The notes under the pieces are model-generated. The model was given only the letters and a program-made list of their open reading frames with translations. It searched no databases and was not told the DNA's origin. From Thermococcus sp. LS1 (GTDB taxonomy: Archaea > Methanobacteriota_B > Thermococci > Thermococcales > Thermococcaceae), in the NCBI RefSeq assembly GCF_012027395.1, contig NZ_SNUJ01000002.1, positions 1 to 64,000 of the forward strand: DNA of 64,000 nt. The letters run 5' to 3'. The position numbers were made by a program, and so were the translations under genes. Positions 1-64,000 of this stretch are shown here, one piece after another (the stretch's first letter is position 1; each line of letters begins with the position of its first letter).

Positions 1-119
1 CGTGCTACTCCTGTACGGAGAGGGTCCAGATAGTGGACGTTGAGACCGGAAAGGCCCAGACCCTGAACGAGCAGCAGTTCAACATGCTCTCAATACAGAA
101 GGGCAAGGAGGTGGCCTGA
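1..119 (+). CDS. [NiFe] hydrogenase large subunit, C-terminal end (partial)
   Basis: Only the last 38 codons are in the window; the frame begins at base 3. They hold a Cys-x2-Cys pair (CYSCTERV) close to the C terminus, the position of the second metal-binding Cys pair of NuoD/HycE-type hydrogenase large subunits, where it ligates the Ni-Fe site. The stop overlaps the start of the ferredoxin-type subunit as TGATG. With the small subunit and Mrp genes downstream this points to a membrane-bound group 4 hydrogenase (formate hydrogenlyase, CODH-linked or Mbh type). Which electron donor it uses cannot be read from this fragment. Confidence 0.8.
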   Translation, partial: CYSCTERVQIVDVETGKAQTLNEQQFNMLSIQKGKEVA

Positions 120-736
120 TGGCCCAGGCGATTTCATTCACCGACAGGCTCAAGTTCTGGAAGCGGCCCGAGGAGGACGTTAAGAAGGCTCCCGTCACGA
201 CTCCTTATCCTTTTGTTGATATCGAAAAGCCGCCGGAATACAGGGGCATACCCCACATAGACCCCAACCTCTGCATTGGCTGTGGTGCCTGTGTTAGGGC
301 CTGTCCACCAGACGCGCTCACGATAGAGTGGGACTTCGAGAACGGGAGGAAGAGAATCGTCTTCAACGCCGCGCGCTGCATAAGGTGCCACCGCTGCGTC
401 GAGGTCTGTCCAACCGGTGCGATGCAGGGCACAACGAGGTTTGAGATAGCGACGCCGAACAAGGAGGACCTCATCGAGGTTGTTGACCACAAGCTCTACA
501 GATGCCCGCGCTGTGGGCGGTACGAGGAGTTCACCGAGAGGCAGATACAGAAGATGTTCCAGATTCTGCCGAAGGAAGTCATTGACCAGCACGGCATAGC
601 TGAGAGGGCTTTTCTCTGCAGGGAGTGCAGGATGGAGGAAAGCGCCAAGACCTTAGCGGTTCAAGGGCCCTATGCGGATAGCCTTCTCCTTTCCCTCTAT
701 CCGAGAGGCTCAAAGGTGATGGGTGAGAGGAGATGA
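119..736 (+). CDS. Hydrogenase 4Fe-4S ferredoxin-type subunit (NuoI/HyfH-like)
   Basis: A 205-residue electron-transfer subunit that should relay electrons from the donor module to the small subunit of the membrane hydrogenase. Two classical [4Fe-4S] motifs are visible near residues 52-63 (CIGCGACVRACP) and 90-101 (CIRCHRCVEVCP). A C-terminal extension carries two further Cys pairs (CPRC and CREC), a possible zinc or third cluster site as in HycF/HyfH-type proteins. It begins inside the stop of the large subunit and ends with an ATGA overlap with the small subunit, so the three are translationally coupled. Confidence 0.85.
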   Translation: MAQAISFTDRLKFWKRPEEDVKKAPVTTPYPFVDIEKPPEYRGIPHIDPNLCIGCGACVRACPPDALTIEWDFENGRKRIVFNAARCIRCHRCVEVCPTGAMQGTTRFEIATPNKEDLIEVVDHKLYRCPRCGRYEEFTERQIQKMFQILPKEVIDQHGIAERAFLCRECRMEESAKTLAVQGPYADSLLLSLYPRGSKVMGERR

Positions 737-1533
737 GCGGGTTGAAGTCCGTTTGGGTCTTCCACGTTGACAGTGGGAGTTGCAACGGCTGCGACATAGA
801 GATACTCGACGTGCTCACGCCCTACTACGACGCCGAGAGGCTCGGAATAAAGCTCGTGCCGAGTCCAAGACATGCCGATGCCCTCCTCGTTTCAGGCCCA
901 CTCACGAGGCAGACTTACTACGCTGTCAAAGCCGCCTACGAGGCGATGCCGCCGAAGCCGAGGATAGTTGTGGCCATAGGCACCTGCGCGTCCAGCGGGG
1001 GTATATTCTACAACGGTTACCCAATCTACAACCCGAACCCGGAGAGGGGAAGCGACAGGCTCAGGACGGGCGGAATAGAGGTTCTTTTAGCGGAGTACGG
1101 GAAAAAGCCCGACATGTACATACCAGGATGCCCGCCGAGTCCGGAGGAGATACTCTACGGACTGGCTCAGCTCCTCGGCCTGAAGGAGAAGAAGATGAAG
1201 GGCGAGTACTACTATGCAGACGAGATTGAGTTCGTTCTTCCAGAGAGACCGATTGAGGAGAGGATTTACCTGACGCTCAGAGAATCCCTGAGGCGCGTCG
1301 TGGGGTACTTCGACAGGGAGAAGGTTCTCGAGGACTTCATGGCCCTTGTGGAGAAGGCCCAGGAGAGCGAGAACCCGAGGGAGAGGCTCCACGAGCTGGT
1401 CATCGGCTACTTCCTGAGGGAGAAGGACTCCCGTGTGAAGTTCGCGATAAGGTTCCTCGAAAACGAGTACTGGAGGTTGAAGGATGCCTACGAAAAGAGG
1501 CACCTGGCACTTGTTAAAGCTGGTGTACGTTAA
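733..1533 (+). CDS. Hydrogenase small subunit (NuoB/HycG/MbhJ-like)
   Basis: A 266-residue small subunit of a group 4 [NiFe] hydrogenase. The proximal [4Fe-4S] ligands can be seen as CNGCD near residue 18, GTC near residue 92 and PGCPP near residue 138. The roughly 100-residue C-terminal extension beyond the NuoB-like core is rich in Glu, Lys and Arg. The ATG overlaps the previous stop. In the complex it sits between the ferredoxin-type subunit and the catalytic large subunit on the cytoplasmic side of the membrane. The gene order large subunit, ferredoxin subunit, small subunit, then Mrp genes is the arrangement of hydrogenase-antiporter clusters in Thermococcales. Confidence 0.87.
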   Translation: MSGLKSVWVFHVDSGSCNGCDIEILDVLTPYYDAERLGIKLVPSPRHADALLVSGPLTRQTYYAVKAAYEAMPPKPRIVVAIGTCASSGGIFYNGYPIYNPNPERGSDRLRTGGIEVLLAEYGKKPDMYIPGCPPSPEEILYGLAQLLGLKEKKMKGEYYYADEIEFVLPERPIEERIYLTLRESLRRVVGYFDREKVLEDFMALVEKAQESENPRERLHELVIGYFLREKDSRVKFAIRFLENEYWRLKDAYEKRHLALVKAGVR

Positions 1534-1789
1534 TCCACCTTACGTCTCGAAGGCGATGGCGCACTTCGCCGGCGACATGGCCGTGTTAGAGGAAATAGGA
1601 ACGCTAAATGAGAAAACCGTCGAGATAATCAAGGAGAGCCTCGGGGCAAAGGGAAACGAGATAGACCTGTCTATAAGCGACCTGATACTGATACCAGTGG
1701 AAAGGCTGCCCGAAGACGATAGGAAGCTCCTCTTAAAGGTCGCCCAGGAGCTTGGGGCGGACGCCAAGCTCAAGATAGTGAGGAGGTGA
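1484..1789 (+). CDS. Small hydrogenase-cluster protein of unknown function
   Basis: I do not recognise this protein of up to 101 residues. The body (VYVNPPYVSKAMAHFAGD onward) is soluble, has no Cys cluster motif or membrane segment, and ends in a basic tail. The ATG at 1484 follows GGAGG at 7 nt but overlaps the small subunit by 50 bp; a GTG at 1523 just before its stop is an alternative start giving 88 residues. It sits between the small subunit and mnhF, so it is presumably an accessory or linker subunit joining the hydrogenase and antiporter modules, possibly in the place MbhK holds in Mbh clusters. That role is inferred from position alone. Confidence 0.65.
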   Translation: MPTKRGTWHLLKLVYVNPPYVSKAMAHFAGDMAVLEEIGTLNEKTVEIIKESLGAKGNEIDLSISDLILIPVERLPEDDRKLLLKVAQELGADAKLKIVRR

Positions 1790-1793
1790 GGGT

Positions 1794-2078
1794 ATGAGCC
1801 TTGAGTCCCAGTTCTTCCTGCTGATGAAGTTTGTGATACCGGTTTATCTGCTGGCTTTCATCATCTATGCCGTCAGAGCCTTCAAGGGGCCAACGATAGC
1901 GGATATAATCCTCGCCGTTGACTGTCTCTCCTTCGATGTGGCAGCGTTCATGGCCATCCTTGCGGTTTACTTCAAGAGCGTTTACTTAGTGAGCGGGGCG
2001 ATAATTCTGGCACTGTGGGGCTATCTGCTGGATATCTACATCGCCAAGCACCTGGTGAGCAAGGAGGTGGGAGCATGA
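1794..2078 (+). CDS. mnhF: Mrp-type Na+/H+ antiporter subunit F
   Basis: A 94-residue membrane protein with three predicted helices. The sequence RAFKGPTIADIILAVDCLSF is typical of MrpF/MnhF (family motif RxxxGPxxxDR, here with D-I). It is the first of seven Mrp-like genes that form the ion-translocating arm of the hydrogenase complex, exchanging Na+ and H+ across the membrane. GAGGTGAGGGT supplies a ribosome binding site 5 nt after the previous gene. Its stop overlaps the mnhG start. Confidence 0.85.
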   Translation: MSLESQFFLLMKFVIPVYLLAFIIYAVRAFKGPTIADIILAVDCLSFDVAAFMAILAVYFKSVYLVSGAIILALWGYLLDIYIAKHLVSKEVGA

Positions 2079-2431
2079 GCGTTCTGTTCTACATAGGAGC
2101 GCTTCTGATAGTCATAGGCGCCCTCTGCGATTTCTTCGGGGCGTTGGGATTACTCCGCTTCCCGAACTTCTACGTTAGGCTGCACGCTGCGACCGTGGGC
2201 ATCATCGGCGGTGCAGCGGTTCCGCTCTTCGGCGTTGCCCTGCTTGCCCTTGGCGCTGACTTCCTGCCCAACAGGTACGCCATAGCGGGGGCGAGCTTCA
2301 TCACCGGGGTGATAGTGCTCCTTGCCTCACCCGCTGGAAGCCACGCTTTGGCATACGCCGCCCACAGGGCCAAGCTCGTGGAGTGGGAGCCCAAAGTGGA
2401 CCACCTCGGGGAGGTGAGAGAGAGTGATTGA
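2075..2431 (+). CDS. mnhG: Mrp-type Na+/H+ antiporter subunit G
   Basis: A 118-residue membrane protein with three helices. The segment LGLLRFPNFYVRLHAATVG is the MnhG/PhaG signature (LRFPDxYxRLHAxTK), with Lys replaced by Val-Gly. I chose the ATG at 2075 because GGAGGTGGGAGC precedes it and it overlaps the mnhF stop (ATGA); the longer reading frame from 2015 lies inside mnhF. It belongs to the same Mrp module. Confidence 0.87.
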   Translation: MSVLFYIGALLIVIGALCDFFGALGLLRFPNFYVRLHAATVGIIGGAAVPLFGVALLALGADFLPNRYAIAGASFITGVIVLLASPAGSHALAYAAHRAKLVEWEPKVDHLGEVRESD

Positions 2432-2678
2432 AGTTCACCTGCTCATCCTCAGCCTCGCCCTCATCCTGGGATTCATAGCCAGCTATCTAGCGGTTATGGA
2501 GAGGGATCTGCTTAAGGCAGTGGGCTTTTCCTCCGTCCAGGCCATAGCCTACGCCATAGCCTTCTACATCCTAATGGCACCGGACATAGTTCTCGCCTAC
2601 ATAGCGATAGCCGTGGGAATATACTCTGCCCTGCTGATATTCGCCATCAGCAAGACCGAGAGGTATGAGGTGGTGTGA
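2424..2678 (+). CDS. MnhB N-terminal-like (MbhD-type, DUF4040) subunit
   Basis: An 84-residue membrane protein with three helices that matches the short MbhD/MrpA-C-terminal type (DUF4040-like): an early acidic helix end, then DLLKAVGFSSVQAIAYAIAF and a final helix. The start is a GTG at 2424, preceded by GAGGTGAGAGA, and overlaps mnhG by 8 bp. In Mbh and Mrp complexes this piece corresponds to part of the MrpA C-terminal region that lines the ion path. The family assignment comes from hydropathy, length and gene order. Confidence 0.72.
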   Translation: MIEVHLLILSLALILGFIASYLAVMERDLLKAVGFSSVQAIAYAIAFYILMAPDIVLAYIAIAVGIYSALLIFAISKTERYEVV

Positions 2679-3452
2679 ATGAGGGGCAAGGGCCTCATCA
2701 CGGCGGTTATAATCCTGACCTTCGCCGCGCTCATGACTTACGCTGTTGTCTCCCTCCAGGTCTTCGGTGAGAGTACCGGAGTTAGACCCCTTGGCGAGTT
2801 TTACCTTAAAAATAGCTATTTCGGGGATTACTCTGCCAGGAGTCCTGAAGTTGTTACCTCAATCCTCTGGGACTACCGTGGCATTGATACGCTTTTCGAG
2901 ACCGCGGTGTTCTTCCTCGCAATAATAGGCAGCCTAACCGTCTTCAGGCTCACCAGGGAGCAGGAGAAAGAAGTCAAGAATGTTGAAAGCGCTCCAACCG
3001 AGCTGACGCCAATAGTAAAGGACGTTACTAAAGTCATCGTCGTCATGATCCTTGCCGTCTCAGCCTCGATTGCTCTGCACGGTCACTTAACGCCCGGAGG
3101 AGGCTTCCAGGGCGGTTCAGCATTGGCTGTGGCACCACTCCTCATAATAGCGGCATACTCAAAATACACTCTGGAAGGCCACGGCATGGACAAAACCAGG
3201 GCTTTAATCCTTCGTTCCATCGGACTGCTTGGCATAGCTCTGGTTGCTCTGGTTCCGCTCCTCAGCGACGGCTTCATCATGCAGAACCAGCCAATATTCC
3301 CGGCTGAGATTGGAGGCCAGCTTATCGGTGGTTCCCTAATCTACTACAACTTCTTCGAGTTCCTGGCTGTTGGCGCTGGATTCACGGCGGTATTCCTCCT
3401 CCTGAGCATACCAGAGGAGAAGTTCAAGAAAATCCTGGGGGTGAAGAAATGA
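2679..3452 (+). CDS. mnhB: Fused MbhE-like/MnhB antiporter subunit
   Basis: A 257-residue protein in two parts. Residues 1-100 resemble the MbhE type (a signal-anchor-like helix, then DYRGIDTLFETAVFFLAIIG). Residues 110-257 are MnhB/MbhF-like, with four helices and the segment HGHLTPGGGFQGGSALAVAP, the family core (HGHxTPGGGFQGG). In the Pyrococcus furiosus Mbh cluster these are two genes (mbhE, mbhF); here they are one reading frame. The start lies directly after the previous stop, and its own stop overlaps mnhC. Confidence 0.85.
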   Translation: MRGKGLITAVIILTFAALMTYAVVSLQVFGESTGVRPLGEFYLKNSYFGDYSARSPEVVTSILWDYRGIDTLFETAVFFLAIIGSLTVFRLTREQEKEVKNVESAPTELTPIVKDVTKVIVVMILAVSASIALHGHLTPGGGFQGGSALAVAPLLIIAAYSKYTLEGHGMDKTRALILRSIGLLGIALVALVPLLSDGFIMQNQPIFPAEIGGQLIGGSLIYYNFFEFLAVGAGFTAVFLLLSIPEEKFKKILGVKK

Positions 3453-3841
3453 GCACTTCAGAGTTCCTGTGGGCTTACCTCTGGGTCGTCTTACTGCTCA
3501 CGCTGGCGGTATCGCTGTACGGCATAATCGCTAGGCCGAACATGCTGAAGAAAATCATATCCCTCACGATACTCGGCGATGCCGTCAACGTCATGGTCGT
3601 TCTCATAGGCTACCGCCTCACCTATCCAATCGCCCCACCGATACTGCCATCGCTCTCAAAGGAAGCGTTGGAAGGGTTCGTGAGCTCTGCCGTTGATCCA
3701 CTTCCGCAGGCGCTCGTCATAACCGCCGTCGTCATAGGAATGGCGGTGAACATGCTCCTCGCGGTGCTGGCGATACAGCTCTACCGCCTCTACGGCACGC
3801 TCGACGTGAGGGAGATAGCGAAGAGGGGTGGTGAGGAATGA
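3449..3841 (+). CDS. mnhC: Mrp-type Na+/H+ antiporter subunit C (NuoK-like)
   Basis: A 130-residue protein with three helices that fits MnhC/NuoK: the core ITAVVIGMAVNMLLAVLAIQ resembles the ALVLTAIVIGFA family pattern, followed by a short cytoplasmic tail. The segment DPLPQALVITAVVIG gives the typical NuoK/MnhC sequence D-P-(L/V)-P-Q-A-L. It overlaps mnhB and mnhE by 4 bp each. In the complex it neighbours the MrpD-like pump. Confidence 0.87.
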   Translation: MSTSEFLWAYLWVVLLLTLAVSLYGIIARPNMLKKIISLTILGDAVNVMVVLIGYRLTYPIAPPILPSLSKEALEGFVSSAVDPLPQALVITAVVIGMAVNMLLAVLAIQLYRLYGTLDVREIAKRGGEE

Positions 3842-4323
3842 GGGGGGTCATTCCAACGGCCCTGCTCGCGTTCATCACGTACATAATCTTCACTGGTTCA
3901 AGCAGTCCCTACGACCTGTTCACTGGAGCGGTTGTGGCAATAGGAGTGGGGCTGCTGATGGGGAAATACGTTGTTCAGAATGATGCCAAGGCCATAAATC
4001 CAGTGAGGTGGCTGTGGGGACTCGCCTACTTCCTCTGGTATATGCTCGTGGCAGAGACGAAGTCCCACATAGACGTCATAATCAGGATTATCACCGGCAA
4101 CTACAACCCCGGAATAGTGAAGGTGCCTATTGGTGTCGAGACGAGCTACGCCAAGACCCTCGTGGCGAACTCGATAACCAACACCCCTGGAACGGTCGTA
4201 GTAGACATGGACGAGAACTACCTCTACGTGAACTGGATTGACGTGACGACTCTGGACCCTGAGAAGGCTAAGGGAGAAATCTCGGCGGACTTTGAGAGGT
4301 TCGCGAAGAGAATATTCGAGTGA
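3838..4323 (+). CDS. mnhE: Mrp-type Na+/H+ antiporter subunit E
   Basis: A 161-residue protein with two to three N-terminal helices and a soluble C-terminal half that carries the MnhE pattern: KTLVANSITNTPGTVVVDMD (family NSITLTPGTLTxD). It is joined to mnhC by an ATGA overlap and followed after 10 nt by mnhD. It is a structural subunit of the antiporter module; no catalytic residues are expected. Confidence 0.87.
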   Translation: MRGVIPTALLAFITYIIFTGSSSPYDLFTGAVVAIGVGLLMGKYVVQNDAKAINPVRWLWGLAYFLWYMLVAETKSHIDVIIRIITGNYNPGIVKVPIGVETSYAKTLVANSITNTPGTVVVDMDENYLYVNWIDVTTLDPEKAKGEISADFERFAKRIFE

Positions 4324-4333
4324 GGTGAGAGGC

Positions 4334-5899
4334 ATGGATGTGGTCGGACTGACACCAATCATTCCAGTACTGTTTGCCTTTGGACTTCCCCTCACGTCGA
4401 TTATTATCAAGGGCAACAGGAAGATAATCCAAGCGTATGCCCTATTGGGAACAGGTTTAACTTTAATCAGTGCCTTTAAGCTCTTCCAGCTGGCCTACTC
4501 TTCGGATAAGCCCCTGATTTACACCTTTGGTAAGTGGGTGGCTCCAATAGGCATAATCTACGAGGTTGACAGGACTGGCGCTCTCATAACCCTGGTTACT
4601 GCTGCGCTGATGTTCCTGATTGCGATTTACAGCTACCGCTACCTGGAGCACGAGGAGGGCTTAGAGTGGTACTACACGCTCTACCTCGGCCTTGAGGCAG
4701 GTTTACTCGGCGTTCTCCTCACGGGCGACGCCTTCAACCTCTTCGTCATGATAGAAGTCACAAGCATCGCAGCGTATGCCCTCGTGGCGTTCTACAGGGG
4801 AAGGAGGGATGCCGTGCACGCTGCCCTTAAGTACGCATTCATAGGCGCCATAGGAACCACCATGTACTTCCTCGCGCTTGGAATACTCTACGGCGCCTTC
4901 GGCACGGTTAATCTTGCCGATTTGACGGCAAAGGTTCACGGAATGGACTTCCCTCTAACTGGTGCTCCAGTTGGGGATATCGTGGTTGCCTCGGGTGTTG
5001 CCTTGGCCTTGGCAACCTGGGCGTTCCTCATAAAGGCCGCAATAGTCCCGAACCACTTCTGGCTTCCAGAAGCGCACCCAGCAGCGCCGAGTCCAATCTC
5101 GGCCGTACTCTCTGGATTAGTCGTCAACGTCGGTGTCTACTCACTCATCAGGTTCCTCTACACCGTCTACGGCGGCGAACTCGCGCCGGGCTTGGCGAAA
5201 GTAGTTGGTACCCTTGGAACGGTGCTCATTGCCCTCGGTGCAGTCTCGGCACTCTTCGGTGCCCTTATGATGAACGTCCAGCGCGACGTGAAGAAGCTCA
5301 TTGCTTACTCCACGATAATGCACATGGGCTACCTGTTCATGGCCGTTGGCCTCGGCACCCAGCTTGGACTCCAGGCGGCACTTTTCCATATCATTAACCA
5401 TGCCATCGCCAAGGCCCTCCTCTTCCTCGCCGCTGGGATGTTCATCCACGCCGCTGGCTCCAGGGACATCGGCGATTTGACCGGTCTTGGCAGGCAGATG
5501 CCAGTCGCCACCTTCAGCCTGGCAATAGCAACGCTGAGCCTCGTGGGGATCCCACCGCTCAACGTCTTCTTCAGCAAGTTACTGCTCTTCGATGCGCTGA
5601 TGGAGAGGAGCCTTGCCCTGGCAATGGTCATAGTCGTCAGCTCAGTTATTGCGCTCGTTGCTTACATGCGCGTCCTCTACAGAGTATGGCTTGGCAAGCC
5701 GTCCAGAGAAGTGGTAGTGGGAGAATCTATGAGCATGGCATTCGTGGTGCTCCTGCTGGCGGCTGCGGTTGTTGTGATAGGCCTCGCCGCGCCGGTGATA
5801 CTCCAGCACTACATCGAACCTGCCGCGGCCCAGACGATGGACTACAGGCTTTACATCCAGACCGCCCTGGAGTATGCGTCAAGATTAAAACTCCTCTAA
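4334..5899 (+). CDS. mnhD: Mrp-type Na+/H+ antiporter subunit D (NuoL/M/N family)
   Basis: A 521-residue polytopic protein with about 14 helices, the proton-pumping-type subunit of the module. The key acidic residue is seen in FNLFVMIEVTSIAAYALVAF, and the Lys/His-rich channel helices in AAIVPNHFWLPEAHPAAPSP, both diagnostic of the NuoL/NuoM/MrpD family. The ATG at 4334 follows GAGGTGAGAGGC and avoids the overlap that the longer frame from 4292 would need. It is the last gene of the antiporter module; a T-rich stretch (5907-5912) follows. Confidence 0.9.
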   Translation: MDVVGLTPIIPVLFAFGLPLTSIIIKGNRKIIQAYALLGTGLTLISAFKLFQLAYSSDKPLIYTFGKWVAPIGIIYEVDRTGALITLVTAALMFLIAIYSYRYLEHEEGLEWYYTLYLGLEAGLLGVLLTGDAFNLFVMIEVTSIAAYALVAFYRGRRDAVHAALKYAFIGAIGTTMYFLALGILYGAFGTVNLADLTAKVHGMDFPLTGAPVGDIVVASGVALALATWAFLIKAAIVPNHFWLPEAHPAAPSPISAVLSGLVVNVGVYSLIRFLYTVYGGELAPGLAKVVGTLGTVLIALGAVSALFGALMMNVQRDVKKLIAYSTIMHMGYLFMAVGLGTQLGLQAALFHIINHAIAKALLFLAAGMFIHAAGSRDIGDLTGLGRQMPVATFSLAIATLSLVGIPPLNVFFSKLLLFDALMERSLALAMVIVVSSVIALVAYMRVLYRVWLGKPSREVVVGESMSMAFVVLLLAAAVVVIGLAAPVILQHYIEPAAAQTMDYRLYIQTALEYASRLKLL

Positions 5900-5924
5900 C
5901 CTCTCAATTTTTGGAGGTGTTGGA

Positions 5925-6365
5925 ATGAGCATTGAGGCGGCAAAGCAGAGTCTTCTTCAGCGGATAAGGGAATTCTACGGCGACAATCTGCTCTCCGTGG
6001 TCTTCTACGGGGCACATCTGAAGGGAGGGCTTGATGAGATTGATGTGCTGGTTATAATCGATGAACCCTACGACCCGGTCAAGATCAACCGGGTGGCGGA
6101 CTTTATAGAAAACATCAAGGAGCCCGTTGAGGAGGAATACGGCCACTTCATAGCCTTTGAGCTCTACACGAGGGAAGAGGCGGAGAACTTCCACTCGTCC
6201 TTCCTCGACGTTGCCAAGGCCCACGAGATTGCCTACGACAGGGACAACTACTTCCAGAACCTGCTCAGAGAGATGCTAAATCCGAAGAAGACTATGGAGT
6301 ACGTGAAGTACATAAGCACCATCGAGTACATCCCAGTGGATGAGGAGAAAAGGGAGGAGCAATGA
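5925..6365 (+). CDS. Nucleotidyltransferase-like protein
   Basis: A 146-residue soluble protein. The segment [20 protein letters not shown] has the shape of the minimal nucleotidyltransferase motif (GSxxxG...DxDhhV), but the usual GS is GA and the Asp pair is E-I-D, so the catalytic centre may be degenerate. A ribosome site GGAGGTGTTGGA precedes the ATG. It overlaps mobA by 4 bp and is separated by only 25 bp from mnhD, so it may be co-transcribed with the hydrogenase operon. Its function is unknown; a role in cofactor or regulator modification is a guess from context. Confidence 0.65.
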
Positions 6366-6943
6366 TAGGAGCAGTTTTGGCCGGGGGGAGGGGCAGACGC
6401 TTCGGCGGCAATAAGCTGCTCTTCAGGATAGACGGGAAGCCGCTTGTTCTTTACGCCGTCGAAGCCCTTGAAGCCACCAAAGAAATAGATGGGATCGTCC
6501 TTGTGGCTTCTCCCGAGAATGCAGAACGTCTGAAAAAGTTCGGCTACGAGGTCATCGTTGACGAGCTGATGGTCGGTCCCATAGGCGGCATCTACACTGC
6601 ATTGAGCCTCGATGATGCCTTCGTGGTGGCTGGCGACATGCCCCTGATAGTCCCAGAATTCGTTGATTACATAATTCGTGAATTCAGGAAAAGTGGGAAA
6701 GCAGTCTGCGTTCCGCGCTGGAGTAATGGATACATAGAACCCCTCCACGCGGCTTACTCTGAGGGATTCAGAAAAATCCTTGAGGAACAGATTAAGAGCG
6801 GAGACTACATGATAAGGAAAGCCATAGAGAGAGTCGACACCTGCTACCTGCCGATAGAGGAGCTTCCGGAGAGGTGGCGCGAGAGCTTCTTCAACGTGAA
6901 CAGGAAGGAGGATTTAAGGAAGCTTACCCATGCCTCTTTCTAA
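6362..6943 (+). CDS. mobA: Molybdenum cofactor guanylyltransferase (MobA-like)
   Basis: A 193-residue nucleotidyltransferase. The N terminus has the MobA signature ([20 protein letters not shown]; family LAGGxSxRMGxxK), and the second-site acidic pair appears as VAGDMPLI near residue 85. MobA transfers GMP from GTP to molybdopterin or tungstopterin, giving the bis-MGD cofactor of formate dehydrogenase and other oxotransferases. The position just after a hydrogenase-Mrp operon fits a formate hydrogenlyase setting, but no formate dehydrogenase is in view. Its last 20 bp overlap a convergent gene. Confidence 0.8.
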
Positions 6944-7157
6944 TCCACCACTTCTTTGCCTCGGGCAGGTAGATTATCCCTGCAGCTGCAACGAACACCA
7001 GTCCAACAATGAACCATCCCCAGTACCACGCGAGGAAGCCGATGCCGAGAAACAGGTCTTTTAGGGTCTCGTATCGGCTCTCCTCTGCTCTGATATCAAG
7101 AACGAAGGCCAAGAGTGAGAGGACACCTGCAATCATCCACAGGATGTTCCAGTCCAT
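6924..7157 (-). CDS. Small two-helix membrane protein
   Basis: A 77-residue protein with two clear membrane helices (residues 5-20 and 38-66) separated by a charged loop ([14 protein letters not shown]) and a basic tail [10 protein letters not shown]. It belongs to no family I can name. Its ATG follows immediately on the hycI stop (TGAATG), so it is the last gene of the hypA-hypB-hycI operon, and its 3' end overlaps mobA tail to tail. A link to hydrogenase assembly is suggested by the operon only. Confidence 0.7.
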
Positions 7158-7634
7158 TCATTCGCCCCCGTTAAGCGAATCTGCAATCGCCTGTGCCAGC
7201 ATCTCAGCCCTCTCTCTTATCACCTCGCTCGGCTCCTCGAAAAGACCGAGCGAGCGTGGCTGGCAGCCTATGAGGACGAACTTTGCATTTACTCTCGTTT
7301 TGAGGTACTGGACTAAGAATTTGAGGGGCAGACTATGGGTCGAAACAGCCTCACCGAGTGTTCCCTCTGGATCGGCGACTACGAGCTCTCCGTGCTCCCC
7401 ACCGAAGTCAACGGCATCGACGAAGATAACCAGATCAGGCTTGAACTCTGCTATCTTTCCGGTGTAGCTCTCGGGCACTTCACCGCAGTTGATGACTAAG
7501 ACGTTCGGGCTTTTGACAAGCTCCGCCAGTATCTCCGCCACAAAGACACCAAAGGCGTCGTCTCCCCTAAGTTCGTTCCCTATGCCGCAGATAACGATAC
7601 GTTTAGCGTTCTGGAAGAGTTCTTCGAGCTCCAT
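7158..7634 (-). CDS. hycI: Hydrogenase maturation endopeptidase HycI
   Basis: A 158-residue protease that removes the C-terminal peptide of a [NiFe] hydrogenase large subunit after nickel insertion. The family signature GIGNELRGDDAFGVFVAEIL is near residue 16; the Glu and Asp of NELRGDD and the Asp in VIFVDAVDFG, with a later His (STHSLPL), are the usual nickel-sensing residues. I chose the ATG at 7634, preceded by TTTTGGGGTGGGACT; an upstream ATG at 7676 would overlap hypB. It is the third gene of the maturation operon. Confidence 0.87.
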   Translation of the reverse strand: MELEELFQNAKRIVICGIGNELRGDDAFGVFVAEILAELVKSPNVLVINCGEVPESYTGKIAEFKPDLVIFVDAVDFGGEHGELVVADPEGTLGEAVSTHSLPLKFLVQYLKTRVNAKFVLIGCQPRSLGLFEEPSEVIRERAEMLAQAIADSLNGGE

Positions 7635-7659
7635 AGTCCCACCCCAAAATAAAGTAAGA

Positions 7660-8406
7660 TTAAAGCTTCCCCGCAACTTCCCTTATCCTCTCTGCAAACT
7701 CCGTCCTGAGGAGTTCCTCGGGCTTCCCTATTTTCTCCTCAAGGTCGTCGTAGAGCGGGATGCCGGCCAGGTAGGGCAAGCTGAACTCCTCTGCAAGGGC
7801 CTCTATGTCCTTCTCATCGCCCCGTTGCTCCGAATGGAGTTTCATGTTCTCGACGATACCGAGAACCTTGTAGTCCCTCTCCTTCAGGAGGGTGAGGAGC
7901 TTCCTGACGATGTTGAGGGAGAGCTTTGAAGGTGTTGCCACAACCAGGAACTCGCCCCTCTTAAGGAAGCGAAGGACATCGAGGAACTGGTCGCCGAGGC
8001 CCGGCGGCATGTCGATGATGAGGTAGTCCAGCTCGTCCCAGCGGGTTATAGTGAGGAGCTCAATGAGCGCATCGCTTATCTCCATGCCCCTCATGGGTGT
8101 TGGTTTATCCTCCGAGTAGTAGACGATGCTCATGAACTTTATTCCGTGAACCGTCGGCGGGACGACGCCTTTGTCCTCCTCAGGGAAGTCCTCCGGCTCG
8201 AAGCCGAGGATTACGTGGTCGCTCGCGCCGTGGAAGTCGAGGTCGAGGAGGCCGACCTTATAGCCCTTCTCCGCTAGAACGAGGGCGAGCGTTGTTGAAA
8301 CCAGCGACTTTCCAACGCCGCCCTTGCCACTGACGACGGGAATGATGCGCTTCACATTTTCAAGGCGAGCCTCTATGCCCTTGACGCGGGGATCTATGGC
8401 TATCAT
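7660..8406 (-). CDS. hypB: MinD/Mrp-type HypB ATPase for nickel insertion
   Basis: A 248-residue P-loop ATPase of the SIMIBI/MinD class. The deviant Walker A is SGKGGVGKS near residue 25; DLDFHGA and DMPPGLGDQ are the A' and Walker B regions. Thermococcus kodakarensis has a HypB of this MinD type, not the usual GTPase, next to hypA; it forms an ATP-dependent complex with HypA that raises its nickel affinity. The same neighbourhood here (hypA upstream with a 4-bp overlap, hycI downstream) supports that role. In isolation it could be mistaken for an Mrp/NBP35 Fe-S carrier. Confidence 0.85.
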   Translation of the reverse strand: MIAIDPRVKGIEARLENVKRIIPVVSGKGGVGKSLVSTTLALVLAEKGYKVGLLDLDFHGASDHVILGFEPEDFPEEDKGVVPPTVHGIKFMSIVYYSEDKPTPMRGMEISDALIELLTITRWDELDYLIIDMPPGLGDQFLDVLRFLKRGEFLVVATPSKLSLNIVRKLLTLLKERDYKVLGIVENMKLHSEQRGDEKDIEALAEEFSLPYLAGIPLYDDLEEKIGKPEELLRTEFAERIREVAGKL

Positions 8407-8822
8407 GCATCTCCCTCCTTCTCGATTTTTATCCCGCTTATGTAAACTCCCCTACCCTGTACGACTTCGAAGTCCCTGCTGCCGCACTTCGGACAGGCCA
8501 AGAAGGCGTGAACTACCTCAGGGATGAAGTGGATGTCCTCTTTGATGCGCTCATCGAAGCTTCCCTTCACTTCCTTGAGCTTCCACTCGTGACCGCAGTC
8601 GCGGCACTTGAAGACTGCCTCTTCCTCGACGAACTCTATCTCCGCACCCTCTCCGATGGTGCCCTTGAGAAGCTCCTTCATGGCAAACTCTACTATCTCG
8701 GCGTTAACGTCCTGGAGCTCTCCGAGGACTACTTGAATTGCCAGAAGCTTTTTTGCACCTTCTCTTTGAGCGTAGTCGAGGGCGGTTCTAACTATTCCAT
8801 CAGCCAGAGCCCACTCGTGCAT
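8403..8822 (-). CDS. hypA: Hydrogenase nickel incorporation protein HypA
   Basis: A 139-residue nickel metallochaperone, the length of the T. kodakarensis HypA. The N terminus MHEWALADGIV carries the nickel-binding Met-His (usual form MHE). The structural zinc site is two CxxC pairs (CRDCG near 73 and CPKCG near 110) separated by a longer insert than in bacteria, as in Thermococcales. The ATG follows GGTGGTGATACC, and the TATA-like box centred near 8857 lies 25 nt before a short leader. It leads the operon hypA-hypB-hycI-small membrane gene. Confidence 0.92.
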   Translation of the reverse strand: MHEWALADGIVRTALDYAQREGAKKLLAIQVVLGELQDVNAEIVEFAMKELLKGTIGEGAEIEFVEEEAVFKCRDCGHEWKLKEVKGSFDERIKEDIHFIPEVVHAFLACPKCGSRDFEVVQGRGVYISGIKIEKEGDA

Positions 8823-8850
8823 GGTATCACCACCAACTTTTTCAGTGCTA

Positions 8851-8945
8851 TCCTTAAAAAGGGTTGAGTTTTTAACCCTATGTTTATATCTTCCCCTATC
8901 CGGGATTAAAACTTCCCAATTCTGGCCTCAAAAGGCTTTTAAGTC
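8851..8945. promoter_or_regulatory. Divergent promoters of hypA and the CDF transporter gene
   Basis: On the minus strand CCTTTTTAAGGA (8852-8862) sits about 25 nt before the expected start of the hypA message. On the plus strand GGCTTTTAAGTC (8934-8945) does the same for the CDF gene. A further T/A-rich box (TGTTTATATC, 8881-8890) has no gene at the expected distance. These are seen as sequence matches only. Confidence 0.5.
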
Positions 8946-8973
8946 TCCAATAAGACCCCTCTCAGGGAGAGAA

Positions 8974-9861
8974 ATGGGACACCACCACTCCCACGGGGCC
9001 ATGAAATCCCGTATGGTCTTCTCCATAATCCTGAACTTTGTCATTACGATAGCTGAGGTCATAGGTGGAATTCTTTCCGGAAGTTTAGCTCTCCTGAGCG
9101 ACTCGCTCCACAACTTCAGCGACGCTATGAGCCTCCTGGCGAGCTACATAGCGATAAGAATCGGCGAGCGTGAAAAGAACGAGAAGTACACCTTCGGCTA
9201 CAAGAGGGCTGAGATACTCGTCGCCTTTGTCAACTCTGCCGTCCTCGTCGGCGTTGCCCTCTTCCTGCTCGTGGAGGCCTACAAGCGCTTCAGGGATCCC
9301 AATCCAATAGACACGGGCCTCATGCTTGTGGTGGCAGTTATTGGACTTCTGGCAAACCTTCTCTCCGTTCTCCTCCTCCACGAGCACGCCCACGAGAGCA
9401 TCAACGTTCGCTCCGCTTACCTTCATCTTGTGAGCGACACGCTGTCTTCGGTGGCTGTGGTGGCCGGCGGTCTGGCCATAAGATACTACGACCTCGTCTG
9501 GATAGACCCCCTTGTCACCGTGTTCATCTCCCTCTACATCCTCCGCGAGGGCTATGAGATACTTAAGGAGAGCGTCGAGGTTCTCATGGAGGCATCGCCC
9601 GAACTCGACTTCGATGCAATAAAGGCAGAAATCGAGTCGATCCCTGGCGTTAAAAATGCTCACCACTTCCATGCATGGCGCATTGGAGAGAAGGAGATAC
9701 ACTTCGAGTGCCACGTCGAGGTTAACGACATGCCCGTGAGCGAAGCTCAGCGCATAATCGACGAGGTCGAGGAGAGGCTGAGGAAATACGGCGTGACCCA
9801 TGTAACGGTCCAGCTCGAAGTGAACCGCTGCGGTGATGACGGCGTGATATGCAGGAGTTAA
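8974..9861 (+). CDS. Cation diffusion facilitator metal exporter
   Basis: A 295-residue CDF (ZitB/CzcD-like) transporter that exports divalent metal, probably Zn, in exchange for H+. It starts with a His-rich stretch (MGHHHSHGAM), has six helices, and shows the paired metal sites of the family: SDSLHNFSDAMSLLASYIA in helix 2 and HLVSDTLSSV in helix 5 (HxxxD). The C-terminal cytoplasmic domain (from about 205) includes the His-rich line NAHHFHAWRIGEKEIHFECH. The ATG at 8974, preceded by AGGGAGAGAA, is preferred to a 51-codon longer frame that has no transporter character. It is divergent from hypA, so nickel or zinc homeostasis is a plausible link. Confidence 0.85.
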   Translation: MGHHHSHGAMKSRMVFSIILNFVITIAEVIGGILSGSLALLSDSLHNFSDAMSLLASYIAIRIGEREKNEKYTFGYKRAEILVAFVNSAVLVGVALFLLVEAYKRFRDPNPIDTGLMLVVAVIGLLANLLSVLLLHEHAHESINVRSAYLHLVSDTLSSVAVVAGGLAIRYYDLVWIDPLVTVFISLYILREGYEILKESVEVLMEASPELDFDAIKAEIESIPGVKNAHHFHAWRIGEKEIHFECHVEVNDMPVSEAQRIIDEVEERLRKYGVTHVTVQLEVNRCGDDGVICRS

Positions 9862-10172
9862 GCGTTTCCTTGCCTTCGGGCTGTGCTTGGACCATTTCCT
9901 TTCTCTTCTTGAGAAGGTATGCAAAGGTCGCTATCCCGAGGATGGACTCGACTCACCTGTACCGTAAACAGCTCCGAGGAGCATGAGCCTGAGGTGGCCC
10001 CTTCCCCACCTCATCCAGGCCTCTCTCACGAGAAGAACGTCACCACCGTAGTATGCCCAGAGGAAAGGAACGCCAATGGATTGATGGCATCCAGAGGGGG
10101 AGTGAAGCCGCTGAGCACCTCGGCGAAAAAGGGTGAAAGCAGGGAAAGTGCGAGCGCCACTTTGGTTCTCCA
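9862..10172 (-). pseudogene. Remnant of a multi-helix membrane protein gene
   Basis: This stretch has no intact gene, but the minus strand reads as pieces of one membrane protein in three frames. First piece: KVALALSLLSPFFAEVLSG followed by FTPPLDAINPLAFL. Then, after a frameshift near 10070: LWAYYGGDVLLVREAWMRWG and LRLMLLGAVYG. Then, after an apparent internal deletion near 9950, a third frame gives ILGIATFAYLLKKRKEM, which runs toward the end of the CDF gene. The pieces resemble a Thermococcales family of integral membrane proteins that I recall but cannot name; I infer decay by frameshift and deletion. The short open frames here are not convincing genes by themselves. Confidence 0.6.
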
Positions 10173-10198
10173 TGTTTCTGAACTTGGGAGGGAACTAC

Positions 10199-11224
10199 TT
10201 ATACCTTGTCTCCTGGCTTGGGGCTGGAAAGTACGTGCACGATAGTTTTAATCCCCGTGATGAGCCACATCGCTAGGAGCAGCCAGTACAGGGCGAAGCC
10301 AAAGTTAACGGTTGCACCTATTCCGAACGTCGTCCCAACGTTGTATATGGCACTCACGTAGGCTCCAAAGGGGAATATGAAGGCCCACCAGGCCAGGCTG
10401 TATGGCAGGTTGAGCTTTCTGATGTAGTGGAGGGTCAGTAGGACTGCCATGATGAACCACCAGACGCCGAAGCCCCAGAAGAACAGGCCGAAAGTTAAGA
10501 GCGGTTCCTTGACGGTTATGAAGTCGGAAGCTTTAACGAGGGCGTAGAGGGTTGAGGTTCCAGCCCCTATCGGACCGAGGTTTATCCATATTGAGGGCGC
10601 TATGCCGCAGGGCATCGGCTCGTGGGTTATGAGTCTGTACATCACGATGGCGAAGAGTGCTAAATACAGGAAGAACCCAGCGCCCCAGGCGAAGTAGTCG
10701 ATGAAGGCCATAACTTCTCTCGCAGTTCCAGAGGCGAGCGTCATGAGCTTCGCCCCGCTTATCGGGATGACTATCAGCCCCACCGGCGGAATGAACCAGG
10801 CGGGTGTTATGGCCTTGGTATCTACGCCTTCGCTCGTGAAGACAAGGTATGGAATCAGCAGGGCGAAGAATATCGTCAGCGGTGTCCCGGCGAGCCAGAA
10901 GGCCCATGCCACACTTGTATTCCCGAGGATTGTGAGGTAGTCCGCGGAGAGCACGAGCATTGCAATGGCTATCGTCCCGTAGAAATTGCCGAGGACTGGA
11001 TGGTGCAGATCCGCCAGAGCGTTCTCCCTGTATTTGATCCATCTGAGAACCCACGGAATCAGCAGAACGAAGAAGAGGACGGTGTTAAGATAAACGAGGA
11101 ACTCGGCGAAACTTTCGAGGATTGGGAGCTTTGAGGAGTAAGCTTTGCTTACCAGCGCCAAAGCTCCTGTGCCCATGACGCTCGCGAACCAGCTTGGGGC
11201 GAAGTCTTTCACGTTCAGTCTCAT
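10199..11224 (-). CDS. TDT-family (TehA/Mae1/SLAC1-like) transporter
   Basis: A 341-residue protein with ten predicted helices. It opens with FAPSWFASVMGTGALAL, the N-terminal pattern of tellurite-resistance/dicarboxylate transporters, and has the conserved HHPVLGNFYGT and PIGAGTSTLYAL segments. The family includes malate permeases, the sulfite exporter Ssu1 and the SLAC1 anion channels, so the substrate (C4-dicarboxylate, sulfite or another anion) is undetermined. The ATG follows TTGGTGATGGC. It is a single gene with its own A/T-rich promoter region (11235-11270). Confidence 0.8.
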   Translation of the reverse strand: MRLNVKDFAPSWFASVMGTGALALVSKAYSSKLPILESFAEFLVYLNTVLFFVLLIPWVLRWIKYRENALADLHHPVLGNFYGTIAIAMLVLSADYLTILGNTSVAWAFWLAGTPLTIFFALLIPYLVFTSEGVDTKAITPAWFIPPVGLIVIPISGAKLMTLASGTAREVMAFIDYFAWGAGFFLYLALFAIVMYRLITHEPMPCGIAPSIWINLGPIGAGTSTLYALVKASDFITVKEPLLTFGLFFWGFGVWWFIMAVLLTLHYIRKLNLPYSLAWWAFIFPFGAYVSAIYNVGTTFGIGATVNFGFALYWLLLAMWLITGIKTIVHVLSSPKPGDKV

Positions 11225-11282
11225 GCCATCACCAAAATAGATGAAAAAAATTTCATATATAAACCTTGCCGTAACTGAAAGT

Positions 11283-11657
11283 TCAGAACTCGTGCTGTCC
11301 GAAATCGCCTTTGCTTCTCCAGTTGGAGTCTACTTTCAGCGTTCCCCTTAGGAAGGCCTCCACGAGGTCGTTCACCCTTCCACTTGCGCCTGTGACGACC
11401 TCTATTCCCATGGCGTTGAAGTAGGCGATGGCCCTCCTCCCCATGCCGTAGGCAAGGACGACTTTTCCCCCGTGCTCCTTAATAAAGGCGGGCAGGTCGC
11501 CAGGCTCATGGTCCTTAAAGGGTACCTCTACAACCTCTGAACCTTTGACTTCTCCGTCTTCAATGTCAATGAAAACGAAGTATCTGGCCCTTCCGAAGTG
11601 CTCGCAGACCTCGCTCTCAAGGCCGCTATCGTCCTTTATCGGCACGGCTATCCTCAT
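11283..11657 (-). CDS. NifX/NifB C-terminal-like Fe-Mo-co-binding family protein
   Basis: A 124-residue protein of the dinitrogenase iron-molybdenum cofactor family. The start MRIAVPIKDDSGLESEVCEH and the pattern HFGRARYFVFIDIEDG (family HFGxAxxFxixD) are typical. The middle VVLAYGMGRRAIAYFNAMGI is the second conserved block. In archaea without nitrogenase these small proteins occur near Mrp/NBP35-like ATPases and may bind metal clusters. I chose the ATG at 11657 after GGTGATACC. It is divergent from the FmdE/ABC operon. Confidence 0.82.
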   Translation of the reverse strand: MRIAVPIKDDSGLESEVCEHFGRARYFVFIDIEDGEVKGSEVVEVPFKDHEPGDLPAFIKEHGGKVVLAYGMGRRAIAYFNAMGIEVVTGASGRVNDLVEAFLRGTLKVDSNWRSKGDFGQHEF

Positions 11658-11715
11658 GGTATCACCACTAATCCATGAAAACTCATTCATTAAAAACCTG
11701 CCGCAATCAAAGGTT

Positions 11716-11755
11716 GATAACACCCGGGTTCAAAAATGATTAAAAGCGTGTTACC
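11716..11755. promoter_or_regulatory. Promoter of the FmdE/ABC operon with outward-facing half-sites
   Basis: GATAACAC (11716-11723) and GTGTTACC (11748-11755) form an inverted pair around the TATA-like GATTAAAAGC (11739-11747). GATAACAC is the exact reverse complement of the left half (GTGTTATC) of the palindrome in the cbiM promoter at 30001-30028. A shared metal-responsive repressor is possible, but orientation and spacing differ. Confidence 0.35.
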
Positions 11756-11776
11756 TTCACTGTCGTTGGTGATACC

Positions 11777-12475
11777 ATGCTCGCGCTCAACCGTCTCGTG
11801 GAGGAGAAGGATACAGAGAAAATCCTTGAATACGCCCGCGAGTTTCACGGCCATATCTGTCCATACCTCGCCCTCGGAATAAGGGCTTCACTGATAGCGA
11901 TGGAGGAACTAGGCGTCGGAAGGCTTGACTATTCTGGAAGCGTCGATGAGTCCATTCTTGCCATAGTCGAGGTCAACAGCTGCTTTACTGACGGCGTCCA
12001 GGTAGCTACAGGCTGCACGCTGGGAAATAACTCCCTGATATACATCGACCTCGGCAAGACCGCCCTGACTCTCGTCAAGCGCTCCACATGGGAGGGCGTT
12101 AGGGTCTACGCCGATGCTGAGAAGCTGAGGAAATATTATCCACCGGGCACGACCGAGCTCTTCAATAAGGTCGTTAAGGAACGGAAAGGAACCCCGGAAG
12201 AGCGGAGGCGCCTCTGGGAGCTCTGGGAATCGATTGCTAAAACCATGCTTTACCTGCCAAAAGAAGAGTTCAAAATCGAGCGCGTCAAGGTTCCGCCAAT
12301 CGAACAGGCGCCAATAGTTGAGAGCGTCCGCTGCTCCCGCTGTGGCGAGCTGGTCATGTCCACGAGGATCGTTTACATCAACGAGGAGCCCCTCTGCATG
12401 AGATGCGCTCATGAGAAGTATCACGCCATCATCGGCAGAGGCATAGTCGAGGTCAACGGCTTTAGGGGGTGCTGA
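11777..12475 (+). CDS. FmdE-domain protein with C-terminal zinc ribbon
   Basis: A 232-residue protein of the FmdE family (named after formylmethanofuran dehydrogenase subunit E). The N-terminal motif [20 protein letters not shown] with nearby [18 protein letters not shown] gives the conserved Cys/His metal-binding residues. The C-terminal 45 residues are a zinc ribbon with CSRCGE and CMRCAH. Thermococcales lack methanogenesis, so the original role does not apply. Its genes often sit with molybdate, tungstate or iron uptake systems, and here it precedes a FecCD-type ABC importer by 1 bp, which suggests metal or metal-cofactor handling. GGTGATACC precedes the ATG. Confidence 0.83.
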
Positions 12476-12476
12476 A

Positions 12477-13613
12477 ATGAGGAAGGTTCTGGCTCTGCTT
12501 CTCGTTCTGCTGGTTGTCTCTGTAAGCGGGTGCATAGGCACGACGGAAAATCCAACCAATACTGCCACTACAGAGACCGGTTCGGCTTACGTAACTGTGA
12601 CGGATCTGCTCGGAAGAACCGTTGAGGTTCCGGCTCATGTCACCAAGGTTGTAGCCGCTGGACCCGGAGCTTTGAGGCTGATGGTCTATCTCAACGCTAG
12701 CGACATGGTGATTGGAGTCGAGGACTTCGAGAAGCGCTACAACTACGGCAGGCCCTACATAATAGCCCATCCCGAGCTCAAGGAGCTGCCCACCATAGGG
12801 CCAGGTGGCCCCGGAAAGCTTCCCGATTTGGAAGCACTGGTTAAGCTCAAACCTGACGTGATATTCATCACCTACGTTGACGCCAAGACCGCTGACGACA
12901 TCCAAGAGAAGACAGGCGTCCCAGTTGTAGTCCTCAGCTACGGCCAGTTGGCTACCTTCGACGACGAGGAGCTCTTTAAGTCCCTCGAGCTGGCAGGTAA
13001 AATCCTCGGAAAGGAGAAGCGCGCGGAGGAGGTTATAAACTTTATCAAATCCATCCAGGACGACCTCATGAAGCGCACCGAGAACGTTGAGAGTCCAGCT
13101 GTTTACGTCGGTGGAATAGGCTACAAGGGAGCACACGGCATAGAGAGCACCGAAGCCAAATATCCACCTTTTGTGGTTGTTCACGCCAAGAACGTCGCTG
13201 ATGAGCTCGGTGACGGGCACACATTCATCGACAAGGAGCAGCTCCTTGAGTGGAACCCAGACTACATCTTCATCGATGAGGGCGGCCTTAAGCTCGTCCT
13301 CGATGACTACCAGAAAGACCCGGATTTCTACAACTCCCTTAAGGCCGTCAGAGAGGGCAACGTCTACGGAATCCTTCCGTACAATTTCTACACCACCAAC
13401 ATCGGAACCGCTTTAGCGGACGCCTACTTCATCGGAAAAGTCCTCTATCCAGAGCGCTTTGAAGACATAGACCCCGCCGAGAAGGCCGACGAGATATACA
13501 CCTTCCTTCTCGGGAAGCCCGTCTACAGCGTCATGGCCGAGAAGTTCGGTGGTTTCGGAAAGATCGACCTCGCCAACGGAACCGTTAAGTACTCACTGCC
13601 TACTTCACCGTGA
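12477..13613 (+). CDS. ABC importer solute-binding lipoprotein (FepB/BtuF type)
   Basis: A 378-residue extracellular binding protein. The signal peptide ends in a lipobox (VSVSGC, Cys about residue 20), followed by a Thr-rich linker. The mature part begins with [20 protein letters not shown], the standard start of iron-chelate/cobalamin/molybdate (FecCD-linked) binding proteins, and includes [13 protein letters not shown]. The ligand is unknown: ferric chelates, cobalamin and MolBCA-type molybdate are all possible, and the FmdE neighbour makes Mo/W or iron attractive. It is translationally linked to the permease (TGATG). Confidence 0.85.
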
Positions 13614-14653
13614 TGGCCATGGACTACGAGGGCTACGTTGCCAAAAAGCTGCTCGTTGGCCTTTCCCTCTTTCTTCTTCTCGTCCTCGTTAGCATGTACT
13701 CCCTCGCCCATGGTGCCTACAGCCTCACGATTGGAGAGGTGATGAATGCTCTTCTCGGTGGTGGGAGCGGGAGCGCCCATCTCGTCGTCTGGAACATCCG
13801 CCTGCCGAGAATCGTTGCTGCTATTCTTGTGGGGGCTTCTCTGGCCATAGCCGGAGCGGTCATGCAGGGCTTCCTCAGGAACCCTCTCGCCACTCCGTTC
13901 ACGATAGGCGTTTCACACGGGGCGATGTTTGGCGCCTCCCTGGCGATACTCCTCGGAGCGGGCTACGCGGAAAGCTCGGGCAGGATTTCGCTCAGCAATC
14001 CCTACGCGGTGGTTATCTTCGCCTTTCTCGGGGCGATAAGTGCTACCGCGGTTATCCTTGCCCTCGCCAAACTCAAAGGCCTCAGTCCTGAGGCCATAAT
14101 TCTCGCCGGAGTGGCCATGAGCTCCCTCTTTGTGGCCCTAACGACACTCGTCCAATACTTCGCCGACGAGCTCCAGCTGGCTGCAATGGTCTACTGGAGC
14201 TTCGGCGATCTTGGCAGGGCGACGTGGAGGGAAGATGGAATAATGTTTGCCGTTTTCATTCCGGTTTTCCTATACTTCGTTATCAAGCGCTGGGACCTTA
14301 ACGCCTCGGCGATGGGAGATGATGTTGCAAAGTCGGTCGGTGTAGAGGTCGAGAGGGTCAGGCTTATCTCGACGTTTTTGGCTGCACTGATAACGGCAAT
14401 CAGCGTGGCCTTCGTTGGGGTAATAGGCTTCGTCGGCTTAATAGCTCCCCACGCCATCAGGCTTATCGTCGGCGGTGACTACCGCTTCCTCATTCCCCTT
14501 TCTGCTCTAACCGGGGCTCTACTCCTCCTCGCGGCGGATACAGTTGCGAGGCTGGCTTTCTCACCGATGATCCTGCCCGTTGGCGTTGTAACCTCCTTCC
14601 TCGGTGCGCCGACATTCATATACCTCCTCATAAGGATGGAGGGGCGGCGATGA
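13613..14653 (+). CDS. FecCD-family ABC importer permease
   Basis: A 346-residue permease with about nine to ten helices. The conserved FecCD segments are present: NIRLPRIVAAILVGASLAIA, FLRNPLATPFTIGVSHGAM (family NPLAdPxxLGvssGA) and VGVIGFVGLIAPHAIRLIVG, the coupling-loop region. I placed the start at the ATG that overlaps the stop of the binding protein; a GTG one codon earlier and an ATG two codons later are alternatives. The partner ATPase overlaps its 3' end by 4 bp. Confidence 0.88.
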   Translation: MAMDYEGYVAKKLLVGLSLFLLLVLVSMYSLAHGAYSLTIGEVMNALLGGGSGSAHLVVWNIRLPRIVAAILVGASLAIAGAVMQGFLRNPLATPFTIGVSHGAMFGASLAILLGAGYAESSGRISLSNPYAVVIFAFLGAISATAVILALAKLKGLSPEAIILAGVAMSSLFVALTTLVQYFADELQLAAMVYWSFGDLGRATWREDGIMFAVFIPVFLYFVIKRWDLNASAMGDDVAKSVGVEVERVRLISTFLAALITAISVAFVGVIGFVGLIAPHAIRLIVGGDYRFLIPLSALTGALLLLAADTVARLAFSPMILPVGVVTSFLGAPTFIYLLIRMEGRR

Positions 14654-15426
14654 AGGCAGTAAAAGTCAGAAACCTGCGTTTCACCTACAACGGCTCCGAG
14701 GTGCTGAGGGGAATAGACCTCGAGGTCGAGGAGGGCGAGTTCATAGCAATCCTCGGACCGAACGGCGCTGGAAAGAGCACGCTCCTGAGATGCATCGCGG
14801 GAATCCTTCACTGTGAGGGTGTTGAGGTTCTGGAGAGACCCATCGGGAGCTATCCCAGAAACGAGCTCGCCAGGGTTTTAGCATATGTTCCCCAGAGATG
14901 CGAACCTGGCTTTATGACTGTCTTTGACACGGTTCTCCTCGGCAGGAGGCCTTACATGGGGCTGCGGCCCTCGAAGAGGGATATTGAGGTTGTGAGGAAA
15001 ACCCTCGAAAAGCTCGGTATATCTCACCTCGCCCTGAAGCCGACCAACAGACTGAGCGGCGGCGAGCTGCAGAAAGTCAGTATAGCGAGAGCGTTAGCTC
15101 AGGAGCCGAGAATCCTCATGATGGACGAGCCGACCAATAACCTCGACCTGAAGAGCCAGCTCGAGGTGATGGAGATAGCCCGGGATTTCGCGCTCTCGGG
15201 AGGAACTTCTATAGTCGTTATGCACGACGTCAACTTAGCCCTTCGCTTCGCCGAGCGCTTCGTCTTCATGAAGAATGGAGAAATAATAGCCGACGGTGGG
15301 AGGAAAATCCTCAAGCCAGAGCTCTTCGAAGAGGTCTACGGCGTAAAAGTTGAGGTGGAAGAAATAAGGGGAATCCCAGTGGTCGTTCCCCTCTCACATC
15401 TCGGCCTCTCCGAGGAATTCAAGTAA
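14650..15426 (+). CDS. FepC/BtuD-type ABC importer ATPase
   Basis: A 258-residue ATPase that powers the FecCD permease. Walker A is GPNGAGKST near residue 36, the signature is LSGGELQKV near 137, Walker B is ILMMDEPTN near 158, and the switch His lies in VVMHDVN. The Q-loop is YVPQR. It is the final gene of the FmdE-binding protein-permease-ATPase operon. Its last 33 bp overlap the end of a convergent TPR-protein gene. Confidence 0.9.
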   Translation: MKAVKVRNLRFTYNGSEVLRGIDLEVEEGEFIAILGPNGAGKSTLLRCIAGILHCEGVEVLERPIGSYPRNELARVLAYVPQRCEPGFMTVFDTVLLGRRPYMGLRPSKRDIEVVRKTLEKLGISHLALKPTNRLSGGELQKVSIARALAQEPRILMMDEPTNNLDLKSQLEVMEIARDFALSGGTSIVVMHDVNLALRFAERFVFMKNGEIIADGGRKILKPELFEEVYGVKVEVEEIRGIPVVVPLSHLGLSEEFK

Positions 15427-16353
15427 GTCAAGCAGTCTTCTGTCTTTGACCTTCTCGATGACTTTTCTGGCCTCTTCCATGTCAACCTTGCCATCCTTGT
15501 AGAGGGCTATGGCCTTAACACCTTCGAAGAACTCCTTGAGCTCCGGCAGAGCGTTGGCGAACATGTCCATGTGGAGATAAACAGTCTCGAAGTCATCCTC
15601 GAGCATCAGCTGCCAGATGACGTCGATGAGCGCGTCGAATGCCACGTCGTAGTACTCTGTACCCCTGGCCCTCAACAGGGCGTAGAGGCACTCCTGCAGG
15701 GCGGCATCATAGTTCTCGTCGTCCTCGAATATCTCCTCGTAGGAGAGGTGTATCTCGGCCAGGAGTTTGTTGTTGCCCATAGCTTTGGGGATGACCTCCG
15801 CGAGCATGGCCTTGGCCCTGTAAGGCTCCCCCATCTCGAAGGTTACGTATGCCCTGTAGACCGCTATGTGGAGAATCTCCTCCTCATTTCCGAGCTCTCT
15901 GTAAATCTCCGCGGCCTTTTCCATGAGCTCGATTGCCTTCTCGTACTCCTGGAGCTCCTCGTGGATGAGGGCCATGTTGTAGTAGATCTTTGCTATGTTC
16001 TCTTTATTGCCTTTCTCGGTCTCTTCCTCCAGGAGAGCCCTGTAGAGGTCGAGGCTCTTCTCAAGCTCGCCAAGAAGGTAGTAGAGGTCAGCAAGCTGGA
16101 ATTTGGCTTCGAAGGTGTCTTCCTCCTCGGCCATCTTCTCGAACTCGCTTATCTTATCCACACCGAGCAGCTCGTGGAAGTAGTAAACGATGAGCTTGTA
16201 GAGTTCGGGGTCCTTACACTCAAGGGCGAGCTTTTCAGCTTTTTCGAGGACCTCCGTGAGCTCCTCATCGCTCAGCCCGTCCACCTTGTAGTAGAGGAGG
16301 TTCGCCACTTTTTTGCAGTCCTTCTCCTCAATTGCCTTTAGAATTTCCTCCAT
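15394..16353 (-). CDS. TPR-repeat protein
   Basis: A 319-residue acidic, all-helical protein with tetratricopeptide-like repeats. The clearest units run from about residue 85 to 165 (FQLADLYYLLGELEKSLDLY; YYNMALIHEELQEYEKAIEL), with conserved W/L-G-Y-A-P spacing. No enzyme domain or membrane segment is seen, so it is probably a scaffold for protein contacts. I chose the ATG at 16353 because GAGGTG lies 7 nt upstream; a TTG-started form is 5 codons longer. Similar TPR genes are common in Thermococcales; the partner is unknown. Confidence 0.75.
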   Translation of the reverse strand: MEEILKAIEEKDCKKVANLLYYKVDGLSDEELTEVLEKAEKLALECKDPELYKLIVYYFHELLGVDKISEFEKMAEEEDTFEAKFQLADLYYLLGELEKSLDLYRALLEEETEKGNKENIAKIYYNMALIHEELQEYEKAIELMEKAAEIYRELGNEEEILHIAVYRAYVTFEMGEPYRAKAMLAEVIPKAMGNNKLLAEIHLSYEEIFEDDENYDAALQECLYALLRARGTEYYDVAFDALIDVIWQLMLEDDFETVYLHMDMFANALPELKEFFEGVKAIALYKDGKVDMEEARKVIEKVKDRRLLDLLEFLGEAEM

Positions 16354-16442
16354 CTCGGTACACCTCAAAAATTAGTTTGCCCAGACCTATTTAACGGTTT
16401 GGCCACTGCTAACTTTTTAACCTCTCCCGCGGAGATAAAACC

Positions 16443-17378
16443 ATGCTTGAAGTGATATTTCTCGGCACCGGCGGCATAATGCCTAACCGCGAGAGGAACG
16501 TCCCGGCCATAGCGCTCCGCTACAAAGGTGAGATTATCCTCTTCGATGTTGGAGAAGGCACGATGAGGCAGATGAGCACTGCCAAGCTCAGCCCCATGAA
16601 AGTCGAGAAGATATTCATCACGCACTTCCACGGCGACCACTACCTCGGCTTGGCTGCACTGATACAGACTATGAATCTCTGGGACAGGGAAAAGCCCCTC
16701 CATATCTACGGGCCGAAGTACACCTCCCAGTTCATCCAGAATTTCCTCAACAGCGGCTTCTTCAGGCCCGGCTTTGATATACACGTCCATGAGATAGGTG
16801 AGGTAAGGCTCAAGTTTAGCGATTACGAAATCTGGAGCTTCAAAGTTGAGCATGGAATTCCGGCTCTGGGCTATGTCTTCAAGGAAAAGGATAAGCGAGG
16901 GAAGTTCCTCCCTGAGAAGCTCGCAGAATACGGCCTGAGTGAGGGACCTATTCTGGGGAAGCTTGAGAAGCAGGGTCAAATCGAGTGGAACGGCCGAATA
17001 ATCCGCCTGGAGGACGTTACCGGACCGAGGAGGAAGGGTGTTAAGGTGGTTTACACCGGCGATACCGAGCCGTGCGAGAGGGTGAGGCTCTTCGCCGAAA
17101 ACGCCGACCTGCTCATCCACGAGGCGACCTATCTGAGGGCGGAGGATAGGGGGGAGGGCTACCACACCACTGTTGGTGAGGCCTGTGAGATAGCCAAAAA
17201 GGCCAAAGTGAAGCTTCTGGCACTCTTCCACAGGGCGTTCCGCTATACTTATGACGAATACGTGGCAAAGGCGAGGGAATTGTGCGATGTCCCCTTTGTA
17301 GTCCCTAAGGACTTCGACGTTCTGACTTTCAAATCCGGACGCTGGGAGATGAGAAACCTTCTGGAGGATTGGCAATGA
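16443..17378 (+). CDS. rnz: Ribonuclease Z (tRNA 3' endonuclease)
   Basis: A 311-residue metallo-beta-lactamase-fold nuclease that cuts tRNA precursors just after the discriminator base. The zinc-binding signature HFHGDH begins at residue 61, preceded by LLFDVGEGT-like IILFDVGEGTMRQM, and followed by YTGDTEPCERV and HEATY, all typical of RNase Z. The family exosite arm lies near residues 155-190. An A/T-rich promoter (AACTTTTTAACC, about 16411-16422) precedes it. It overlaps the TraB-family gene by 4 bp. Confidence 0.92.
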   Translation: MLEVIFLGTGGIMPNRERNVPAIALRYKGEIILFDVGEGTMRQMSTAKLSPMKVEKIFITHFHGDHYLGLAALIQTMNLWDREKPLHIYGPKYTSQFIQNFLNSGFFRPGFDIHVHEIGEVRLKFSDYEIWSFKVEHGIPALGYVFKEKDKRGKFLPEKLAEYGLSEGPILGKLEKQGQIEWNGRIIRLEDVTGPRRKGVKVVYTGDTEPCERVRLFAENADLLIHEATYLRAEDRGEGYHTTVGEACEIAKKAKVKLLALFHRAFRYTYDEYVAKARELCDVPFVVPKDFDVLTFKSGRWEMRNLLEDWQ

Positions 17379-18076
17379 GCTACCTGCGCTACGTCAAGCT
17401 TATCGGGACCATGCATGTCTCCCCAAAGAGTAGAGAGGAGGTAATAAGTACCATCCTCTCTGAGAAACCTCATGCAGTTGCGATAGAGCTCGACAGGGCC
17501 CGCTTTCTGGCAATGAGGCAGAACAGAGAGCTGACGCTGGAGGAATCCTTCCGCTACGGAAAGAGAGGGCTTATAAACTATGTTCTGGCTAAGGTCGAGG
17601 AGAAGCTTGGAGAAGAGTTCGGCATGAAGCCGGGAGAGGAAATGAAGGCCGCGATAAGCGCCGCCCAAACCCTCGGCGTCCCGTTATACCTCATCGACGA
17701 GGACATCAACGTCATCTTAGCGAAGATAGCCGCGGCCCCATCGCGCGAGAAGCTCCTGATGGCGCTTGAGGCTTTGAGCGTCTTTTTGCCTGTTGGGGTC
17801 TCTGGGAGCTCTCCCGATGTTATGGCAGACTACAAAGTTATGATGATACAGTTCAGGCAGCGTTACCCATATCTCTACCGCGTTCTTGTGGAAGAGCGCA
17901 ACGAAGTCATGGCGAGAAATCTAATCTCGATCGTCGACTCCCTGAAGGCTCAAGGCGTTAAGAAGCCGAAGGTTGTGGCGGTAGTTGGCCTCGGCCACAA
18001 ACCAGGCATAGAGCATCTGCTAAACTCTGCAAAGGAAAAAGCATTTATATCTTCAAGTTGGAACTACTATCGGTGA
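17375..18076 (+). CDS. TraB/PrgY family protein
   Basis: A 233-residue protein of the TraB family (also TIKI-like). The opening KLIGTMHVSPKSREEV (GTxHxS) and AVAIELDRARFLAM (ELDxxR) are the two conserved active-site-like motifs; a third, VAVVGLGHKPGIEHLL (GxGHxxGi), is near the C terminus. TIKI homologues are metalloproteases, and TraB in Enterococcus lowers pheromone activity, so a peptidase function is possible but unproven. No membrane helices are seen, unlike longer TraB proteins. The ATG overlaps the rnz stop. Confidence 0.82.
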   Translation: MSYLRYVKLIGTMHVSPKSREEVISTILSEKPHAVAIELDRARFLAMRQNRELTLEESFRYGKRGLINYVLAKVEEKLGEEFGMKPGEEMKAAISAAQTLGVPLYLIDEDINVILAKIAAAPSREKLLMALEALSVFLPVGVSGSSPDVMADYKVMMIQFRQRYPYLYRVLVEERNEVMARNLISIVDSLKAQGVKKPKVVAVVGLGHKPGIEHLLNSAKEKAFISSSWNYYR

Positions 18077-18081
18077 TCGAC

Positions 18082-18258
18082 ATGGAACACAGGCACCTTA
18101 AATGTCCCCTCTGCGGAGGGACAGATTTCAAAGTTGAGGAAGGAAAGCTCGACAGCAAGTGGGGCTTTACTGCCCATAAAGTCAAGATAGTCATCTGCAA
18201 GAACTGCGGCTATGTGATGATGTTCTACAAAGGAAGAACCATCTGGGACTTCGACTGA
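18082..18258 (+). CDS. Small zinc-ribbon protein
   Basis: A 58-residue protein with two CxxC pairs (CPLCGG near residue 8, CKNCGY near 40) separated by about 30 residues: a complete zinc ribbon and little else. The C-terminal tail is VMMFYKGRTIWDFD. It probably binds nucleic acid or a protein partner. The start at 18082 follows CGGTGATCGAC, and a TATA box (GCATTTATATC, 18042-18052) inside the end of the TraB gene is placed for its own promoter. Confidence 0.78.
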   Translation: MEHRHLKCPLCGGTDFKVEEGKLDSKWGFTAHKVKIVICKNCGYVMMFYKGRTIWDFD

Positions 18259-18263
18259 TTTCG

Positions 18264-18278
18264 TTACTTTTATATTTG
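18264..18278 (+). promoter_or_regulatory. Promoter of the KH-protein/site-2 protease gene pair
   Basis: TTACTTTTATATTTG (18264-18278) has its TATA centre near 18271, so the message should begin near 18296, about 12 nt before the ATG at 18308. Confidence 0.5.
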
Positions 18279-18307
18279 GAACCGCTGAGCATTCTTGGGG
18301 ATTCACC

Positions 18308-18487
18308 ATGAAGGACAGGCTGGAGAAGATGCTTAACGTTAAGATCTTGGAGGTAGAGGAGCTCGACGACAAGATAGTCGTCTATGTTCCAGAGGATCAG
18401 GTAAGGATAGCCGTTGGCAGCGGCGGTGCTGCAGTGAAAGCCGCCGAGCTTGTTATCGGCAAGAAGATTGAGGTGAAAAGTAAATGA
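18308..18487 (+). CDS. Very small single KH-domain-like protein
   Basis: A 59-residue protein. The second half, VRIAVGSGGAAVKAAELVIG followed by KKIEVKSK, matches the end of a NusA-type KH domain (IGxGGxxVKxxExxxGxxIEV); the first half is a helix and strand (MLNVKILEVEELDDKIVVYV). The GSGG in place of the RNA-contacting GxxG loop is unusual. It has its own TATA box and its stop overlaps the start of the protease gene (ATGA), so the pair is co-expressed. It probably binds RNA; the link to a membrane protease is unexplained. Confidence 0.7.
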   Translation: MKDRLEKMLNVKILEVEELDDKIVVYVPEDQVRIAVGSGGAAVKAAELVIGKKIEVKSK

Positions 18488-19080
18488 ATCCCTCCCTCGG
18501 GGAGCGTTTCCACCGAAGGGAGCTGGAAGACCTAGCCATCTCTTTCCTCGTCCTCGTCTTGCTATTTTCCAACTTTGACCCCTATAACATCCCCTACGTT
18601 GTAGTGGCGGTTCTGACGGCCTTTATATTCCACGAACTCGCTCATAGAAGCATGGCCAGGCGCTACGGCTATGTTGCCTACTATAAGCGGTGGGACACTG
18701 GAATAGTGATGGCCCTTCTCTTTGGTATAATCACGAAGCTCTTAACAGGGAGAGTGTGGATATTTGCAGCCCTGGGGGCGGTTTATATCTACGCGCCCTA
18801 CCAGTACTGGGAGGATAAGGAAGCACATGGAAAGATAAGCCTCGTCGGCCCGCTGATGAACATAGTGGTAGGCATAGTGGCCATAGTCATGATGAGGGCG
18901 GTCACGCCGCTCACAACGCCGTGGTGGGTTCTCAGGACAACCGCGAGCGTGAACCTCTGGCTGGCCTTCTTCAACCTCCTTCCAGTTCCTCCGCTCGACG
19001 GCTGGAAGGTGCTCCGTTGGAACACCGGTTACTGGGCGATAGCCATAGGTGTGGCCTATCTGCTTAGGGCCTTTATATAA
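18484..19080 (+). CDS. M50-family (site-2 protease-like) membrane metalloprotease
   Basis: A 198-residue membrane protein with five to six helices. The zinc motif HELAH (HExxH) is near residue 45, in FIFHELAHRSMARRYGYVAYY. The second zinc ligand region is NLLPVPPLDGWKV near residue 160 (family NxxPxPPLDG). Compact M50 proteases of this type lack PDZ or CBS domains. It should cut substrate helices within the membrane; targets are unknown. Its last bases carry a TATA-like element that may serve pgiA. Confidence 0.83.
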   Translation: MNPSLGERFHRRELEDLAISFLVLVLLFSNFDPYNIPYVVVAVLTAFIFHELAHRSMARRYGYVAYYKRWDTGIVMALLFGIITKLLTGRVWIFAALGAVYIYAPYQYWEDKEAHGKISLVGPLMNIVVGIVAIVMMRAVTPLTTPWWVLRTTASVNLWLAFFNLLPVPPLDGWKVLRWNTGYWAIAIGVAYLLRAFI

Positions 19081-19117
19081 CACTCCCAGTGATATAGAAG
19101 CGAAAGATTAAATAGGC
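19071..19117 (+). promoter_or_regulatory. pgiA promoter region with Thermococcales glycolytic motif
   Basis: TAACACTCCCAGTGATA (19078-19094) matches the glycolytic motif TATCAC-N5-GTGATA at 11 of 12 fixed positions; TrmBL1/Tgr binds this motif. Two TATA-like boxes flank it: CTTTATATAA (19071-19080) and GATTAAATA (19107-19115). If the first is used, the motif lies downstream (repressor position); if the second, which would give a 10-nt leader, the motif lies upstream (activator position). Confidence 0.6.
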
Positions 19118-19145
19118 CTGGAACTACTTTAGAGTGGTGATCAAA

Positions 19146-19715
19146 ATGGAGTACAAAGCCCCGATTGGTGTTAAGATTGACCTTGAAACCGGCGTTATCC
19201 CCGGTGCCAAGAAGCTCGTGAGAAGGCTCAGCGACCTCAAGGGATACTTCATCGATGAAGAGGCATACAACGAGCTCCTCAGGGAGGATCCTATTGTTTA
19301 TGAAGTCTACGCAATAGAGCAGGAGGAGAAGGACGGTGACCTTAACTTTGCCACCACTGTTCTCTACCCGGGTAAGGTCGGAAAGGAATTTTTCTTCACG
19401 AAGGGTCACTACCATGCCAAGGCCGACAGGGCGGAGATATACTACGCCATCAAAGGTAGAGGCGGTATGCTTCTCCAGACGCCAGAAGGAAAGGCTGAGT
19501 GGGTCCCAATGGAGCCTGGAACGGTCGTCTACGTCCCACCATACTGGGCCCACAGGACGGTGAACACTGGGGATGAGCCATTTATATTCCTGGCGATATA
19601 TCCGGCCGATGCCGGCCATGACTACGGCTCAATAAAGGAGAAGGGCTTCTCAAAGCTTGTGATTGAGGAGGGCGGTGAAGTTAAGGTTGTTGACAATCCC
19701 AAGTGGAAAGCATGA
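19146..19715 (+). CDS. pgiA: Cupin-type glucose-6-phosphate isomerase
   Basis: A 189-residue cupin phosphoglucose isomerase, the size and sequence type of the Pyrococcus/Thermococcus enzyme. It interconverts glucose 6-phosphate and fructose 6-phosphate in the modified Embden-Meyerhof pathway. The metal ligands are in FTKGHYHAKADRAEIYYAIK (HxH...E) and WAHRTVN (His), and the C terminus ends GGEVKVVDNPKWKA. I chose the ATG at 19146 after GTGGTGATCAAA, which matches the family N terminus (MEYKAPIGVKID). It lies 74 bp before glkA, its partner in glycolysis. Confidence 0.95.
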   Translation: MEYKAPIGVKIDLETGVIPGAKKLVRRLSDLKGYFIDEEAYNELLREDPIVYEVYAIEQEEKDGDLNFATTVLYPGKVGKEFFFTKGHYHAKADRAEIYYAIKGRGGMLLQTPEGKAEWVPMEPGTVVYVPPYWAHRTVNTGDEPFIFLAIYPADAGHDYGSIKEKGFSKLVIEEGGEVKVVDNPKWKA

Positions 19716-19747
19716 GCCTCTTCTTAATTTTTAACGTTCACCGCAAC

Positions 19748-21151
<1,404 letters not shown>

Positions 21152-21226
21152 GTTTTCCTTCTTTCCCCCTAAAGTTAAAAACTTTGAATGCTAAAGGAAT
21201 TCAGAGCTAAACTAGGGTGGTGCTCA

Positions 21227-22609
21227 ATGAAGACCCTGATTCTTGCCGGTGGTAAGGGGACACGTCTCTGGCCCCTGAGCAGGGAGCTGATGCCAAAGCA
21301 GTTCATGAGGATGTTTGATGACTATTCCCTCTTTCAGAAAACGGTTCAGAGGGCGTTGATGTTCTCAAAACCAAACGAAATATTCATCGTGACTAATAAG
21401 AAGTACAAGTTTCGTGTCCTTGACGATTTAAGAGAACTCGGCCTGGAGCTCCCAGAAGAGAATCTCCTCCTTGAGCCCGTGGGAAAGAACACCCTCCCCG
21501 CCATTTACTGGGGAATAATGAGAATCGAAGAAATCTTCAGAGACTCTATTGTGGCGGTCCTCCCGTCAGATCACCTGATAGAAGCGGATAAGAACTACGA
21601 GAAAGCCTTCAAGAGTGCCGAGAGGCTTGCTCATGATTACCTCGTAACCTTTGGGATAAAACCAACGAGGCCGCACACCGGCTATGGCTACATAAAGCCG
21701 GGGGAAAGGCTTGAAGATGGCTACCGCGTTGCGGAGTTCAAGGAGAAGCCGGATTTGGAGACTGCCAAACGCTACGTTGAGGAAGGCTATTACTGGAACA
21801 GCGGCATGTTTATGTTCGATACTGAGCTCTTCATTGATGAAGTGAAGAAGCTAGCTCCCGAAATCTACTCTGCTTTTGAAGAGGCTGCAACTATCCGGGA
21901 AGCCTACGAACGGGTTCGGGATATCTCCGTTGACTACGGGATAATGGAGAAAACCGATAAAGCCGCCGTCGTCCCTCTCAACGTCTACTGGAATGATCTC
22001 GGGAGCTTCGACGCTATCTACGAGGTTCTCGAGAAGGACGAAAACGGCAACGCTGTGAAGATACGGGGAAGGAAGGGCTATCACGTCGGCATCGATTCGA
22101 GGAACAACCTCATAATGACGGAGCGTTTGACCGCTACAGTTGGTGTCGAGGATTTGATAATCATTGACACTGGCGATGCCCTCCTCGTCGCCCATCGCGG
22201 TGATAGTCAGAAAGTCAGGAAGGTTTACAAAAGGCTCAAGGAGAAGGGTGATGAGAGGGTCTTTGTTCATAGAACCGCTTATCGCCCCTGGGGAAGCTAC
22301 ACCATCCTCGAGGAGGGCGAGCGCTACAAGATAAAGCGCCTGACAGTTCTGCCTGGCAAAAAGCTTTCCCTGCAGATGCACTATCACAGGAGCGAGCACT
22401 GGGTCGTGGTGAGGGGAACGGCTAAGGTTTTCATTGACGGTGAGGAGATACTCCTCAGACCGGGGGAGAGCACTTTCATTCCCGCGGGCGTAGTTCACAG
22501 GCTTGAGAACCCCGGAAAGGTCGTCCTTGAGGTCATTGAAACGCAGATAGGAGAATACCTTGGTGAAGATGATATAGTCCGCTTTGATGACGACTTCGGG
22601 AGGGAGTGA
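21227..22609 (+). CDS. manC: Bifunctional mannose-1-phosphate guanylyltransferase/mannose-6-phosphate isomerase
   Basis: A 460-residue fused enzyme. Residues 1-330 are a GDP-mannose pyrophosphorylase with LAGGKGTRLWPLSRELMPKQ at the N terminus and AVLPSDHLI and FKEKPDLETA further on. Residues 345-460 are a type II mannose-6-phosphate isomerase cupin (LSLQMHYHRSEHWVVVRGTA). It makes GDP-mannose for glycoprotein and lipid glycosylation and for compatible solutes. I chose the ATG at 21227 after GGGTGGTGCTCA. The phosphomannomutase-like gene downstream would supply mannose 1-phosphate. Confidence 0.93.
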   Translation: MKTLILAGGKGTRLWPLSRELMPKQFMRMFDDYSLFQKTVQRALMFSKPNEIFIVTNKKYKFRVLDDLRELGLELPEENLLLEPVGKNTLPAIYWGIMRIEEIFRDSIVAVLPSDHLIEADKNYEKAFKSAERLAHDYLVTFGIKPTRPHTGYGYIKPGERLEDGYRVAEFKEKPDLETAKRYVEEGYYWNSGMFMFDTELFIDEVKKLAPEIYSAFEEAATIREAYERVRDISVDYGIMEKTDKAAVVPLNVYWNDLGSFDAIYEVLEKDENGNAVKIRGRKGYHVGIDSRNNLIMTERLTATVGVEDLIIIDTGDALLVAHRGDSQKVRKVYKRLKEKGDERVFVHRTAYRPWGSYTILEEGERYKIKRLTVLPGKKLSLQMHYHRSEHWVVVRGTAKVFIDGEEILLRPGESTFIPAGVVHRLENPGKVVLEVIETQIGEYLGEDDIVRFDDDFGRE

Positions 22610-22611
22610 TT

Positions 22612-23016
22612 TTGACCGAGAAGGAAAAAGCCAAAAGTTGCGGCGATGGATGGGAAAAGCTCAGCAGTACTGTCTCATCGTTTTCCCTCAGCTTGCTTCC
22701 CACGATGCTCTTCATCCTGATAATGTCTTACATCCTCGTAGTTGGTCTTCAAAACGCCGAAATAACATTCACCGTCCAGGGACAGGAGGTTACAGTCAAC
22801 TACCCTGAGATTCCAGTTCCGATAGATTATTCTGCCATACGGAACGCGGTGATGTACCTCTTCGTCGCCGTTGTGATGGGCCTTCCGGTTCCTTTGCTGC
22901 CTGAGGGTAAGAAACTCCTGAAAGCTGCGATTGCACTCGTACAGGCAGGAATTTTCGTTTACGCACTCTACATTTTCGTGTCCATGATAACCCAGTTTGC
23001 AAATGCACTAACGTGA
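22612..23016 (+). CDS. Membrane protein of unknown function
   Basis: A 134-residue protein I do not recognise. It has an N-terminal amphipathic part, a helix (about 30-48), a beta-rich extracellular-looking stretch (EITFTVQGQEVTVNYPEIPV), and two more helices separated by a PLLPEGKK turn. The start is probably the TTG at 22612, with GGGAGGGA 6 nt upstream; a GTG at 22606 is too close to that site. It lies 2 bp after manC and is likely in the same operon. Confidence 0.62.
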   Translation: MTEKEKAKSCGDGWEKLSSTVSSFSLSLLPTMLFILIMSYILVVGLQNAEITFTVQGQEVTVNYPEIPVPIDYSAIRNAVMYLFVAVVMGLPVPLLPEGKKLLKAAIALVQAGIFVYALYIFVSMITQFANALT

Positions 23017-23026
23017 GGTGTCGAAC

Positions 23027-23902
23027 GTGGAAACCTGGTTCGTTTTTTCTTTTCTTTCGGCCCTCCTCCTCGCGGTGGGGAACATACTGATGAGAATTGA
23101 GTTTGCCAGGGGTAGGGATTTCTGGGACACTCTAATCGAAGCCATGTTCTGGGGACTGATAGTTCTGGTGCCCTTTTCCGTCCATGAGCTCTCCTCAAAG
23201 CACTACGCGATAACGCGTGACCAGACGTTGCTTTACTTGATCGTCGGTCTACTTCAGTTTTTCCTCTCCAGGATAGCGTACTTCAAGGCTGTCGAGCTTG
23301 GAGGAGCCTCGGTTGCTTCCACAGCCTCCTCAGCCTCCGAGCCGATACTGACGGCTTTTCTGGCTCTCTTGCTTATACATGAGATCATCAGTCCCAAGCT
23401 TGCCTTGGGTGCAGTTATAGCGGCCCTCTCAATGCTCCTGCTTCATGTGGAATCCACCAAGTCATTTGTAGGCTCCACGACTGCAGTGCTTCTCGGAATG
23501 GGAGCGGGGTCTATAGCGGCTCTTACCGCGGTTATGCTACGTTATCTATCGCTCGCTGAGGAAATGACGTTTCCCATAACAGGGGTACTTATAGGGCAGG
23601 GTGCAGCACTCGCTGCCATGCTCTTTCTTAGGGGCTTTCCGTGGAGAACATTCTCGGGATTTTCTCTCTGGAGGGCGGTTGTTTTTGCGGGATTTTCCTT
23701 GTCTCTAGCCCATGTAATGCGCTTCGCAGCACTTGGCATCGGTGGTGCAACAGAGGTTACAGTCGTGGTTCTTTCTTATCCTGCAATCATAGTTCTCCTT
23801 GGGGCAATTATCAAATCGGCCAGTGAGAACATCACACCTTATAAGGTGGCCGCCGTGATAGGTGTTGTCATAGCTAACGCCCTTGTGGTTTCGGCGGGGT
23901 GA
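23027..23902 (+). CDS. EamA/DMT-family transporter
   Basis: A 291-residue protein with ten helices built from two EamA repeats (about residues 5-135 and 150-290). The second helix pair includes FLSRIAYFKAVELGGASVAS and the fourth LAHVMRFAALGIGGATEVTV, characteristic of drug/metabolite transporters. The substrate is unknown. The probable start is the GTG at 23027 with GAGGTG 6 nt upstream; the GTG at 23018 is part of that site. It sits within the sugar-nucleotide gene run. Confidence 0.8.
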   Translation: METWFVFSFLSALLLAVGNILMRIEFARGRDFWDTLIEAMFWGLIVLVPFSVHELSSKHYAITRDQTLLYLIVGLLQFFLSRIAYFKAVELGGASVASTASSASEPILTAFLALLLIHEIISPKLALGAVIAALSMLLLHVESTKSFVGSTTAVLLGMGAGSIAALTAVMLRYLSLAEEMTFPITGVLIGQGAALAAMLFLRGFPWRTFSGFSLWRAVVFAGFSLSLAHVMRFAALGIGGATEVTVVVLSYPAIIVLLGAIIKSASENITPYKVAAVIGVVIANALVVSAG

Positions 23903-23906
23903 TAGG

Positions 23907-26288
23907 ATGGAGGGAGAGTTTGAAAAGAGCTTTGAACTTTTTACCCTGATCGACGATACCTTCAGAAACGTGCTCATTGGAATACTAGGCATAATCCTTG
24001 CAATTCTTGCCGTGGAACCTTCCCCTCTTGAGGTGACCGGGAGCATACTCTCTATCCTTCCCACCCCCTACTGGGCATCCCTGATTTTGATTTCACTTAT
24101 TCCCCTTATCTTCATGGCCTCAGGGGTTTACGGTTGGGTGTACGCCCGCCTCCTGGAGAGAACCGGAAAATCTGTTCTAAAGCTCCTTAATGTGTTTGTT
24201 GATTTCAGAAACTTCATAAAGGCGCTCATTATTGGGGGTCTCCTTCTCGTCCTCTCTGCGATGGCAGTAAGGTTACTAGACGACGGGACGCTGCTGCTCT
24301 TTTACTCCTACATCCTTGTGATTGTTGAAGTCAATCTCTTTGCGTTTTTCATATACTTTATGTACAGGCTCTTCGTTGAAGTTTCAGAGACCCATCTCAT
24401 TCTACCAAGAGAAAGGCCAGAGGAAATGGAGCACGTCGTAAATCTCTCCCAGAGCCTCAGAAAGGTGAGAAGGCTCAGCAACGAGACGTTTATCGTTTCG
24501 GGTCTTATAATAACCCTTCTAGTATCAATGGGAATTGCCTTCTCTTCTATAACCCAGCTTGGCGGCTCCGTGGGGAGTGTGGATTGGTGGTACGTGCCTT
24601 TAACGCTGGTTCTCTGGCTACCTTTGGGCCTTTTCGCGGCGTTTTTCATGAAGTCATATGAGCTGGGGGTGGAGTCTTTGGGTAAGCACCTCCTTGACGA
24701 CTACGACATCGTGATATTCCTGACAGGATTCGAGTATGGAGATATACCGAGGAGCTTTTCCCTAATATCGGCAATAGAAAACGTTTTGAGGAAATTCAAG
24801 CCCAAGGAAATCCCAAAGAACACTTACTTCCGGAGCCTTTCAACCGATCGAGTGGCGGCTATGATAGCGGGCGTTGGTCTCGCCGGAAAGGTTCCATACC
24901 CCGACAGCGAGATATATGGCGTGGGGAAGAGTGACGATGGAAGGCTGGTTATAGTGGAGAGCTACGATTCACTCGGCGGGATAATGAACCTAATCCCTCC
25001 CCTTCTCCTGCCAGAAGAAGCCGCTAAGAAGGGCCTTACGAGTGTCTCCGGATCTCCAGTTCCAATTCTGGGAACGTTTCCCTACGCCCTAAAACTCGCC
25101 ATCGAAGTTAAAGAAGAGAACGTTGACCTCGAGGGTATTTTTGAGGAGGTGTTCGGTTCCGGACAGGTTGGGTACTCCCCGACAATACTTGCACACGTTC
25201 TCGAAGAAGTCCGACAGTCACTCGGCGTGGAAAAGCTTAAGGTGGATGTCAGGTTTGAAGTGAGCGCAGATGCTATACGGGAGGCCGTGAACCACAAGGA
25301 GGAGCTTGTCGGGATTATCGTTGACTTCATAAACGACCTAAGGGAGTCCGGCCTTTCCGAGGCGCTTTTCTATTCGGTTTGTCACCCGGACTTCTGCGAG
25401 AGAGATAACGAGGACCCCCATGTGGTCCTTCATATCCTTGGATACAACGAGGAGCTTCCCGAAGGAGCGGTCGAGTACCCCCTGCCACTGCTGGTTCCCA
25501 TCATCTCGGTTCGCGCCCTGGAGAAAATCCTGGGACTCTATGCCCAGAAAAATCCTCCCCATGAGAAAAAGCTCAAGATAGCGGTTGTTGCTTTGGGTTC
25601 GATCCAGTCAAACCCCGTTATTCACTACGTTATCGCCCACAACAGGTGGGTAGGAAGGGCGAGGGGAATCTATGACCTCTCGAATCCCTTCGACTGCGAG
25701 GAGTTCAGGATGAAGAGATACCGGCAGGGGCTGACGGTCAAGAGCGTTGGGCCGCTCCAGTTCTCTGTAAGTGGTTACGACCCCAAGGTCAGAAAGATAG
25801 TGACGGGCTTCGCGTGCGGCAGGGAAACGGAGAACAACTGCTTCCTGGTGGGTATGGTACCTTTCTCGTTCCTCTACTTCCCGTACAGTCCGCTCCACAA
25901 GGTAGTCCTTAGGATAAGGGATGCACTGAAGGCCCGCGGGCTTGAGCCTAGGGAAGTCTCAGTGGACTTCTGGACGCTTAGCGGTGCGGGACATCCAGGA
26001 GCCATATCGACTATCATAGGTGCCATGATCCTCCCCGGGCTGCTGGAGAGCCTTGAGGGGGCGGTCATGAGGACGGAACTGTTAGATGGCGATGACCCCA
26101 CTTTCTACATAGTCGCCTTCCCCATCGATAAGACCCTGAGACTCCTCTCAAAGGATGGAAAAGGAACCGCACCCTGCCCCAACTTGGGCTCCATAAACTC
26201 CTGCTACACAGTTTTCGAGGAGATGGTTAAGGCTTTGGAGTCTGAGGAGGTTAAGTCGCTTAAGGTCGTTGGAATGAGGGTTGATTGA
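23907..26288 (+). CDS. Large DUF2070-like membrane protein
   Basis: A 793-residue protein. The first 260 residues hold about seven helices; the rest (about 270-793) is a large soluble domain. That domain contains several conserved-looking stretches such as SVCHPDFCERDNEDPHVVLH, VIAHNRWVGRARGIYDLSNP and DFWTLSGAGHPGAISTIIGA, with several His and Cys residues that could bind metal or form an active site. This organisation fits the archaeal DUF2070 family, whose function I do not know. I chose the ATG at 23907 after GGGGTGATAGG. It is 4 bp after the DMT gene and overlaps the leader of the mutase gene. Confidence 0.7.
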   Translation: MEGEFEKSFELFTLIDDTFRNVLIGILGIILAILAVEPSPLEVTGSILSILPTPYWASLILISLIPLIFMASGVYGWVYARLLERTGKSVLKLLNVFVDFRNFIKALIIGGLLLVLSAMAVRLLDDGTLLLFYSYILVIVEVNLFAFFIYFMYRLFVEVSETHLILPRERPEEMEHVVNLSQSLRKVRRLSNETFIVSGLIITLLVSMGIAFSSITQLGGSVGSVDWWYVPLTLVLWLPLGLFAAFFMKSYELGVESLGKHLLDDYDIVIFLTGFEYGDIPRSFSLISAIENVLRKFKPKEIPKNTYFRSLSTDRVAAMIAGVGLAGKVPYPDSEIYGVGKSDDGRLVIVESYDSLGGIMNLIPPLLLPEEAAKKGLTSVSGSPVPILGTFPYALKLAIEVKEENVDLEGIFEEVFGSGQVGYSPTILAHVLEEVRQSLGVEKLKVDVRFEVSADAIREAVNHKEELVGIIVDFINDLRESGLSEALFYSVCHPDFCERDNEDPHVVLHILGYNEELPEGAVEYPLPLLVPIISVRALEKILGLYAQKNPPHEKKLKIAVVALGSIQSNPVIHYVIAHNRWVGRARGIYDLSNPFDCEEFRMKRYRQGLTVKSVGPLQFSVSGYDPKVRKIVTGFACGRETENNCFLVGMVPFSFLYFPYSPLHKVVLRIRDALKARGLEPREVSVDFWTLSGAGHPGAISTIIGAMILPGLLESLEGAVMRTELLDGDDPTFYIVAFPIDKTLRLLSKDGKGTAPCPNLGSINSCYTVFEEMVKALESEEVKSLKVVGMRVD

Positions 26289-26301
26289 GGAGGTGAAAGA
26301 C

Positions 26302-27669
26302 ATGGGAAAGCTGTTTGGAACCTTCGGCGTCAGGGGGATCGCCAATGAGAAGATAACCCCTGAGTTCGCGCTTAGGATGGGTATGGCCTTCGGAACGATG
26401 CTGAAGAGGGAAGGAAGGGAGAAGCCGCTGGTAGTTGTCGGCAGGGACACCCGCGTTAGCGGTGAGATGCTCAAGGAGGCTTTAATAAGCGGTCTCCTCA
26501 GCGTTGGATGTGACGTTATCGATGTCGGAGTCGCCCCAACTCCCGCCATACAGTTCGCCTGCAGGTACTTCAAGGCCGACGGCGGAGCGGCAATAACTGC
26601 AAGCCACAACCCGCCTGAATACAACGGCATAAAGCTCCTCGAGCCCAACGGCATGGGCTTGAAGAAGGAGAGAGAGGCGGTAGTTGAGGAGCTGTTCTTC
26701 AACGAGGACTTCGACAGGGCTAAGTGGGACGAAATCGGAGAGGTCCGGAAGGAGGACATAATAAGGCCCTATCTCGACGCCATAAAATCGAGGGTGGACG
26801 TTGAGGCAATAAGGAAGAGGAGACCATTCGTAGTCGTCGATACGTCCAACGGTGCCGGCTCGCTCACTTTACCCTACCTGCTCAGGGAGCTGGGCTGTAA
26901 GGTCGTCAGCGTAAACGCCCATCCAGACGGCCACTTCCCTGCGAGAAATCCTGAGCCCAACGAGGAAAATCTTAAGGACTTCATGAAGGTTGTCAAGGCT
27001 CTCGGGGCGGACTTTGGAGTGGCTCAGGACGGGGATGCCGACAGGGCCGTTTTCATCGACGAGAACGGCAACTTTGTTCAGGGTGATAAGACCTTTGCGC
27101 TGGTTGCCGACGCTGTTCTCAGAGAAAACGGCGGCGGGCTGCTTGTCACAACCGTCGCTACCTCCTATCTGCTTGATGACATAGCCAAGAGGAACAATGC
27201 CGAGGTAATGCGCACGAAGGTTGGTGACCTTATAGTGGCGAGGGCTTTGTTGGAGCACGACGGAACCATAGGTGGCGAGGAGAACGGCGGCGTAATCTTT
27301 CCAGACTTTGTCCTCGGCAGGGACGGGGCCATGACAGCGGCAAAAATCGTGGAGATATTCGCGAAAAGCGGTAAGAAGTTCAGCGAGCTTATAGATGAAC
27401 TCCCCAGGTACTACCAGTTCAAGACGAAAAGGCACATCGAAGGCGATAGGAAGGCGATAGTCGCTAAAGTGGCTGAGTTGGCCAGGGAGAGAGGTTACAC
27501 CATCGATACAACTGACGGAACCAAGATACTCTTCGACGACGGCTGGGTATTGGTCAGGGCCAGCGGAACGGAGCCGATAATAAGGGTTTTCAGCGAGGCG
27601 AAGAGCGAAGAAAAGGCAAGGGAATACCTTGACCTTGGCCTGGAGCTTTTGGAGAAGGCTATGGAGTAG
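26302..27669 (+). CDS. Phosphomannomutase/phosphoglucosamine mutase family enzyme
   Basis: A 455-residue alpha-D-phosphohexomutase. The phosphorylated serine is Ser101 in ITASHNPPEYNGIKLLEPNG; the metal loop is QDGDADRAVFID near residue 242; the sugar loop is GGEENGGVIF; and the phosphate loop is VRASGTEPIIRVFSEA near the C terminus. In Thermococcales such enzymes act as phosphomannomutase, phosphoglucomutase, phosphoglucosamine mutase or phosphopentomutase, so specificity cannot be read directly. Its place after manC favours mannose 6-phosphate to 1-phosphate. GAGGAGGTGA precedes the ATG. Its 3' end overlaps cbiO by 11 bp, tail to tail. Confidence 0.9.
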   Translation: MGKLFGTFGVRGIANEKITPEFALRMGMAFGTMLKREGREKPLVVVGRDTRVSGEMLKEALISGLLSVGCDVIDVGVAPTPAIQFACRYFKADGGAAITASHNPPEYNGIKLLEPNGMGLKKEREAVVEELFFNEDFDRAKWDEIGEVRKEDIIRPYLDAIKSRVDVEAIRKRRPFVVVDTSNGAGSLTLPYLLRELGCKVVSVNAHPDGHFPARNPEPNEENLKDFMKVVKALGADFGVAQDGDADRAVFIDENGNFVQGDKTFALVADAVLRENGGGLLVTTVATSYLLDDIAKRNNAEVMRTKVGDLIVARALLEHDGTIGGEENGGVIFPDFVLGRDGAMTAAKIVEIFAKSGKKFSELIDELPRYYQFKTKRHIEGDRKAIVAKVAELARERGYTIDTTDGTKILFDDGWVLVRASGTEPIIRVFSEAKSEEKAREYLDLGLELLEKAME

Positions 27670-28459
27670 TCCTTCTCCATTCTTCGAGTATTTTTCTTGC
27701 CTCTTCAACGTTCCTTGGAACCTTCAGCCCCAAGCTCAGGAACAGCTCCGCGATGGATGGGACATCAAGGTTGTGCTCTCTAAGGAGCCTGGGATTACCG
27801 AGTATTTCCTCAGGCGTTCCGACGGTTATTATTTTCCCACTGTCCATCAGGACTATCCTGTCGCAGAGGGTCAGATATTCTGCCTCGTGGGAGGCCAGGA
27901 TTACCGTCTTCCCTTCCTCCTTCATTCCCCTTATCAGCTCCCCGAGGAGCCGTTTTCCCCTGAAATCAAGGTTGGCGAAGGGCTCGTCAAAGACGATGAT
28001 TTCGGGTTCCATCGCAAGGATCGTGGCTATTGCTACCCTCTTCTTTTCGCCGAAGCTGAGGTCTTTAGTTTCCCTCTCTGCGTAGCCCTCCATACCCACC
28101 TGTCTCAGTGCCCACAGGACTCTTTCCCTCAGCTTCTCCCCACGGAGACCGAGGTTGTAGGGGCCGAAGGCAACGTCCTCGAAGACAGTCGGCGAGAACA
28201 GCTGGTCGTTTGGGTCCTGAAAGACGATGCCAACCTTCCTTCGAACCTCCTTGGGGTTCTTAGCGGGATCGAGGCCGTCTATAATCACCTCTCCCTTCTT
28301 CGGCTTCAGTATGCCGTTGAGATGAAGAACAAGCGTGCTCTTTCCAGCCCCATTGGGTCCGAGAATCCCGAAAATTTCTCCCCCTTTGATGGTGAGGTTC
28401 ACACCCCTCAGAACCTCTCTTCCTGCGTACGAAAAGTGAACGTTTCTCAGCTCTATCAT
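27659..28459 (-). CDS. cbiO: CbiO/NikO-type ECF transporter ATPase
   Basis: A 266-residue ATPase of an energy-coupling-factor importer for Co or Ni. Walker A GPNGAGKST is near residue 38, the Q-loop is VFQDPNDQLFSPTVFEDVAF (the CbiO/EcfA pattern), the signature is LSFGEKKRV and Walker B is IIVFDEPFANLD. It is the last gene of the cbiM-PDGLE-cbiQ-cbiO operon and overlaps cbiQ by 4 bp. The signature's SFGE in place of SGGE is common in this group. Confidence 0.9.
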   Translation of the reverse strand: MIELRNVHFSYAGREVLRGVNLTIKGGEIFGILGPNGAGKSTLVLHLNGILKPKKGEVIIDGLDPAKNPKEVRRKVGIVFQDPNDQLFSPTVFEDVAFGPYNLGLRGEKLRERVLWALRQVGMEGYAERETKDLSFGEKKRVAIATILAMEPEIIVFDEPFANLDFRGKRLLGELIRGMKEEGKTVILASHEAEYLTLCDRIVLMDSGKIITVGTPEEILGNPRLLREHNLDVPSIAELFLSLGLKVPRNVEEARKILEEWRRTTP

Positions 28460-29124
28460 ATCAGCAGACCCCCGATGGCGAGGAGCATCAGCAGTCCGAT
28501 TGAGGGGTTTGGACGTGGTTCTTCGAGCCTTGGGAACTCGCCAAAGCCCCTTGAGAGCATTGCCTTATAAATTCTCCCGTTTCTAAGGTATGCCCTCACA
28601 AAAATCTCGCCTATGAGTGCTCCAAGTTTCCGGTAGTATTCCTTTCTCCCGATTCCAAATGCCCTGGAATCAAGGGCCCGCTTCATCCTCTCGGCTTCCT
28701 CTGCAAAGAGGTCGAGGTAGCGGTATGTGAACGCGAGCGTCAGGATGAGTATCCTCGGAAACTTCAGGGTCTCCATCTCTGCGAGTATCCTCGAAAAGCC
28801 GACCGAGCTGGTTATCACTACGGCGGTTCCCGCGGATAGAAAGGCCTTCCCGAGGAGAAGGAAGAAGGAATAAAGCCCCTCGTGGGTTATCGGCCCTATG
28901 GGAGTATCGAGAATTGGTCTTCCAGGATTGAAGAGGGCAAGGATGAAGAGCAGCCCCTCAAACCCGAGGAGGAATCCGAGGTTGAGGAGAACTCTCTTCT
29001 TAGGCCTCATCATAATGGCTACAGCAAGGAACAGGAGGGCAAAATAAGCTAACTCACTCAAGCTTTTTCGGGTAACGACACCAATCGCGTAAATAAAAAT
29101 GAACGGCAGGTACACTTCAGGCAC
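28456..29124 (-). CDS. cbiQ: CbiQ/NikQ-type ECF transporter T-component
   Basis: A 222-residue membrane protein with about five helices. The coupling motifs of T-components appear as RMKRALDSRAFGI (A-R-G type: SRA) and KAMLSRGFGEFP (SRG), which contact the ATPase. Upstream helices include LILTLAFTYRYLDLFAEEAE, a conserved CbiQ line. It transfers conformational energy from CbiO to the CbiM substrate component. It overlaps the PDGLE gene by 8 bp. Confidence 0.9.
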   Translation of the reverse strand: MPEVYLPFIFIYAIGVVTRKSLSELAYFALLFLAVAIMMRPKKRVLLNLGFLLGFEGLLFILALFNPGRPILDTPIGPITHEGLYSFFLLLGKAFLSAGTAVVITSSVGFSRILAEMETLKFPRILILTLAFTYRYLDLFAEEAERMKRALDSRAFGIGRKEYYRKLGALIGEIFVRAYLRNGRIYKAMLSRGFGEFPRLEEPRPNPSIGLLMLLAIGGLLI

Positions 29125-29365
29125 CCTTGGCGAGCTTTGCTAAGCCGTAGCCAACCACGAAGGTCAAGGTTATTCCGAGGAGCCCCATGGCGAAGCTCTG
29201 AGCCCAGCTTTCGCCATAATCGAGGGGGGCGTGGTAGATGGGATTCTCTTCGAGGCCGACCTTTTCCATGGTGGCCTCTAAACCATCGGGATTGCTCGAG
29301 GCCAGCGGAAGGACTATGGCCAATATAACGGCTATGACGATGAGTCCCTTCACTATCGCCCTCAT
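29117..29365 (-). CDS. PDGLE-domain small subunit of Ni/Co importer (CbiN-like)
   Basis: An 82-residue protein with a helix at each end and a short external loop. The loop carries NPDGLEATMEKVGL, the PDGLE motif found in place of CbiN/NikN in many Ni and Co importers. The second half contains HAPLDYGESW, then a helix and GLAKLAKGA. It overlaps cbiM and cbiQ, so it must be made with them. The family is associated more often with nickel or cobalt than with other metals. Confidence 0.87.
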   Translation of the reverse strand: MRAIVKGLIVIAVILAIVLPLASSNPDGLEATMEKVGLEENPIYHAPLDYGESWAQSFAMGLLGITLTFVVGYGLAKLAKGA

Positions 29366-29976
29366 GCGGTCACCCCCTCTATCTCGGGAAGCTTCATCCT
29401 AACGGCCTGGACGATGAGTATAGTGAGTACGGCCTCACCGATGCCGATTATGGCATGATAGCTTATCATCAGGGTGAGAACCTTGGCGAAGGGCAGGCTC
29501 TGGCTGAGGCCTATCTCGATAGCAGTCATCGTTGCTCCCAGGAGCACCGAAAGCCACGCGGCAAAGCCCATGGCGAAAACCTCATTGATGTTCTTCAGCT
29601 TGGTGTAGATGGCGTAGCCAACGAACGCCCCGATAAGACCCATGTTGAGGATGTTCGCTCCGATGGCAGTTATTCCACCGTCGCCGAAGAGCAATGTCTG
29701 GATGAGCAACACCGCAGTCATAACTATCACAGCCGCATAGGGGCCGAGCAGTATGGCAACGAGCGTCGCTCCGAGCAGATGTCCACTGACTCCTCCGATT
29801 ATCGGGAAGTTGACCATCTGGGCCGCGAAGATCCCAGCCGCAAAGAGGCCGAGGAGAGGTATTTTGTCCTCCGGAAAGTCTCTGAGCTTTTTAATTGAGT
29901 ACAGAACGCCCGCTATGGTTACTGCGTAAGTCACTATTATAACCGGCGTGCTCAACAGCCCGTCTGGTATGTGCAA
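29362..29976 (-). CDS. cbiM: CbiM/NikM-type substrate-specific component
   Basis: A 204-residue membrane protein with about six helices. It begins with MHIPDGLLS, the family signature in which the N-terminal Met amine and His2 bind Ni or Co directly. Other conserved stretches are FPIIGGVSGHLLGATLVAIL and LLFGDGGITAIGANILNMGL. The start codon is TTG (29976), with GGAGGGAG 8 nt upstream, and is fixed by the invariant His2. Nickel is the more likely substrate because [NiFe] hydrogenase genes lie in this window and the promoter has a NikR-like palindrome. Confidence 0.92.
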   Translation of the reverse strand: MHIPDGLLSTPVIIVTYAVTIAGVLYSIKKLRDFPEDKIPLLGLFAAGIFAAQMVNFPIIGGVSGHLLGATLVAILLGPYAAVIVMTAVLLIQTLLFGDGGITAIGANILNMGLIGAFVGYAIYTKLKNINEVFAMGFAAWLSVLLGATMTAIEIGLSQSLPFAKVLTLMISYHAIIGIGEAVLTILIVQAVRMKLPEIEGVTA

Positions 29977-30000
29977 TTTATCTCCCTCCTTGGCCCGGGG

Positions 30001-30038
30001 GTGTTATCAAAGTCAAAAAAGATAGCACTATATAAAAG
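30001..30038 (-). promoter_or_regulatory. cbiM promoter with NikR-like palindromic operator
   Basis: GTGTTAT (30001-30007) and ATAGCAC (30022-30028) form an inverted repeat of 7-bp arms with one mismatch and a 14-bp spacer. The TATA box CTTTTATATA reads on the minus strand at 30029-30038, so the palindrome covers the expected transcription start near 30008, a repressor position. From memory, a NikR site of this form (GTGTTAC, 13 or 14 bp, GTAACAC) was described for Geobacter. The leader is about 32 nt. Confidence 0.55.
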
Positions 30039-30116
30039 TGTTTCTCCAACCCGGTATTATTAACCATAGGTTGGATGTGCCAGAAGCCAGTAAGAGACCT
30101 GAAAAAGGGAAGAAAA

Positions 30117-30917
30117 TCAGAGGTAACCCCTGTCCTCTTCCTCCGGTGTTGGAGGCATGGTCTGTTCGAGCATCGCCCTCTGCATCTCCTGAACCTTGCG
30201 GAGTATCTCCTCGGTTTCCTTGGCGCGCTCATCGAGGGCCGTCATGTCGAGCTCGATGCCGAGTATCTTAGTTACCGCGCTGAGGACTGATTTGGCTGCC
30301 TTTGCGTCAACGATGTAGCCGAGGCTTTCGCCGAGCAGGCTTATTCCGTACATGCTCCTGAGCTTGCCCATACCAAGAAGAAGACCAGCTGCGCCGACTA
30401 TTGCTCCGCCTTCATCCTCCCTCCAGACAACCTCGACCTGACAGCCTTCCAGCTTGGCCTTATAGTACTCAACAAGCTCCTCGTGGGTTACTGCCGCTAA
30501 AACCTTCGGCTCTCCCTGGAGCTCCGGCACCTGGTAGCCGCCCATTGTGATGATCTCCCTCGTGCCAAACTCGCTCACGAAGTCGAGCATCTTGCCAACG
30601 ACCTCGAAGTGACCGGGGCTGTCCGTTGGCGGAACCTGCTGGTCGCCTGTGATGATTATCAGGTCTCTTCCGTTCTCCTCGGGGTTCTTCCAGTAGTAGA
30701 ACTCGTTTTTCATCAACTCAACGACGGAATTCTTCTTGATGAGCACCTGGTGCATGAAATGCGGCGAGTAGAGCTCGGCGAACTTGACAGCCTCAAGCTC
30801 CTGAATCAGGTGTTCTGCAGCAAGCTTTCCAACTAGGCCTATCCCAGGGAGACCCTCGATGAACACAGGGTCCCTCAGCTGGGGCCTCTCGTAGACATAA
30901 ATCATGGTCTCTTTCAT
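30117..30917 (-). CDS. PAC2-family proteasome assembly chaperone-like protein
   Basis: A 266-residue protein of the PAC2 family. The N-terminal FIEGLPGIGLVGKLAAEHLI and the later YSPHFMHQVL and IITMGGYQVPELQGEPKVLA fit archaeal PAC2/PbaB-type proteins, which in Pyrococcus assist proteasome subunit assembly. A C-terminal coiled-coil (about 225-255, rich in Glu, Arg and Met) ends in a flexible acidic tail. It follows nop10 by 4 bp in an operon with aIF2-alpha. GAGGTGAGACC precedes the ATG. Confidence 0.82.
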   Translation of the reverse strand: MKETMIYVYERPQLRDPVFIEGLPGIGLVGKLAAEHLIQELEAVKFAELYSPHFMHQVLIKKNSVVELMKNEFYYWKNPEENGRDLIIITGDQQVPPTDSPGHFEVVGKMLDFVSEFGTREIITMGGYQVPELQGEPKVLAAVTHEELVEYYKAKLEGCQVEVVWREDEGGAIVGAAGLLLGMGKLRSMYGISLLGESLGYIVDAKAAKSVLSAVTKILGIELDMTALDERAKETEEILRKVQEMQRAMLEQTMPPTPEEEDRGYL

Positions 30918-30921
30918 GGTC

Positions 30922-31098
30922 TCACCTCTTTACAATGCCCAGCTGTTCGCGCTTCAGTCTGCGCCTGTACTCCCCGTAGGGATCCTCTGGCGAGAAGCGC
31001 GGCGGGTGGGCTATCTTTGTCTTGGTTCCGCAGACTGGACAGGTCTCTTTGAGGGTGTAGCGCCCGCAGCTGGGACACTTCCTTATGCGGAACCTCAT
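30922..31098 (-). CDS. nop10: H/ACA ribonucleoprotein Nop10
   Basis: A 58-residue protein with the Nop10 form: MRFRIRKCPSCGRYTLKETC, then PVCGTKTKIAHPPRFSPEDP and a basic helix (YGEYRRRLKREQLGIVKR). The two CxxC pairs bind zinc; the PPRFSPEDPYGxYRR stretch is the Cbf5-binding linker. It is part of the pseudouridine synthase complex guided by H/ACA RNAs. It is co-transcribed with aIF2-alpha, 11 bp upstream, the usual archaeal pairing. Confidence 0.93.
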   Translation of the reverse strand: MRFRIRKCPSCGRYTLKETCPVCGTKTKIAHPPRFSPEDPYGEYRRRLKREQLGIVKR

Positions 31099-31109
31099 GT
31101 CAATCCCCT

Positions 31110-31937
31110 TCAGGCGCCTCTCCTCTTTATCTTCTTGATGCGCTTCTCCTTCCTTAGGAGGGTTGCCTCTCCTCCCGCCTGCTTGATAACGCGAAGTATC
31201 TCCTCAGCGATGTCCTCGAGAACCTCTTCGGCCTTGTAATAGTCGGGCGCGGTTATGTCTATCCTATATCTTGGAGCTCCCTGGTAGGTGAACTTGACTT
31301 CGATGTCCTTATCTTCGTTGACCCTGTCACGGGCCCTTATGAGTGCCTCCTTGATTATCTCTATGCCGTTGGGCTTCGGCACGGTTATCTCGAACTCGGC
31401 ATCGATGGTTACCGTGGGAACCTCGACGTAATTCTGGACTATCTCGTTGAGCGGTTCGAGCCACTCGTCGGGTATGATGCCCTTGAGAACCTCTATGCCG
31501 TTCTGGGCAGCGTCCTCAAAGGCGGCGTAAACTTCGCCGTACTCCTCCTCGAGAGGAACCCAGACCTCCCACCAGGCCATCTCAAAGTCCTTCCCGAGCT
31601 TTTCTGCGGCCATCTTGAGAAGGTTCTCGGCCTTCTGGGCGCGCTTGTACTCCTGGAGTTTGGCTTTCCTCTGCTGCTGGTTCACCCTCTTGAGGCTCAG
31701 GTCTATGTGCCCCTTACTTGGGTCAACGCGTATGACCTTGGCAACTACTTTCTGACCCTCTTTCACATAGTCCCTAATGTTCTTGACCCATGTCGAGGCG
31801 ACCTCGCTTATATGCATGAAGCCCTCTTTACCGGGGTACTCGTCAAGCTTGAGAAACGCACCGTAAGGATGGATGCTCTTGACGGTCGCGATAACAAACT
31901 CTCCCTCTTCAGGATACTCCTTGGCTTTCCTCGGCAT
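31110..31937 (-). CDS. Translation initiation factor aIF2 subunit alpha
   Basis: A 275-residue aIF2-alpha. Residues 8-85 are an S1/OB domain (GEFVIATVKSIHPYGAFLKL, EGFMHISEVASTWVKNIRD, KVIRVDPSKGHIDLSLKRV), residues 90-170 a helical domain (AWWEVWVPLEEEYGEVYAAF), and 175-265 the alpha-beta domain that binds the gamma subunit. The tail is very basic. It stabilises initiator tRNA on the small subunit. I chose the ATG at 31937 after GGTGGTTAGA. It leads the operon aif2a-nop10-PAC2. Confidence 0.93.
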   Translation of the reverse strand: MPRKAKEYPEEGEFVIATVKSIHPYGAFLKLDEYPGKEGFMHISEVASTWVKNIRDYVKEGQKVVAKVIRVDPSKGHIDLSLKRVNQQQRKAKLQEYKRAQKAENLLKMAAEKLGKDFEMAWWEVWVPLEEEYGEVYAAFEDAAQNGIEVLKGIIPDEWLEPLNEIVQNYVEVPTVTIDAEFEITVPKPNGIEIIKEALIRARDRVNEDKDIEVKFTYQGAPRYRIDITAPDYYKAEEVLEDIAEEILRVIKQAGGEATLLRKEKRIKKIKRRGA

Positions 31938-32033
31938 TCTAACCACCTCAAAATTTTCTTTGCCTGAGTAATTTACGAAAAGGAGGTTTTTAAAGTTTAG
32001 CAGAAGGCCGAAAGGGAAGAGAAAGAAAGGTGT

Positions 32034-32231
32034 TCACTCGAGAACCTCGAGTATCTTGGCCTTGATAACGCCCTTACCTCCGGTGGGCTCGACGAGCGTT
32101 GCACCGCAGACGAGGCACCTGACGGTGGTGGCCGGGTTGCTGAAGACGATCTGCTCGTTGCCGCAGTCGATGCACTTGACGCGGAGGAACCTGCTCCTCG
32201 GCATCGGGATGAGGTTCTTCGGGAGCGCCAT
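32034..32231 (-). CDS. rps27e: 30S ribosomal protein S27e
   Basis: A 65-residue ribosomal protein with one zinc ribbon: [20 protein letters not shown] followed by LVCG, the S27e arrangement of two CxxC pairs. The length is normal for archaea. It starts 3 bp after the L44e stop, the standard L44e-S27e archaeal pair. Confidence 0.95.
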
Positions 32232-32234
32232 GCG

Positions 32235-32519
32235 TCACACCTCCACGAGCTCGAACTTCTTAACGCGGAAGCCCTGTCCCCTCGTGTGGGCCTTACCGCA
32301 GACGGTGCACCTGAACCTGAGGTCGAGCTTCTTGACCGGCTTCTCCCTTCCGGCAGGGTTCGGCCTCGGGAAACCGCGGTAACCCTTCATGATCCTTCTG
32401 AACCTTCTCTGACCCTGGCTGAGCTCGCTCCTCGGCCTCTTCTTGACCTTCTCGACTTTGTGTATGGTGTGCTTCTTGCAAAACGGACAGTAAGTCCTTA
32501 TCTGCTTTGGATACTTCAT
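32235..32519 (-). CDS. rpl44e: 50S ribosomal protein L44e
   Basis: A 94-residue protein: [20 protein letters not shown] at the start, and a second pair [20 protein letters not shown] near the end; together they form the zinc site. The middle ([20 protein letters not shown]) is rRNA-contacting and basic. I chose the ATG at 32519, with GGAGGTGAGAGA upstream and a correct family N terminus. The gene leads the rpl44e-rps27e operon; GCTTTAAAAAT-type A/T sequence upstream (about 32620-32632) is a likely promoter in minus orientation. Confidence 0.95.
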
Positions 32520-32737
32520 TCTCTCACCTCCACAGAGGGCCCGGTGGGCTCCTACCCGCTCTTGCCTCGGACACCCCCGAGCCATGAGGGATTATCCTGC
32601 AACCACCGCTAATCGTGAGGCTTTAAAAATGTTTTTGCTATCGACTGGGATGAATTCCAGTAGACCCTCAAAGTGGAGTGGAGGAAATCGAAAGAAAGAC
32701 CCTGCTAGAGAAATTGGAAGAAAAATACCGGGCTGAC

Positions 32738-32917
32738 TCACTCGGCCGGGGCGTAGTAGCAGCGCTTTGGCGAGATTATCTTGCCCTCTTTTTTCAGGAT
32801 CTTTATCGCCTTGTCGACCTCTTTCTTATCTATTCCGGCAAGCTCTGCTATCTCTTTGCTCTTGAGGGGCTTTCCAGCTTCCTTCAGGACTTTAAATACG
32901 AGTTCAACCTCACTCAT
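32738..32917 (-). CDS. Small winged-helix DNA-binding protein
   Basis: A 59-residue protein that is almost only a helix-turn-helix: VFKVLKEAGKPLKSKEIAEL (helix 1 and turn), AGIDKKEVDKAIKILKKEGK (recognition helix) and IISPKRCYYAPAE (wing). The start at 32917 is preceded by GGTGATGAGA. It stands alone between L44e and the LysO-type genes and may be a local or general transcription regulator; no target can be assigned. Confidence 0.75.
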   Translation of the reverse strand: MSEVELVFKVLKEAGKPLKSKEIAELAGIDKKEVDKAIKILKKEGKIISPKRCYYAPAE

Positions 32918-32978
32918 TCTCATCACCATTTGGGTTTGTCAAGAGAACCTAAAGTGTTTGAACTTAAAAGATTAACGG

Positions 32979-33560
32979 TTAAAGCTGAAGAATGAATGGG
33001 ACCACGAAGGGAACCAACGCCGTCAGTATGAATCCGTGAACAAAGGCTATGATTGCAACGTCGCTACCTCCGAACTTGGTCATTATTGGCAGCGTCGTGT
33101 CCATAGTAGTTGCCCTACCCATTGACACGGCCAGCTCTTTTGGAATCCGCCTGATAACGACCGGATACAGCAGCACTGTGAATATCTCTCTAGTAAGATT
33201 GGCAAGAAAGCCGAGGGTTCCGTAGACGGCCGAATACTGAGCTATGAGCGGGCCCGTTAGGCTGTACCACCCACAGCCCGCTGAAACTGCCAGACCCCAT
33301 CTCAAATCTATGCCGAGAATCAGAGAAGCCACGAGCCCTCCCAGGAGAGAGCCGAGGAGCGTTCCAAGGGGGAGCTTAACGGCGAGCCTTCCAAGCTTTC
33401 TAACCTCGTTGGGCCTGAAGCTTTCCCCGAGATCTATTCCTATGATGAATATAAGGAGATAGAGCATTATCTCGTAGAGGTTTCCGAAGTCGGGGGCGTA
33501 GAAGTGTCCGATGAGGATTCCGATAGTTAGTGAGGCCAAAACGCAGGCCAGAAACCTCAT
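32979..33560 (-). CDS. LysO-type exporter, C-terminal part (DUF340)
   Basis: A 193-residue membrane protein with five to six helices, matching the second part of the E. coli lysine exporter LysO (YbjE, DUF340 family). Conserved lines are LAVSAGCGWYSLTGPLIAQY, ANLTREIFTVLLYPVVIRRI and GRATTMDTTLPIMTKFGGSD. It overlaps the preceding N-terminal gene by 4 bp (ATGA), so the two halves are made together and probably form one transporter for lysine or another amino acid. Confidence 0.82.
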   Translation of the reverse strand: MRFLACVLASLTIGILIGHFYAPDFGNLYEIMLYLLIFIIGIDLGESFRPNEVRKLGRLAVKLPLGTLLGSLLGGLVASLILGIDLRWGLAVSAGCGWYSLTGPLIAQYSAVYGTLGFLANLTREIFTVLLYPVVIRRIPKELAVSMGRATTMDTTLPIMTKFGGSDVAIIAFVHGFILTALVPFVVPFILQL

Positions 33561-33805
33561 CTTTCCCTCCCTCCCAGAAGAAGAGCAATCCCAACGCTGC
33601 CCACTATCGTCAACGCCGCAAAAGCCACGGATGAGCCAAGGAGCCAGAGGGCGTCTATCTCAACTTTTCCGGCCTCAACACCCATGAAGAAGATGAGGAG
33701 AAGTAGCGCAACGCTCATTGGAAGGTCTACATTGACTTTCCGGCTCTTTTTCCTCAGGACGTAACCGAGGAATATCCCAAAAAGCAGGGGAATGAATATG
33801 TTCAT
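33557..33805 (-). CDS. LysO-type exporter, N-terminal part
   Basis: An 82-residue membrane protein with three helices and the start MNIFIPLLFGIFLGYVLRKK; the middle line SVALLLLIFFMGVEAGKVEI resembles the first third of LysO (LLxLIxxMGxxxG). In E. coli LysO is a single chain of about 300 residues; here the first and second parts are separate reading frames with an ATGA overlap. No frameshift is needed to explain this, so it is a split gene and not a pseudogene. Confidence 0.75.
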   Translation of the reverse strand: MNIFIPLLFGIFLGYVLRKKSRKVNVDLPMSVALLLLIFFMGVEAGKVEIDALWLLGSSVAFAALTIVGSVGIALLLGGRER

Positions 33806-33843
33806 GTAACGAGGTCTCTCTGAAGGTTAATAAACGTGTCGAA

Positions 33844-33909
33844 GGGCTCGGAGGGTGTTCACGTCATCATGTTGCATCGTCTCAGTATGCTTGCTATTCG
33901 TCATCGCCC
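33844..33909 (-). ncRNA. Candidate C/D box guide RNA
   Basis: Read on the minus strand: GGGC (33909-33906), GATGA as a C box core, 15 nt, CTGA (D' box, 33885-33882), 11 nt, ATGATGA (perfect C' box, 33870-33864), exactly 12 nt, CCGA (D box with one change), then GCCC (33847-33844), which can pair with the first GGGC. The guide before D' is CGAATAGCAAGCATA; the guide before D is CGTGAACACCCT. A TATA-like box (AACTTTAAAAAGAG, minus strand 33940-33927) is centred 25 nt before the first base, the archaeal spacing. The C and D boxes are imperfect and no rRNA target was checked. Confidence 0.5.
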
Positions 33910-33987
33910 GGGTTAGTTTGGATGCACTCTTTTTAAAGTTGCCTCAGCTTTTCCGAAGGCCTTTCCCCTTGAACCCGACCAGGGAAT

Positions 33988-34003
33988 GTGAAGGTTTTTA
34001 TGA
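33988..34003 (+). promoter_or_regulatory. Probable promoter of the alanine aminotransferase gene
   Basis: GTGAAGGTTTTTATGA (33988-34003) has an A/T-rich centre near 33998, which would start the message near 34023, about 11 nt before the ATG, in keeping with other leaders in the window. Confidence 0.35.
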
Positions 34004-34033
34004 GGAAGTCTTCAACTCTCTCCGGTGGTGCTC

Positions 34034-35233
34034 ATGATTCGCGCATCCGAAAGGGCTATGGGGATTGAATACGCCATAAGGGACGTTGTTCTTCCTGCCA
34101 GGGAGCTTGAGAAGAAGGGAATAAAGGTAATCAGGCTCAATATTGGTGACCCCGGAAAGTACGATTTCCAGCCGCCGAAGCACATGAGGGACGCCTACTG
34201 TAAGGCCATTCAGGAGGGCCATAATTACTACGGTCCGAGCGAGGGCCTGCCCGAACTTAGGGAGGCCATAGTAGAGCGCGAGAAAAGGAAAAACGGCGTG
34301 GATATAACCCCTGACGACGTCCGTGTTACGGCTGCAGTCACTGAGGCGCTCCAGTTCCTCTTCGGTGCTCTGCTCAATCCTGGTGACAACATCCTCGTGC
34401 CGAGCCCGAGCTATCCGCCTTACACCGGCCTCGTTAAGTTCTATGAGGGAGTACCCAGGGAGTACCTGACGGTTGAGGAGAACGGCTGGCAGCCTGACAT
34501 AGACGACATGAGGAAGAAAATTGACGAGAAAACCAAGGCCATAGCTGTAATCAACCCGAACAACCCAACAGGAGCGCTTTATGAGAGGAAGACGATAAAG
34601 GAGATTCTCGATTTAGCGGGTGAATATGACCTTCCGGTTATAAGCGACGAGATATACGACCTCATGACCTACGAGGGCGAGCACGTCTCTCCGGGCTCAC
34701 TCACCAAAGACGTCCCGGTCATCGTCATGAACGGCCTCTCGAAGGTTTACTTCGCAACAGGCTGGCGTCTCGGCTATTTCTACTACGTTGATCCCGAGGG
34801 CAAGCTCGATGAGATTCGGGAAGCTGTCGACAAAATGGCAAGGATCAGACTGTGCCCCAACACACCCGCCCAGTTCGCGGCGATAGCAGGTCTCACCGGC
34901 CCGATGGACTACCTCGAGGAGTACATGGCCAAGCTCAAGGAGAGGAGGGACTACATCTACAAGCGCCTGACCGAGATTCCGGGAATAAGCACCGTCAAGC
35001 CTCAGGGAGCATTCTACATCTTCCCGAAGATAGAGGAGCGCTCCAAGTGGAAGAACGACAAGGAGTTCGTGCTCGATGCCCTCAACGAGGCTCACGTACT
35101 CTTCGTCCACGGCTCAGGCTTCGGCTATGCCGGTGAGTGGCACTTCAGGATAGTTTTCCTGCCGCCGGTCGAGATTCTCGAGGAGGCCATGGATAACTTC
35201 GAGGCGTTCATGAGGAAGAGGCTGAGTTCCTGA
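34034..35233 (+). CDS. Alanine aminotransferase (class I PLP enzyme)
   Basis: A 399-residue aminotransferase closely resembling the P. furiosus alanine aminotransferase. It moves the amino group between alanine/2-oxoglutarate and pyruvate/glutamate, linking sugar fermentation to alanine production. The PLP lysine is Lys237 in MNGLSKVYFATGWRLGYFYY; other PLP contacts are NPNNPTGALY and SDEIYDLM, and the substrate Arg lies in FRIVFLPP. I chose the ATG at 34034 after CGGTGGTGCTC; the sequence MIRASERAMGIEYAIRDVV fits the family start. Confidence 0.92.
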   Translation: MIRASERAMGIEYAIRDVVLPARELEKKGIKVIRLNIGDPGKYDFQPPKHMRDAYCKAIQEGHNYYGPSEGLPELREAIVEREKRKNGVDITPDDVRVTAAVTEALQFLFGALLNPGDNILVPSPSYPPYTGLVKFYEGVPREYLTVEENGWQPDIDDMRKKIDEKTKAIAVINPNNPTGALYERKTIKEILDLAGEYDLPVISDEIYDLMTYEGEHVSPGSLTKDVPVIVMNGLSKVYFATGWRLGYFYYVDPEGKLDEIREAVDKMARIRLCPNTPAQFAAIAGLTGPMDYLEEYMAKLKERRDYIYKRLTEIPGISTVKPQGAFYIFPKIEERSKWKNDKEFVLDALNEAHVLFVHGSGFGYAGEWHFRIVFLPPVEILEEAMDNFEAFMRKRLSS

Positions 35234-35280
35234 TTCCCTCTCCATTTTCTCTGTTGGAGAAAGAAAAATAATGGGAGTTC

Positions 35281-36198
35281 TCATGGGCCGATTATTTTGT
35301 AGGCTTTTACGCTGTTCCATGTTTTGATGTAAACTATGTTTCCATCAAGTTTCACGTCATATGGCCGCTCATTGAAGCTCTTGCAGGCAATTTTGATTAA
35401 ATGGCCCGCCGTGTAAATGCAGACTCCGTTCTTTTCTTCGCCTTTCTCATTTTTAAGATAATATGCCACCGCAACATGGCTGTCATCAGCGTCTACACGC
35501 ACTCTAATCCCAAGGCCCTCGCCGTTGATGCTTGTAATTGTTTTCCTCTTAACTTTCTTCCCTTCCACGATGTAAAGGATTACTTTAGTCTTAAGGGAAG
35601 ACCACCCTCTGTCTGGCCACCCAACGGTCACGTAAGCTTTGTCACCAATAATTCTGACATCAGAGATATGGGCTCCCAAAACATCGGGGCAGAATCTGAA
35701 TGTTGTCTCTCCAGTAGAGATATTCATAAGGTATGCACAGGACTCACCTCCAGAGCCAAATAGGGCAGAACTAACGAGAATGAGGCCGTCCCGAGTGTAC
35801 CTGAGTGGATAAGCACTAAATGGACGCCACCATTTGAGGCTCATATTGTAATCAAACAATGCCAAAGTTGTTCCGGCCCAAGACCTAGAACTTCCAGGGT
35901 AGTAGGCGTAAACTAATATGCCTTCGGGAAGACAGAGGTATTTTCCCTCAACTCCCCTCAGGGTTATATTTGCCATGGGAGTCTGATTCTGAATGAGGGT
36001 GAAGTTCACAAAATGGTTAAGCTTATACTGATAGTACTCGGTTTTAATATGGATATTTGGGGGACAATGCAAAGAGCTCGGGACTTCTCCAAAATCTACA
36101 TCTTTTACATCTGCTGGAATAAGTAAGCCTTTGGGTAAAAAGAAGACAAAGAGCAAACAAAAGATTAAAATTGAAATTGCCACTTTATTTCGGCCCAT
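35281..36198 (-). CDS. Secreted or membrane-anchored protein of unknown function
   Basis: A 305-residue protein I do not recognise. It starts with a signal anchor (KVAISILIFCLLFVFFLPKG) and the rest is extracellular-looking: beta-rich, with several N-x-S/T sites and five or more Cys. Repeating patterns such as GILVYAYYPGSS, DGLILVSSALFG, DKAYVTVGWPDR and GNIVYIKTWNSVKAY suggest blades of a beta-propeller, though I cannot count blades with certainty. Base and codon use is more A/T-rich than in neighbours, which suggests transfer. Its ATG follows the upstream small frame by 6 bp, with GTGGTGATGATAC as ribosome site. Confidence 0.6.
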   Translation of the reverse strand: MGRNKVAISILIFCLLFVFFLPKGLLIPADVKDVDFGEVPSSLHCPPNIHIKTEYYQYKLNHFVNFTLIQNQTPMANITLRGVEGKYLCLPEGILVYAYYPGSSRSWAGTTLALFDYNMSLKWWRPFSAYPLRYTRDGLILVSSALFGSGGESCAYLMNISTGETTFRFCPDVLGAHISDVRIIGDKAYVTVGWPDRGWSSLKTKVILYIVEGKKVKRKTITSINGEGLGIRVRVDADDSHVAVAYYLKNEKGEEKNGVCIYTAGHLIKIACKSFNERPYDVKLDGNIVYIKTWNSVKAYKIIGP

Positions 36199-36204
36199 GT
36201 ATCA

Positions 36205-36472
36205 TCACCACTTTACCACCCAGTCCCATCCACACAGGCTTCCATATGTATCCCTAGTACAAACCACGAAATTTTGAGAGCTGGCTTGATCCGGTGCAAA
36301 ACATCCACCACAGTGTGTATTTGCCCACTTGCAGGAACTTCCGACATCTCCATACTTGTGTTCTGGCAGGTCTTTGAGTTGGTGTAGAATTCCTGGTTGT
36401 TCCTTTCTGCACGTACTCGAAACCACTCAAAACGAACGGCCTAATAATGAACATTACTGCCCATTTCTTCAT
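36205..36472 (-). pseudogene. Frameshifted small Cys-rich secreted-protein gene
   Basis: Two overlapping minus-strand frames look like one gene. One frame gives a signal-peptide-like start (MKKWAVMFIIRPFVLSGF from 36472). The other, from about 36426, gives a body with six Cys (STCRKEQPG, SSCKWANTHCGGCFAPDQAS, VVCTRDTYGSLCGWDWVVKW) and ends 6 bp before the next gene, the tight spacing of a translated neighbour. The body frame has a stop directly before its GTG and no ribosome site of its own. A single-base indel between 36410 and 36430, biological or a sequencing error, would join them. Confidence 0.4.
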
Positions 36473-36630
36473 TCGTCCTTTTCCAAGAGGACAGGTATAA
36501 TCATTGCAAGTTGTATATAACACTTTCGCTCCAAGAATACATAAATTAAAAACTTCCGTTGGCCAAACTATTGCCTAAAACTAAAAAGTTCAGTTTGTTC
36601 AAAATATTGAATAAATCTCTGTAATCTGCT

Positions 36631-36834
36631 TTATCCGCCCGAAACTACAGGAATAACCTCCACGTAGTCACCATCTTTCACGTTCTCGTCCTCCAGAGCA
36701 ACGCGGCCGTTGAGCTTCGCTATCGCGCTCTCTGTGTTGAATCCCACTTCGCGGAGGACATCTGCGATTTTCATGCCTTTCCTCCACTCGAGTTCCTTCT
36801 CTATTCCCCTTCCAAGAACCTTGACCCTGATCAT
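36631..36834 (-). CDS. MoaD/ThiS-family ubiquitin-like sulfur carrier
   Basis: A 67-residue beta-grasp protein that ends in the Gly-Gly tail (EVIPVVSGG) needed for adenylation and thiocarboxylate formation or for protein conjugation. The core includes KIADVLREVGFNTESAIAKL and DENVKDGDYVEVIP, typical of MoaD/SAMP-like proteins. It may donate sulfur in molybdopterin or tRNA thiolation. I chose the ATG at 36834 after CGGTGGTGACG. A TATA-like box (GATTTTATAAATGC, minus strand near 36863-36876) is well placed. Confidence 0.83.
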   Translation of the reverse strand: MIRVKVLGRGIEKELEWRKGMKIADVLREVGFNTESAIAKLNGRVALEDENVKDGDYVEVIPVVSGG

Positions 36835-36964
36835 CGTCACCACCGAAAGGCATATCTTTCAAGCATTTATAAAATCTCCCGGCCGATGCGCTTACGCTCC
36901 CTTCGGGCTGAACGTTTGGCCCGGCACCGATGGGGGGTGATGAGGGCCACCACTCCCGAGGCCA

Positions 36965-36991
36965 GGAAACTTTTGCCAAGCAAAAGTTTCC
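36965..36991. repeat. Perfect 12-bp hairpin of the AACTTTTGC family
   Basis: Arms GGAAACTTTTGC and GCAAAAGTTTCC with a 3-nt loop CAA. A very similar hairpin with the same loop (CAACCTTTGC/GCAAAGGTTG) is at 53993-54015. Confidence 0.75.
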
Positions 36992-36995
36992 CAAC

Positions 36996-37012
36996 GTGGG
37001 GCGAAGCCCCAC
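36996..37012. repeat. Perfect 7-bp G/C hairpin
   Basis: Arms GTGGGGC and GCCCCAC with a GAA loop, 5 bases after the previous hairpin. Confidence 0.65.
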
Positions 37013-37156
37013 TTCGGGGGTTTGAGAGTACAGGAAGCTTTGAGAAAGCTTGACCAAAAGAACTTTCTTCAAAAATTATCCGGTACTGGAGTTTGCATGT
37101 TTTCCCAGTATTGAAAGTCCAAAGCGGGGATTAAATCAAAAGGGGAATTGAAACCT

Positions 37157-37205
37157 GTTTCACATACTTTTTAACGTCCGGAGGGCGTTATACTTGCAGT
37201 GAAAC
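37157..37205. repeat. 49-bp double-stem palindromic element, copy 1
   Basis: Outer arms GTTTCAC (37157-37163) and GTGAAAC (37199-37205); inner arms TAACGTCC (37172-37179) and GGGCGTTA (37183-37190, one G-T pair) around a GGA loop. The element at 54111-54157 has the same plan: GTTTC outer arms, an inner G/C stem and the same loop on the opposite strand. Confidence 0.6.
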
Positions 37206-37277
37206 CATGAAAATTGCGAGTGGGGGGAATAACCCCCTATTAAAACCGCAGATCCAGAAGGACATGCGAACCTTGAT

Positions 37278-37301
37278 CAAACTTCGCGCAGGCGAAGTTT
37301 G
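37278..37301. repeat. 10-bp hairpin directly after tRNA-Cys
   Basis: Arms CAAACTTCGC and GCGAAGTTTG with loop GCAG, 8 nt beyond the tRNA 3' end in its direction of transcription. The sequence 37274-37297 is repeated for 24 identical bases at 53970-53993. Confidence 0.75.
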
Positions 37302-37309
37302 TATAATTA

Positions 37310-37384
37310 TGGAGCCGGGAGGGGGATTCGAACCCCCGTAAAGCGGATCTGCAGTCCACCGCCTCACCTCTAGGCTATCCCGGC
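37310..37384 (-). tRNA. tRNA-Cys (anticodon GCA)
   Basis: The minus strand folds into a full cloverleaf: acceptor GCCGGGA with TCCCGGC, T arm GGGGG-TTCGAAT-CCCCC, anticodon loop CTGCAGA. The discriminator is U and CCA is encoded (ends at 37310). It lies 20 bp after tRNA-Ser and is probably made from the same precursor. No intron is seen. Confidence 0.93.
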
Positions 37385-37404
37385 ATTCGACCCAGAGAAA
37401 GATT

Positions 37405-37490
37405 TGGCGCCGCGGAGGGGATTTGAACCCCTGTGGGCAACGCCCACCGGCTTAGCAGGCCGGCGCCCTACCAGGCTAGGCTACCGCGGC
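37405..37490 (-). tRNA. tRNA-Ser (anticodon GCU)
   Basis: Acceptor GCCGCGG with CCGCGGC, anticodon GCT within CTGCTAA, a long class II variable arm (GTGGGCGTTGCCCAC), T arm AGGGGTTCAAATCCCCT, discriminator G, and encoded CCA. The likely promoter is the A/T-rich AAAACTTAAAAACC on the minus strand at about 37528-37541. Confidence 0.93.
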
Positions 37491-37601
37491 ACTCCAATGC
37501 CCGAGTTATATGAGCTGGAGGGGGTTTTTAAGTTTTTTGGAAGGTACTCGAGATGCCAGCGTCGGCAAACCATAAATACCTTCCCTGAGTAACTATCCTC
37601 G

Positions 37602-38867
37602 ATGACCCAGCTCTTCAACTCCAAGCTCTGTGCCGTCTGCAAGGGCAGGAAGCTCCTCTGCGGCAGGCCCACCTGTCCGATTCTCGAGAGGTTTAGGGTA
37701 GCCCGGAAGGTAGAGGAAAAGCTCAATAAGCGCCACCTTTTTGGCTCTTCCCCGCCGAGCATCTTCGTTGGGGAGTACGGCTATCCTAAGGTTCGCATAG
37801 GCCCTCTTGTGCCACCGATTGAGGGAGATACCAGTCACCTCGACAGTCCCATGAAGTGGGAGGACAAGACGATAAGGGACATCCTTTACTACCGCTCGCT
37901 ATTGGTTATGGGCGAGACGAAAGCAGACGTCCACGTAAGGAGGAGCGGGAGAATACTCGGCGAGGTTCAGGAGCTGGCAATGTCGATAAAGCCCGTTGAC
38001 AGCGAGATTTTGCTGAAGAAAAAGCCCGTTCTCAAAGTCCTCCCAAGCGAGTTTGCCCCGCCGATAGGGCCGAAGGCGGAGCTTTTGGACTTTGAGCTCA
38101 CGGAGAATCCCCGGATTCCGAGGAGGACCGACTATGTCGTGAGCGACGAGCTGAAGGCGGAGCAAGCAATAATGAGGCTTTACAACTGGGGCTTTGACGA
38201 GTACTATATTATAAGGCTCCTCTCCGCGGGACTTCTCGGCGTTGACAAGAGGCTTGTTCCCACAAGGTGGAGCATCACCGCCGTTCAGGACACGATAGGG
38301 AATAACCTGAGGCGTGAAATTCTGAGCTATCCAGAGATAAACGACTACGAGGTCTACTTTTACCGCTTCCTCGGAAACCGCTACGCCGTTCTGCTTATGC
38401 CTGAGAGCTATGCCTTCGAGCTTTTGGAGGTCTGGCTCAAGGGCTCGCTCTTCGGAAGCGATGAACCAAGCGTCATCCACGACTACGAGGACTTCCGCGG
38501 AAGAAAGGAGTACGTCAAGGAAACGGCCGGAGCCTACCACGCGGCTCGTCTGAGTGTTCTTGAAGCTCTGAGAGCGAGGAGGAGGCAGGCAAGGATAGTA
38601 GTTTTCCGCGAGGTTACCCCCGAGTACTACGCCCCCGTTGGTGTCTGGCAGATAAGGTTGGGAGTCAAAAAGGCCATGAACAACCTCATCGGTCACTTCT
38701 CAACGCTGAACGAGGCGCTAGAGGCCATAAAGCGTCGCCTTGAGCATCCGTTCGAGAAGTACCTCACGAGGAGCTACATACTTGGCAGCTTAGCGAGGCA
38801 GAAAACTTTAGACGAGTGGCTCGGAAAGAATTTATACCTGATTAACAAAGGGAACTACGGTGGATGA
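37602..38867 (+). CDS. Nre-family DNA repair protein
   Basis: A 421-residue protein of the archaeal Nre (DUF650/DUF651) family, which is linked to repair of DNA crosslinks in Haloferax. The N terminus has a Cys-rich zinc-like motif (CAVCKGRKLLCGRPTCPI). Conserved blocks include PPSIFVGEYGYPKVRIGPLV, RILGEVQELAMSIKPVDSEI and RRLVPTRWSITAVQDTIGNN-like VPTRWSITAVQDTIG. Near the C terminus QKTLDEWL fits a PCNA-interacting (PIP) box, as reported for other Nre proteins. The stop codon and last codons overlap the 5' end of a candidate guide RNA. Confidence 0.9.
   Translation: MTQLFNSKLCAVCKGRKLLCGRPTCPILERFRVARKVEEKLNKRHLFGSSPPSIFVGEYGYPKVRIGPLVPPIEGDTSHLDSPMKWEDKTIRDILYYRSLLVMGETKADVHVRRSGRILGEVQELAMSIKPVDSEILLKKKPVLKVLPSEFAPPIGPKAELLDFELTENPRIPRRTDYVVSDELKAEQAIMRLYNWGFDEYYIIRLLSAGLLGVDKRLVPTRWSITAVQDTIGNNLRREILSYPEINDYEVYFYRFLGNRYAVLLMPESYAFELLEVWLKGSLFGSDEPSVIHDYEDFRGRKEYVKETAGAYHAARLSVLEALRARRRQARIVVFREVTPEYYAPVGVWQIRLGVKKAMNNLIGHFSTLNEALEAIKRRLEHPFEKYLTRSYILGSLARQKTLDEWLGKNLYLINKGNYGG
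38828..38838 (+). promoter_or_regulatory. TATA box inside the nre gene end, placed for a small RNA
   Basis: GAATTTATACC (38828-38838) has its centre 25 nt before the first base of the candidate guide RNA at 38858. It encodes Asn-Leu-Tyr of the Nre protein as well, so its presence might be chance. Confidence 0.45.
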
Positions 38868-38918
38868 CGATCACTCCATCCCACTGAAGTATGATGACTG
38901 CACGTCAGGCCGACACCG
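38858..38918 (+). ncRNA. Candidate C/D box guide RNA overlapping the nre stop
   Basis: CGGTG (38858-38862), GATGA as C box core (includes the nre TGA), 16 nt, CTGA (D', 38884-38887), AGT, ATGATGA (perfect C', 38891-38897), exactly 12 nt (CTGCACGTCAGG), CCGA (D with one change, 38910-38913), then CACCG, complementary to the first five bases. The first guide is CGATCACTCCATCCCA. The plan, including the CCGA box and the 12-nt spacing, is the same as in the candidate at 33844-33909. A TATA box lies 25 nt upstream. No rRNA target was checked. Confidence 0.55.
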
Positions 38919-38933
38919 CTTGGAGGTTTTGGA

Positions 38934-40055
38934 ATGAGGAAAAAGCTCGCGCTGATAAGCCTCGACGGCTGTGGGGTCTACAACCTGAAGCACATGCCCT
39001 TCCTGAGCGAGCTTGCTGAAAGCGGTGAGTTCGCGGTGGTTGACTCTATCTTTCCCACGCTCACGGACTTAGTTCACACCAGCGTGATGACGGGGGTGTG
39101 GCCGAAAGATCACGGAGTCGTCGAGAACGGCTACTACGACCGCCTCTCTGACCGGAAGGTTAACTTCTATGACTACGAGGTGGCCTTTAATCCCCACAAG
39201 GTCATTAAGGCCCCGACCATCGTTGACCTCTTGCGGCAGAAAGGTGTTAGAACCGCAGCCGTCAGCGGCTATACGATGCCCCCGTTCAGCGGGACGGACG
39301 TTAGAATCTTCCCACCCTTCTTTGCCGGTGACAGGATGTACCGCCAGCACGGTCGCGATTGGAGGAAGGACGTCTGGGTCATGAACTCGGCCATATACCT
39401 ATACGAGGAATGCAGACCGGATTTGCTCCTCGTACACTTCGCTTCGATAGACGGCATGGGCCACGACTATGGGCCGCTGAGTGAGGGGGCTCTAAAGGCC
39501 GTTGAGACCGTTGACACTGCAGTTAGAACCCTATGGGAGCGCCTGAAGGAAGAGTACGCCTTCATAATCTTCGCTGACCACGGACAGGAAGAGGTTCACA
39601 CCTGGGTGAACCTGAAAACCTACCTCAGGAAGCACGGCATCGAGACGCTACGCGTCTCCTCTGGCGGTGGAGTTCACGTTTATCTCAGAGACCCGAACCC
39701 GGCCGAGGAAGCCTTTGAAGTTCTGAGGAAGGCTCCGGGGGTCAAAGAAGTCTTTTTCCGCGATGAGCTACCCCACCTCGATACGCCCCTGAGCGGCGAG
39801 CTGATAGTCTCCGCCAAGCCTGGCTACTGGTTCTGCTCCCACAGAATGTGCAGGGGGATTAAGGGAGTAAGTCACTGGGTTAAGGGAATGCACGGCTCCA
39901 TGAACGAGCCGGTTGTGAAGGTTCCGCTGATACTGTGGGGTTTCGAGAAAGTTGAGCTTGAAATCCCGGGCCTCATGGACATAGCACCGACGGTTCTGGA
40001 GTTCTTTGGTGTAGAAAAGCCGGGGAACATGGTAGGGAGGAGTTTGATAAAATGA
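38934..40055 (+). CDS. Type I phosphodiesterase/nucleotide pyrophosphatase family enzyme
   Basis: A 373-residue alkaline-phosphatase-superfamily hydrolase. The two-metal site is visible: Asp in LALISLDGCG, the nucleophile Thr in FPTLTDLVHTSVMTG, Asp and His in SIDGMGHDYG, Asp-His in IIFADHGQEE, and a last His in VKGMHGSMNE. It should cleave phosphodiester or phosphate monoester bonds of a small molecule; the substrate is unknown. There is no signal peptide, so it is cytoplasmic. TTGGAGGTTTTGGA precedes the ATG. It is convergent with the GH57 gene, 11 bp apart. Confidence 0.85.
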   Translation: MRKKLALISLDGCGVYNLKHMPFLSELAESGEFAVVDSIFPTLTDLVHTSVMTGVWPKDHGVVENGYYDRLSDRKVNFYDYEVAFNPHKVIKAPTIVDLLRQKGVRTAAVSGYTMPPFSGTDVRIFPPFFAGDRMYRQHGRDWRKDVWVMNSAIYLYEECRPDLLLVHFASIDGMGHDYGPLSEGALKAVETVDTAVRTLWERLKEEYAFIIFADHGQEEVHTWVNLKTYLRKHGIETLRVSSGGGVHVYLRDPNPAEEAFEVLRKAPGVKEVFFRDELPHLDTPLSGELIVSAKPGYWFCSHRMCRGIKGVSHWVKGMHGSMNEPVVKVPLILWGFEKVELEIPGLMDIAPTVLEFFGVEKPGNMVGRSLIK

Positions 40056-40066
40056 AAAGTTGGGGT

Positions 40067-42565
40067 TCACTCCTTCTTTCTCAGAAGGAGGGCGAGCAGG
40101 GAAAGGGCAGATAATGTCCCGACACCACATGTCGAGAACCCAGTCCCCTCCCCCGTTTCGGATGTTGAGTAGGTCTCAATTGCTGAGGTAGTGTCGTGAA
40201 GGATAGCTGCAGACGTTGTTGTGGTCGTTGGAGTGACGTTTGTGGAGCTGCACCCTTCTAGGCCGTCCTTCACCAGGTTTTCCGTCCAGTTGAGCCATGC
40301 GTAGACGTGCGGTGGATACGAGAACTCCGCCCAGTAGAAGTCGCTGTCGAGGGCCTGCGCGAGACCGTAGAGGGCCTTTTCGTAGGTCTCGTCCTTTCCG
40401 CACTTTTCGACGTACGTCTGAGTTAGGTTGTAGACCTCCTCGTCTCTCCTCCACATGGACTCCTGCACGGATTTCTTCTCCCTCGTCCACTTGTCCCACG
40501 AACAGAGCCACGAGGTTGCGAGGGGAGTTACATTCCTGTAAGGTTCGAGCTCGCTAACGGCCTCTCCAAGTGTCACCGTCTCAATCAGTCCCTTCTCCTG
40601 GGCCTCCTGAAGGTACTGAAGGAGGTACTCGAAGTACTTTGCAGTTAAGCCGGGATTGGGGGAGAATATTATCCAGTTCTCGCCGTCTGCCGCTATCGTT
40701 ACAACCTCCGCGTTGGGATCGACCTCCCTAACGCTTAAGATTTCCTCCACTATCTTCCGGGCCTTTTCTCTTGCCTCATCCTCGCTGCGGAAGTTGTTGT
40801 TGAAGGCGAAGTCGTCGCTTATTGTGTGATCCCTGAAGAGCACCTTAATCGATGAGTTCCCGATGGCGTAGAGGTGGTACGGCGAGTAGGGGTAGAGAAC
40901 CCTGAGATGGCAGCGGTCGTCGAGGACGGTGTACTCGAACCCGTGCTCCTCGAGCAGGGGAACGAGCTTCGGACTGAAGGCCATCTCGGACAACCATATC
41001 CCGCTGGCATCTACGCCGATCACTTCCTCAGTCGTTTTCTTGCCGAGGGACAGCTCGTAGTCAAGAAGATCGAGCCAGCCGTAGCGCTCCGCAATGTAGC
41101 CACCTATCGGGTGGGCAAAGTAGCTGGAGAGTATCTCTATTTGGCCCTTCTCGTACAAGTCTCTGTACAGTCTCATCGCTTCCTTGACTTTTTCGGCCTC
41201 GGGGCTCTCTGGCGTGAAGCACTGATAGGAAGGATAGCTCTGGCACCAGCCGGTGTTCGTGAGGTTCCACTGCCATAGGAGGGAAGGGGAAAGGTGGTAG
41301 GTCATCTTAATCTCCGGGTACTTCTGGAGAATCCATGCGTGGAAGTAGTAGGCGCCGCCGTCATAGTAGGGTTCGAGTTCGTCCTCGTAGGTGTGCACGA
41401 GGGCCCAGGGGCCGTGCAGCGTTCCGTTGGGCCAGACGCCAGGGCTCTGATGGTGGTGCCAGACAAAGACTACCTTGAGGGGCTTTCCCTTCTCGAAGGC
41501 CCTCATAGTTGTGCTTGCGCTTGTTATGATTTCTCCCTCTAGTTCAAGTTCGGCTTTTATCCTGCAGCTTTTCTCGGCTGTTATTTGAAGGGTTACTTTG
41601 CTTTCCTTGCTCAAGTCGACTGGGTAGGTTCTCTCGAACACTCCTTCTCCGCACGCAACCGAGACTGATAACCTGCCAGTTTTGTCGAGGGGTTCTTTTG
41701 GGGTAACCCTCACCGTAAGGTTGGTAATCTCGCCTACTATGGGAAAAGCCTGGGAGTCAAAGGTTATTTCAAACCGATTCCTCTCGAGAAACGGCTCAAG
41801 CTTCTCGTATATCTCTGGATATACCTCTTTGAGCTCTTCGATGTGCCCCACGAACACCTCGAATACGTAGGTCTTGCTCTCTCCCGGCTCCAGAACTAAC
41901 GGAGGGAATTCAGCCCTCGTTTCAACCCCCCAGCTTCCGCTCTCCAGCCACAGAGCAACACTCTTCTCACCCGGGAAAACAAGCGCTATCAAGTCCTCGT
42001 CAAAGTCCACCAGGCCAAAGGCTTCTACCTTTGCTCCGAGTCTCACCCAGTTCTTCTCTTCGATGTGAAGTTGCCCGTTTTCCATCCATATCTCCTGCTC
42101 ACCGCCGGGCTTTCCAAGGTAACCCGCCCATGCCATGGTATAACCGAGGTCAAAGGAGTTCCAGTTCACGAGACTTTTGAATGTGGAATCTCCGGTGTTG
42201 GTGAACGTCACGTTTAGGAGAGCCCTGTTGGAGTCGAGAACCTGGAACGTCTTCTCCACGAGAAGAGATCCGGTCTGAAGCGTCCCTACGATTGTGTCCC
42301 CATCTTCCCTCAGCTTGTACTCTCCGGTGGCCAGGCTTCCGGGCCACGGTTCGCTCAGAAGCCAGTCCCAGAGGGGGAGGCTCTTCCCAAGCGCCCCTCT
42401 ATCGCCAGCATTGATGACGTTGGTTCCATCAACCTCCCACGAGAGCAATCTGAATCCCGTTGGAGTTATTTTGACCCCATAATCGGACGGAAGTGCTGCG
42501 GTTGAGGTTACTGGGATCAGGCCAAGAAGTAGGATTCCAAGGAGGAGTACCGCCATGATCCTCAT
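40067..42565 (-). CDS. Large secreted GH57 glycoside hydrolase
   Basis: An 832-residue extracellular enzyme. A signal peptide (MRIMAVLLLGILLLGLIPVT) is followed by a beta-rich domain (about 25-360) and the GH57 catalytic domain (about 365-700). GH57 motifs: VWHHHQSPG (region 1, near 370), GQIEILSSYFAHPIGG (2), GIWLSEMAF (3, nucleophile Glu near 527), FRDHTISDDFAF (4, acid/base Asp) and IAADGENW (5). A Thr/Ser-rich linker leads to a C-terminal CGVGTLSALSLLALLLRKKE, a CGP-CTERM-like surface anchor. It probably degrades alpha-glucans such as pullulan or starch. Its promoter has a glycolytic motif. The start at 42565 fits GGTGATATC. Confidence 0.88.
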   Translation of the reverse strand: MRIMAVLLLGILLLGLIPVTSTAALPSDYGVKITPTGFRLLSWEVDGTNVINAGDRGALGKSLPLWDWLLSEPWPGSLATGEYKLREDGDTIVGTLQTGSLLVEKTFQVLDSNRALLNVTFTNTGDSTFKSLVNWNSFDLGYTMAWAGYLGKPGGEQEIWMENGQLHIEEKNWVRLGAKVEAFGLVDFDEDLIALVFPGEKSVALWLESGSWGVETRAEFPPLVLEPGESKTYVFEVFVGHIEELKEVYPEIYEKLEPFLERNRFEITFDSQAFPIVGEITNLTVRVTPKEPLDKTGRLSVSVACGEGVFERTYPVDLSKESKVTLQITAEKSCRIKAELELEGEIITSASTTMRAFEKGKPLKVVFVWHHHQSPGVWPNGTLHGPWALVHTYEDELEPYYDGGAYYFHAWILQKYPEIKMTYHLSPSLLWQWNLTNTGWCQSYPSYQCFTPESPEAEKVKEAMRLYRDLYEKGQIEILSSYFAHPIGGYIAERYGWLDLLDYELSLGKKTTEEVIGVDASGIWLSEMAFSPKLVPLLEEHGFEYTVLDDRCHLRVLYPYSPYHLYAIGNSSIKVLFRDHTISDDFAFNNNFRSEDEAREKARKIVEEILSVREVDPNAEVVTIAADGENWIIFSPNPGLTAKYFEYLLQYLQEAQEKGLIETVTLGEAVSELEPYRNVTPLATSWLCSWDKWTREKKSVQESMWRRDEEVYNLTQTYVEKCGKDETYEKALYGLAQALDSDFYWAEFSYPPHVYAWLNWTENLVKDGLEGCSSTNVTPTTTTTSAAILHDTTSAIETYSTSETGEGTGFSTCGVGTLSALSLLALLLRKKE

Positions 42566-42567
42566 GA

Positions 42568-42602
42568 TATCACCGAAAGGGATACACTTCGGACTAAATA
42601 AA
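42568..42602 (-). promoter_or_regulatory. GH57 gene promoter with glycolytic motif
   Basis: TATCACCGAAAGGGATA (42568-42584) matches TATCAC-N5-GTGATA at 11 of 12 positions. The TATA box reads TTTATTTAG on the minus strand (about 42594-42602), so the motif overlaps the expected start of transcription near 42573, a repressor position for TrmBL1/Tgr. The leader would be about 8 nt. Confidence 0.6.
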
Positions 42603-42753
42603 CCTTGTTGCGTGGTTACCAGTTGTGCGAGTCTGATTGCCGACTGAAACCGAATCGATTTCAACATGAATCCAAACCCATATATACTTTGGGCCCCTAA
42701 AAAGGCTAGCAAATAACGCTTCTTTAATAAATTTGGGCTTGGAGTTGGTTTCT

Positions 42754-44037
42754 ATGAAAAAGCACTGTGAGTATCTGGTTGTTGGTTCTGGGGCCGGTGG
42801 AGCCACTATAGCGAGAGAACTGAGTATGGTCGGTAAAAACGTTCTAATCGTGGAAGCTGGAAAGTATGAAGAGCACGTGGGGACTTTTAGGGACTCCCTC
42901 AGGTATTTTGAAACGACAGGATACAAAACCCCGAGGACTTCTAGGGAGGGGGTGATTCTGTGGAGGACGATAATGGCCGGTGGTTCGACTGTCGTTTCAT
43001 GCGCAAATGGAACCCGGTGCCTCCAGGAAGAGTTCAAAGACCTGGGAATAAACTTGGAGAGCGAATTTAGGGAAGCTGAGAGGGAGATGAAGATAGCCCC
43101 AACTCCGAAGAGCCTCCTATCCGAGGCGTCACTGAACATGTTGGAAGTTTCTGCCGACTTGGGCTACAAGATGGAACCAATGCCGAAGTTCCTCGACTTC
43201 TCCAAGTGCGTTCGCTGCGGATCCTGTACCTTTGGATGCCTTCAGGAGGCGAAGTGGACGGCCCTGGATTACCTGAACGATGCCCTTGCCCATGGGGCTG
43301 AGGTACTCTACGAAACCAGAGTCCATGAAGTGATCGTAGAGGACGGGAAAGCCAGAGGCATCAGGGGAAGCGGAAGGAAGGGATACACTGAGATAGAGGC
43401 AGAGAATGTCATACTGGCTGCCGGCGCATTGAGCACTCCTGCGATCCTCTTGGACTCTGGTGTTGAGTGCGCGGGAAGGGACCTCTTCGTCGACATATTC
43501 GTGAACGTCTATGGAAAGGCAAAAGGTCTGGACCAGATTCGGGAACCGGTAATGGCGCTCGTCGACCATGAGTTCCACGATGAGAAGGGCTTCATAATCT
43601 CCCCTCACATAAACGCCAACAGGACAGTGAGGTTTATGGAGGCAGGCAGGAGGGGCTTCATGATGCCTACAGACAAGCTTGTGGGAATCATGGTGAAGAC
43701 TGCAGATGATCCCACCGGCAGGGTTTATCCCGACGGCAGCGTCTCAAAGGCCGTAACCGAAGACGACCAGAAGCGGCTGGATGAAGGCATCGCAATGGCC
43801 AAGGAGATATTGGAGGGGATTGGAGCTGATCCGGGCTCATTCGTTGTCTCAAAGCCGCAGGGTGCACACATGGGTGGTACGGCGGCGGTTGGAACCGCTG
43901 TGGATGGCTATTTAGAAACGAAGGTGAGACATCTTCACGTCTGCGATGCTAGTGTCCTTCCAAAAGCTCCGGGAATGCCTCCAATACTGACGATAGTGGC
44001 TCTGGCCAAGTGGCTCGGAAAAGCACTGGCCCACTGA
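42754..44037 (+). CDS. GMC-type FAD oxidoreductase with Cys cluster
   Basis: A 427-residue flavoprotein. The FAD-binding start is EYLVVGSGAGGATIARELSM followed by NVLIVEAGKYEE; the C-terminal GAHMGGTAAVGTAVDGYLET and VCDASVLPKAPGMPPILTIV are the GMC domain with its catalytic His. A CVRCGSCTFGC motif near residue 155 is unusual for classical GMC enzymes and could bind an Fe-S cluster, which would allow electron transfer to ferredoxin. It may oxidise a sugar or alcohol; the substrate is not known. I chose the ATG at 42754 (GGAG 10 nt upstream); a TTG start is 7 codons longer. Confidence 0.82.
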   Translation: MKKHCEYLVVGSGAGGATIARELSMVGKNVLIVEAGKYEEHVGTFRDSLRYFETTGYKTPRTSREGVILWRTIMAGGSTVVSCANGTRCLQEEFKDLGINLESEFREAEREMKIAPTPKSLLSEASLNMLEVSADLGYKMEPMPKFLDFSKCVRCGSCTFGCLQEAKWTALDYLNDALAHGAEVLYETRVHEVIVEDGKARGIRGSGRKGYTEIEAENVILAAGALSTPAILLDSGVECAGRDLFVDIFVNVYGKAKGLDQIREPVMALVDHEFHDEKGFIISPHINANRTVRFMEAGRRGFMMPTDKLVGIMVKTADDPTGRVYPDGSVSKAVTEDDQKRLDEGIAMAKEILEGIGADPGSFVVSKPQGAHMGGTAAVGTAVDGYLETKVRHLHVCDASVLPKAPGMPPILTIVALAKWLGKALAH

Positions 44038-44093
44038 CTTTTAATTTTTGGACAAACGCCAAGAGAATAGGAAAGGAGAAAACCAGCCAGTCC

Positions 44094-44741
44094 TCAGCGT
44101 GAGGACTGGGCAATCCTCTCGATCTCTTCCTTCTTGCTGTAGGCGAAGCTCTTCGGATCCTTGTTGGCTGCAGCGATTATCTCCTCGGCAAGGGCCTGGG
44201 CGTAGCTGGTCTTGTTGCGGTAGCACTTGGCGCTCGCACCGAGGGCGATGTTCTTGAGGGCTATGTCGAGTCTCCTGAGCGGTGAAACGTCAACTGCCAT
44301 GTGGTAGCGGATTCCACCGAATGCGATGGTGGTCGTATCTTCCCTTGGAGCGGAGTTCTCGATAGCCCTTATGAGAACCTGAATTGGGTTCTGCTTGGTC
44401 CTCCTCTCGATGATCATGAAGGCCTCCTTGACAACCTCGTAGGCCTTCATTTTCTTGCTCATGAGGGAGCGGTGTTCTCTCCTCATGAAGTGGCCGCCGA
44501 CCTTGTGGCTGCTGGCACCGCTGCGCATGACCTTGTTGATGAGCCTCTCGACGATGTGGACGTTGGCCTTTCCGAAGGGCTTCTTGGCGTGCCTTCCGTG
44601 GCTGTGCGGAAGAATCCTTGGCTCGAGGTTGATGTAGGGCCTGAGCGAGGGGTCGTTCACAACGACGTCCTCAACGCTCCACCTTCCCATGACCTTGAGC
44701 TCCTTAGGCTGGTAGAACCTCTCGGTGAGCGGCTTGGCCAT
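44094..44741 (-). CDS. rps7: 30S ribosomal protein S7
   Basis: A 215-residue archaeal S7: [20 protein letters not shown] at residues 50-70 and [14 protein letters not shown] and [20 protein letters not shown] further on. It nucleates the head of the small subunit and contacts tRNA in the E site. The ATG at 44741 follows GAGGAGGTGAAGGGA and lies 5 bp after rps12. It is the last ribosomal gene of the operon here; elongation factor genes that often follow are not present. Confidence 0.95.
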
Positions 44742-44746
44742 TCCCT

Positions 44747-45190
44747 TCACCTCCTCGGCTTCTCCTTTCTGCCCTTGACGAGCTCCTTGAGGGAAACCCT
44801 GTTCACCTTGACGACCTTGTACCTGATTCCTGGGATATCACCCATAGAACCTCCCTTTGGACCGCCGATTCCCTCGATGATGACCTCGTCGTGCTCGTCG
44901 ATGTGGTTGATAGCACCGTCACCCGGGGTGAACGCGGTAACGACCTTACCGTTCTTGATGAGCTGGACACGAACTGCCTTACGCATTCCGGAGTTGGGCT
45001 GCTTAGCCTCGACGGCTATCTTCTCGAGGACGATTCCCTTGGCCTGTGGGGCTCCCTCGAGCGGGTCGCTCTTCTCCTTAAGGCGAAGGACTCTTCTCTT
45101 ATACCTTATGTCGCTCCAGCGGAACTTCTTCCTCTTGAGCTTGAGCTTTCTACCAGCGAACTCTCCATATGGGGCCTTCTTTCCCGGCAT
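44747..45190 (-). CDS. rps12: 30S ribosomal protein S12
   Basis: A 147-residue archaeal S12 (uS12). The decoding-centre loops are visible as [20 protein letters not shown] and [20 protein letters not shown]. The ATG at 45190 follows TTGAGGTGATGCTC; a longer frame adds 3 codons. It sits between nusA and rps7. Confidence 0.95.
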
Positions 45191-45200
45191 GAGCATCACC

Positions 45201-45940
<740 letters not shown>

Positions 45941-45953
45941 CAATCACACCTCC

Positions 45954-47129
45954 CTACTCCCTTTTCGGTCTCAGGGGGAGATTCATTGCCAGTTTGACGA
46001 TTCCGGTTCCGACTGGAACCGGCTGTCCTATGAGGACGTTCTCAACGACACCGTTGAGCGGGTCGGTTTCACCCCTCTCAGCGGCCTCGAAGAGGTGCTG
46101 AGTGGTGATCTCGAACGCGGCCCTGGCAAGCACGCTGGCCTTCTCCCCAACTATACCGTGCCTGCCTATAGGCAGTATGACGCCGTCGAGCGTCATCATA
46201 TCGGCGACGAGCATGATGTGCCTGACGTCAACCTCAAGACCCTGCTCGCGCATCGTGTTGACGATTTCCTCGATGATGGCGTTTCTGGCAGCCTCAATTC
46301 CGAGCACCTCGGCGATCTCGTGGATGTTGTTCGTCCTCGTCCTCGTCGGGTCAACGCCGGGAACCTTGAGGATCTGCTTGAAGTTGGAACCCTCGGTGTA
46401 GATGACGTACTCGTCGCCTTCCTTCCTGATAATCGTCTTTCCGACGCCCGAGAGACCCTTAAGGCGATGCTTTTTAACCTTTTCGGAGAGTCTTCTGAGG
46501 TCAGAGAGCTTGGTTACCTTCTTGGGCCTCATAATGAGCGTGTAGCCGTCCACTTCGAATTCTGCGCTCTTGAAGGAGCTCTCCAGCTTCTTCTGAATCT
46601 TCTCCATGTCGAGACCACTCTTCTCAAGCCTCTCCGGGTCAATCTCAACGATGAATTCAAAGTTGAGGATGTCGATGCTCATCTCCCTCGCGAGGTTCTC
46701 AAGGGTCGTTCCCTCAATGCGCCTCGCAACTTCGAGGGCCTTTTCCCTATCGTATCTGTGCTTTTCGTCGAGGTAGACGGTCATGATTGGAGTGGACGGG
46801 TTCTTTCTGGCATCAACAATCTCGATGATTCTCGGCAGACCGAGGGTAACGTTTATCTCTGCGACACCAGCGTAGTGGAAGGTGTTAAGAGTCATCTGCG
46901 TCGAGGGCTCACCGATAGACTGGGCGGCAACGGTTCCTATAGCCTCTCCAGGCTCGATGAGTGCGTTCTGATACTCCTTAACGGTCTCCTCTATGATGGC
47001 CTCGACTTCGGCCTTCTTGAGCTTGTACTTCTTGTTGTACTCGATGAGCTTGTTGTAAAGCTCCTCCTTGATGTTATCGGGGAGGTCGGCCTTATCGACG
47101 AGGCTCTTGATAGTCTTGGCAGCAACCAT
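45954..47129 (-). CDS. rpoA2: DNA-directed RNA polymerase subunit A''
   Basis: A 391-residue A'' subunit, the C-terminal third of the bacterial beta-prime equivalent. The trigger-loop region is [20 protein letters not shown] followed by [20 protein letters not shown], and the C-terminal jaw ends [20 protein letters not shown]. It pairs with A' to complete the active site. The ATG at 47129 follows GGGGTGAGAGAA. No intein is present. Confidence 0.97.
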
Positions 47130-47134
47130 TTCTC

Positions 47135-49852
47135 TCACCCCTTACCCCTGACCTTAAGCAGGGTTCTCACAATCACCCTATCCACATCCACAGTCTTGCC
47201 CTGCCAGCTCTTCATCGGGTCAACGCCATCCTCACCGTACTTGAACTGGACGATGATGCCCGTTGGATCTCTGACGGTTCCGTCGTAGTCTACCTTGAGG
47301 TCTTGGAGGGCGTTGATGAGCCTGCGCTGCATGTAACCGCTCTGGGCAGTCCTGACTGCGGTATCGACAAGACCTTCCCTTCCACCCATCGCGTGGAAGA
47401 AGTACTCCTGTGGTGTGAGTCCGCTCTTGTAGGAGTTGACGACGAATCCCCTTGCCCTGGCTCCCAGGTCACCTGGCCTGAAGTGGGTCAGAACCCTTCC
47501 GCGGTAGCCACGGTAGAGACGCTTACCACGGATGGACTGCTGGCCGAGCATGGCAGCCATCTGGGTGATGTTGAGCATCTTACCCCTCGCACCGGTCTTG
47601 GCCATGATGACCGCGTGGTTGGTCATACCGAGGTATTTCTCAGCGACTTTACCTGCGTTGTCACGAGCCTCGGCAAGGACGGCCATGATGTTGCTCTCAA
47701 GGGTCTCCTCAAGGGTCTTACCCGGCAGCGGTTCGAGCTCACCGTTCTTGTAGGCCTCTATGAGCCTGTTAACCCTCTCCTCAGCCTCGCGGATAATCTC
47801 CTTGATCCTGTCGAGAGCCTCGCTCGGAAGGTCTTCGTCGTCTATCGCAGTCGTGAAGCCCTTGTGGGTTATCACCCATATGGCGAGCTTGGTGACCTGA
47901 TCAAGGAACTGTCTAGCCCTCTCAACGCCGTACTCCCTCACGATGATGTCGAGTATCTTGCCATCCTCTCTTCCGTAGGCCTTCTTGTCAACGACACCAC
48001 TGAGGAGCTTGCCGTTGAGGATGTATGTGAAGCCATCATAGGCGAGCTTTCTCACTTCCTCTTCGTCCGGGATGAACTTCTCCTCGATAAGCTTTTCAAG
48101 GGCCTCGCAGCGCTCTGGATCGTCGCAGAGCTTGTTCCTGTACCAGATGGTCAGGTCTTCGGGCAGGAGAAGGGAAAATATGGTCTTTCCGCTCCAGAGT
48201 TCAACGCCGTTCTCGACCTTATCTGGCTTGGGGAGCTTGTCCACGTCAACGCCGGCAAACATAAGCATCTGCTCGACCTCTGAGCGGGTGAAGTAGGCTC
48301 CCTCGCGCGTCAGGAGGTAGCCGCCGGAGATGTGATCCTGTATTCCCGCTATGAGCGGGCCACCGTAACGCGGCGAGATGATGTGGTTCTGGACCTCCAT
48401 GAGTATCTTGGCCTCTGCCTGAGCTTCCTCCGTCTGCGGCACGTGGAGGTTCATCTCGTCACCGTCGAAGTCAGCGTTGTAGGGTGGACAGACGGCAAGG
48501 TTGAGTCTGAAGGTCTTGTAGGGCATGACTCTGACGCGGTGGGCCATGATGGACATCCTGTGCAGCGACGGCTGCCTGTTGAAGAGGACTATGTCGCCGT
48601 CGAGGAGGTGCCTCTCAACCGTCCAGCCTATGTCGAGCTTCTCAGCGATGAGCTCGAGGTTGTTCTCCATAAGCCTGATTCTTCTTCCCTCGGGGTCGAT
48701 AACGTAGTTAGCTCCAGGATACTTCTCGGGCCCGTTGAGAACCATTTTCTTGAGCTTCTCAAAGTTGAACTCGGTGACCTTCTCGGGAACGGTGAGTTCC
48801 ATAGCTACCGCTATCGGAACACCAACCTCGTTGATGCTTATCATAGGATCGGGGCTGATAACGGTACGGGCAGAGAAGTTGACACGCTTACCGCTGAGGT
48901 TGCCCCTGAAACGGCCCTCCTTACCCTTAAGTCTCTGGGCGAGGGTCTTGAGGGGCCTTCCGCTCTTGTGCTTGGCCGGCGGAATTCCCGAGGTCTCGTT
49001 GTTGATGTATGTAGTGACGTGGTACTGGAGAAGGTCCCAGAGGTCCTCGATGATGAGCTGAGGAGCTCCGGCCTCGATGTTGGACTTGAGTCTGTTGTTG
49101 ATACGGATTATGTCGACGAGCTTGTGGGTGAGGTCGTCCTCTGCCCTAATGCCGCTTTCGAGGGTGATGGACGGTCTCATTGTAACCGGCGGAACCGGAA
49201 GGACGGTGAGAACCATCCACTCCGGCCTGGCCTTCTCCGGGTGCAGGCCGAGAAGCGGGAGGTCTTTGTCAGGTATCTTCTCAAGCCTGTCCCTGACCTC
49301 GCTCGGCATCATTCTGTGCTTGTACTCGTTGCCCTCCTCGTCCTTCCTGAGCTCCCAGTAGATGGTCGGTCTCTCAAACTTGATCGGGAACTGCGGGGCA
49401 CCACAGTGTGGGCAGACCATTCTCTCCTTCGCTTTCTTGTGTATTTCCTTGATGAGCCTGTCCTTGGCTTTCTTCCTGTCGCCCATGACCTCGAACTTCC
49501 TCATGTACTCATCTATTTCCTCGTCGGTGAGCTTTATCCTTCCGCACTCCCTACAGGTGCTCTCGAGGACGCGGTGGATGGTCTTGGCGAAACCGACGTG
49601 GATTATCGGCCTGGCAAGCTCAACGTGGCCGAAGTGACCGGGGCACTCTCCAGCCCTCGCTCCACAGGTCTCACACCTGAGTCCAGGGTCAATGACACCC
49701 AGCCTTTTGTCCATGAGGCCGCCTTCGATTGGGTAACCGTCATCGTCGTAGGTGTCTGGAACGGTTATCTCGGCCGCGCTCATCTTCCTGATTTCCTGGG
49801 GTGAGAGGATTCCGAACTCAATACTTCCGATGACCTTTTTCATCGACTGCAT
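47135..49852 (-). CDS. rpoA1: DNA-directed RNA polymerase subunit A'
   Basis: A 905-residue largest subunit. Zinc motifs are [17 protein letters not shown] near residue 60 and CRECG/CPHCG near 100-150; the catalytic Mg loop [11 protein letters not shown] is at about 458-468; the bridge helix region follows near 800 ([20 protein letters not shown]). The start at 49852 ([10 protein letters not shown]) follows GGGTGTGATTGCC. The adjacent rpoA2 completes the subunit split seen in all archaea. No intein. Confidence 0.97.
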
Positions 49853-49857
49853 GGCAA

Positions 49858-52800
49858 TCACACCCTGTCAACGATATTGAGAGACGGCCTTATTCCCATC
49901 GCCTTCAGCTCATCGAGGAGCAGCTTGAAGGCGTAGCTCATCTCTACCTTGCTTATCTTTTCTTCCTCTCCACAGACTGGACAGTAGACCTTTCCTCTGC
50001 GCTTATCCTCTAGGGCCAGATGTCCACAGCTCTCGCAGACCCATACCTCTGTCTTGTCGCTCTCCTCGAGGAGACGTTCTATGAGCAGCATTGCAGCGCC
50101 GTGACCGATGAGGACGTCACGCTCCATCTCACCGAACCTGAGACCACCTTCCCTGGCCCTACCCTCGGTCGGCTGCTTGGTGAGAACCTGCACCGGACCC
50201 CTGCTCCTCGCGTGCATCTTGTCGGCGACCATGTGGTGGAGCCTCTGGTAGTAGATGACGCCGACGAATATGTCAGCCTCAAGGCGCCTTCCAGTTATGC
50301 CATCGTACATGACTTCCCTGCCGCTGTGCTTGAAGCCGAGCTCCTCAAGCTCCTTCCTGAGCCTCTCCTCAGGCTCTCCAATGAAGGCGGTACCGTCAAC
50401 TCTTCTTCCCTTGAGTGAAGCCACCTTTCCGCCTATGGCCTCTATGAGCTGTCCGACGGTCATACGGGATGGGATACCGTGCGGGTTGACTATGAGGTCG
50501 GGCACTATTCCGCTCTCGGTCCAGGGCATGTCTTCCTGCGGGACAATGAGGCCTATAACACCCTTCTGACCGTGCCTTGAGGCGAACTTGTCTCCGAACT
50601 CTGGAATCCTGAGGTCCCTGACGGTGACCTTGACGAGCTTGGTTCCGTCGCCGGTCTCGGTGATTATGACTTTATCAACGATACCCTTCTCGCTCGGTCT
50701 GACGGCGACGCTAGTTTCTCTCCTTTCCTGGAGGATTATTCCCCCGAGGCCGCTCTGCTCTTCAAGGAACCTCGGCGGGGAGGTCCTTCCGACGAGGACG
50801 TCCTTACCCTCAACCTTTGACTCGGGGAAGATTATACCATCCTCATCGAGGTGTCTGTAGTACTTCTCGCCAAGATAGCCCTGTATGGTCGGGTCCGGAA
50901 CCTCAAAGCGGTCGGTCTGACCACCGAGGTAACGCTTCTCCTCAGCTTCGTAGGTTCTGAAGAATGTGCTCCTGGCCAAGCCGCGCTCGATGGAGGCCTT
51001 GTTCATTATGACTGCATCCTCCATGTTGTATCCCTGGTAGCTAAGCACCGCGACGACGAAGTTCTGACCAGCTGGCCTCTCCTCGAAACCGACGGCCTTC
51101 ATTATCCTTGAGTTGACGAGCGGAACCTGTGGATAGTGCATGAGATGACCGCGGGTGTCAACACGGATCCTGAAGTTGGCCCAGCCGAGACCGAGGCTCT
51201 GCTTGGCCATACCTGCACCGTAGGTGTTACGCGGGGCAGCGTTGTGCTCAGGATATGGAACGAGCGAAGCTGGAATACCAAGTATGGCAGCAGGCATCAG
51301 CTCAAGGTGTGTGTGCTCTTCAGTTACTTCCCACGGCCATGTTGCAACGTAGGCGTTCTCCTCCTCTTCGGCGTCGAGATACTCGATAACGCCCATCTTT
51401 ATGAAGTCGCTCCAGGTGAGCGTTCCGTTCTTTATGCCTTCGACGTGCTCTCTCGTAAGCTTGGGAACGCCGTTCTCGACTATGATAAGAGGCCTCCTCA
51501 CCCTACCATCGTCGCTGTTGACATAGATTTCCTTGACCTCCTCATCCTGGTAGATAGCCACGTTGATGACGTCGCTTATCCTTCCGCTTCTCCTGTCGGT
51601 TCTTATCCTGCTAACGAGGCTCTCTCCGTCCTCAACTGTTCCAATGAGAACGCCATTGAGGTAGACACGCCAGAGCTCTGGACTCGGCCTCTTCTCCTCG
51701 ATCGGAACGACGCCAAGCCTGCTAAGGTAATCCCTAACTTCCTCCTCAGGAATTCCGGTGGTTATCTGGGCCATCAAAGCCAGGTTCTTGACGAGACCAC
51801 AGTTTGGACCTTCCGGCGTTTCCGTCGGACAGATCCTGCCCCAGTGGGTTCCGTGCAGATCACGGGCTTCGAAGTGGGGCTGATCCCTGCTGAGCGGAGA
51901 AGTGACACGCCTGAGGTGAGAAAGGGTTGACATGTAGTTGGTTCTGTCAAGAAGCTGGCTTACACCGGTTCTTCCGCCAGGCCAGGCACCGGTCGCGAGG
52001 GCATGTTCAATTCTCTCGCTGAGGACGTCCGGTCTTATCGAGTTCCTCACGAACCTCTGGATGTTTTCAAAGGTGTAGCGTTCGCCCTTCCTCTGGTAAG
52101 TCTTGGTCATCTGGTACTGCATGTCCTTAACAAGCTGGCCGAAGGCGACGCGGAAGAGATCTCTCAGGAGGTCACCGGCGAGCTTGAGCCTCTTGTTGGC
52201 GTAGTGGTCTTTGTCGTCCTCGCCACGGAGGCCAAGGGAAAGCTCAAGGACCCTAAGCGCCATCATGCCGAGGTAGTAGGCCTTGGCGCGCCTGTCTTTC
52301 TCCTCGACGCCCATGTGAGGCAGGAGGTTATTGTCTATGATGTGCTCGGCCCTTCTAAGCCTGTACTCCTTCGGCTGGCCCGGCAAAGCAAGCTTACCGA
52401 TGTAGTCCAGAGCCTCCTCCCTGCTCATTATGTCGCTGGCATCTTCGAGGTTGTCGAAGAGGACCTGCTGTATCCTCGGGTCGTCGCTTACCGCTTCAAC
52501 TATCTCCTTATCGCTCTCAAGACCGAGGGCGCGCATGACGTAGACGAACTTAACCGGTCTCGGAACGTTCGGGATGTTGACGTAGAGAATACCATCCTTT
52601 CTCCTCTCAACGGTGATTAAAGCCCTGTATCCGTGCCTGTAGGAGAAGCACTTTGCTATAATTCTGTTCTGCCTCTCGTCTCTCTCGACGAGGGTCTTGT
52701 TAGGGGCAAGGTCTTCGATAGAGACAATAACCCTTTCGGAGCCGTTGATGATAAAGTATCCTCCGGGATCCTTCGGGTCCTCGCCGAGCTTGATGAGCTC

Positions 52801-53220
52801 CTCATCGCTCAGGCCGTAAAGCCTGCAGGCCTTTGACTTGAGCATTATTGGGAGCTCACCTATGCGAACCTCAACCGGCTCCTGTGCGATGCCGTTAACG
52901 ATGGGAATGAGTTCGAGGTAAAGTGGAGCTGAGTAAGTCAGGTTCCTTATACGAGCGTCCATTGGGTAGAGCGGCTTCCTCTGCCCCTGGGCCTCCTGGA
53001 ACTCGGGCTCGCCAAGGCGAATCTTTCCGAACTTGACCTCGAAGTCTGGAATGTCCGGCTTTATGCCGCCGAACTCGTTTATAACCTGCTGCATTCCGTA
53101 GTCTATGAATGCGTTGTAAGAGTCAAGGTGCTGTCTAACCAGTCCCTTCTCCTTCCAGTAAGCTTCCATAACGAGCCAAAGATCGTCGGGAGTAACATCT
53201 ACAACGGTCGGCCCTCTCAT
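49858..53220 (-). CDS. rpoB: DNA-directed RNA polymerase subunit B
   Basis: An 1120-residue undivided B subunit (some archaea split it into B' and B''). Conserved active-site stretches are [40 protein letters not shown] and the C-terminal clamp [20 protein letters not shown], followed by a zinc site (CESCG and CPVCGEEE) near 1065-1090. It starts after GAGGTGAGACC. It is the largest gene in the window and is preceded 16 bp upstream by rpoH. Confidence 0.97.
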
Positions 53221-53236
53221 GGTCTCACCTCAAGAA

Positions 53237-53485
53237 TCAGTCCTCCACCACGAGGCGGTAGTAGTAATAATAGCCCGCCGTTGGGCTCTTCCTTTTGATC
53301 TCAAGAACATCTCCAGGCTTAGCGCCGAGAGCGACAACAGCCGGGTCCGAAGCCTTGATCTGCGGAAGCTGAGAAATCTTAATCCTGTACTTTCTGAGGA
53401 GCTCCGCCTTCTCCTCCTCACTGAGTATTCTGTGCTCGGGAACCAGCTCATGGGTGAATATATCAAATTCTTTTTTCGCCGCCAC
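53237..53485 (-). CDS. rpoH: DNA-directed RNA polymerase subunit H
   Basis: An 82-residue subunit H (Rpb5 C-terminal equivalent), with [20 protein letters not shown] and [20 protein letters not shown] and the ending [11 protein letters not shown]. The GTG at 53485 gives exactly the 82 residues of the P. furiosus protein; a longer in-frame start at 53506 has no homology. It leads the rpo operon. Confidence 0.95.
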
Positions 53486-53548
53486 CGAGAATTGCCCCCT
53501 TAACATTTTTTAAGAATGATTACCACTACCTCCCACCTGCGGGTTTCG

Positions 53549-53566
53549 GTATATAAGCTTTTCGAG
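53549..53566 (-). promoter_or_regulatory. Strong promoter of the rpo operon
   Basis: On the minus strand CGAAAAGCTTATATACC (about 53549-53565) gives a clear BRE (CGAAAA) and TATA (CTTATATA). Transcription should start near 53528, leaving a leader of about 43 nt that contains GTGGGAGGTAGTGG. Confidence 0.7.
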
Positions 53567-53969
53567 TGGTAACTGGCTTGTAGGGGTTTATATCGGTTAC
53601 GAAAAGTTTAAGAACCGTTTTTCGCGCCGAAAAGCGGCGTTAGTGTACTGGTATGTTCACCAATACTGAGAAAGACTTATAAAGGCTCGGCGTGGGTTCG
53701 AGGTTCAAACTTCCGGGAAAACGGCCAAACGGTTAGAATCTGTTGGAGATTTGGCATTATTGGTGGCAGAATATTGACATCATGCTTGCTTTTTATGGTA
53801 TCAATTGCCATATTCAATCAAAACACGGCCAAAAATTGATCAGTTTTTGGCAAGAAACGGAGGGCGTTTGAGGCTTTAAATCGGGAGTTAGCTCTTAAAT
53901 TGGAGTATTTAGAGAAGTACTAGGGTTTTGCACTCCAACGTAGATAAACAAGCTTTATCCTGCTAGATT

Positions 53970-54015
53970 TGATCAAACTTCGCGCAGGCGAACAACCTTT
54001 GCCAAGCAAAGGTTG
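53970..54015. repeat. Compound hairpin repeat
   Basis: Bases 53970-53993 are identical to 37274-37297, the element after tRNA-Cys, but the right arm is broken off. In its place is a perfect 10-bp hairpin (CAACCTTTGC/GCAAAGGTTG, loop CAA, 53993-54015) of the type at 36965-36991. It looks as if one hairpin element had been inserted into another. Confidence 0.65.
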
Positions 54016-54110
54016 ATCGAAGTGTTACCTTTCATTAGATTAGCTGGGATGTTTCCTAAAAATTGCACGGTGTCAACTGGTTTTCTGTTTAAAATTGGTA
54101 ATCCCAAGTA

Positions 54111-54157
54111 GTTTCTACTCCCTTTTGGCGCCCTCCGGGCGCCGTTTTGAGTGAAAC
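54111..54157. repeat. 47-bp double-stem palindromic element, copy 2
   Basis: Outer arms GTTTCTACTC (54111-54120) and GAGTGAAAC (54149-54157) pair with one bulged base. Inner arms GGCGCCC (54127-54133) and GGGCGCC (54137-54143) enclose a TCC loop. The plan matches the element at 37157-37205 read on the other strand. Confidence 0.6.
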
Positions 54158-54228
54158 AATGTAATGTGGCAACCCAAGAGTAAACCACACAAGAATTGGC
54201 ACTGAGAAAACGACATACAAACTTTGAT

Positions 54229-54252
54229 GAAACTTTTCGCCAGAAAAGTTTC
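54229..54252. repeat. 10-bp hairpin directly after tRNA-Met
   Basis: Arms GAAACTTTTC and GAAAAGTTTC with loop GCCA, 3 nt beyond the tRNA 3' end. In the direction of tRNA transcription it is followed by ATCAA, as is the hairpin after tRNA-Cys (GATCAA). Confidence 0.72.
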
Positions 54253-54255
54253 TAA

Positions 54256-54333
54256 TGGTGGGCCCGGGGGGCTTTGAACCCCCGACCACGCGGTTATGAG
54301 CCGCGCGCTCTGACCAGGCTGAGCTACGGGCCC
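54256..54333 (-). tRNA. tRNA with anticodon CAU (elongator Met or Ile2)
   Basis: Acceptor GGGCCCG with CGGGCCC, anticodon loop CTCATAA, T arm GGGGGTTCAAAGCCCCC, discriminator A, encoded CCA. It is not the initiator type. The anticodon CAU fits elongator tRNA-Met, or tRNA-Ile2 whose C34 is modified to agmatidine; I cannot separate them without comparison. It lies 5 bp after tRNA-Asn. Confidence 0.9.
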
Positions 54334-54338
54334 ACTGC

Positions 54339-54414
54339 TGGCGCCGCCGCCCGGATTCGAACCGGGGACCACTGGATTAACAGTCCAGCGCTCTACCGTC
54401 TAAGCTACGGCGGC
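54339..54414 (-). tRNA. tRNA-Asn (anticodon GUU)
   Basis: Acceptor GCCGCCG with CGGCGGC, anticodon loop CTGTTAA, T arm CCGGTTCGAATCCGG, discriminator G, encoded CCA. The TATA box TTTATAAAT (minus strand, about 54443-54451) is placed for a start just before the tRNA 5' end, so tRNA-Asn and the CAU tRNA form one transcript. Confidence 0.93.
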
Positions 54415-54555
54415 ACGACCCAATGTAGGGAATACAGGGTGGATTTATAAAGATTACGGTGGTCTCGTGAGGGTTGCGGTAGGCTTTTTCAGAGCCCATG
54501 GGGGATGAAGATTCATCTTCGAGACCTTGAGAAGAGTCTAGTGAAGGTTACGAAA

Positions 54556-54567
54556 ACTTTATATTTC
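54556..54567 (+). promoter_or_regulatory. tRNA-Thr promoter
   Basis: ACTTTATATTTC (54556-54567), preceded by the BRE-like CGAAA (54551-54555), has its centre about 25 nt before position 54587, two bases before the tRNA. Confidence 0.65.
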
Positions 54568-54588
54568 TCCCCTCGGTCTTTAGACCGT

Positions 54589-54665
54589 GCCCCGGTAGCC
54601 TAGCCTGGCGGGGCGGCGGACTTGTAATCCGCCGGTCGCGGGTTCAAATCCCGCCCGGGGCTCCA
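54589..54665 (+). tRNA. tRNA-Thr (anticodon UGU)
   Basis: Acceptor GCCCCGG with CCGGGGC, anticodon loop CTTGTAA (TGT), T arm GCGGGTTCAAATCCCGC, discriminator U, encoded CCA. It is divergent from the Asn/Met pair and has a good promoter of its own. Confidence 0.94.
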
Positions 54666-54670
54666 TCTTC

Positions 54671-54979
54671 TCAGCTTGCCTCATCGAGGCTCGCCTCGTA
54701 GACTGGCCACGTTCTGTAGCCGTCCTGGATGTAGACCTCAATGATCTCGGCTCCCTTATATTTGATCTCCCTGACTAGAAGCTTCTTCCTGGCCTTTCCC
54801 CTAAGGATGTCCTCGTTGATGTCCTTGGGGGGCTCTTCCGTCACCGGGAGAAGGCCACCTCTAACGTATATCCCCTCAAGCTTCTCTCCTTTGAAGAGGA
54901 ACCCTCTGATGGGAACTTCATATTCCTCTATAACTTCTCTGTACGAAACGAACCCGGACTTTCCCAACACTTCTGCCAT
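54671..54979 (-). CDS. Small protein of unknown function with palindromic operator
   Basis: A 102-residue soluble protein, mixed alpha and beta, that I do not recognise. It contains FVSYREVIEEYEVPIRGFLF and ILRGKARKKLLVREIKYKGA with no Cys or metal motif. I chose the ATG at 54979 after GGGTGAAACAA. The promoter has a perfect palindrome between TATA and start, so the gene is probably controlled by a dimeric repressor, possibly itself. Its 3' end is 5 bp from the convergent tRNA-Thr. Confidence 0.68.
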   Translation of the reverse strand: MAEVLGKSGFVSYREVIEEYEVPIRGFLFKGEKLEGIYVRGGLLPVTEEPPKDINEDILRGKARKKLLVREIKYKGAEIIEVYIQDGYRTWPVYEASLDEAS

Positions 54980-54990
54980 TTGTTTCACCC

Positions 54991-55022
54991 ATATGTAAGT
55001 GATTTGTTACATATTTATTAAG
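54991..55022 (-). promoter_or_regulatory. Promoter with a perfect 8-8-8 palindromic operator
   Basis: ATATGTAA (54991-54998) and TTACATAT (55007-55014) are perfect inverted repeats around 8 bases. The TATA box TTAATAAAT reads on the minus strand just upstream (about 55014-55022). Transcription should start near 54992, so the operator lies between TATA and start site. Confidence 0.6.
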
Positions 55023-55093
55023 CTTTCGGTGCAAATCCAGGTAAGAAGGATCCCAGGTGGAATGCAGAAAATGGTGGAAAGGGGCAAAAAAGA

Positions 55094-56602
55094 TCAAATA
55101 TCGACTTCTCCCTTCTCCTTCAGCTCTCTGTACATGCGCCATGTTATTATTGGCCTCTTCGCCGCTAGAACATCATCCACGCGCTTGACCGCTGTATTGT
55201 GTGGTGCACTCTTCACGAGCTCGGGGTTGCTGTAGGCCTCTTCGCTTATCCTCTTGAGAGCCTCAACGTAGGCGTCGAGCTCCTCCCTGCTCACAGTCTC
55301 GGTTGGCTCTATCATGAGGGCCTCGTGGACTATCAGCGGGAAGTAGATAGTCGGCGCGTGCATGCCGAAGTCGAGGAGCCTCTTGGCAACATCAAGGGCC
55401 TTAACGCCGGTCTCCTTCTTCATGGGCTCGGCGCTGAAGACCACCTCGTGCTTTCTGAGCTCCTTGTGCGGCAGCTCGTAGCCGCGGGTTCCTTTGAGCT
55501 TCTGTGTGAGGTAGTTGGCGTTGAGAACCGCTATCTCGCTGGCTTCCTTCAGCCCGTCCCTTCCCATTATCTTAAGGTAGGTGAGGGCCCTTACCATGAC
55601 CGCGAAGTTGCCGTAGAGCTCCTTAACTTTCCCTATGCTCTTGGGCACGTTGTAGTCGAGGTAGTACCTTCCGCTCTCCTCGTCATAGCTAACGAGCGGA
55701 ACCGGGAGGTAGTCCTTCAGGAAGTCCTTGACACCAACCGGGCCGCTTCCTGGACCGCCGCCACCGTGGGGCGTCGAGAACGTCTTGTGGAGGTTGAGGT
55801 GGACGATGTCAAAGCCCATGTCGCCGGGCCTTATCTTTCCGAGGACGGCGTTGAGGTTTGCTCCATCGTAATAGAGCAGGCCTCCAGCTTTGTGAACTAT
55901 CTTGGCGATCTCAAGTATCTCATCCTCGAAGATGCCGAGCGTGTTGGGATTGGTAAGCATCAAACCTGCAGTCCTCTCGCTGACGGCGTTTTCGAGGGCT
56001 TCTAAATCAACGGTTCCGTTCTCGTTCGATGGGATCTCGATGACTTTGAAACCTGCCATGGCGGCTGAGGCGGGATTAGTTCCGTGCGCTGAGTCTGGAA
56101 CTAGCATCTCAGTCCTCTGCGTTTCTCCACGGTCAAGGTGGTAGGCGCGGATTATCATAACTCCGGTGAACTCGCCGTTGGCTCCGGCGGCAGGCTGTAG
56201 CGTGAAGCGATCCATTCCGGTGATTTCCTTAAGCCATCCTTCAAGCTCCCACATTATCTTAAGAGCGCCCTGGATGGTTCTCTCGTCCTGGTATGGGTGG
56301 ACATAGGCAACGCCCGGATGGCCGGCTATCTCCTCGTTTATCTTTGGGTTGTACTTCATAGTACATGAACCGAGTGGGTATATGCCGCTGTCAACGCCGT
56401 AGTTCATCTCGCTGAGCCTTGTATAGTGCTTGACGACTTCCGGTTCGCTAAGCTCTGGCAGGTTGAGCGGGCTCTTGCGCTTGAGCTTTTCCGGAACTTT
56501 TATCTCAACATCCTCAATCGGCTTTGGAAGGGTATAGCCGACCCTACCTGAACGGGAAAGCTCGAAGATGAGCGGTTCATCCCACTTAGCCTGACGGAAC
56601 AT
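55094..56602 (-). CDS. gcvPB: Glycine dehydrogenase (decarboxylating) subunit 2
   Basis: A 502-residue P-protein beta half of the glycine cleavage system. The PLP-binding Lys is Lys273 in [20 protein letters not shown]; other family stretches are [20 protein letters not shown] and [20 protein letters not shown]. With subunit 1 it decarboxylates glycine and loads the aminomethyl group onto the H-protein. It starts immediately after the gcvPA stop; the partner genes gcvH and gcvT are not in the window. Confidence 0.95.
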
Positions 56603-57943
56603 TCAGGCCACCTCCTTAAGGACCTCGATGAGGGCATCGACCCATTCCTTCCTTGTCGTCTCAGTTGCCGCAAAGAGGGCGCTCTCGCCAAGCTCTGGGA
56701 AGTGTGGCTTGAGGTAGAAGCCGCCGTGGATGTTTCTCTCAAGGAGGACCTCGTGTATTTCTTCGTAAGACTTCTCGAAGCGGACGAGAATATCTTTGAA
56801 GTTCACGCCCTCAAAAGGAATCTCAGCGGCCTCACTCAGGCGCTTCTTGAGATAGGCCGTGTTCTTGAGGATTACCTCGCCAAGTTCCCTCAATCCCCTT
56901 GGACCGAGGCTCGCGAGGTGTATCGCGGCCGCAACGGCAACCAAAGCTTCGTTTGAACAGATATTGGAGGTTGCCTTCGCCCTCCTTATGTGCTGCTCCC
57001 TCGTCTGGAGGGTCATCACGAAGGCACGCTTTCCGTCAGCATCTTTCGTCATTCCTATTATCCTTCCCGGCATCTGGCGGATGAGCTTTTTGTCGTCCCT
57101 GACGGCGAATATGCCGGCCCTTGGGCCCCCGAAATTCATTGGGTTTCCAAAGTAAGCGGCCTCGCCGACGACTATGTCCGCACCGAGCTCTCCAGGAGCC
57201 TCAACTATGCCAAGTATCGTCGGATCAACGCCCACAACGAAGAGCGCCCCGGCATCGTGGGCTATCTCACCTATAGCTTGAATCTCCTCTTCAAGAATAC
57301 CGAAGAAGTTGGGCATCTCGACGTAAACCCCGGCGGCTCCTTCTACTTTCTCCTTGAGCTCCTCGAGGTCGAGCTGGCCGCGTTCATTCCAGTTCACGTA
57401 CTCGATTTCAACTCCCGGCCCGGCGGTGTAGGTATGAAGGACTTTCTTCTTCTCCGGGCTCATGTGCTTTGGAACCACGAACTTATTCTTTCTGGTTACA
57501 CGGGCGCTCATTAAGGCAGCTTCTGCCATGGCTGTTCCCCAGTCATACATGGAAGAGTTGACTATCGGAAGGCCGACGAGCTCCGCGATAAGGCTCTGGT
57601 ATTCGAAGAGCGCTTGGAGCATGCCCTGGCTTATCTCGGGCTGGTATGGGGTGTACGCGGTGAGGAACTCACTCCTCTCGATTAGGTATTTTACATGAGC
57701 TGGAATATAGTGGAAGTACGTTCCCGCTCCAAGGAAGCTGGGCATTTCGAGGACGGTCTTGTTCTTTGAGAGGACTTCGTTGAGCTCGAGAAAGACCTCG
57801 TACTCGCTCCTGCCCTCGGGGAGGTTGAACTCCTTGACCATACCCTTGGGCACGTCGGAGAAGAGGTCTTCAATTGAGTTGAACCCGATTTCCTTCAGCA
57901 TTTCATCCTTATGTGCTGAGTTAGGCAGGTAGTGCTTTCCCAT
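56603..57943 (-). CDS. gcvPA: Glycine dehydrogenase (decarboxylating) subunit 1
   Basis: A 446-residue P-protein alpha half, with [40 protein letters not shown] and a [13 protein letters not shown] region that are typical of the two-subunit type. It has the fold of a PLP enzyme but no PLP Lys, which is in GcvPB. The ATG at 57943 follows GAGGGTGATAGGC. It leads the gcvPA-gcvPB operon. Confidence 0.95.
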
Positions 57944-58090
57944 GCCTATCACCCTCTGAGCTTTAAGATGGTCATTGAAAATATGCCCAGCAGATTATAT
58001 GCTTTGTGTTTCAGGTAAGGTGGTTATGAGAATGCGAACAGCTTGGAGAAGGCTTGCAGCTGGTTTAAAATTGGTAAAAGAGAAAAGACC

Positions 58091-59377
58091 TCATGAGAGG
58101 CCCACATCTTCGAAGAACTTCTCCATGAGGCCTGCAACGAGCCTAATGTTGTACTGCATGCTCTCATAGACTGCCCATTGGACGTTGCTGTATTCTCTGC
58201 CATCAAGGGTCTTGAAGCCGCTCGGGGCGTTGATGTCGAAGTTAGCGTGGAGTTCTATGTTTCTGATGGCCCAGCCGTCGACGTCGCTGTCGAACCAGTC
58301 GCTCTTGTCGACGTGGGTGTATATGTAAACAGTGTCTCCCGGAACGGTGACGCTGGTGTCAACGAGCAGGTTTGGATCCTGGGCGTACTTGGCAATGAGG
58401 TTCCAGTTCTTGTCATATATTTCGACGTAACCGAGAGTCCTACCATAAACATTCTGCATATCGATGTCCTTGAAGACGATGGTTATCGAGCTGGCGCCCT
58501 TGAACTCGAGCTTCAGAACGCTCCAGTCACCCCTTCTGAGCTCCTTTGTCCAGAAGTAGCTGCCAAGGTGTCCCCATTCGCTCCAGAGAATTATGTCCTG
58601 ACCAGTTGAGTAGAGCATGTATCTCCAGGAGTTATGGGCTGCCAAATCGGCATAGGCCCAGGCAACACCATTGGCAAGGCTCATATGGCCGTTTTCGTTA
58701 TCGGCTATGTAGATGTCCTCACCCCACATGAAGCGTGCCTTCTCGTCCGGGATCTGCCACCACTTTATGGGCGTAAGGTCGAGTGGGACGCGGTTGTTGA
58801 GAATATCATCTGCCACTGTTGGTGAAATCTCATTCTCAACGAAGTCGTGGGCGTTTTCAATGTATTTGAACTGTTCGAGATCCTCGAAGAGGTGAGGGGT
58901 CTGATGAGCGATGAGCATACCCTGGTCCTCGATTATGTGAACTGCCCTACCGAGATAGTACATGGCCTCCTCGTACTTGCCCTGCTTCCAGAGCTGGACA
59001 GCAGTCTCGTAAAGTCTCTGGGCCATGTCTGCCGCAGAGGTATCTGGGTCTCCGAGTAGAGCAACCGTGAAGAGTTCAGCGTGATCCATCGGGTCGAGGA
59101 AGTGGTACTGGGACTGAATGGTGTAAACCTTCCCGTCAATCTCTATGCTTCCACCGGTCCAGTCCTCGTCGTAGGCTCCGTAGAGGAGTTGGTTCTGGTA
59201 CTGCATCAGTATCTGACCGAGCTCCGGGTTGTCCTGATAGACGGCTTCAATAGCCTTATAGGTCAGCTTCTGGTGGACGTTCATGGGGTTGTCAAGGGTT
59301 GAACCGTCCGTTGGCCAAGCGCTGACGAAGCCACTTAGAACCAGAAAACCGAGAAATATTGCCAGCAGTTTTTTCAT
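58091..59377 (-). CDS. Secreted zinc-dependent phospholipase C-like protein
   Basis: A 428-residue secreted protein. The signal peptide MKKLLAIFLGFLVLSGFVSA is followed by WPTDGSTLDN (Trp at the mature N terminus, a zinc ligand in phospholipase C/S1-P1 enzymes). NVHQKLTYKAIEAVY, YHFLDPMDHAEL and YLGRAVHIIEDQGMLIAH resemble its His/Asp metal ligands (LGxxxHxxxD). The C-terminal half (about 270-400) is beta-rich and may be a binding domain (EWGHLGSYFWTKELRRGDWS). It could act on lipids or nucleic acids outside the cell; the assignment rests on motifs only. Confidence 0.65.
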   Translation of the reverse strand: MKKLLAIFLGFLVLSGFVSAWPTDGSTLDNPMNVHQKLTYKAIEAVYQDNPELGQILMQYQNQLLYGAYDEDWTGGSIEIDGKVYTIQSQYHFLDPMDHAELFTVALLGDPDTSAADMAQRLYETAVQLWKQGKYEEAMYYLGRAVHIIEDQGMLIAHQTPHLFEDLEQFKYIENAHDFVENEISPTVADDILNNRVPLDLTPIKWWQIPDEKARFMWGEDIYIADNENGHMSLANGVAWAYADLAAHNSWRYMLYSTGQDIILWSEWGHLGSYFWTKELRRGDWSVLKLEFKGASSITIVFKDIDMQNVYGRTLGYVEIYDKNWNLIAKYAQDPNLLVDTSVTVPGDTVYIYTHVDKSDWFDSDVDGWAIRNIELHANFDINAPSGFKTLDGREYSNVQWAVYESMQYNIRLVAGLMEKFFEDVGLS

Positions 59378-59566
59378 TTAACCCCCTCCTTGTTGTATGC
59401 ACTGCAAATCAAACAATAGATAACCTGAATTAAAAATTTTTCGAGTTACAGGAGTTACAAGAACCACAAGTTTTGAGTCAAAACGTAGCGGGGGTGGAGG
59501 GAATGTATTGTGGATTGAGAGGATAAAGCTTAAAGTTCAAAGGGCACCACTCCCCCGGGGGATAGC

Positions 59567-60256
59567 ATGATAATCGCCTTCGACTTTGACGGAACACTCG
59601 CCGATACATACTCATGCATAGAGGAGGCCTTCAGGCGAGCCCTGGAGAAGCGCTACCGTTGGCTCCCATTCAAGGGTTTCTGGGCCAAGGTTCTGGCTAA
59701 AATCGAGATGTACTTCGAGAGGCCCACCTTCGGACGTCACAAGAAAAAATCAAAGCCACCGTTCTTCCTGAGGACTAAGTTCATGGAGACATGGTTCGAG
59801 GAGCGGGCGAAGCTCAGCAAATCCCTCGATGACTCTCCCGAGCTCTTGAAAAGGCTCAAGGAGGAGGGCCACACGGTGATATCTTTCTCGGCCGAGGACT
59901 TCATAGATGGCATGAAAGTGAAAAGGCTCAAAGCTATGGGTATCTACGATCTCTTTGACGATGTCATCGTTTTCGGGCGCGATTTGATGATAGACGAGGC
60001 GTTTAAGCTTGTCCGCGAAAAGTACGGGGATGATGTCTTTATCTGGGTCGATGACAAGCCTTGGCGGTTCATCGGACACGGCGACGAGAACACCGAGTAC
60101 GTGTGGTACTACTTTCCGCCAACTGCGAGGTTCATAGAAAAAAACCGCGAACGGCTCGCCCTAATTCCACACCTGCATGTGATAAGAGATCTATGGAGCC
60201 TCCTCGACGTGATAGAACGGGTGAAGCAGGAAAGAAAAGAGCTCAGTCGCCGCTGA
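59567..60256 (+). CDS. HAD-superfamily hydrolase
   Basis: A 229-residue phosphatase-like protein. Motif I is AFDFDGTLADTYSCIEEAFR with the nucleophile Asp6; motif II is HTVISFSAEDF (Ser near 108); motif III is a Lys near KVKRLKAMGI; motif IV is FIWVDDKPWR (paired Asp near 165). A cap domain lies between residues 17 and 85, rich in Lys and Phe. The substrate is unknown. GGGGGATAGC precedes the ATG. It overlaps the end of the convergent small gene by 14 bp. Confidence 0.8.
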   Translation: MIIAFDFDGTLADTYSCIEEAFRRALEKRYRWLPFKGFWAKVLAKIEMYFERPTFGRHKKKSKPPFFLRTKFMETWFEERAKLSKSLDDSPELLKRLKEEGHTVISFSAEDFIDGMKVKRLKAMGIYDLFDDVIVFGRDLMIDEAFKLVREKYGDDVFIWVDDKPWRFIGHGDENTEYVWYYFPPTARFIEKNRERLALIPHLHVIRDLWSLLDVIERVKQERKELSRR

Positions 60257-60521
60257 GATACTCCATGGTATCCTCCACGAACTCGTCAACGTCCTCTTTT
60301 TCAACTTCCTCAAGTTTGAGCTCGAAAGTCTTCCCGAGGTTCCATCTGATGGCGACTTCTCCCCTGTCGGTCTCAGCGATGATCAGCCCAAAGGGGGCAT
60401 CCCCCATCCAGTGGTGCTTGGAAAACGTAACATCAAAGCCCCTCTTCTCGAGCTCTTTCAAGATTAGCTCGTACGTTTTAGCCGGCCCGTGGGGACTTTT
60501 GGCGAAGCCTATATAGGGCAT
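60243..60521 (-). CDS. Small conserved-looking protein of unknown function
   Basis: A 92-residue protein I do not recognise: MPYIGFAKSPHGPAKTYELI at the start, a helix-strand pattern around SKHHWMGDAPFGLIIAETDR, and an acidic helical C terminus (EEVEKEDVDEFVEDTMEYLS). The ATG follows GGTGAGTAAAA. Its promoter has an inverted repeat (60530-60549). Confidence 0.65.
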   Translation of the reverse strand: MPYIGFAKSPHGPAKTYELILKELEKRGFDVTFSKHHWMGDAPFGLIIAETDRGEVAIRWNLGKTFELKLEEVEKEDVDEFVEDTMEYLSGD

Positions 60522-60529
60522 TTTTACTC

Positions 60530-60560
60530 ACCATTGTTCCATCAATGGTCAGATTTAAAA
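60530..60560 (-). promoter_or_regulatory. Promoter with 7-bp inverted repeat
   Basis: ACCATTG (60530-60536) and CAATGGT (60543-60549) are perfect inverted repeats around 6 bases. The minus-strand TATA GGTTTTAAATC (60551-60561) lies just upstream, so the repeat covers the stretch between TATA and the expected start near 60531. Confidence 0.45.
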
Positions 60561-60612
60561 CCTTTTCGGTTCCCCTAACAAAGTTTAAAAGCCAAAGGTT
60601 GAACCTCCTACC

Positions 60613-61293
60613 ATGAAGCCGGAACCCCTCCCCGGCAAGGCCCTCCGATTGGGGAGCGCACTCATCATAGCGGACCTCCACCTAGGCTACGAAGTCAGTA
60701 TGGCGAGGGAAGGCTTTTATCTTCCGAGGGTCTTCCATGAGGTTGTCGGTCAGCTTAAAGCCCTCCTCGAGAGGGAGAAACCAAAAACCCTAGTAATCGA
60801 CGGCGATTTGAAGCACTCATTCATTCCTGAATGGCGAGAGAGAGAAGAGCTCAAGGCCTTCGTAGATGAGATCAGCCCGCTCGTTGATGAGATAGTTATT
60901 GTGAGAGGAAACCACGATGTGGGAACGCTCTGGCTTAAAGAGTCCAGCGTTGAAATCGTTGACGAGCTTGAACTTCACGGCTGGAAGCTTGTTCATGGGC
61001 ATAAGCTCGTGGAGGGTGAACGATTTATTATCGGCCACGAGCATCCGGCAATAAGGCTACGCGATGAGGTAGGGGCGCTCATAAAGGTTCCTGCCTTTCT
61101 TATGAGTGATAATCTGGTCGTGCTTCCTGCCTTCAGCCCCTGGGCATACGGCAACGATGTGCTGCGCGAGATAGTGTCCCCTTTCCTGAGGGTATATGAT
61201 GTAACAGGCTCGAGGGTTCTTGTACCCTTAGAGGATGACCTCCTTGACTTTGGACCCCTCGGAAGATTGGCCCAAATACTAAAGGGCCTTTGA
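60613..61293 (+). CDS. Calcineurin-like metallophosphoesterase
   Basis: A 226-residue metallophosphoesterase with all motifs: IIADLHLGYE (D-x-H), VIDGDLKHSF (GD), VRGNHDVGTL (GNHD), LVHGHKL and IIGHEHPAI (GH). This compact form resembles archaeal phosphoesterases found with helicases or as single genes; the likely reaction is hydrolysis of a phosphodiester. The TATA box AAGTTTAAAAG (60581-60591) is centred about 25 nt before the ATG, so the message seems to be leaderless, in line with the lack of a ribosome site. Confidence 0.85.
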   Translation: MKPEPLPGKALRLGSALIIADLHLGYEVSMAREGFYLPRVFHEVVGQLKALLEREKPKTLVIDGDLKHSFIPEWREREELKAFVDEISPLVDEIVIVRGNHDVGTLWLKESSVEIVDELELHGWKLVHGHKLVEGERFIIGHEHPAIRLRDEVGALIKVPAFLMSDNLVVLPAFSPWAYGNDVLREIVSPFLRVYDVTGSRVLVPLEDDLLDFGPLGRLAQILKGL

Positions 61294-61342
61294 GGTCAAC
61301 CTTTTAATACCCCAAAATGGAACCTTACCCTCAGGTGATGAA

Positions 61343-62101
61343 ATGAGGAAGCTTTACGTGGGAATTCTCATTGCGTTGATGGTGTTCGTCGCCGGATGCA
61401 TATCCTCCGGAGGAACAACCTCGACGACGACCACAACCCCCAATCTCCCCTTCACGGCAGAAGATATTGAGAACGCCGTGAAGAGCCTTAAAAGCTATGA
61501 GTACACAATGAAGGTGGACAGCTACAACGGCACGAGGCTCGTCGCGCAGCTGGTGACCAGCGGGGCGATTGACTTTGAGAATGAGATGAAATCAACAGTT
61601 ACCATCTCAAACGGCACCCTGAGGGGACCCCTTTACTATAAGACCTACTACTACACGACTCCCAAGGGCTACGCGACCCTGACTGACAGGAACGGGACAA
61701 TCGTCTGGGAGGCGACCTGCTACGGACCCAATGAGGGGCCGAACCTGACGACATCGATACTTGACAACGTTTGGAAGGTGCTGACACTCCCCGATGTCAG
61801 GGTTGAAGAGGAAGGGGATTACTACGTCATCTACGCGAATGCAACCGGAGGAACCTTTGAGGTTGGGATGGAAAACACGAACGTTTACAGCACCCAGATT
61901 GAAATCAAGCTCACCAAAGATCTGATACCTATTGAAGTCAAGCAGACTGCATACTACACCAAAGGCGACGAGAAGTGGGTTGACGTCATCACTATCGAGA
62001 TCAAAAACATTAACAGTGCAAAAGTGGAGCCGCCGTCGGAGCTGGTTCAGTACCTGAAGGAGCAGGGCATAGACCTGGACGAGCTCCTTGCCAGATGCTA
62101 A
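61343..62101 (+). CDS. Lipoprotein of unknown function
   Basis: A 252-residue surface lipoprotein. The signal peptide ends in a lipobox (VFVAGC, Cys near 19), followed by a Ser/Thr-rich linker and a beta-rich domain with six N-x-S/T sites. The segment after the linker (FTAEDIENAVKSLKSYEYTM) opens the domain; the end is YLKEQGIDLDELLARC. Its form resembles LolA/LppX-like or DUF-type archaeal lipoproteins, but I cannot assign a family. A related lipoprotein starts at 63888 (LTEEKVMNAIDSI). AGGTGATGAA precedes the ATG. Confidence 0.7.
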   Translation: MRKLYVGILIALMVFVAGCISSGGTTSTTTTTPNLPFTAEDIENAVKSLKSYEYTMKVDSYNGTRLVAQLVTSGAIDFENEMKSTVTISNGTLRGPLYYKTYYYTTPKGYATLTDRNGTIVWEATCYGPNEGPNLTTSILDNVWKVLTLPDVRVEEEGDYYVIYANATGGTFEVGMENTNVYSTQIEIKLTKDLIPIEVKQTAYYTKGDEKWVDVITIEIKNINSAKVEPPSELVQYLKEQGIDLDELLARC

Positions 62102-62146
62102 ACCTTTAAATTTCCAGCCTTCCATTCTTTTTTGGTGAGCAGTGAT

Positions 62147-62854
62147 ATGGACGTGTTGAGTGCACTTGTGTTCTTCGCCTACGCTCCTGCGCTTGTCATA
62201 CTCTGGTACTTCTATCACGCGGACAAGTTCGAGCCAGAGCCCAAAAAATACGTCATAGGCACATTCATCCTTGGCGGAACGCTCTCCGTTGGAATAGCGT
62301 ACATCCTGGAGATGTTTCTTACTATCGGCGGCAGGGTGGATCCGGTACTCCCGACGACTGCCTTCTATGTGGCTCTCGTCGCAGGCATCGTGGAAGAGCC
62401 GGCCAAGGCCCTGGCGATTAGGTGGCCGTTCAAGGCAGGCCAGATGGACGGCATAATGGACGGCCTTGTTTACGGAGTCGCCGCTGGCCTCGGCTTTGCC
62501 GCCACGGAGAACTTCCTGTATGGCCTCGGTTACGGCATTCCGGTCACGATTGTGAGGGGATTCTTAACGCCCTTTGCCCACGCCACGTGGAGCGCAATAA
62601 TTGGCGTTGGCTACGGCATGAAGGCCGAAGGAAAAGTGGACTCGGTGGGCCCGTTCTTCCTGCTGGCCATCATCCTGCACTTCGTCTGGGACTACTACGC
62701 CTTCCTAAGCTACAACGTGGCGGCATACCACATAATGTTGATTCTGTTCATTATGATCAACTTGGCGATACTGCGCTACTTCCTCCTGATGGGCCAAGCG
62801 GAGGATGCCAGTAGGATATGGTACTACTGGTTCAGGAGGGGTGGGTATGAGTGA
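62147..62854 (+). CDS. PrsW-family intramembrane protease
   Basis: A 235-residue membrane protein with about seven helices. The family motifs are present: EEPAKALAIRWPF (E-E-x-x-K, near 85), DGLVYGVAAGLGFAATENFL (EN, near 120) and TPFAHATWSAIIGVG (H, near 150) with LHFVWDYYAF (H-x-x-x-D). PrsW cleaves an anti-sigma factor in Bacillus; archaea lack that system, so the target here is unknown. I chose the ATG at 62147. It overlaps the next gene by 8 bp. Confidence 0.85.
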   Translation: MDVLSALVFFAYAPALVILWYFYHADKFEPEPKKYVIGTFILGGTLSVGIAYILEMFLTIGGRVDPVLPTTAFYVALVAGIVEEPAKALAIRWPFKAGQMDGIMDGLVYGVAAGLGFAATENFLYGLGYGIPVTIVRGFLTPFAHATWSAIIGVGYGMKAEGKVDSVGPFFLLAIILHFVWDYYAFLSYNVAAYHIMLILFIMINLAILRYFLLMGQAEDASRIWYYWFRRGGYE

Positions 62855-63053
62855 CAAGATTAACGAGGCCCTCTTTGAGGCGAGGCCTTACGTGGAGTAC
62901 TATGAAAGGCTAGAAAATCTTGTAAAAGGGCTCTGGGCGAAGGCGGCAACTGAGGAGAACTTCCTTCGGCTCCTGAATGAGGAGCTTGAGCGTGCCGAGG
63001 AACCCTTCAGAACGGATCTTAGAATATTTCTCCAGAAGTTCGAGGCGCTTTGA
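62847..63053 (+). CDS. Small helical acidic protein
   Basis: A 68-residue soluble protein, all helical (INEALFEARPYVEYYERLEN; EENFLRLLNEELERAEEPFR). The ATG at 62847 follows GGAGGGGTGGGT and overlaps the prsW stop, so the two genes are coupled. It may be a partner or regulator of the protease, which is inferred only from coupling. It is not a family I can name. Confidence 0.65.
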   Translation: MSDKINEALFEARPYVEYYERLENLVKGLWAKAATEENFLRLLNEELERAEEPFRTDLRIFLQKFEAL

Positions 63054-63086
63054 TTTTCCACTTTTTAACATATTTGGGTGGAGGCT

Positions 63087-63776
63087 ATGAGAGCAAGTTC
63101 TCTTTATGTCTTCTTGCTTCTTATGATTATCACTCTGAACGTAGTTTATTACGTGGTACCTGCTTCCACGGATAGGGGATACTCGTACAACTTTTCCGGT
63201 TTCTGGTGGTGGGGCCCGATGGGGAGACACGAGTTCTACGGGCGTGGTTACTGGAACTGCAGTTCTATTGGCTGGCGTAAGGTGGGGTACTATCCTGATG
63301 ACATAGATGTTAAGAAAACTGAAGTCTTCACGGCGGATGACAGAATCGTAATCGTAAAGTGGAAGTGGTCCCGAAAGGAAACTCAAACCTTAAACTTGAC
63401 TTTGAAGAACCTCCGCGAGGTCTTCTATGACCCTTGGTCTCATGCGGTACAGCTCTCCACAAGTCCCAATGTGAGCGTCTTCACGAATGGCAATGTTACC
63501 ACATACGTTCTGAGGAGCGTTTCCGAAGATGAGTGTGCCATCCACGAGGCAGTTCAGAAGGCCGTTTTTGTAGGAGACATGCCCGTGAGTTTAACCGTCA
63601 TTAAGGTTGGGAGAACAAAAATCCAGAATGGCACTATGACTTGTCTGGACGCCGATTATGAGAATCGGATTGAATACACAATCTCCCCACAATGCCCATC
63701 TCCACTCTATAGAGGCGGGTTAAACAATGATGTCATTCGGGCTCTCTTTTCGTGGATTGAGTTCATTGGAGGGTAG
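63087..63776 (+). CDS. Membrane-anchored extracellular protein of unknown function
   Basis: A 229-residue protein with one N-terminal signal anchor (YVFLLLMIITLNVVYYVVPA) and an extracellular part that is rich in Trp, Tyr and Cys (GFWWWGPMGRHEFYGRGYWN; SEDECAIHEAV; TMTCLDADYE). There are seven N-x-S/T sites. The ATG at 63087 follows GGGTGGAGGCT. Base use is more A/T-rich toward the 3' end, like the secreted-protein genes near 36 kb. No family is recognised. Confidence 0.6.
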   Translation: MRASSLYVFLLLMIITLNVVYYVVPASTDRGYSYNFSGFWWWGPMGRHEFYGRGYWNCSSIGWRKVGYYPDDIDVKKTEVFTADDRIVIVKWKWSRKETQTLNLTLKNLREVFYDPWSHAVQLSTSPNVSVFTNGNVTTYVLRSVSEDECAIHEAVQKAVFVGDMPVSLTVIKVGRTKIQNGTMTCLDADYENRIEYTISPQCPSPLYRGGLNNDVIRALFSWIEFIGG

Positions 63777-63887
63777 TGCCGCTTTCCACTTTTTGCTGAC
63801 TATTTTCAGTGGTATATAAAATTTGAATAGATAAATTATTTAAACCTACTATTCTCTTTTATTTGAACAACTACTGGGGGGTGTACT

Positions 63888-64000
63888 ATGAGGAGGTTCA
63901 TGGGATTTGCCTTGGTACTTTTGGTAGTTGTGATGAGTGGGTGCATTGGAAATGATGCCCTTACAGAGGAGAAGGTAATGAATGCCATAGACTCGATAGA
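63888..64000 (+). CDS. Lipoprotein, N-terminal part (runs off the window)
   Basis: Only the first 37 codons are present. The signal peptide (GFALVLLVVVMSGCIGNDAL) contains a lipobox with Cys near residue 19, and the mature start LTEEKVMNAIDSI is similar to the lipoprotein at 61343 (FTAEDIENAVKSL). GGGGGGTGTACT precedes the ATG. The upstream A/T-rich boxes (TGGTATATAAAATTTG, about 63811-63826) are likely promoters. Confidence 0.7.
   Translation, partial: MRRFMGFALVLLVVVMSGCIGNDALTEEKVMNAIDSI

What the first reader, a model, noticed from the sequence alone, without database searches (positions are those of the whole stretch)
38858..38918. Candidate C/D guide RNA sharing bases with the nre stop codon
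A complete box order (GATGA, CTGA, ATGATGA, CCGA) with exactly 12 nt between C' and D and 5-nt complementary ends lies across the nre stop. A TATA box inside the nre coding end is 25 nt upstream. The TGA of nre is part of the C box, so one sequence serves a protein end and an RNA start. The layout, including the non-standard CCGA D box, repeats at 33844-33909. Two independent copies of the same plan make chance less likely.
Basis: partly seen in the sequence, partly recalled or inferred. Interest (0 to 1): 0.6.

Follow-up and report, generated by a model that had tools for sequence, protein, structure and literature searches.

The report
C/D guide RNA sR7 beside nre
The spot is a genuine small RNA gene that steers a methyl group onto two nearby sites of the 23S ribosomal RNA; it is the Thermococcus version of the known archaeal guide RNA sR7, and in some species its first few bases double as the stop codon of the neighbouring gene, an arrangement already known for many archaeal guide RNAs.

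Summary
Window 38858-38918 (+) is a box C/D methylation-guide sRNA whose C box (ATGACGA, 38864-38870) contains the nre stop TGA (38865-38867). It matches Rfam sR7 (RF01310; 35.7 bits, 1.3 below the cut-off; E 7e-7), and both guides agree. Orthologues lie downstream of nre in Thermococcus and three sister genera; in Pyrococcus the same sRNA sits at the end of an OsmC-like gene. The guides pair with the genome's own 23S rRNA at A842 (9 bp) and G864 (10 bp), 22 nt apart. Where Pyrococcus 23S has U instead of C in the D target, its guide has A instead of G. The terminal stem covaries at all four pairs. A TATA box inside the nre coding end is held by rare codons (17/17 TTA, 5% background). The second locus, 33844-33909, is on the minus strand and is sR3, an unrelated family targeting 23S U2648 (E. 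coli U2552). Stop codons inside C boxes are a published, common arrangement, so the finding is real but ordinary. One side result may be new: the 'CCGA' D box is half of a U·U-to-C·C k-turn covariation across Thermococcus C/D sRNAs.

The parts
38858..38918 (+). box C/D sRNA gene, sR7 orthologue (mature RNA about 38859-38917)
   Evidence: Rfam RF01310 35.7 bits, E 7e-7; conserved in Thermococcaceae
38859..38862 (+). 5' strand of terminal stem (GGTG); lies in the last two sense codons of nre (GGT GGA, Gly-Gly)
   Evidence: pairs with 38914-38917; compensatory changes at all 4 pairs
38864..38870 (+). C box ATGACGA; contains nre stop TGA 38865-38867
38871..38883 (+). D' guide region; 9 Watson-Crick pairs with own 23S around A842
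38884..38887 (+). D' box CTGA
38891..38897 (+). C' box ATGATGA
38898..38909 (+). D guide; 10 Watson-Crick pairs with own 23S around G864
38910..38913 (+). D box CCGA (CTGA in most relatives); forms C.C at k-turn 3b:3n with C38868 of the C box
38914..38917 (+). 3' strand of terminal stem (CACC)
38831..38836 (+). TATA box inside nre codons AAT-TTA-TAC, probable promoter of sR7
   Evidence: 17/17 Leu codons are TTA (5.3% background), 28/28 Asn codons AAT (15.6%) in orthologues
37602..38867 (+). nre (Nre_N, Nre_C); conserved domain ends about residue 406 of 421
   Evidence: Pfam PF04894, PF04895
38934..40055 (+). downstream phosphodiesterase-family gene; sR7 lies in its 5' leader
   Evidence: Pfam PF01663
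33844..33909 (-). second C/D sRNA, sR3 orthologue; D guide to 23S U2648 (E. coli U2552), D' guide to C2587 (E. coli about 2491)

Best explanation
The site encodes the archaeal box C/D sRNA sR7. It is transcribed from a TATA box embedded in the 3' end of nre, or as part of nre read-through, and is trimmed to about 59 nt. Boxes C/D and C'/D' form kink-turns that bind L7Ae, Nop5 and fibrillarin. The D' guide then directs 2'-O-methylation of 23S A842, and the D guide of 23S G864 (about E. coli 726 and 748). The nre TGA stop happens to be bases 2-4 of the C box. This is a tolerated economy of sequence, because nre's last residues are free to vary. Shown here: the sequence anatomy, conservation, guide complementarity, guide-target covariation, stem covariation and codon bias at the TATA box. 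Inferred: expression, processing, protein binding and methylation.
For: Rfam sR7 match with both guides aligned; Pyrococcus members score 57-73 bits, above the gathering threshold. Hits in 67 of 94 Thermococcaceae genomes; exact D-guide/D-box pattern in 62 of 94, with zero hits of the reversed control pattern. Near-gapless alignment of 35 distinct orthologues: guides and boxes nearly invariant. Own 23S pairing 9 bp at A842 and 10 bp at G864; of 2000 shuffled guide pairs none gave such sites within 100 nt. Pyrococcus 23S reads CTGATGTGCA where Thermococcus reads CTGACGTGCA, and the guides read TGCACATCAG and TGCACGTCAG. Terminal stem: 4 of 4 pairs with double changes, 27 such cells against 5.5 in shuffles. 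Promoter codons. Published frequency of stop codons in C boxes (PMC7994747).
Against: The window copy scores 1.3 bits below Rfam's gathering cut-off. No transcript or methylation data for this genome. Some relatives have lost or decayed the sRNA (G015, G029, G033, G059), and genus g4 gave no hit at all, so it is dispensable. Each guide alone is not significant against shuffles; the case rests on the pair of sites, conservation and covariation.
Confidence: 0.96

Rival explanations
1. The TATA box and k-turns act mainly as a leader element of the downstream phosphodiesterase gene (an L7Ae-bound regulatory k-turn), with the guides incidental.
For: sR7 lies 16 nt upstream of the downstream start codon, in the same orientation. 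L7Ae-bound leader k-turns are known (PMC5539422, PMC6298567). Some snoRNA-like elements in T. kodakarensis 5' regions were suggested to be cis-regulatory (PMC4247193).
Against: A leader k-turn would not need 10-nt guides conserved and covarying with 23S. The sequence just downstream differs between species. Pyrococcus carries the same RNA in another neighbourhood.
Confidence: 0.03
2. Chance: the motifs arise from Nre coding needs and base composition.
For: Short boxes such as TGATGA and CTGA are common by chance; one stop codon is shared.
Against: No such pattern in 60 simulated windows. Most of the RNA lies after the stop. The pattern is conserved across five genera while the Nre tails change.
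Confidence: 0.01

Closest known systems
sR7 (Rfam RF01310), Pyrococcus box C/D sRNA
   Same: Both guides (CTCCATCCCA, TGCAC[AG]TCAGGC), box order, spacing and length
   Different: Gene neighbour is nre, not an OsmC-like gene; one guide base changed together with the 23S target; C box ATGACGA and D box CCGA instead of ATGATGA and CTGA; score just below the Rfam cut-off
Archaeal C/D sRNA genes whose box motif carries the upstream stop codon (Tripp et al. 2017, as reviewed in PMC7994747)
   Same: Same arrangement: 25% of C/D genes carry the upstream stop codon, nearly half of these in the C box
   Different: Nothing in kind; here an embedded TATA box is also held by codon choice
sR3 (Rfam RF01133), for the second site 33844-33909 (-)
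   Same: Both guides TAGCAAGC and GTGAACACCC conserved from Pyrococcus to Thermococcus
   Different: Longer D'-C' spacer in most Thermococcus, D box CCGA, below the Rfam cut-off (30.1 against 41 bits)

Membership tests
archaeal box C/D methylation-guide sRNA | C, D', C', D boxes in order, 11-13 nt between C' and D | tested here: met
archaeal box C/D methylation-guide sRNA | terminal stem next to the C/D kink-turn, kept by compensatory change | tested here: met
   4/4 pairs with double changes, 91% cells paired; slid controls 26-65%
archaeal box C/D methylation-guide sRNA | guide complementary to rRNA or tRNA with the N+5 target nucleotide paired | tested here: met
   23S A842 (9 bp) and G864 (10 bp); guide-target covariation
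archaeal box C/D methylation-guide sRNA | stable about 50-65 nt RNA bound by L7Ae, Nop5 and fibrillarin | not testable with these tools
   no RNA-seq or binding data for this genome
archaeal box C/D methylation-guide sRNA | 2'-O-methylation at the predicted rRNA sites | not testable with these tools
   needs RiboMeth-seq or mass spectrometry
sR7 (RF01310) | both guide sequences of the family | tested here: met
sR7 (RF01310) | Rfam gathering score 37 bits | tested here: inconclusive
   35.7 bits, E 7e-7 in a 171-base search; seven genomes of genus g3 are over the cut-off and other Thermococcus orthologues fall just below it
sR3 (RF01133), second site | both guide sequences and box order | tested here: met
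   Rfam score 30.1, below its cut-off of 41

The most novel reading that the evidence does not exclude
The 'non-standard' CCGA D box is half of a lineage-wide covariation. In Thermococcus C/D sRNAs the k-turn 3b:3n pair has switched repeatedly from U.U (UGAUGA/CUGA) to C.C (UGACGA/CCGA) or G.C (UGAGGA/CCGA). Under published k-turn rules (3b=C allows metal-ion folding, U.U is intermediate) this would change how these guide RNAs fold before L7Ae binds.
Probability: 0.75. Interest if true: 0.4.

Novelty: new member of a known kind. Interest (0 to 1): 0.27.

Why it matters
It adds two guide-RNA genes (sR7, sR3) to the reading of this genome, with predicted 23S methylation sites. It gives a clean case of a guide RNA keeping pace with its rRNA target across genera while its host gene, stop-codon overlap and even its second guide change. 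The k-turn covariation makes a testable point about RNA folding in hyperthermophiles.

Tried and rejected
First target scan used the wrong rRNA strand; repeated on the correct strand. One 20-genome 23S search failed and was rerun with 14. tRNA targets were not scanned, because both guides already had rRNA targets. Rejected: that 33844-33909 is a copy of the same RNA (different guides and targets). Rejected: that the stop-codon overlap is functionally required (15 of 34 distinct loci have the stop 10-16 nt upstream of the C box). The primary papers Tripp 2017 and Lui 2018 are not held, so their numbers come from the review PMC7994747. The T. kodakarensis C/D table of PMC4247193 is in a supplement that could not be opened, so expression of the T. 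kodakarensis sR7 could not be confirmed.

Full report
What is there. Window 38858-38918 (+) reads CGGTG G ATGACGA TCACTCCATCCCA CTGA AGT ATGATGA CTGCACGTCAGG CCGA CACCG: C box, D' guide, D' box, C' box, 12-nt D guide, D box, closed by complementary ends. The nre ORF (37602-38867; Pfam Nre_N and Nre_C) ends with TGA at 38865-38867, which is bases 2-4 of the C box ATGACGA. A C/D regular expression with a 4-bp terminal stem finds exactly two sites in the window, this one and 33844-33909 on the minus strand, and none in 60 Markov sequences of the same composition.

What it is. Rfam sR7 (RF01310) matches 38860-38915 with 35.7 bits (cut-off 37, E 7e-7), and both guides align. sR7 hits occur in 67 of 94 Thermococcaceae genomes at E<=0.001. 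An exact D-guide/D-box pattern occurs in 62 of 94, with no hit for the reversed control pattern. In genus g1 (the window's own) and in the g2, g5 and g6 genomes inspected, the RNA follows nre. In genus g3 the same RNA follows, or overlaps, the 3' end of an OsmC-like gene, with the stop codon near or in the C' box in the two loci read. In g5, g6 and g2 the D guide is kept but the D' guide is different. In G015, G029, G033 and G059 the RNA is decayed or gone. Genus g4 gave no hit.

Evidence that it guides methylation. By the N+5 rule the D' guide pairs 9 bp around own 23S A842 and the D guide 10 bp around G864. None of 2000 shuffled guide pairs gave sites of that length within 100 nt of each other. 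Alignment to an E. coli 23S, allowing for that record's annotation starting 3 nt late (my correction, from the known length of 2904), places them near E. coli 726 and 748. In six g3 genomes 23S reads GCTGATGTGCA and the sR7 guide TGCACATCAG. In the other genera 23S reads GCTGACGTGCA and the guide TGCACGTCAG. Guide and target have changed together. The terminal stem has double changes at all four pairs (GGTG/CACC against ACCG/CGGT), with 27 compensatory cells against 5.5 in shuffles and 91% of cells paired.

The overlap with nre. In 34 distinct nre-sR7 loci of the window's genus the stop codon is inside the C box in 19 and lies 10-16 nt upstream in 15. Nre tails differ (GG*, IDQ*, VEK*, VLT*), while the RNA is nearly invariant. 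So the overlap is allowed, not required. It is also a known arrangement: 25% of archaeal C/D genes carry the upstream stop codon and nearly half of these have it in the C box (PMC7994747 citing Tripp et al. 2017).

Promoter. TTTATA at 38831-38836 sits in codons AAT-TTA-TAC about 25 nt before the RNA. In 30 orthologues all 17 leucines at this place are TTA (background 5.3% in the same genes) and all 28 asparagines are AAT (15.6%); the 13 isoleucines are all ATA (38.9%). The species are related, so these are not independent events, but such codon choice in GC-rich genes points to a promoter held inside the coding end. The same element could also serve the downstream gene.

The second site. 33844-33909 is on the minus strand and is an sR3 orthologue (RF01133: 30.1 bits here; 49-53 bits in three g3 genomes). 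Its D guide GTGAACACCC with boxes is in 88 of 94 genomes and pairs 10 bp plus one G-U with own 23S U2648, the equivalent of E. coli U2552 in the A-loop. Its D' guide pairs 8 bp at C2587.

Why both sites carry CCGA. In a C/D k-turn the second U of UGAUGA faces the U of CUGA (the 3b:3n pair). Across C/D-like hits in related genomes I counted U.U 45, C.C 32, C.U 15 and U.C 1; by family majority 12 U.U, 11 C.C and 1 C.U. With G in the C box the D box is CCGA in 9 of 10 Thermococcus hits (counted by eye). Both sites in the window have ATGACGA with CCGA. A published survey reports a strong U:U preference in archaeal C/D k-turns (PMC5689011), and the 3b:3n pair is known to set folding in metal ions (PMC4382518). 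I found no report of this C.C switch in the held library, which is not complete.

Verdict. Real, well supported and of a known kind: an sR7 orthologue with a known style of gene overlap. Expression, processing and methylation are inferred, not shown. The k-turn covariation is the part most worth following up.

Noticed in passing
38868 and 38911; 33844-33909 (-); genome-wide: C box UGACGA goes with D box CCGA and UGAUGA with CUGA across Thermococcus C/D sRNAs: covariation of the k-turn 3b:3n pair (U.U, C.C, G.C).
   Followed up: partly
36919-36961 (+): Partial match to C/D family sR47 (29.4 bits, cut-off 40) with C' GTGATGA, D CCGA and GGCC/GGCC ends, but a degenerate C box (about 36884) and a TATA-like TTTATAAAA upstream; perhaps a third, diverged C/D sRNA.
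   Followed up: partly
21824-21881 (+): Weak match to snoU82P (21.8 bits) inside an apparently coding stretch; probably chance.
   Followed up: no
L147, L146, L144, L148 (nre 3' ends of G015, G029, G033, G059): sR7 decayed or lost after nre; in G015 the nre frame runs on through the remnant (GGDHPADL*).
   Followed up: partly
L131-L134 and L130: D guide kept but D' guide replaced (GTTCGCTAGGT in g5/g6, another in g2): half of the guide RNA has been swapped.
   Followed up: no
L024, L025: In genus g3 sR7 overlaps the 3' end of an OsmC-like gene, its D' guide coding the last residues (EPPSQLNK*, EPPSKLSK*) and the stop lying at the C' box.
   Followed up: partly
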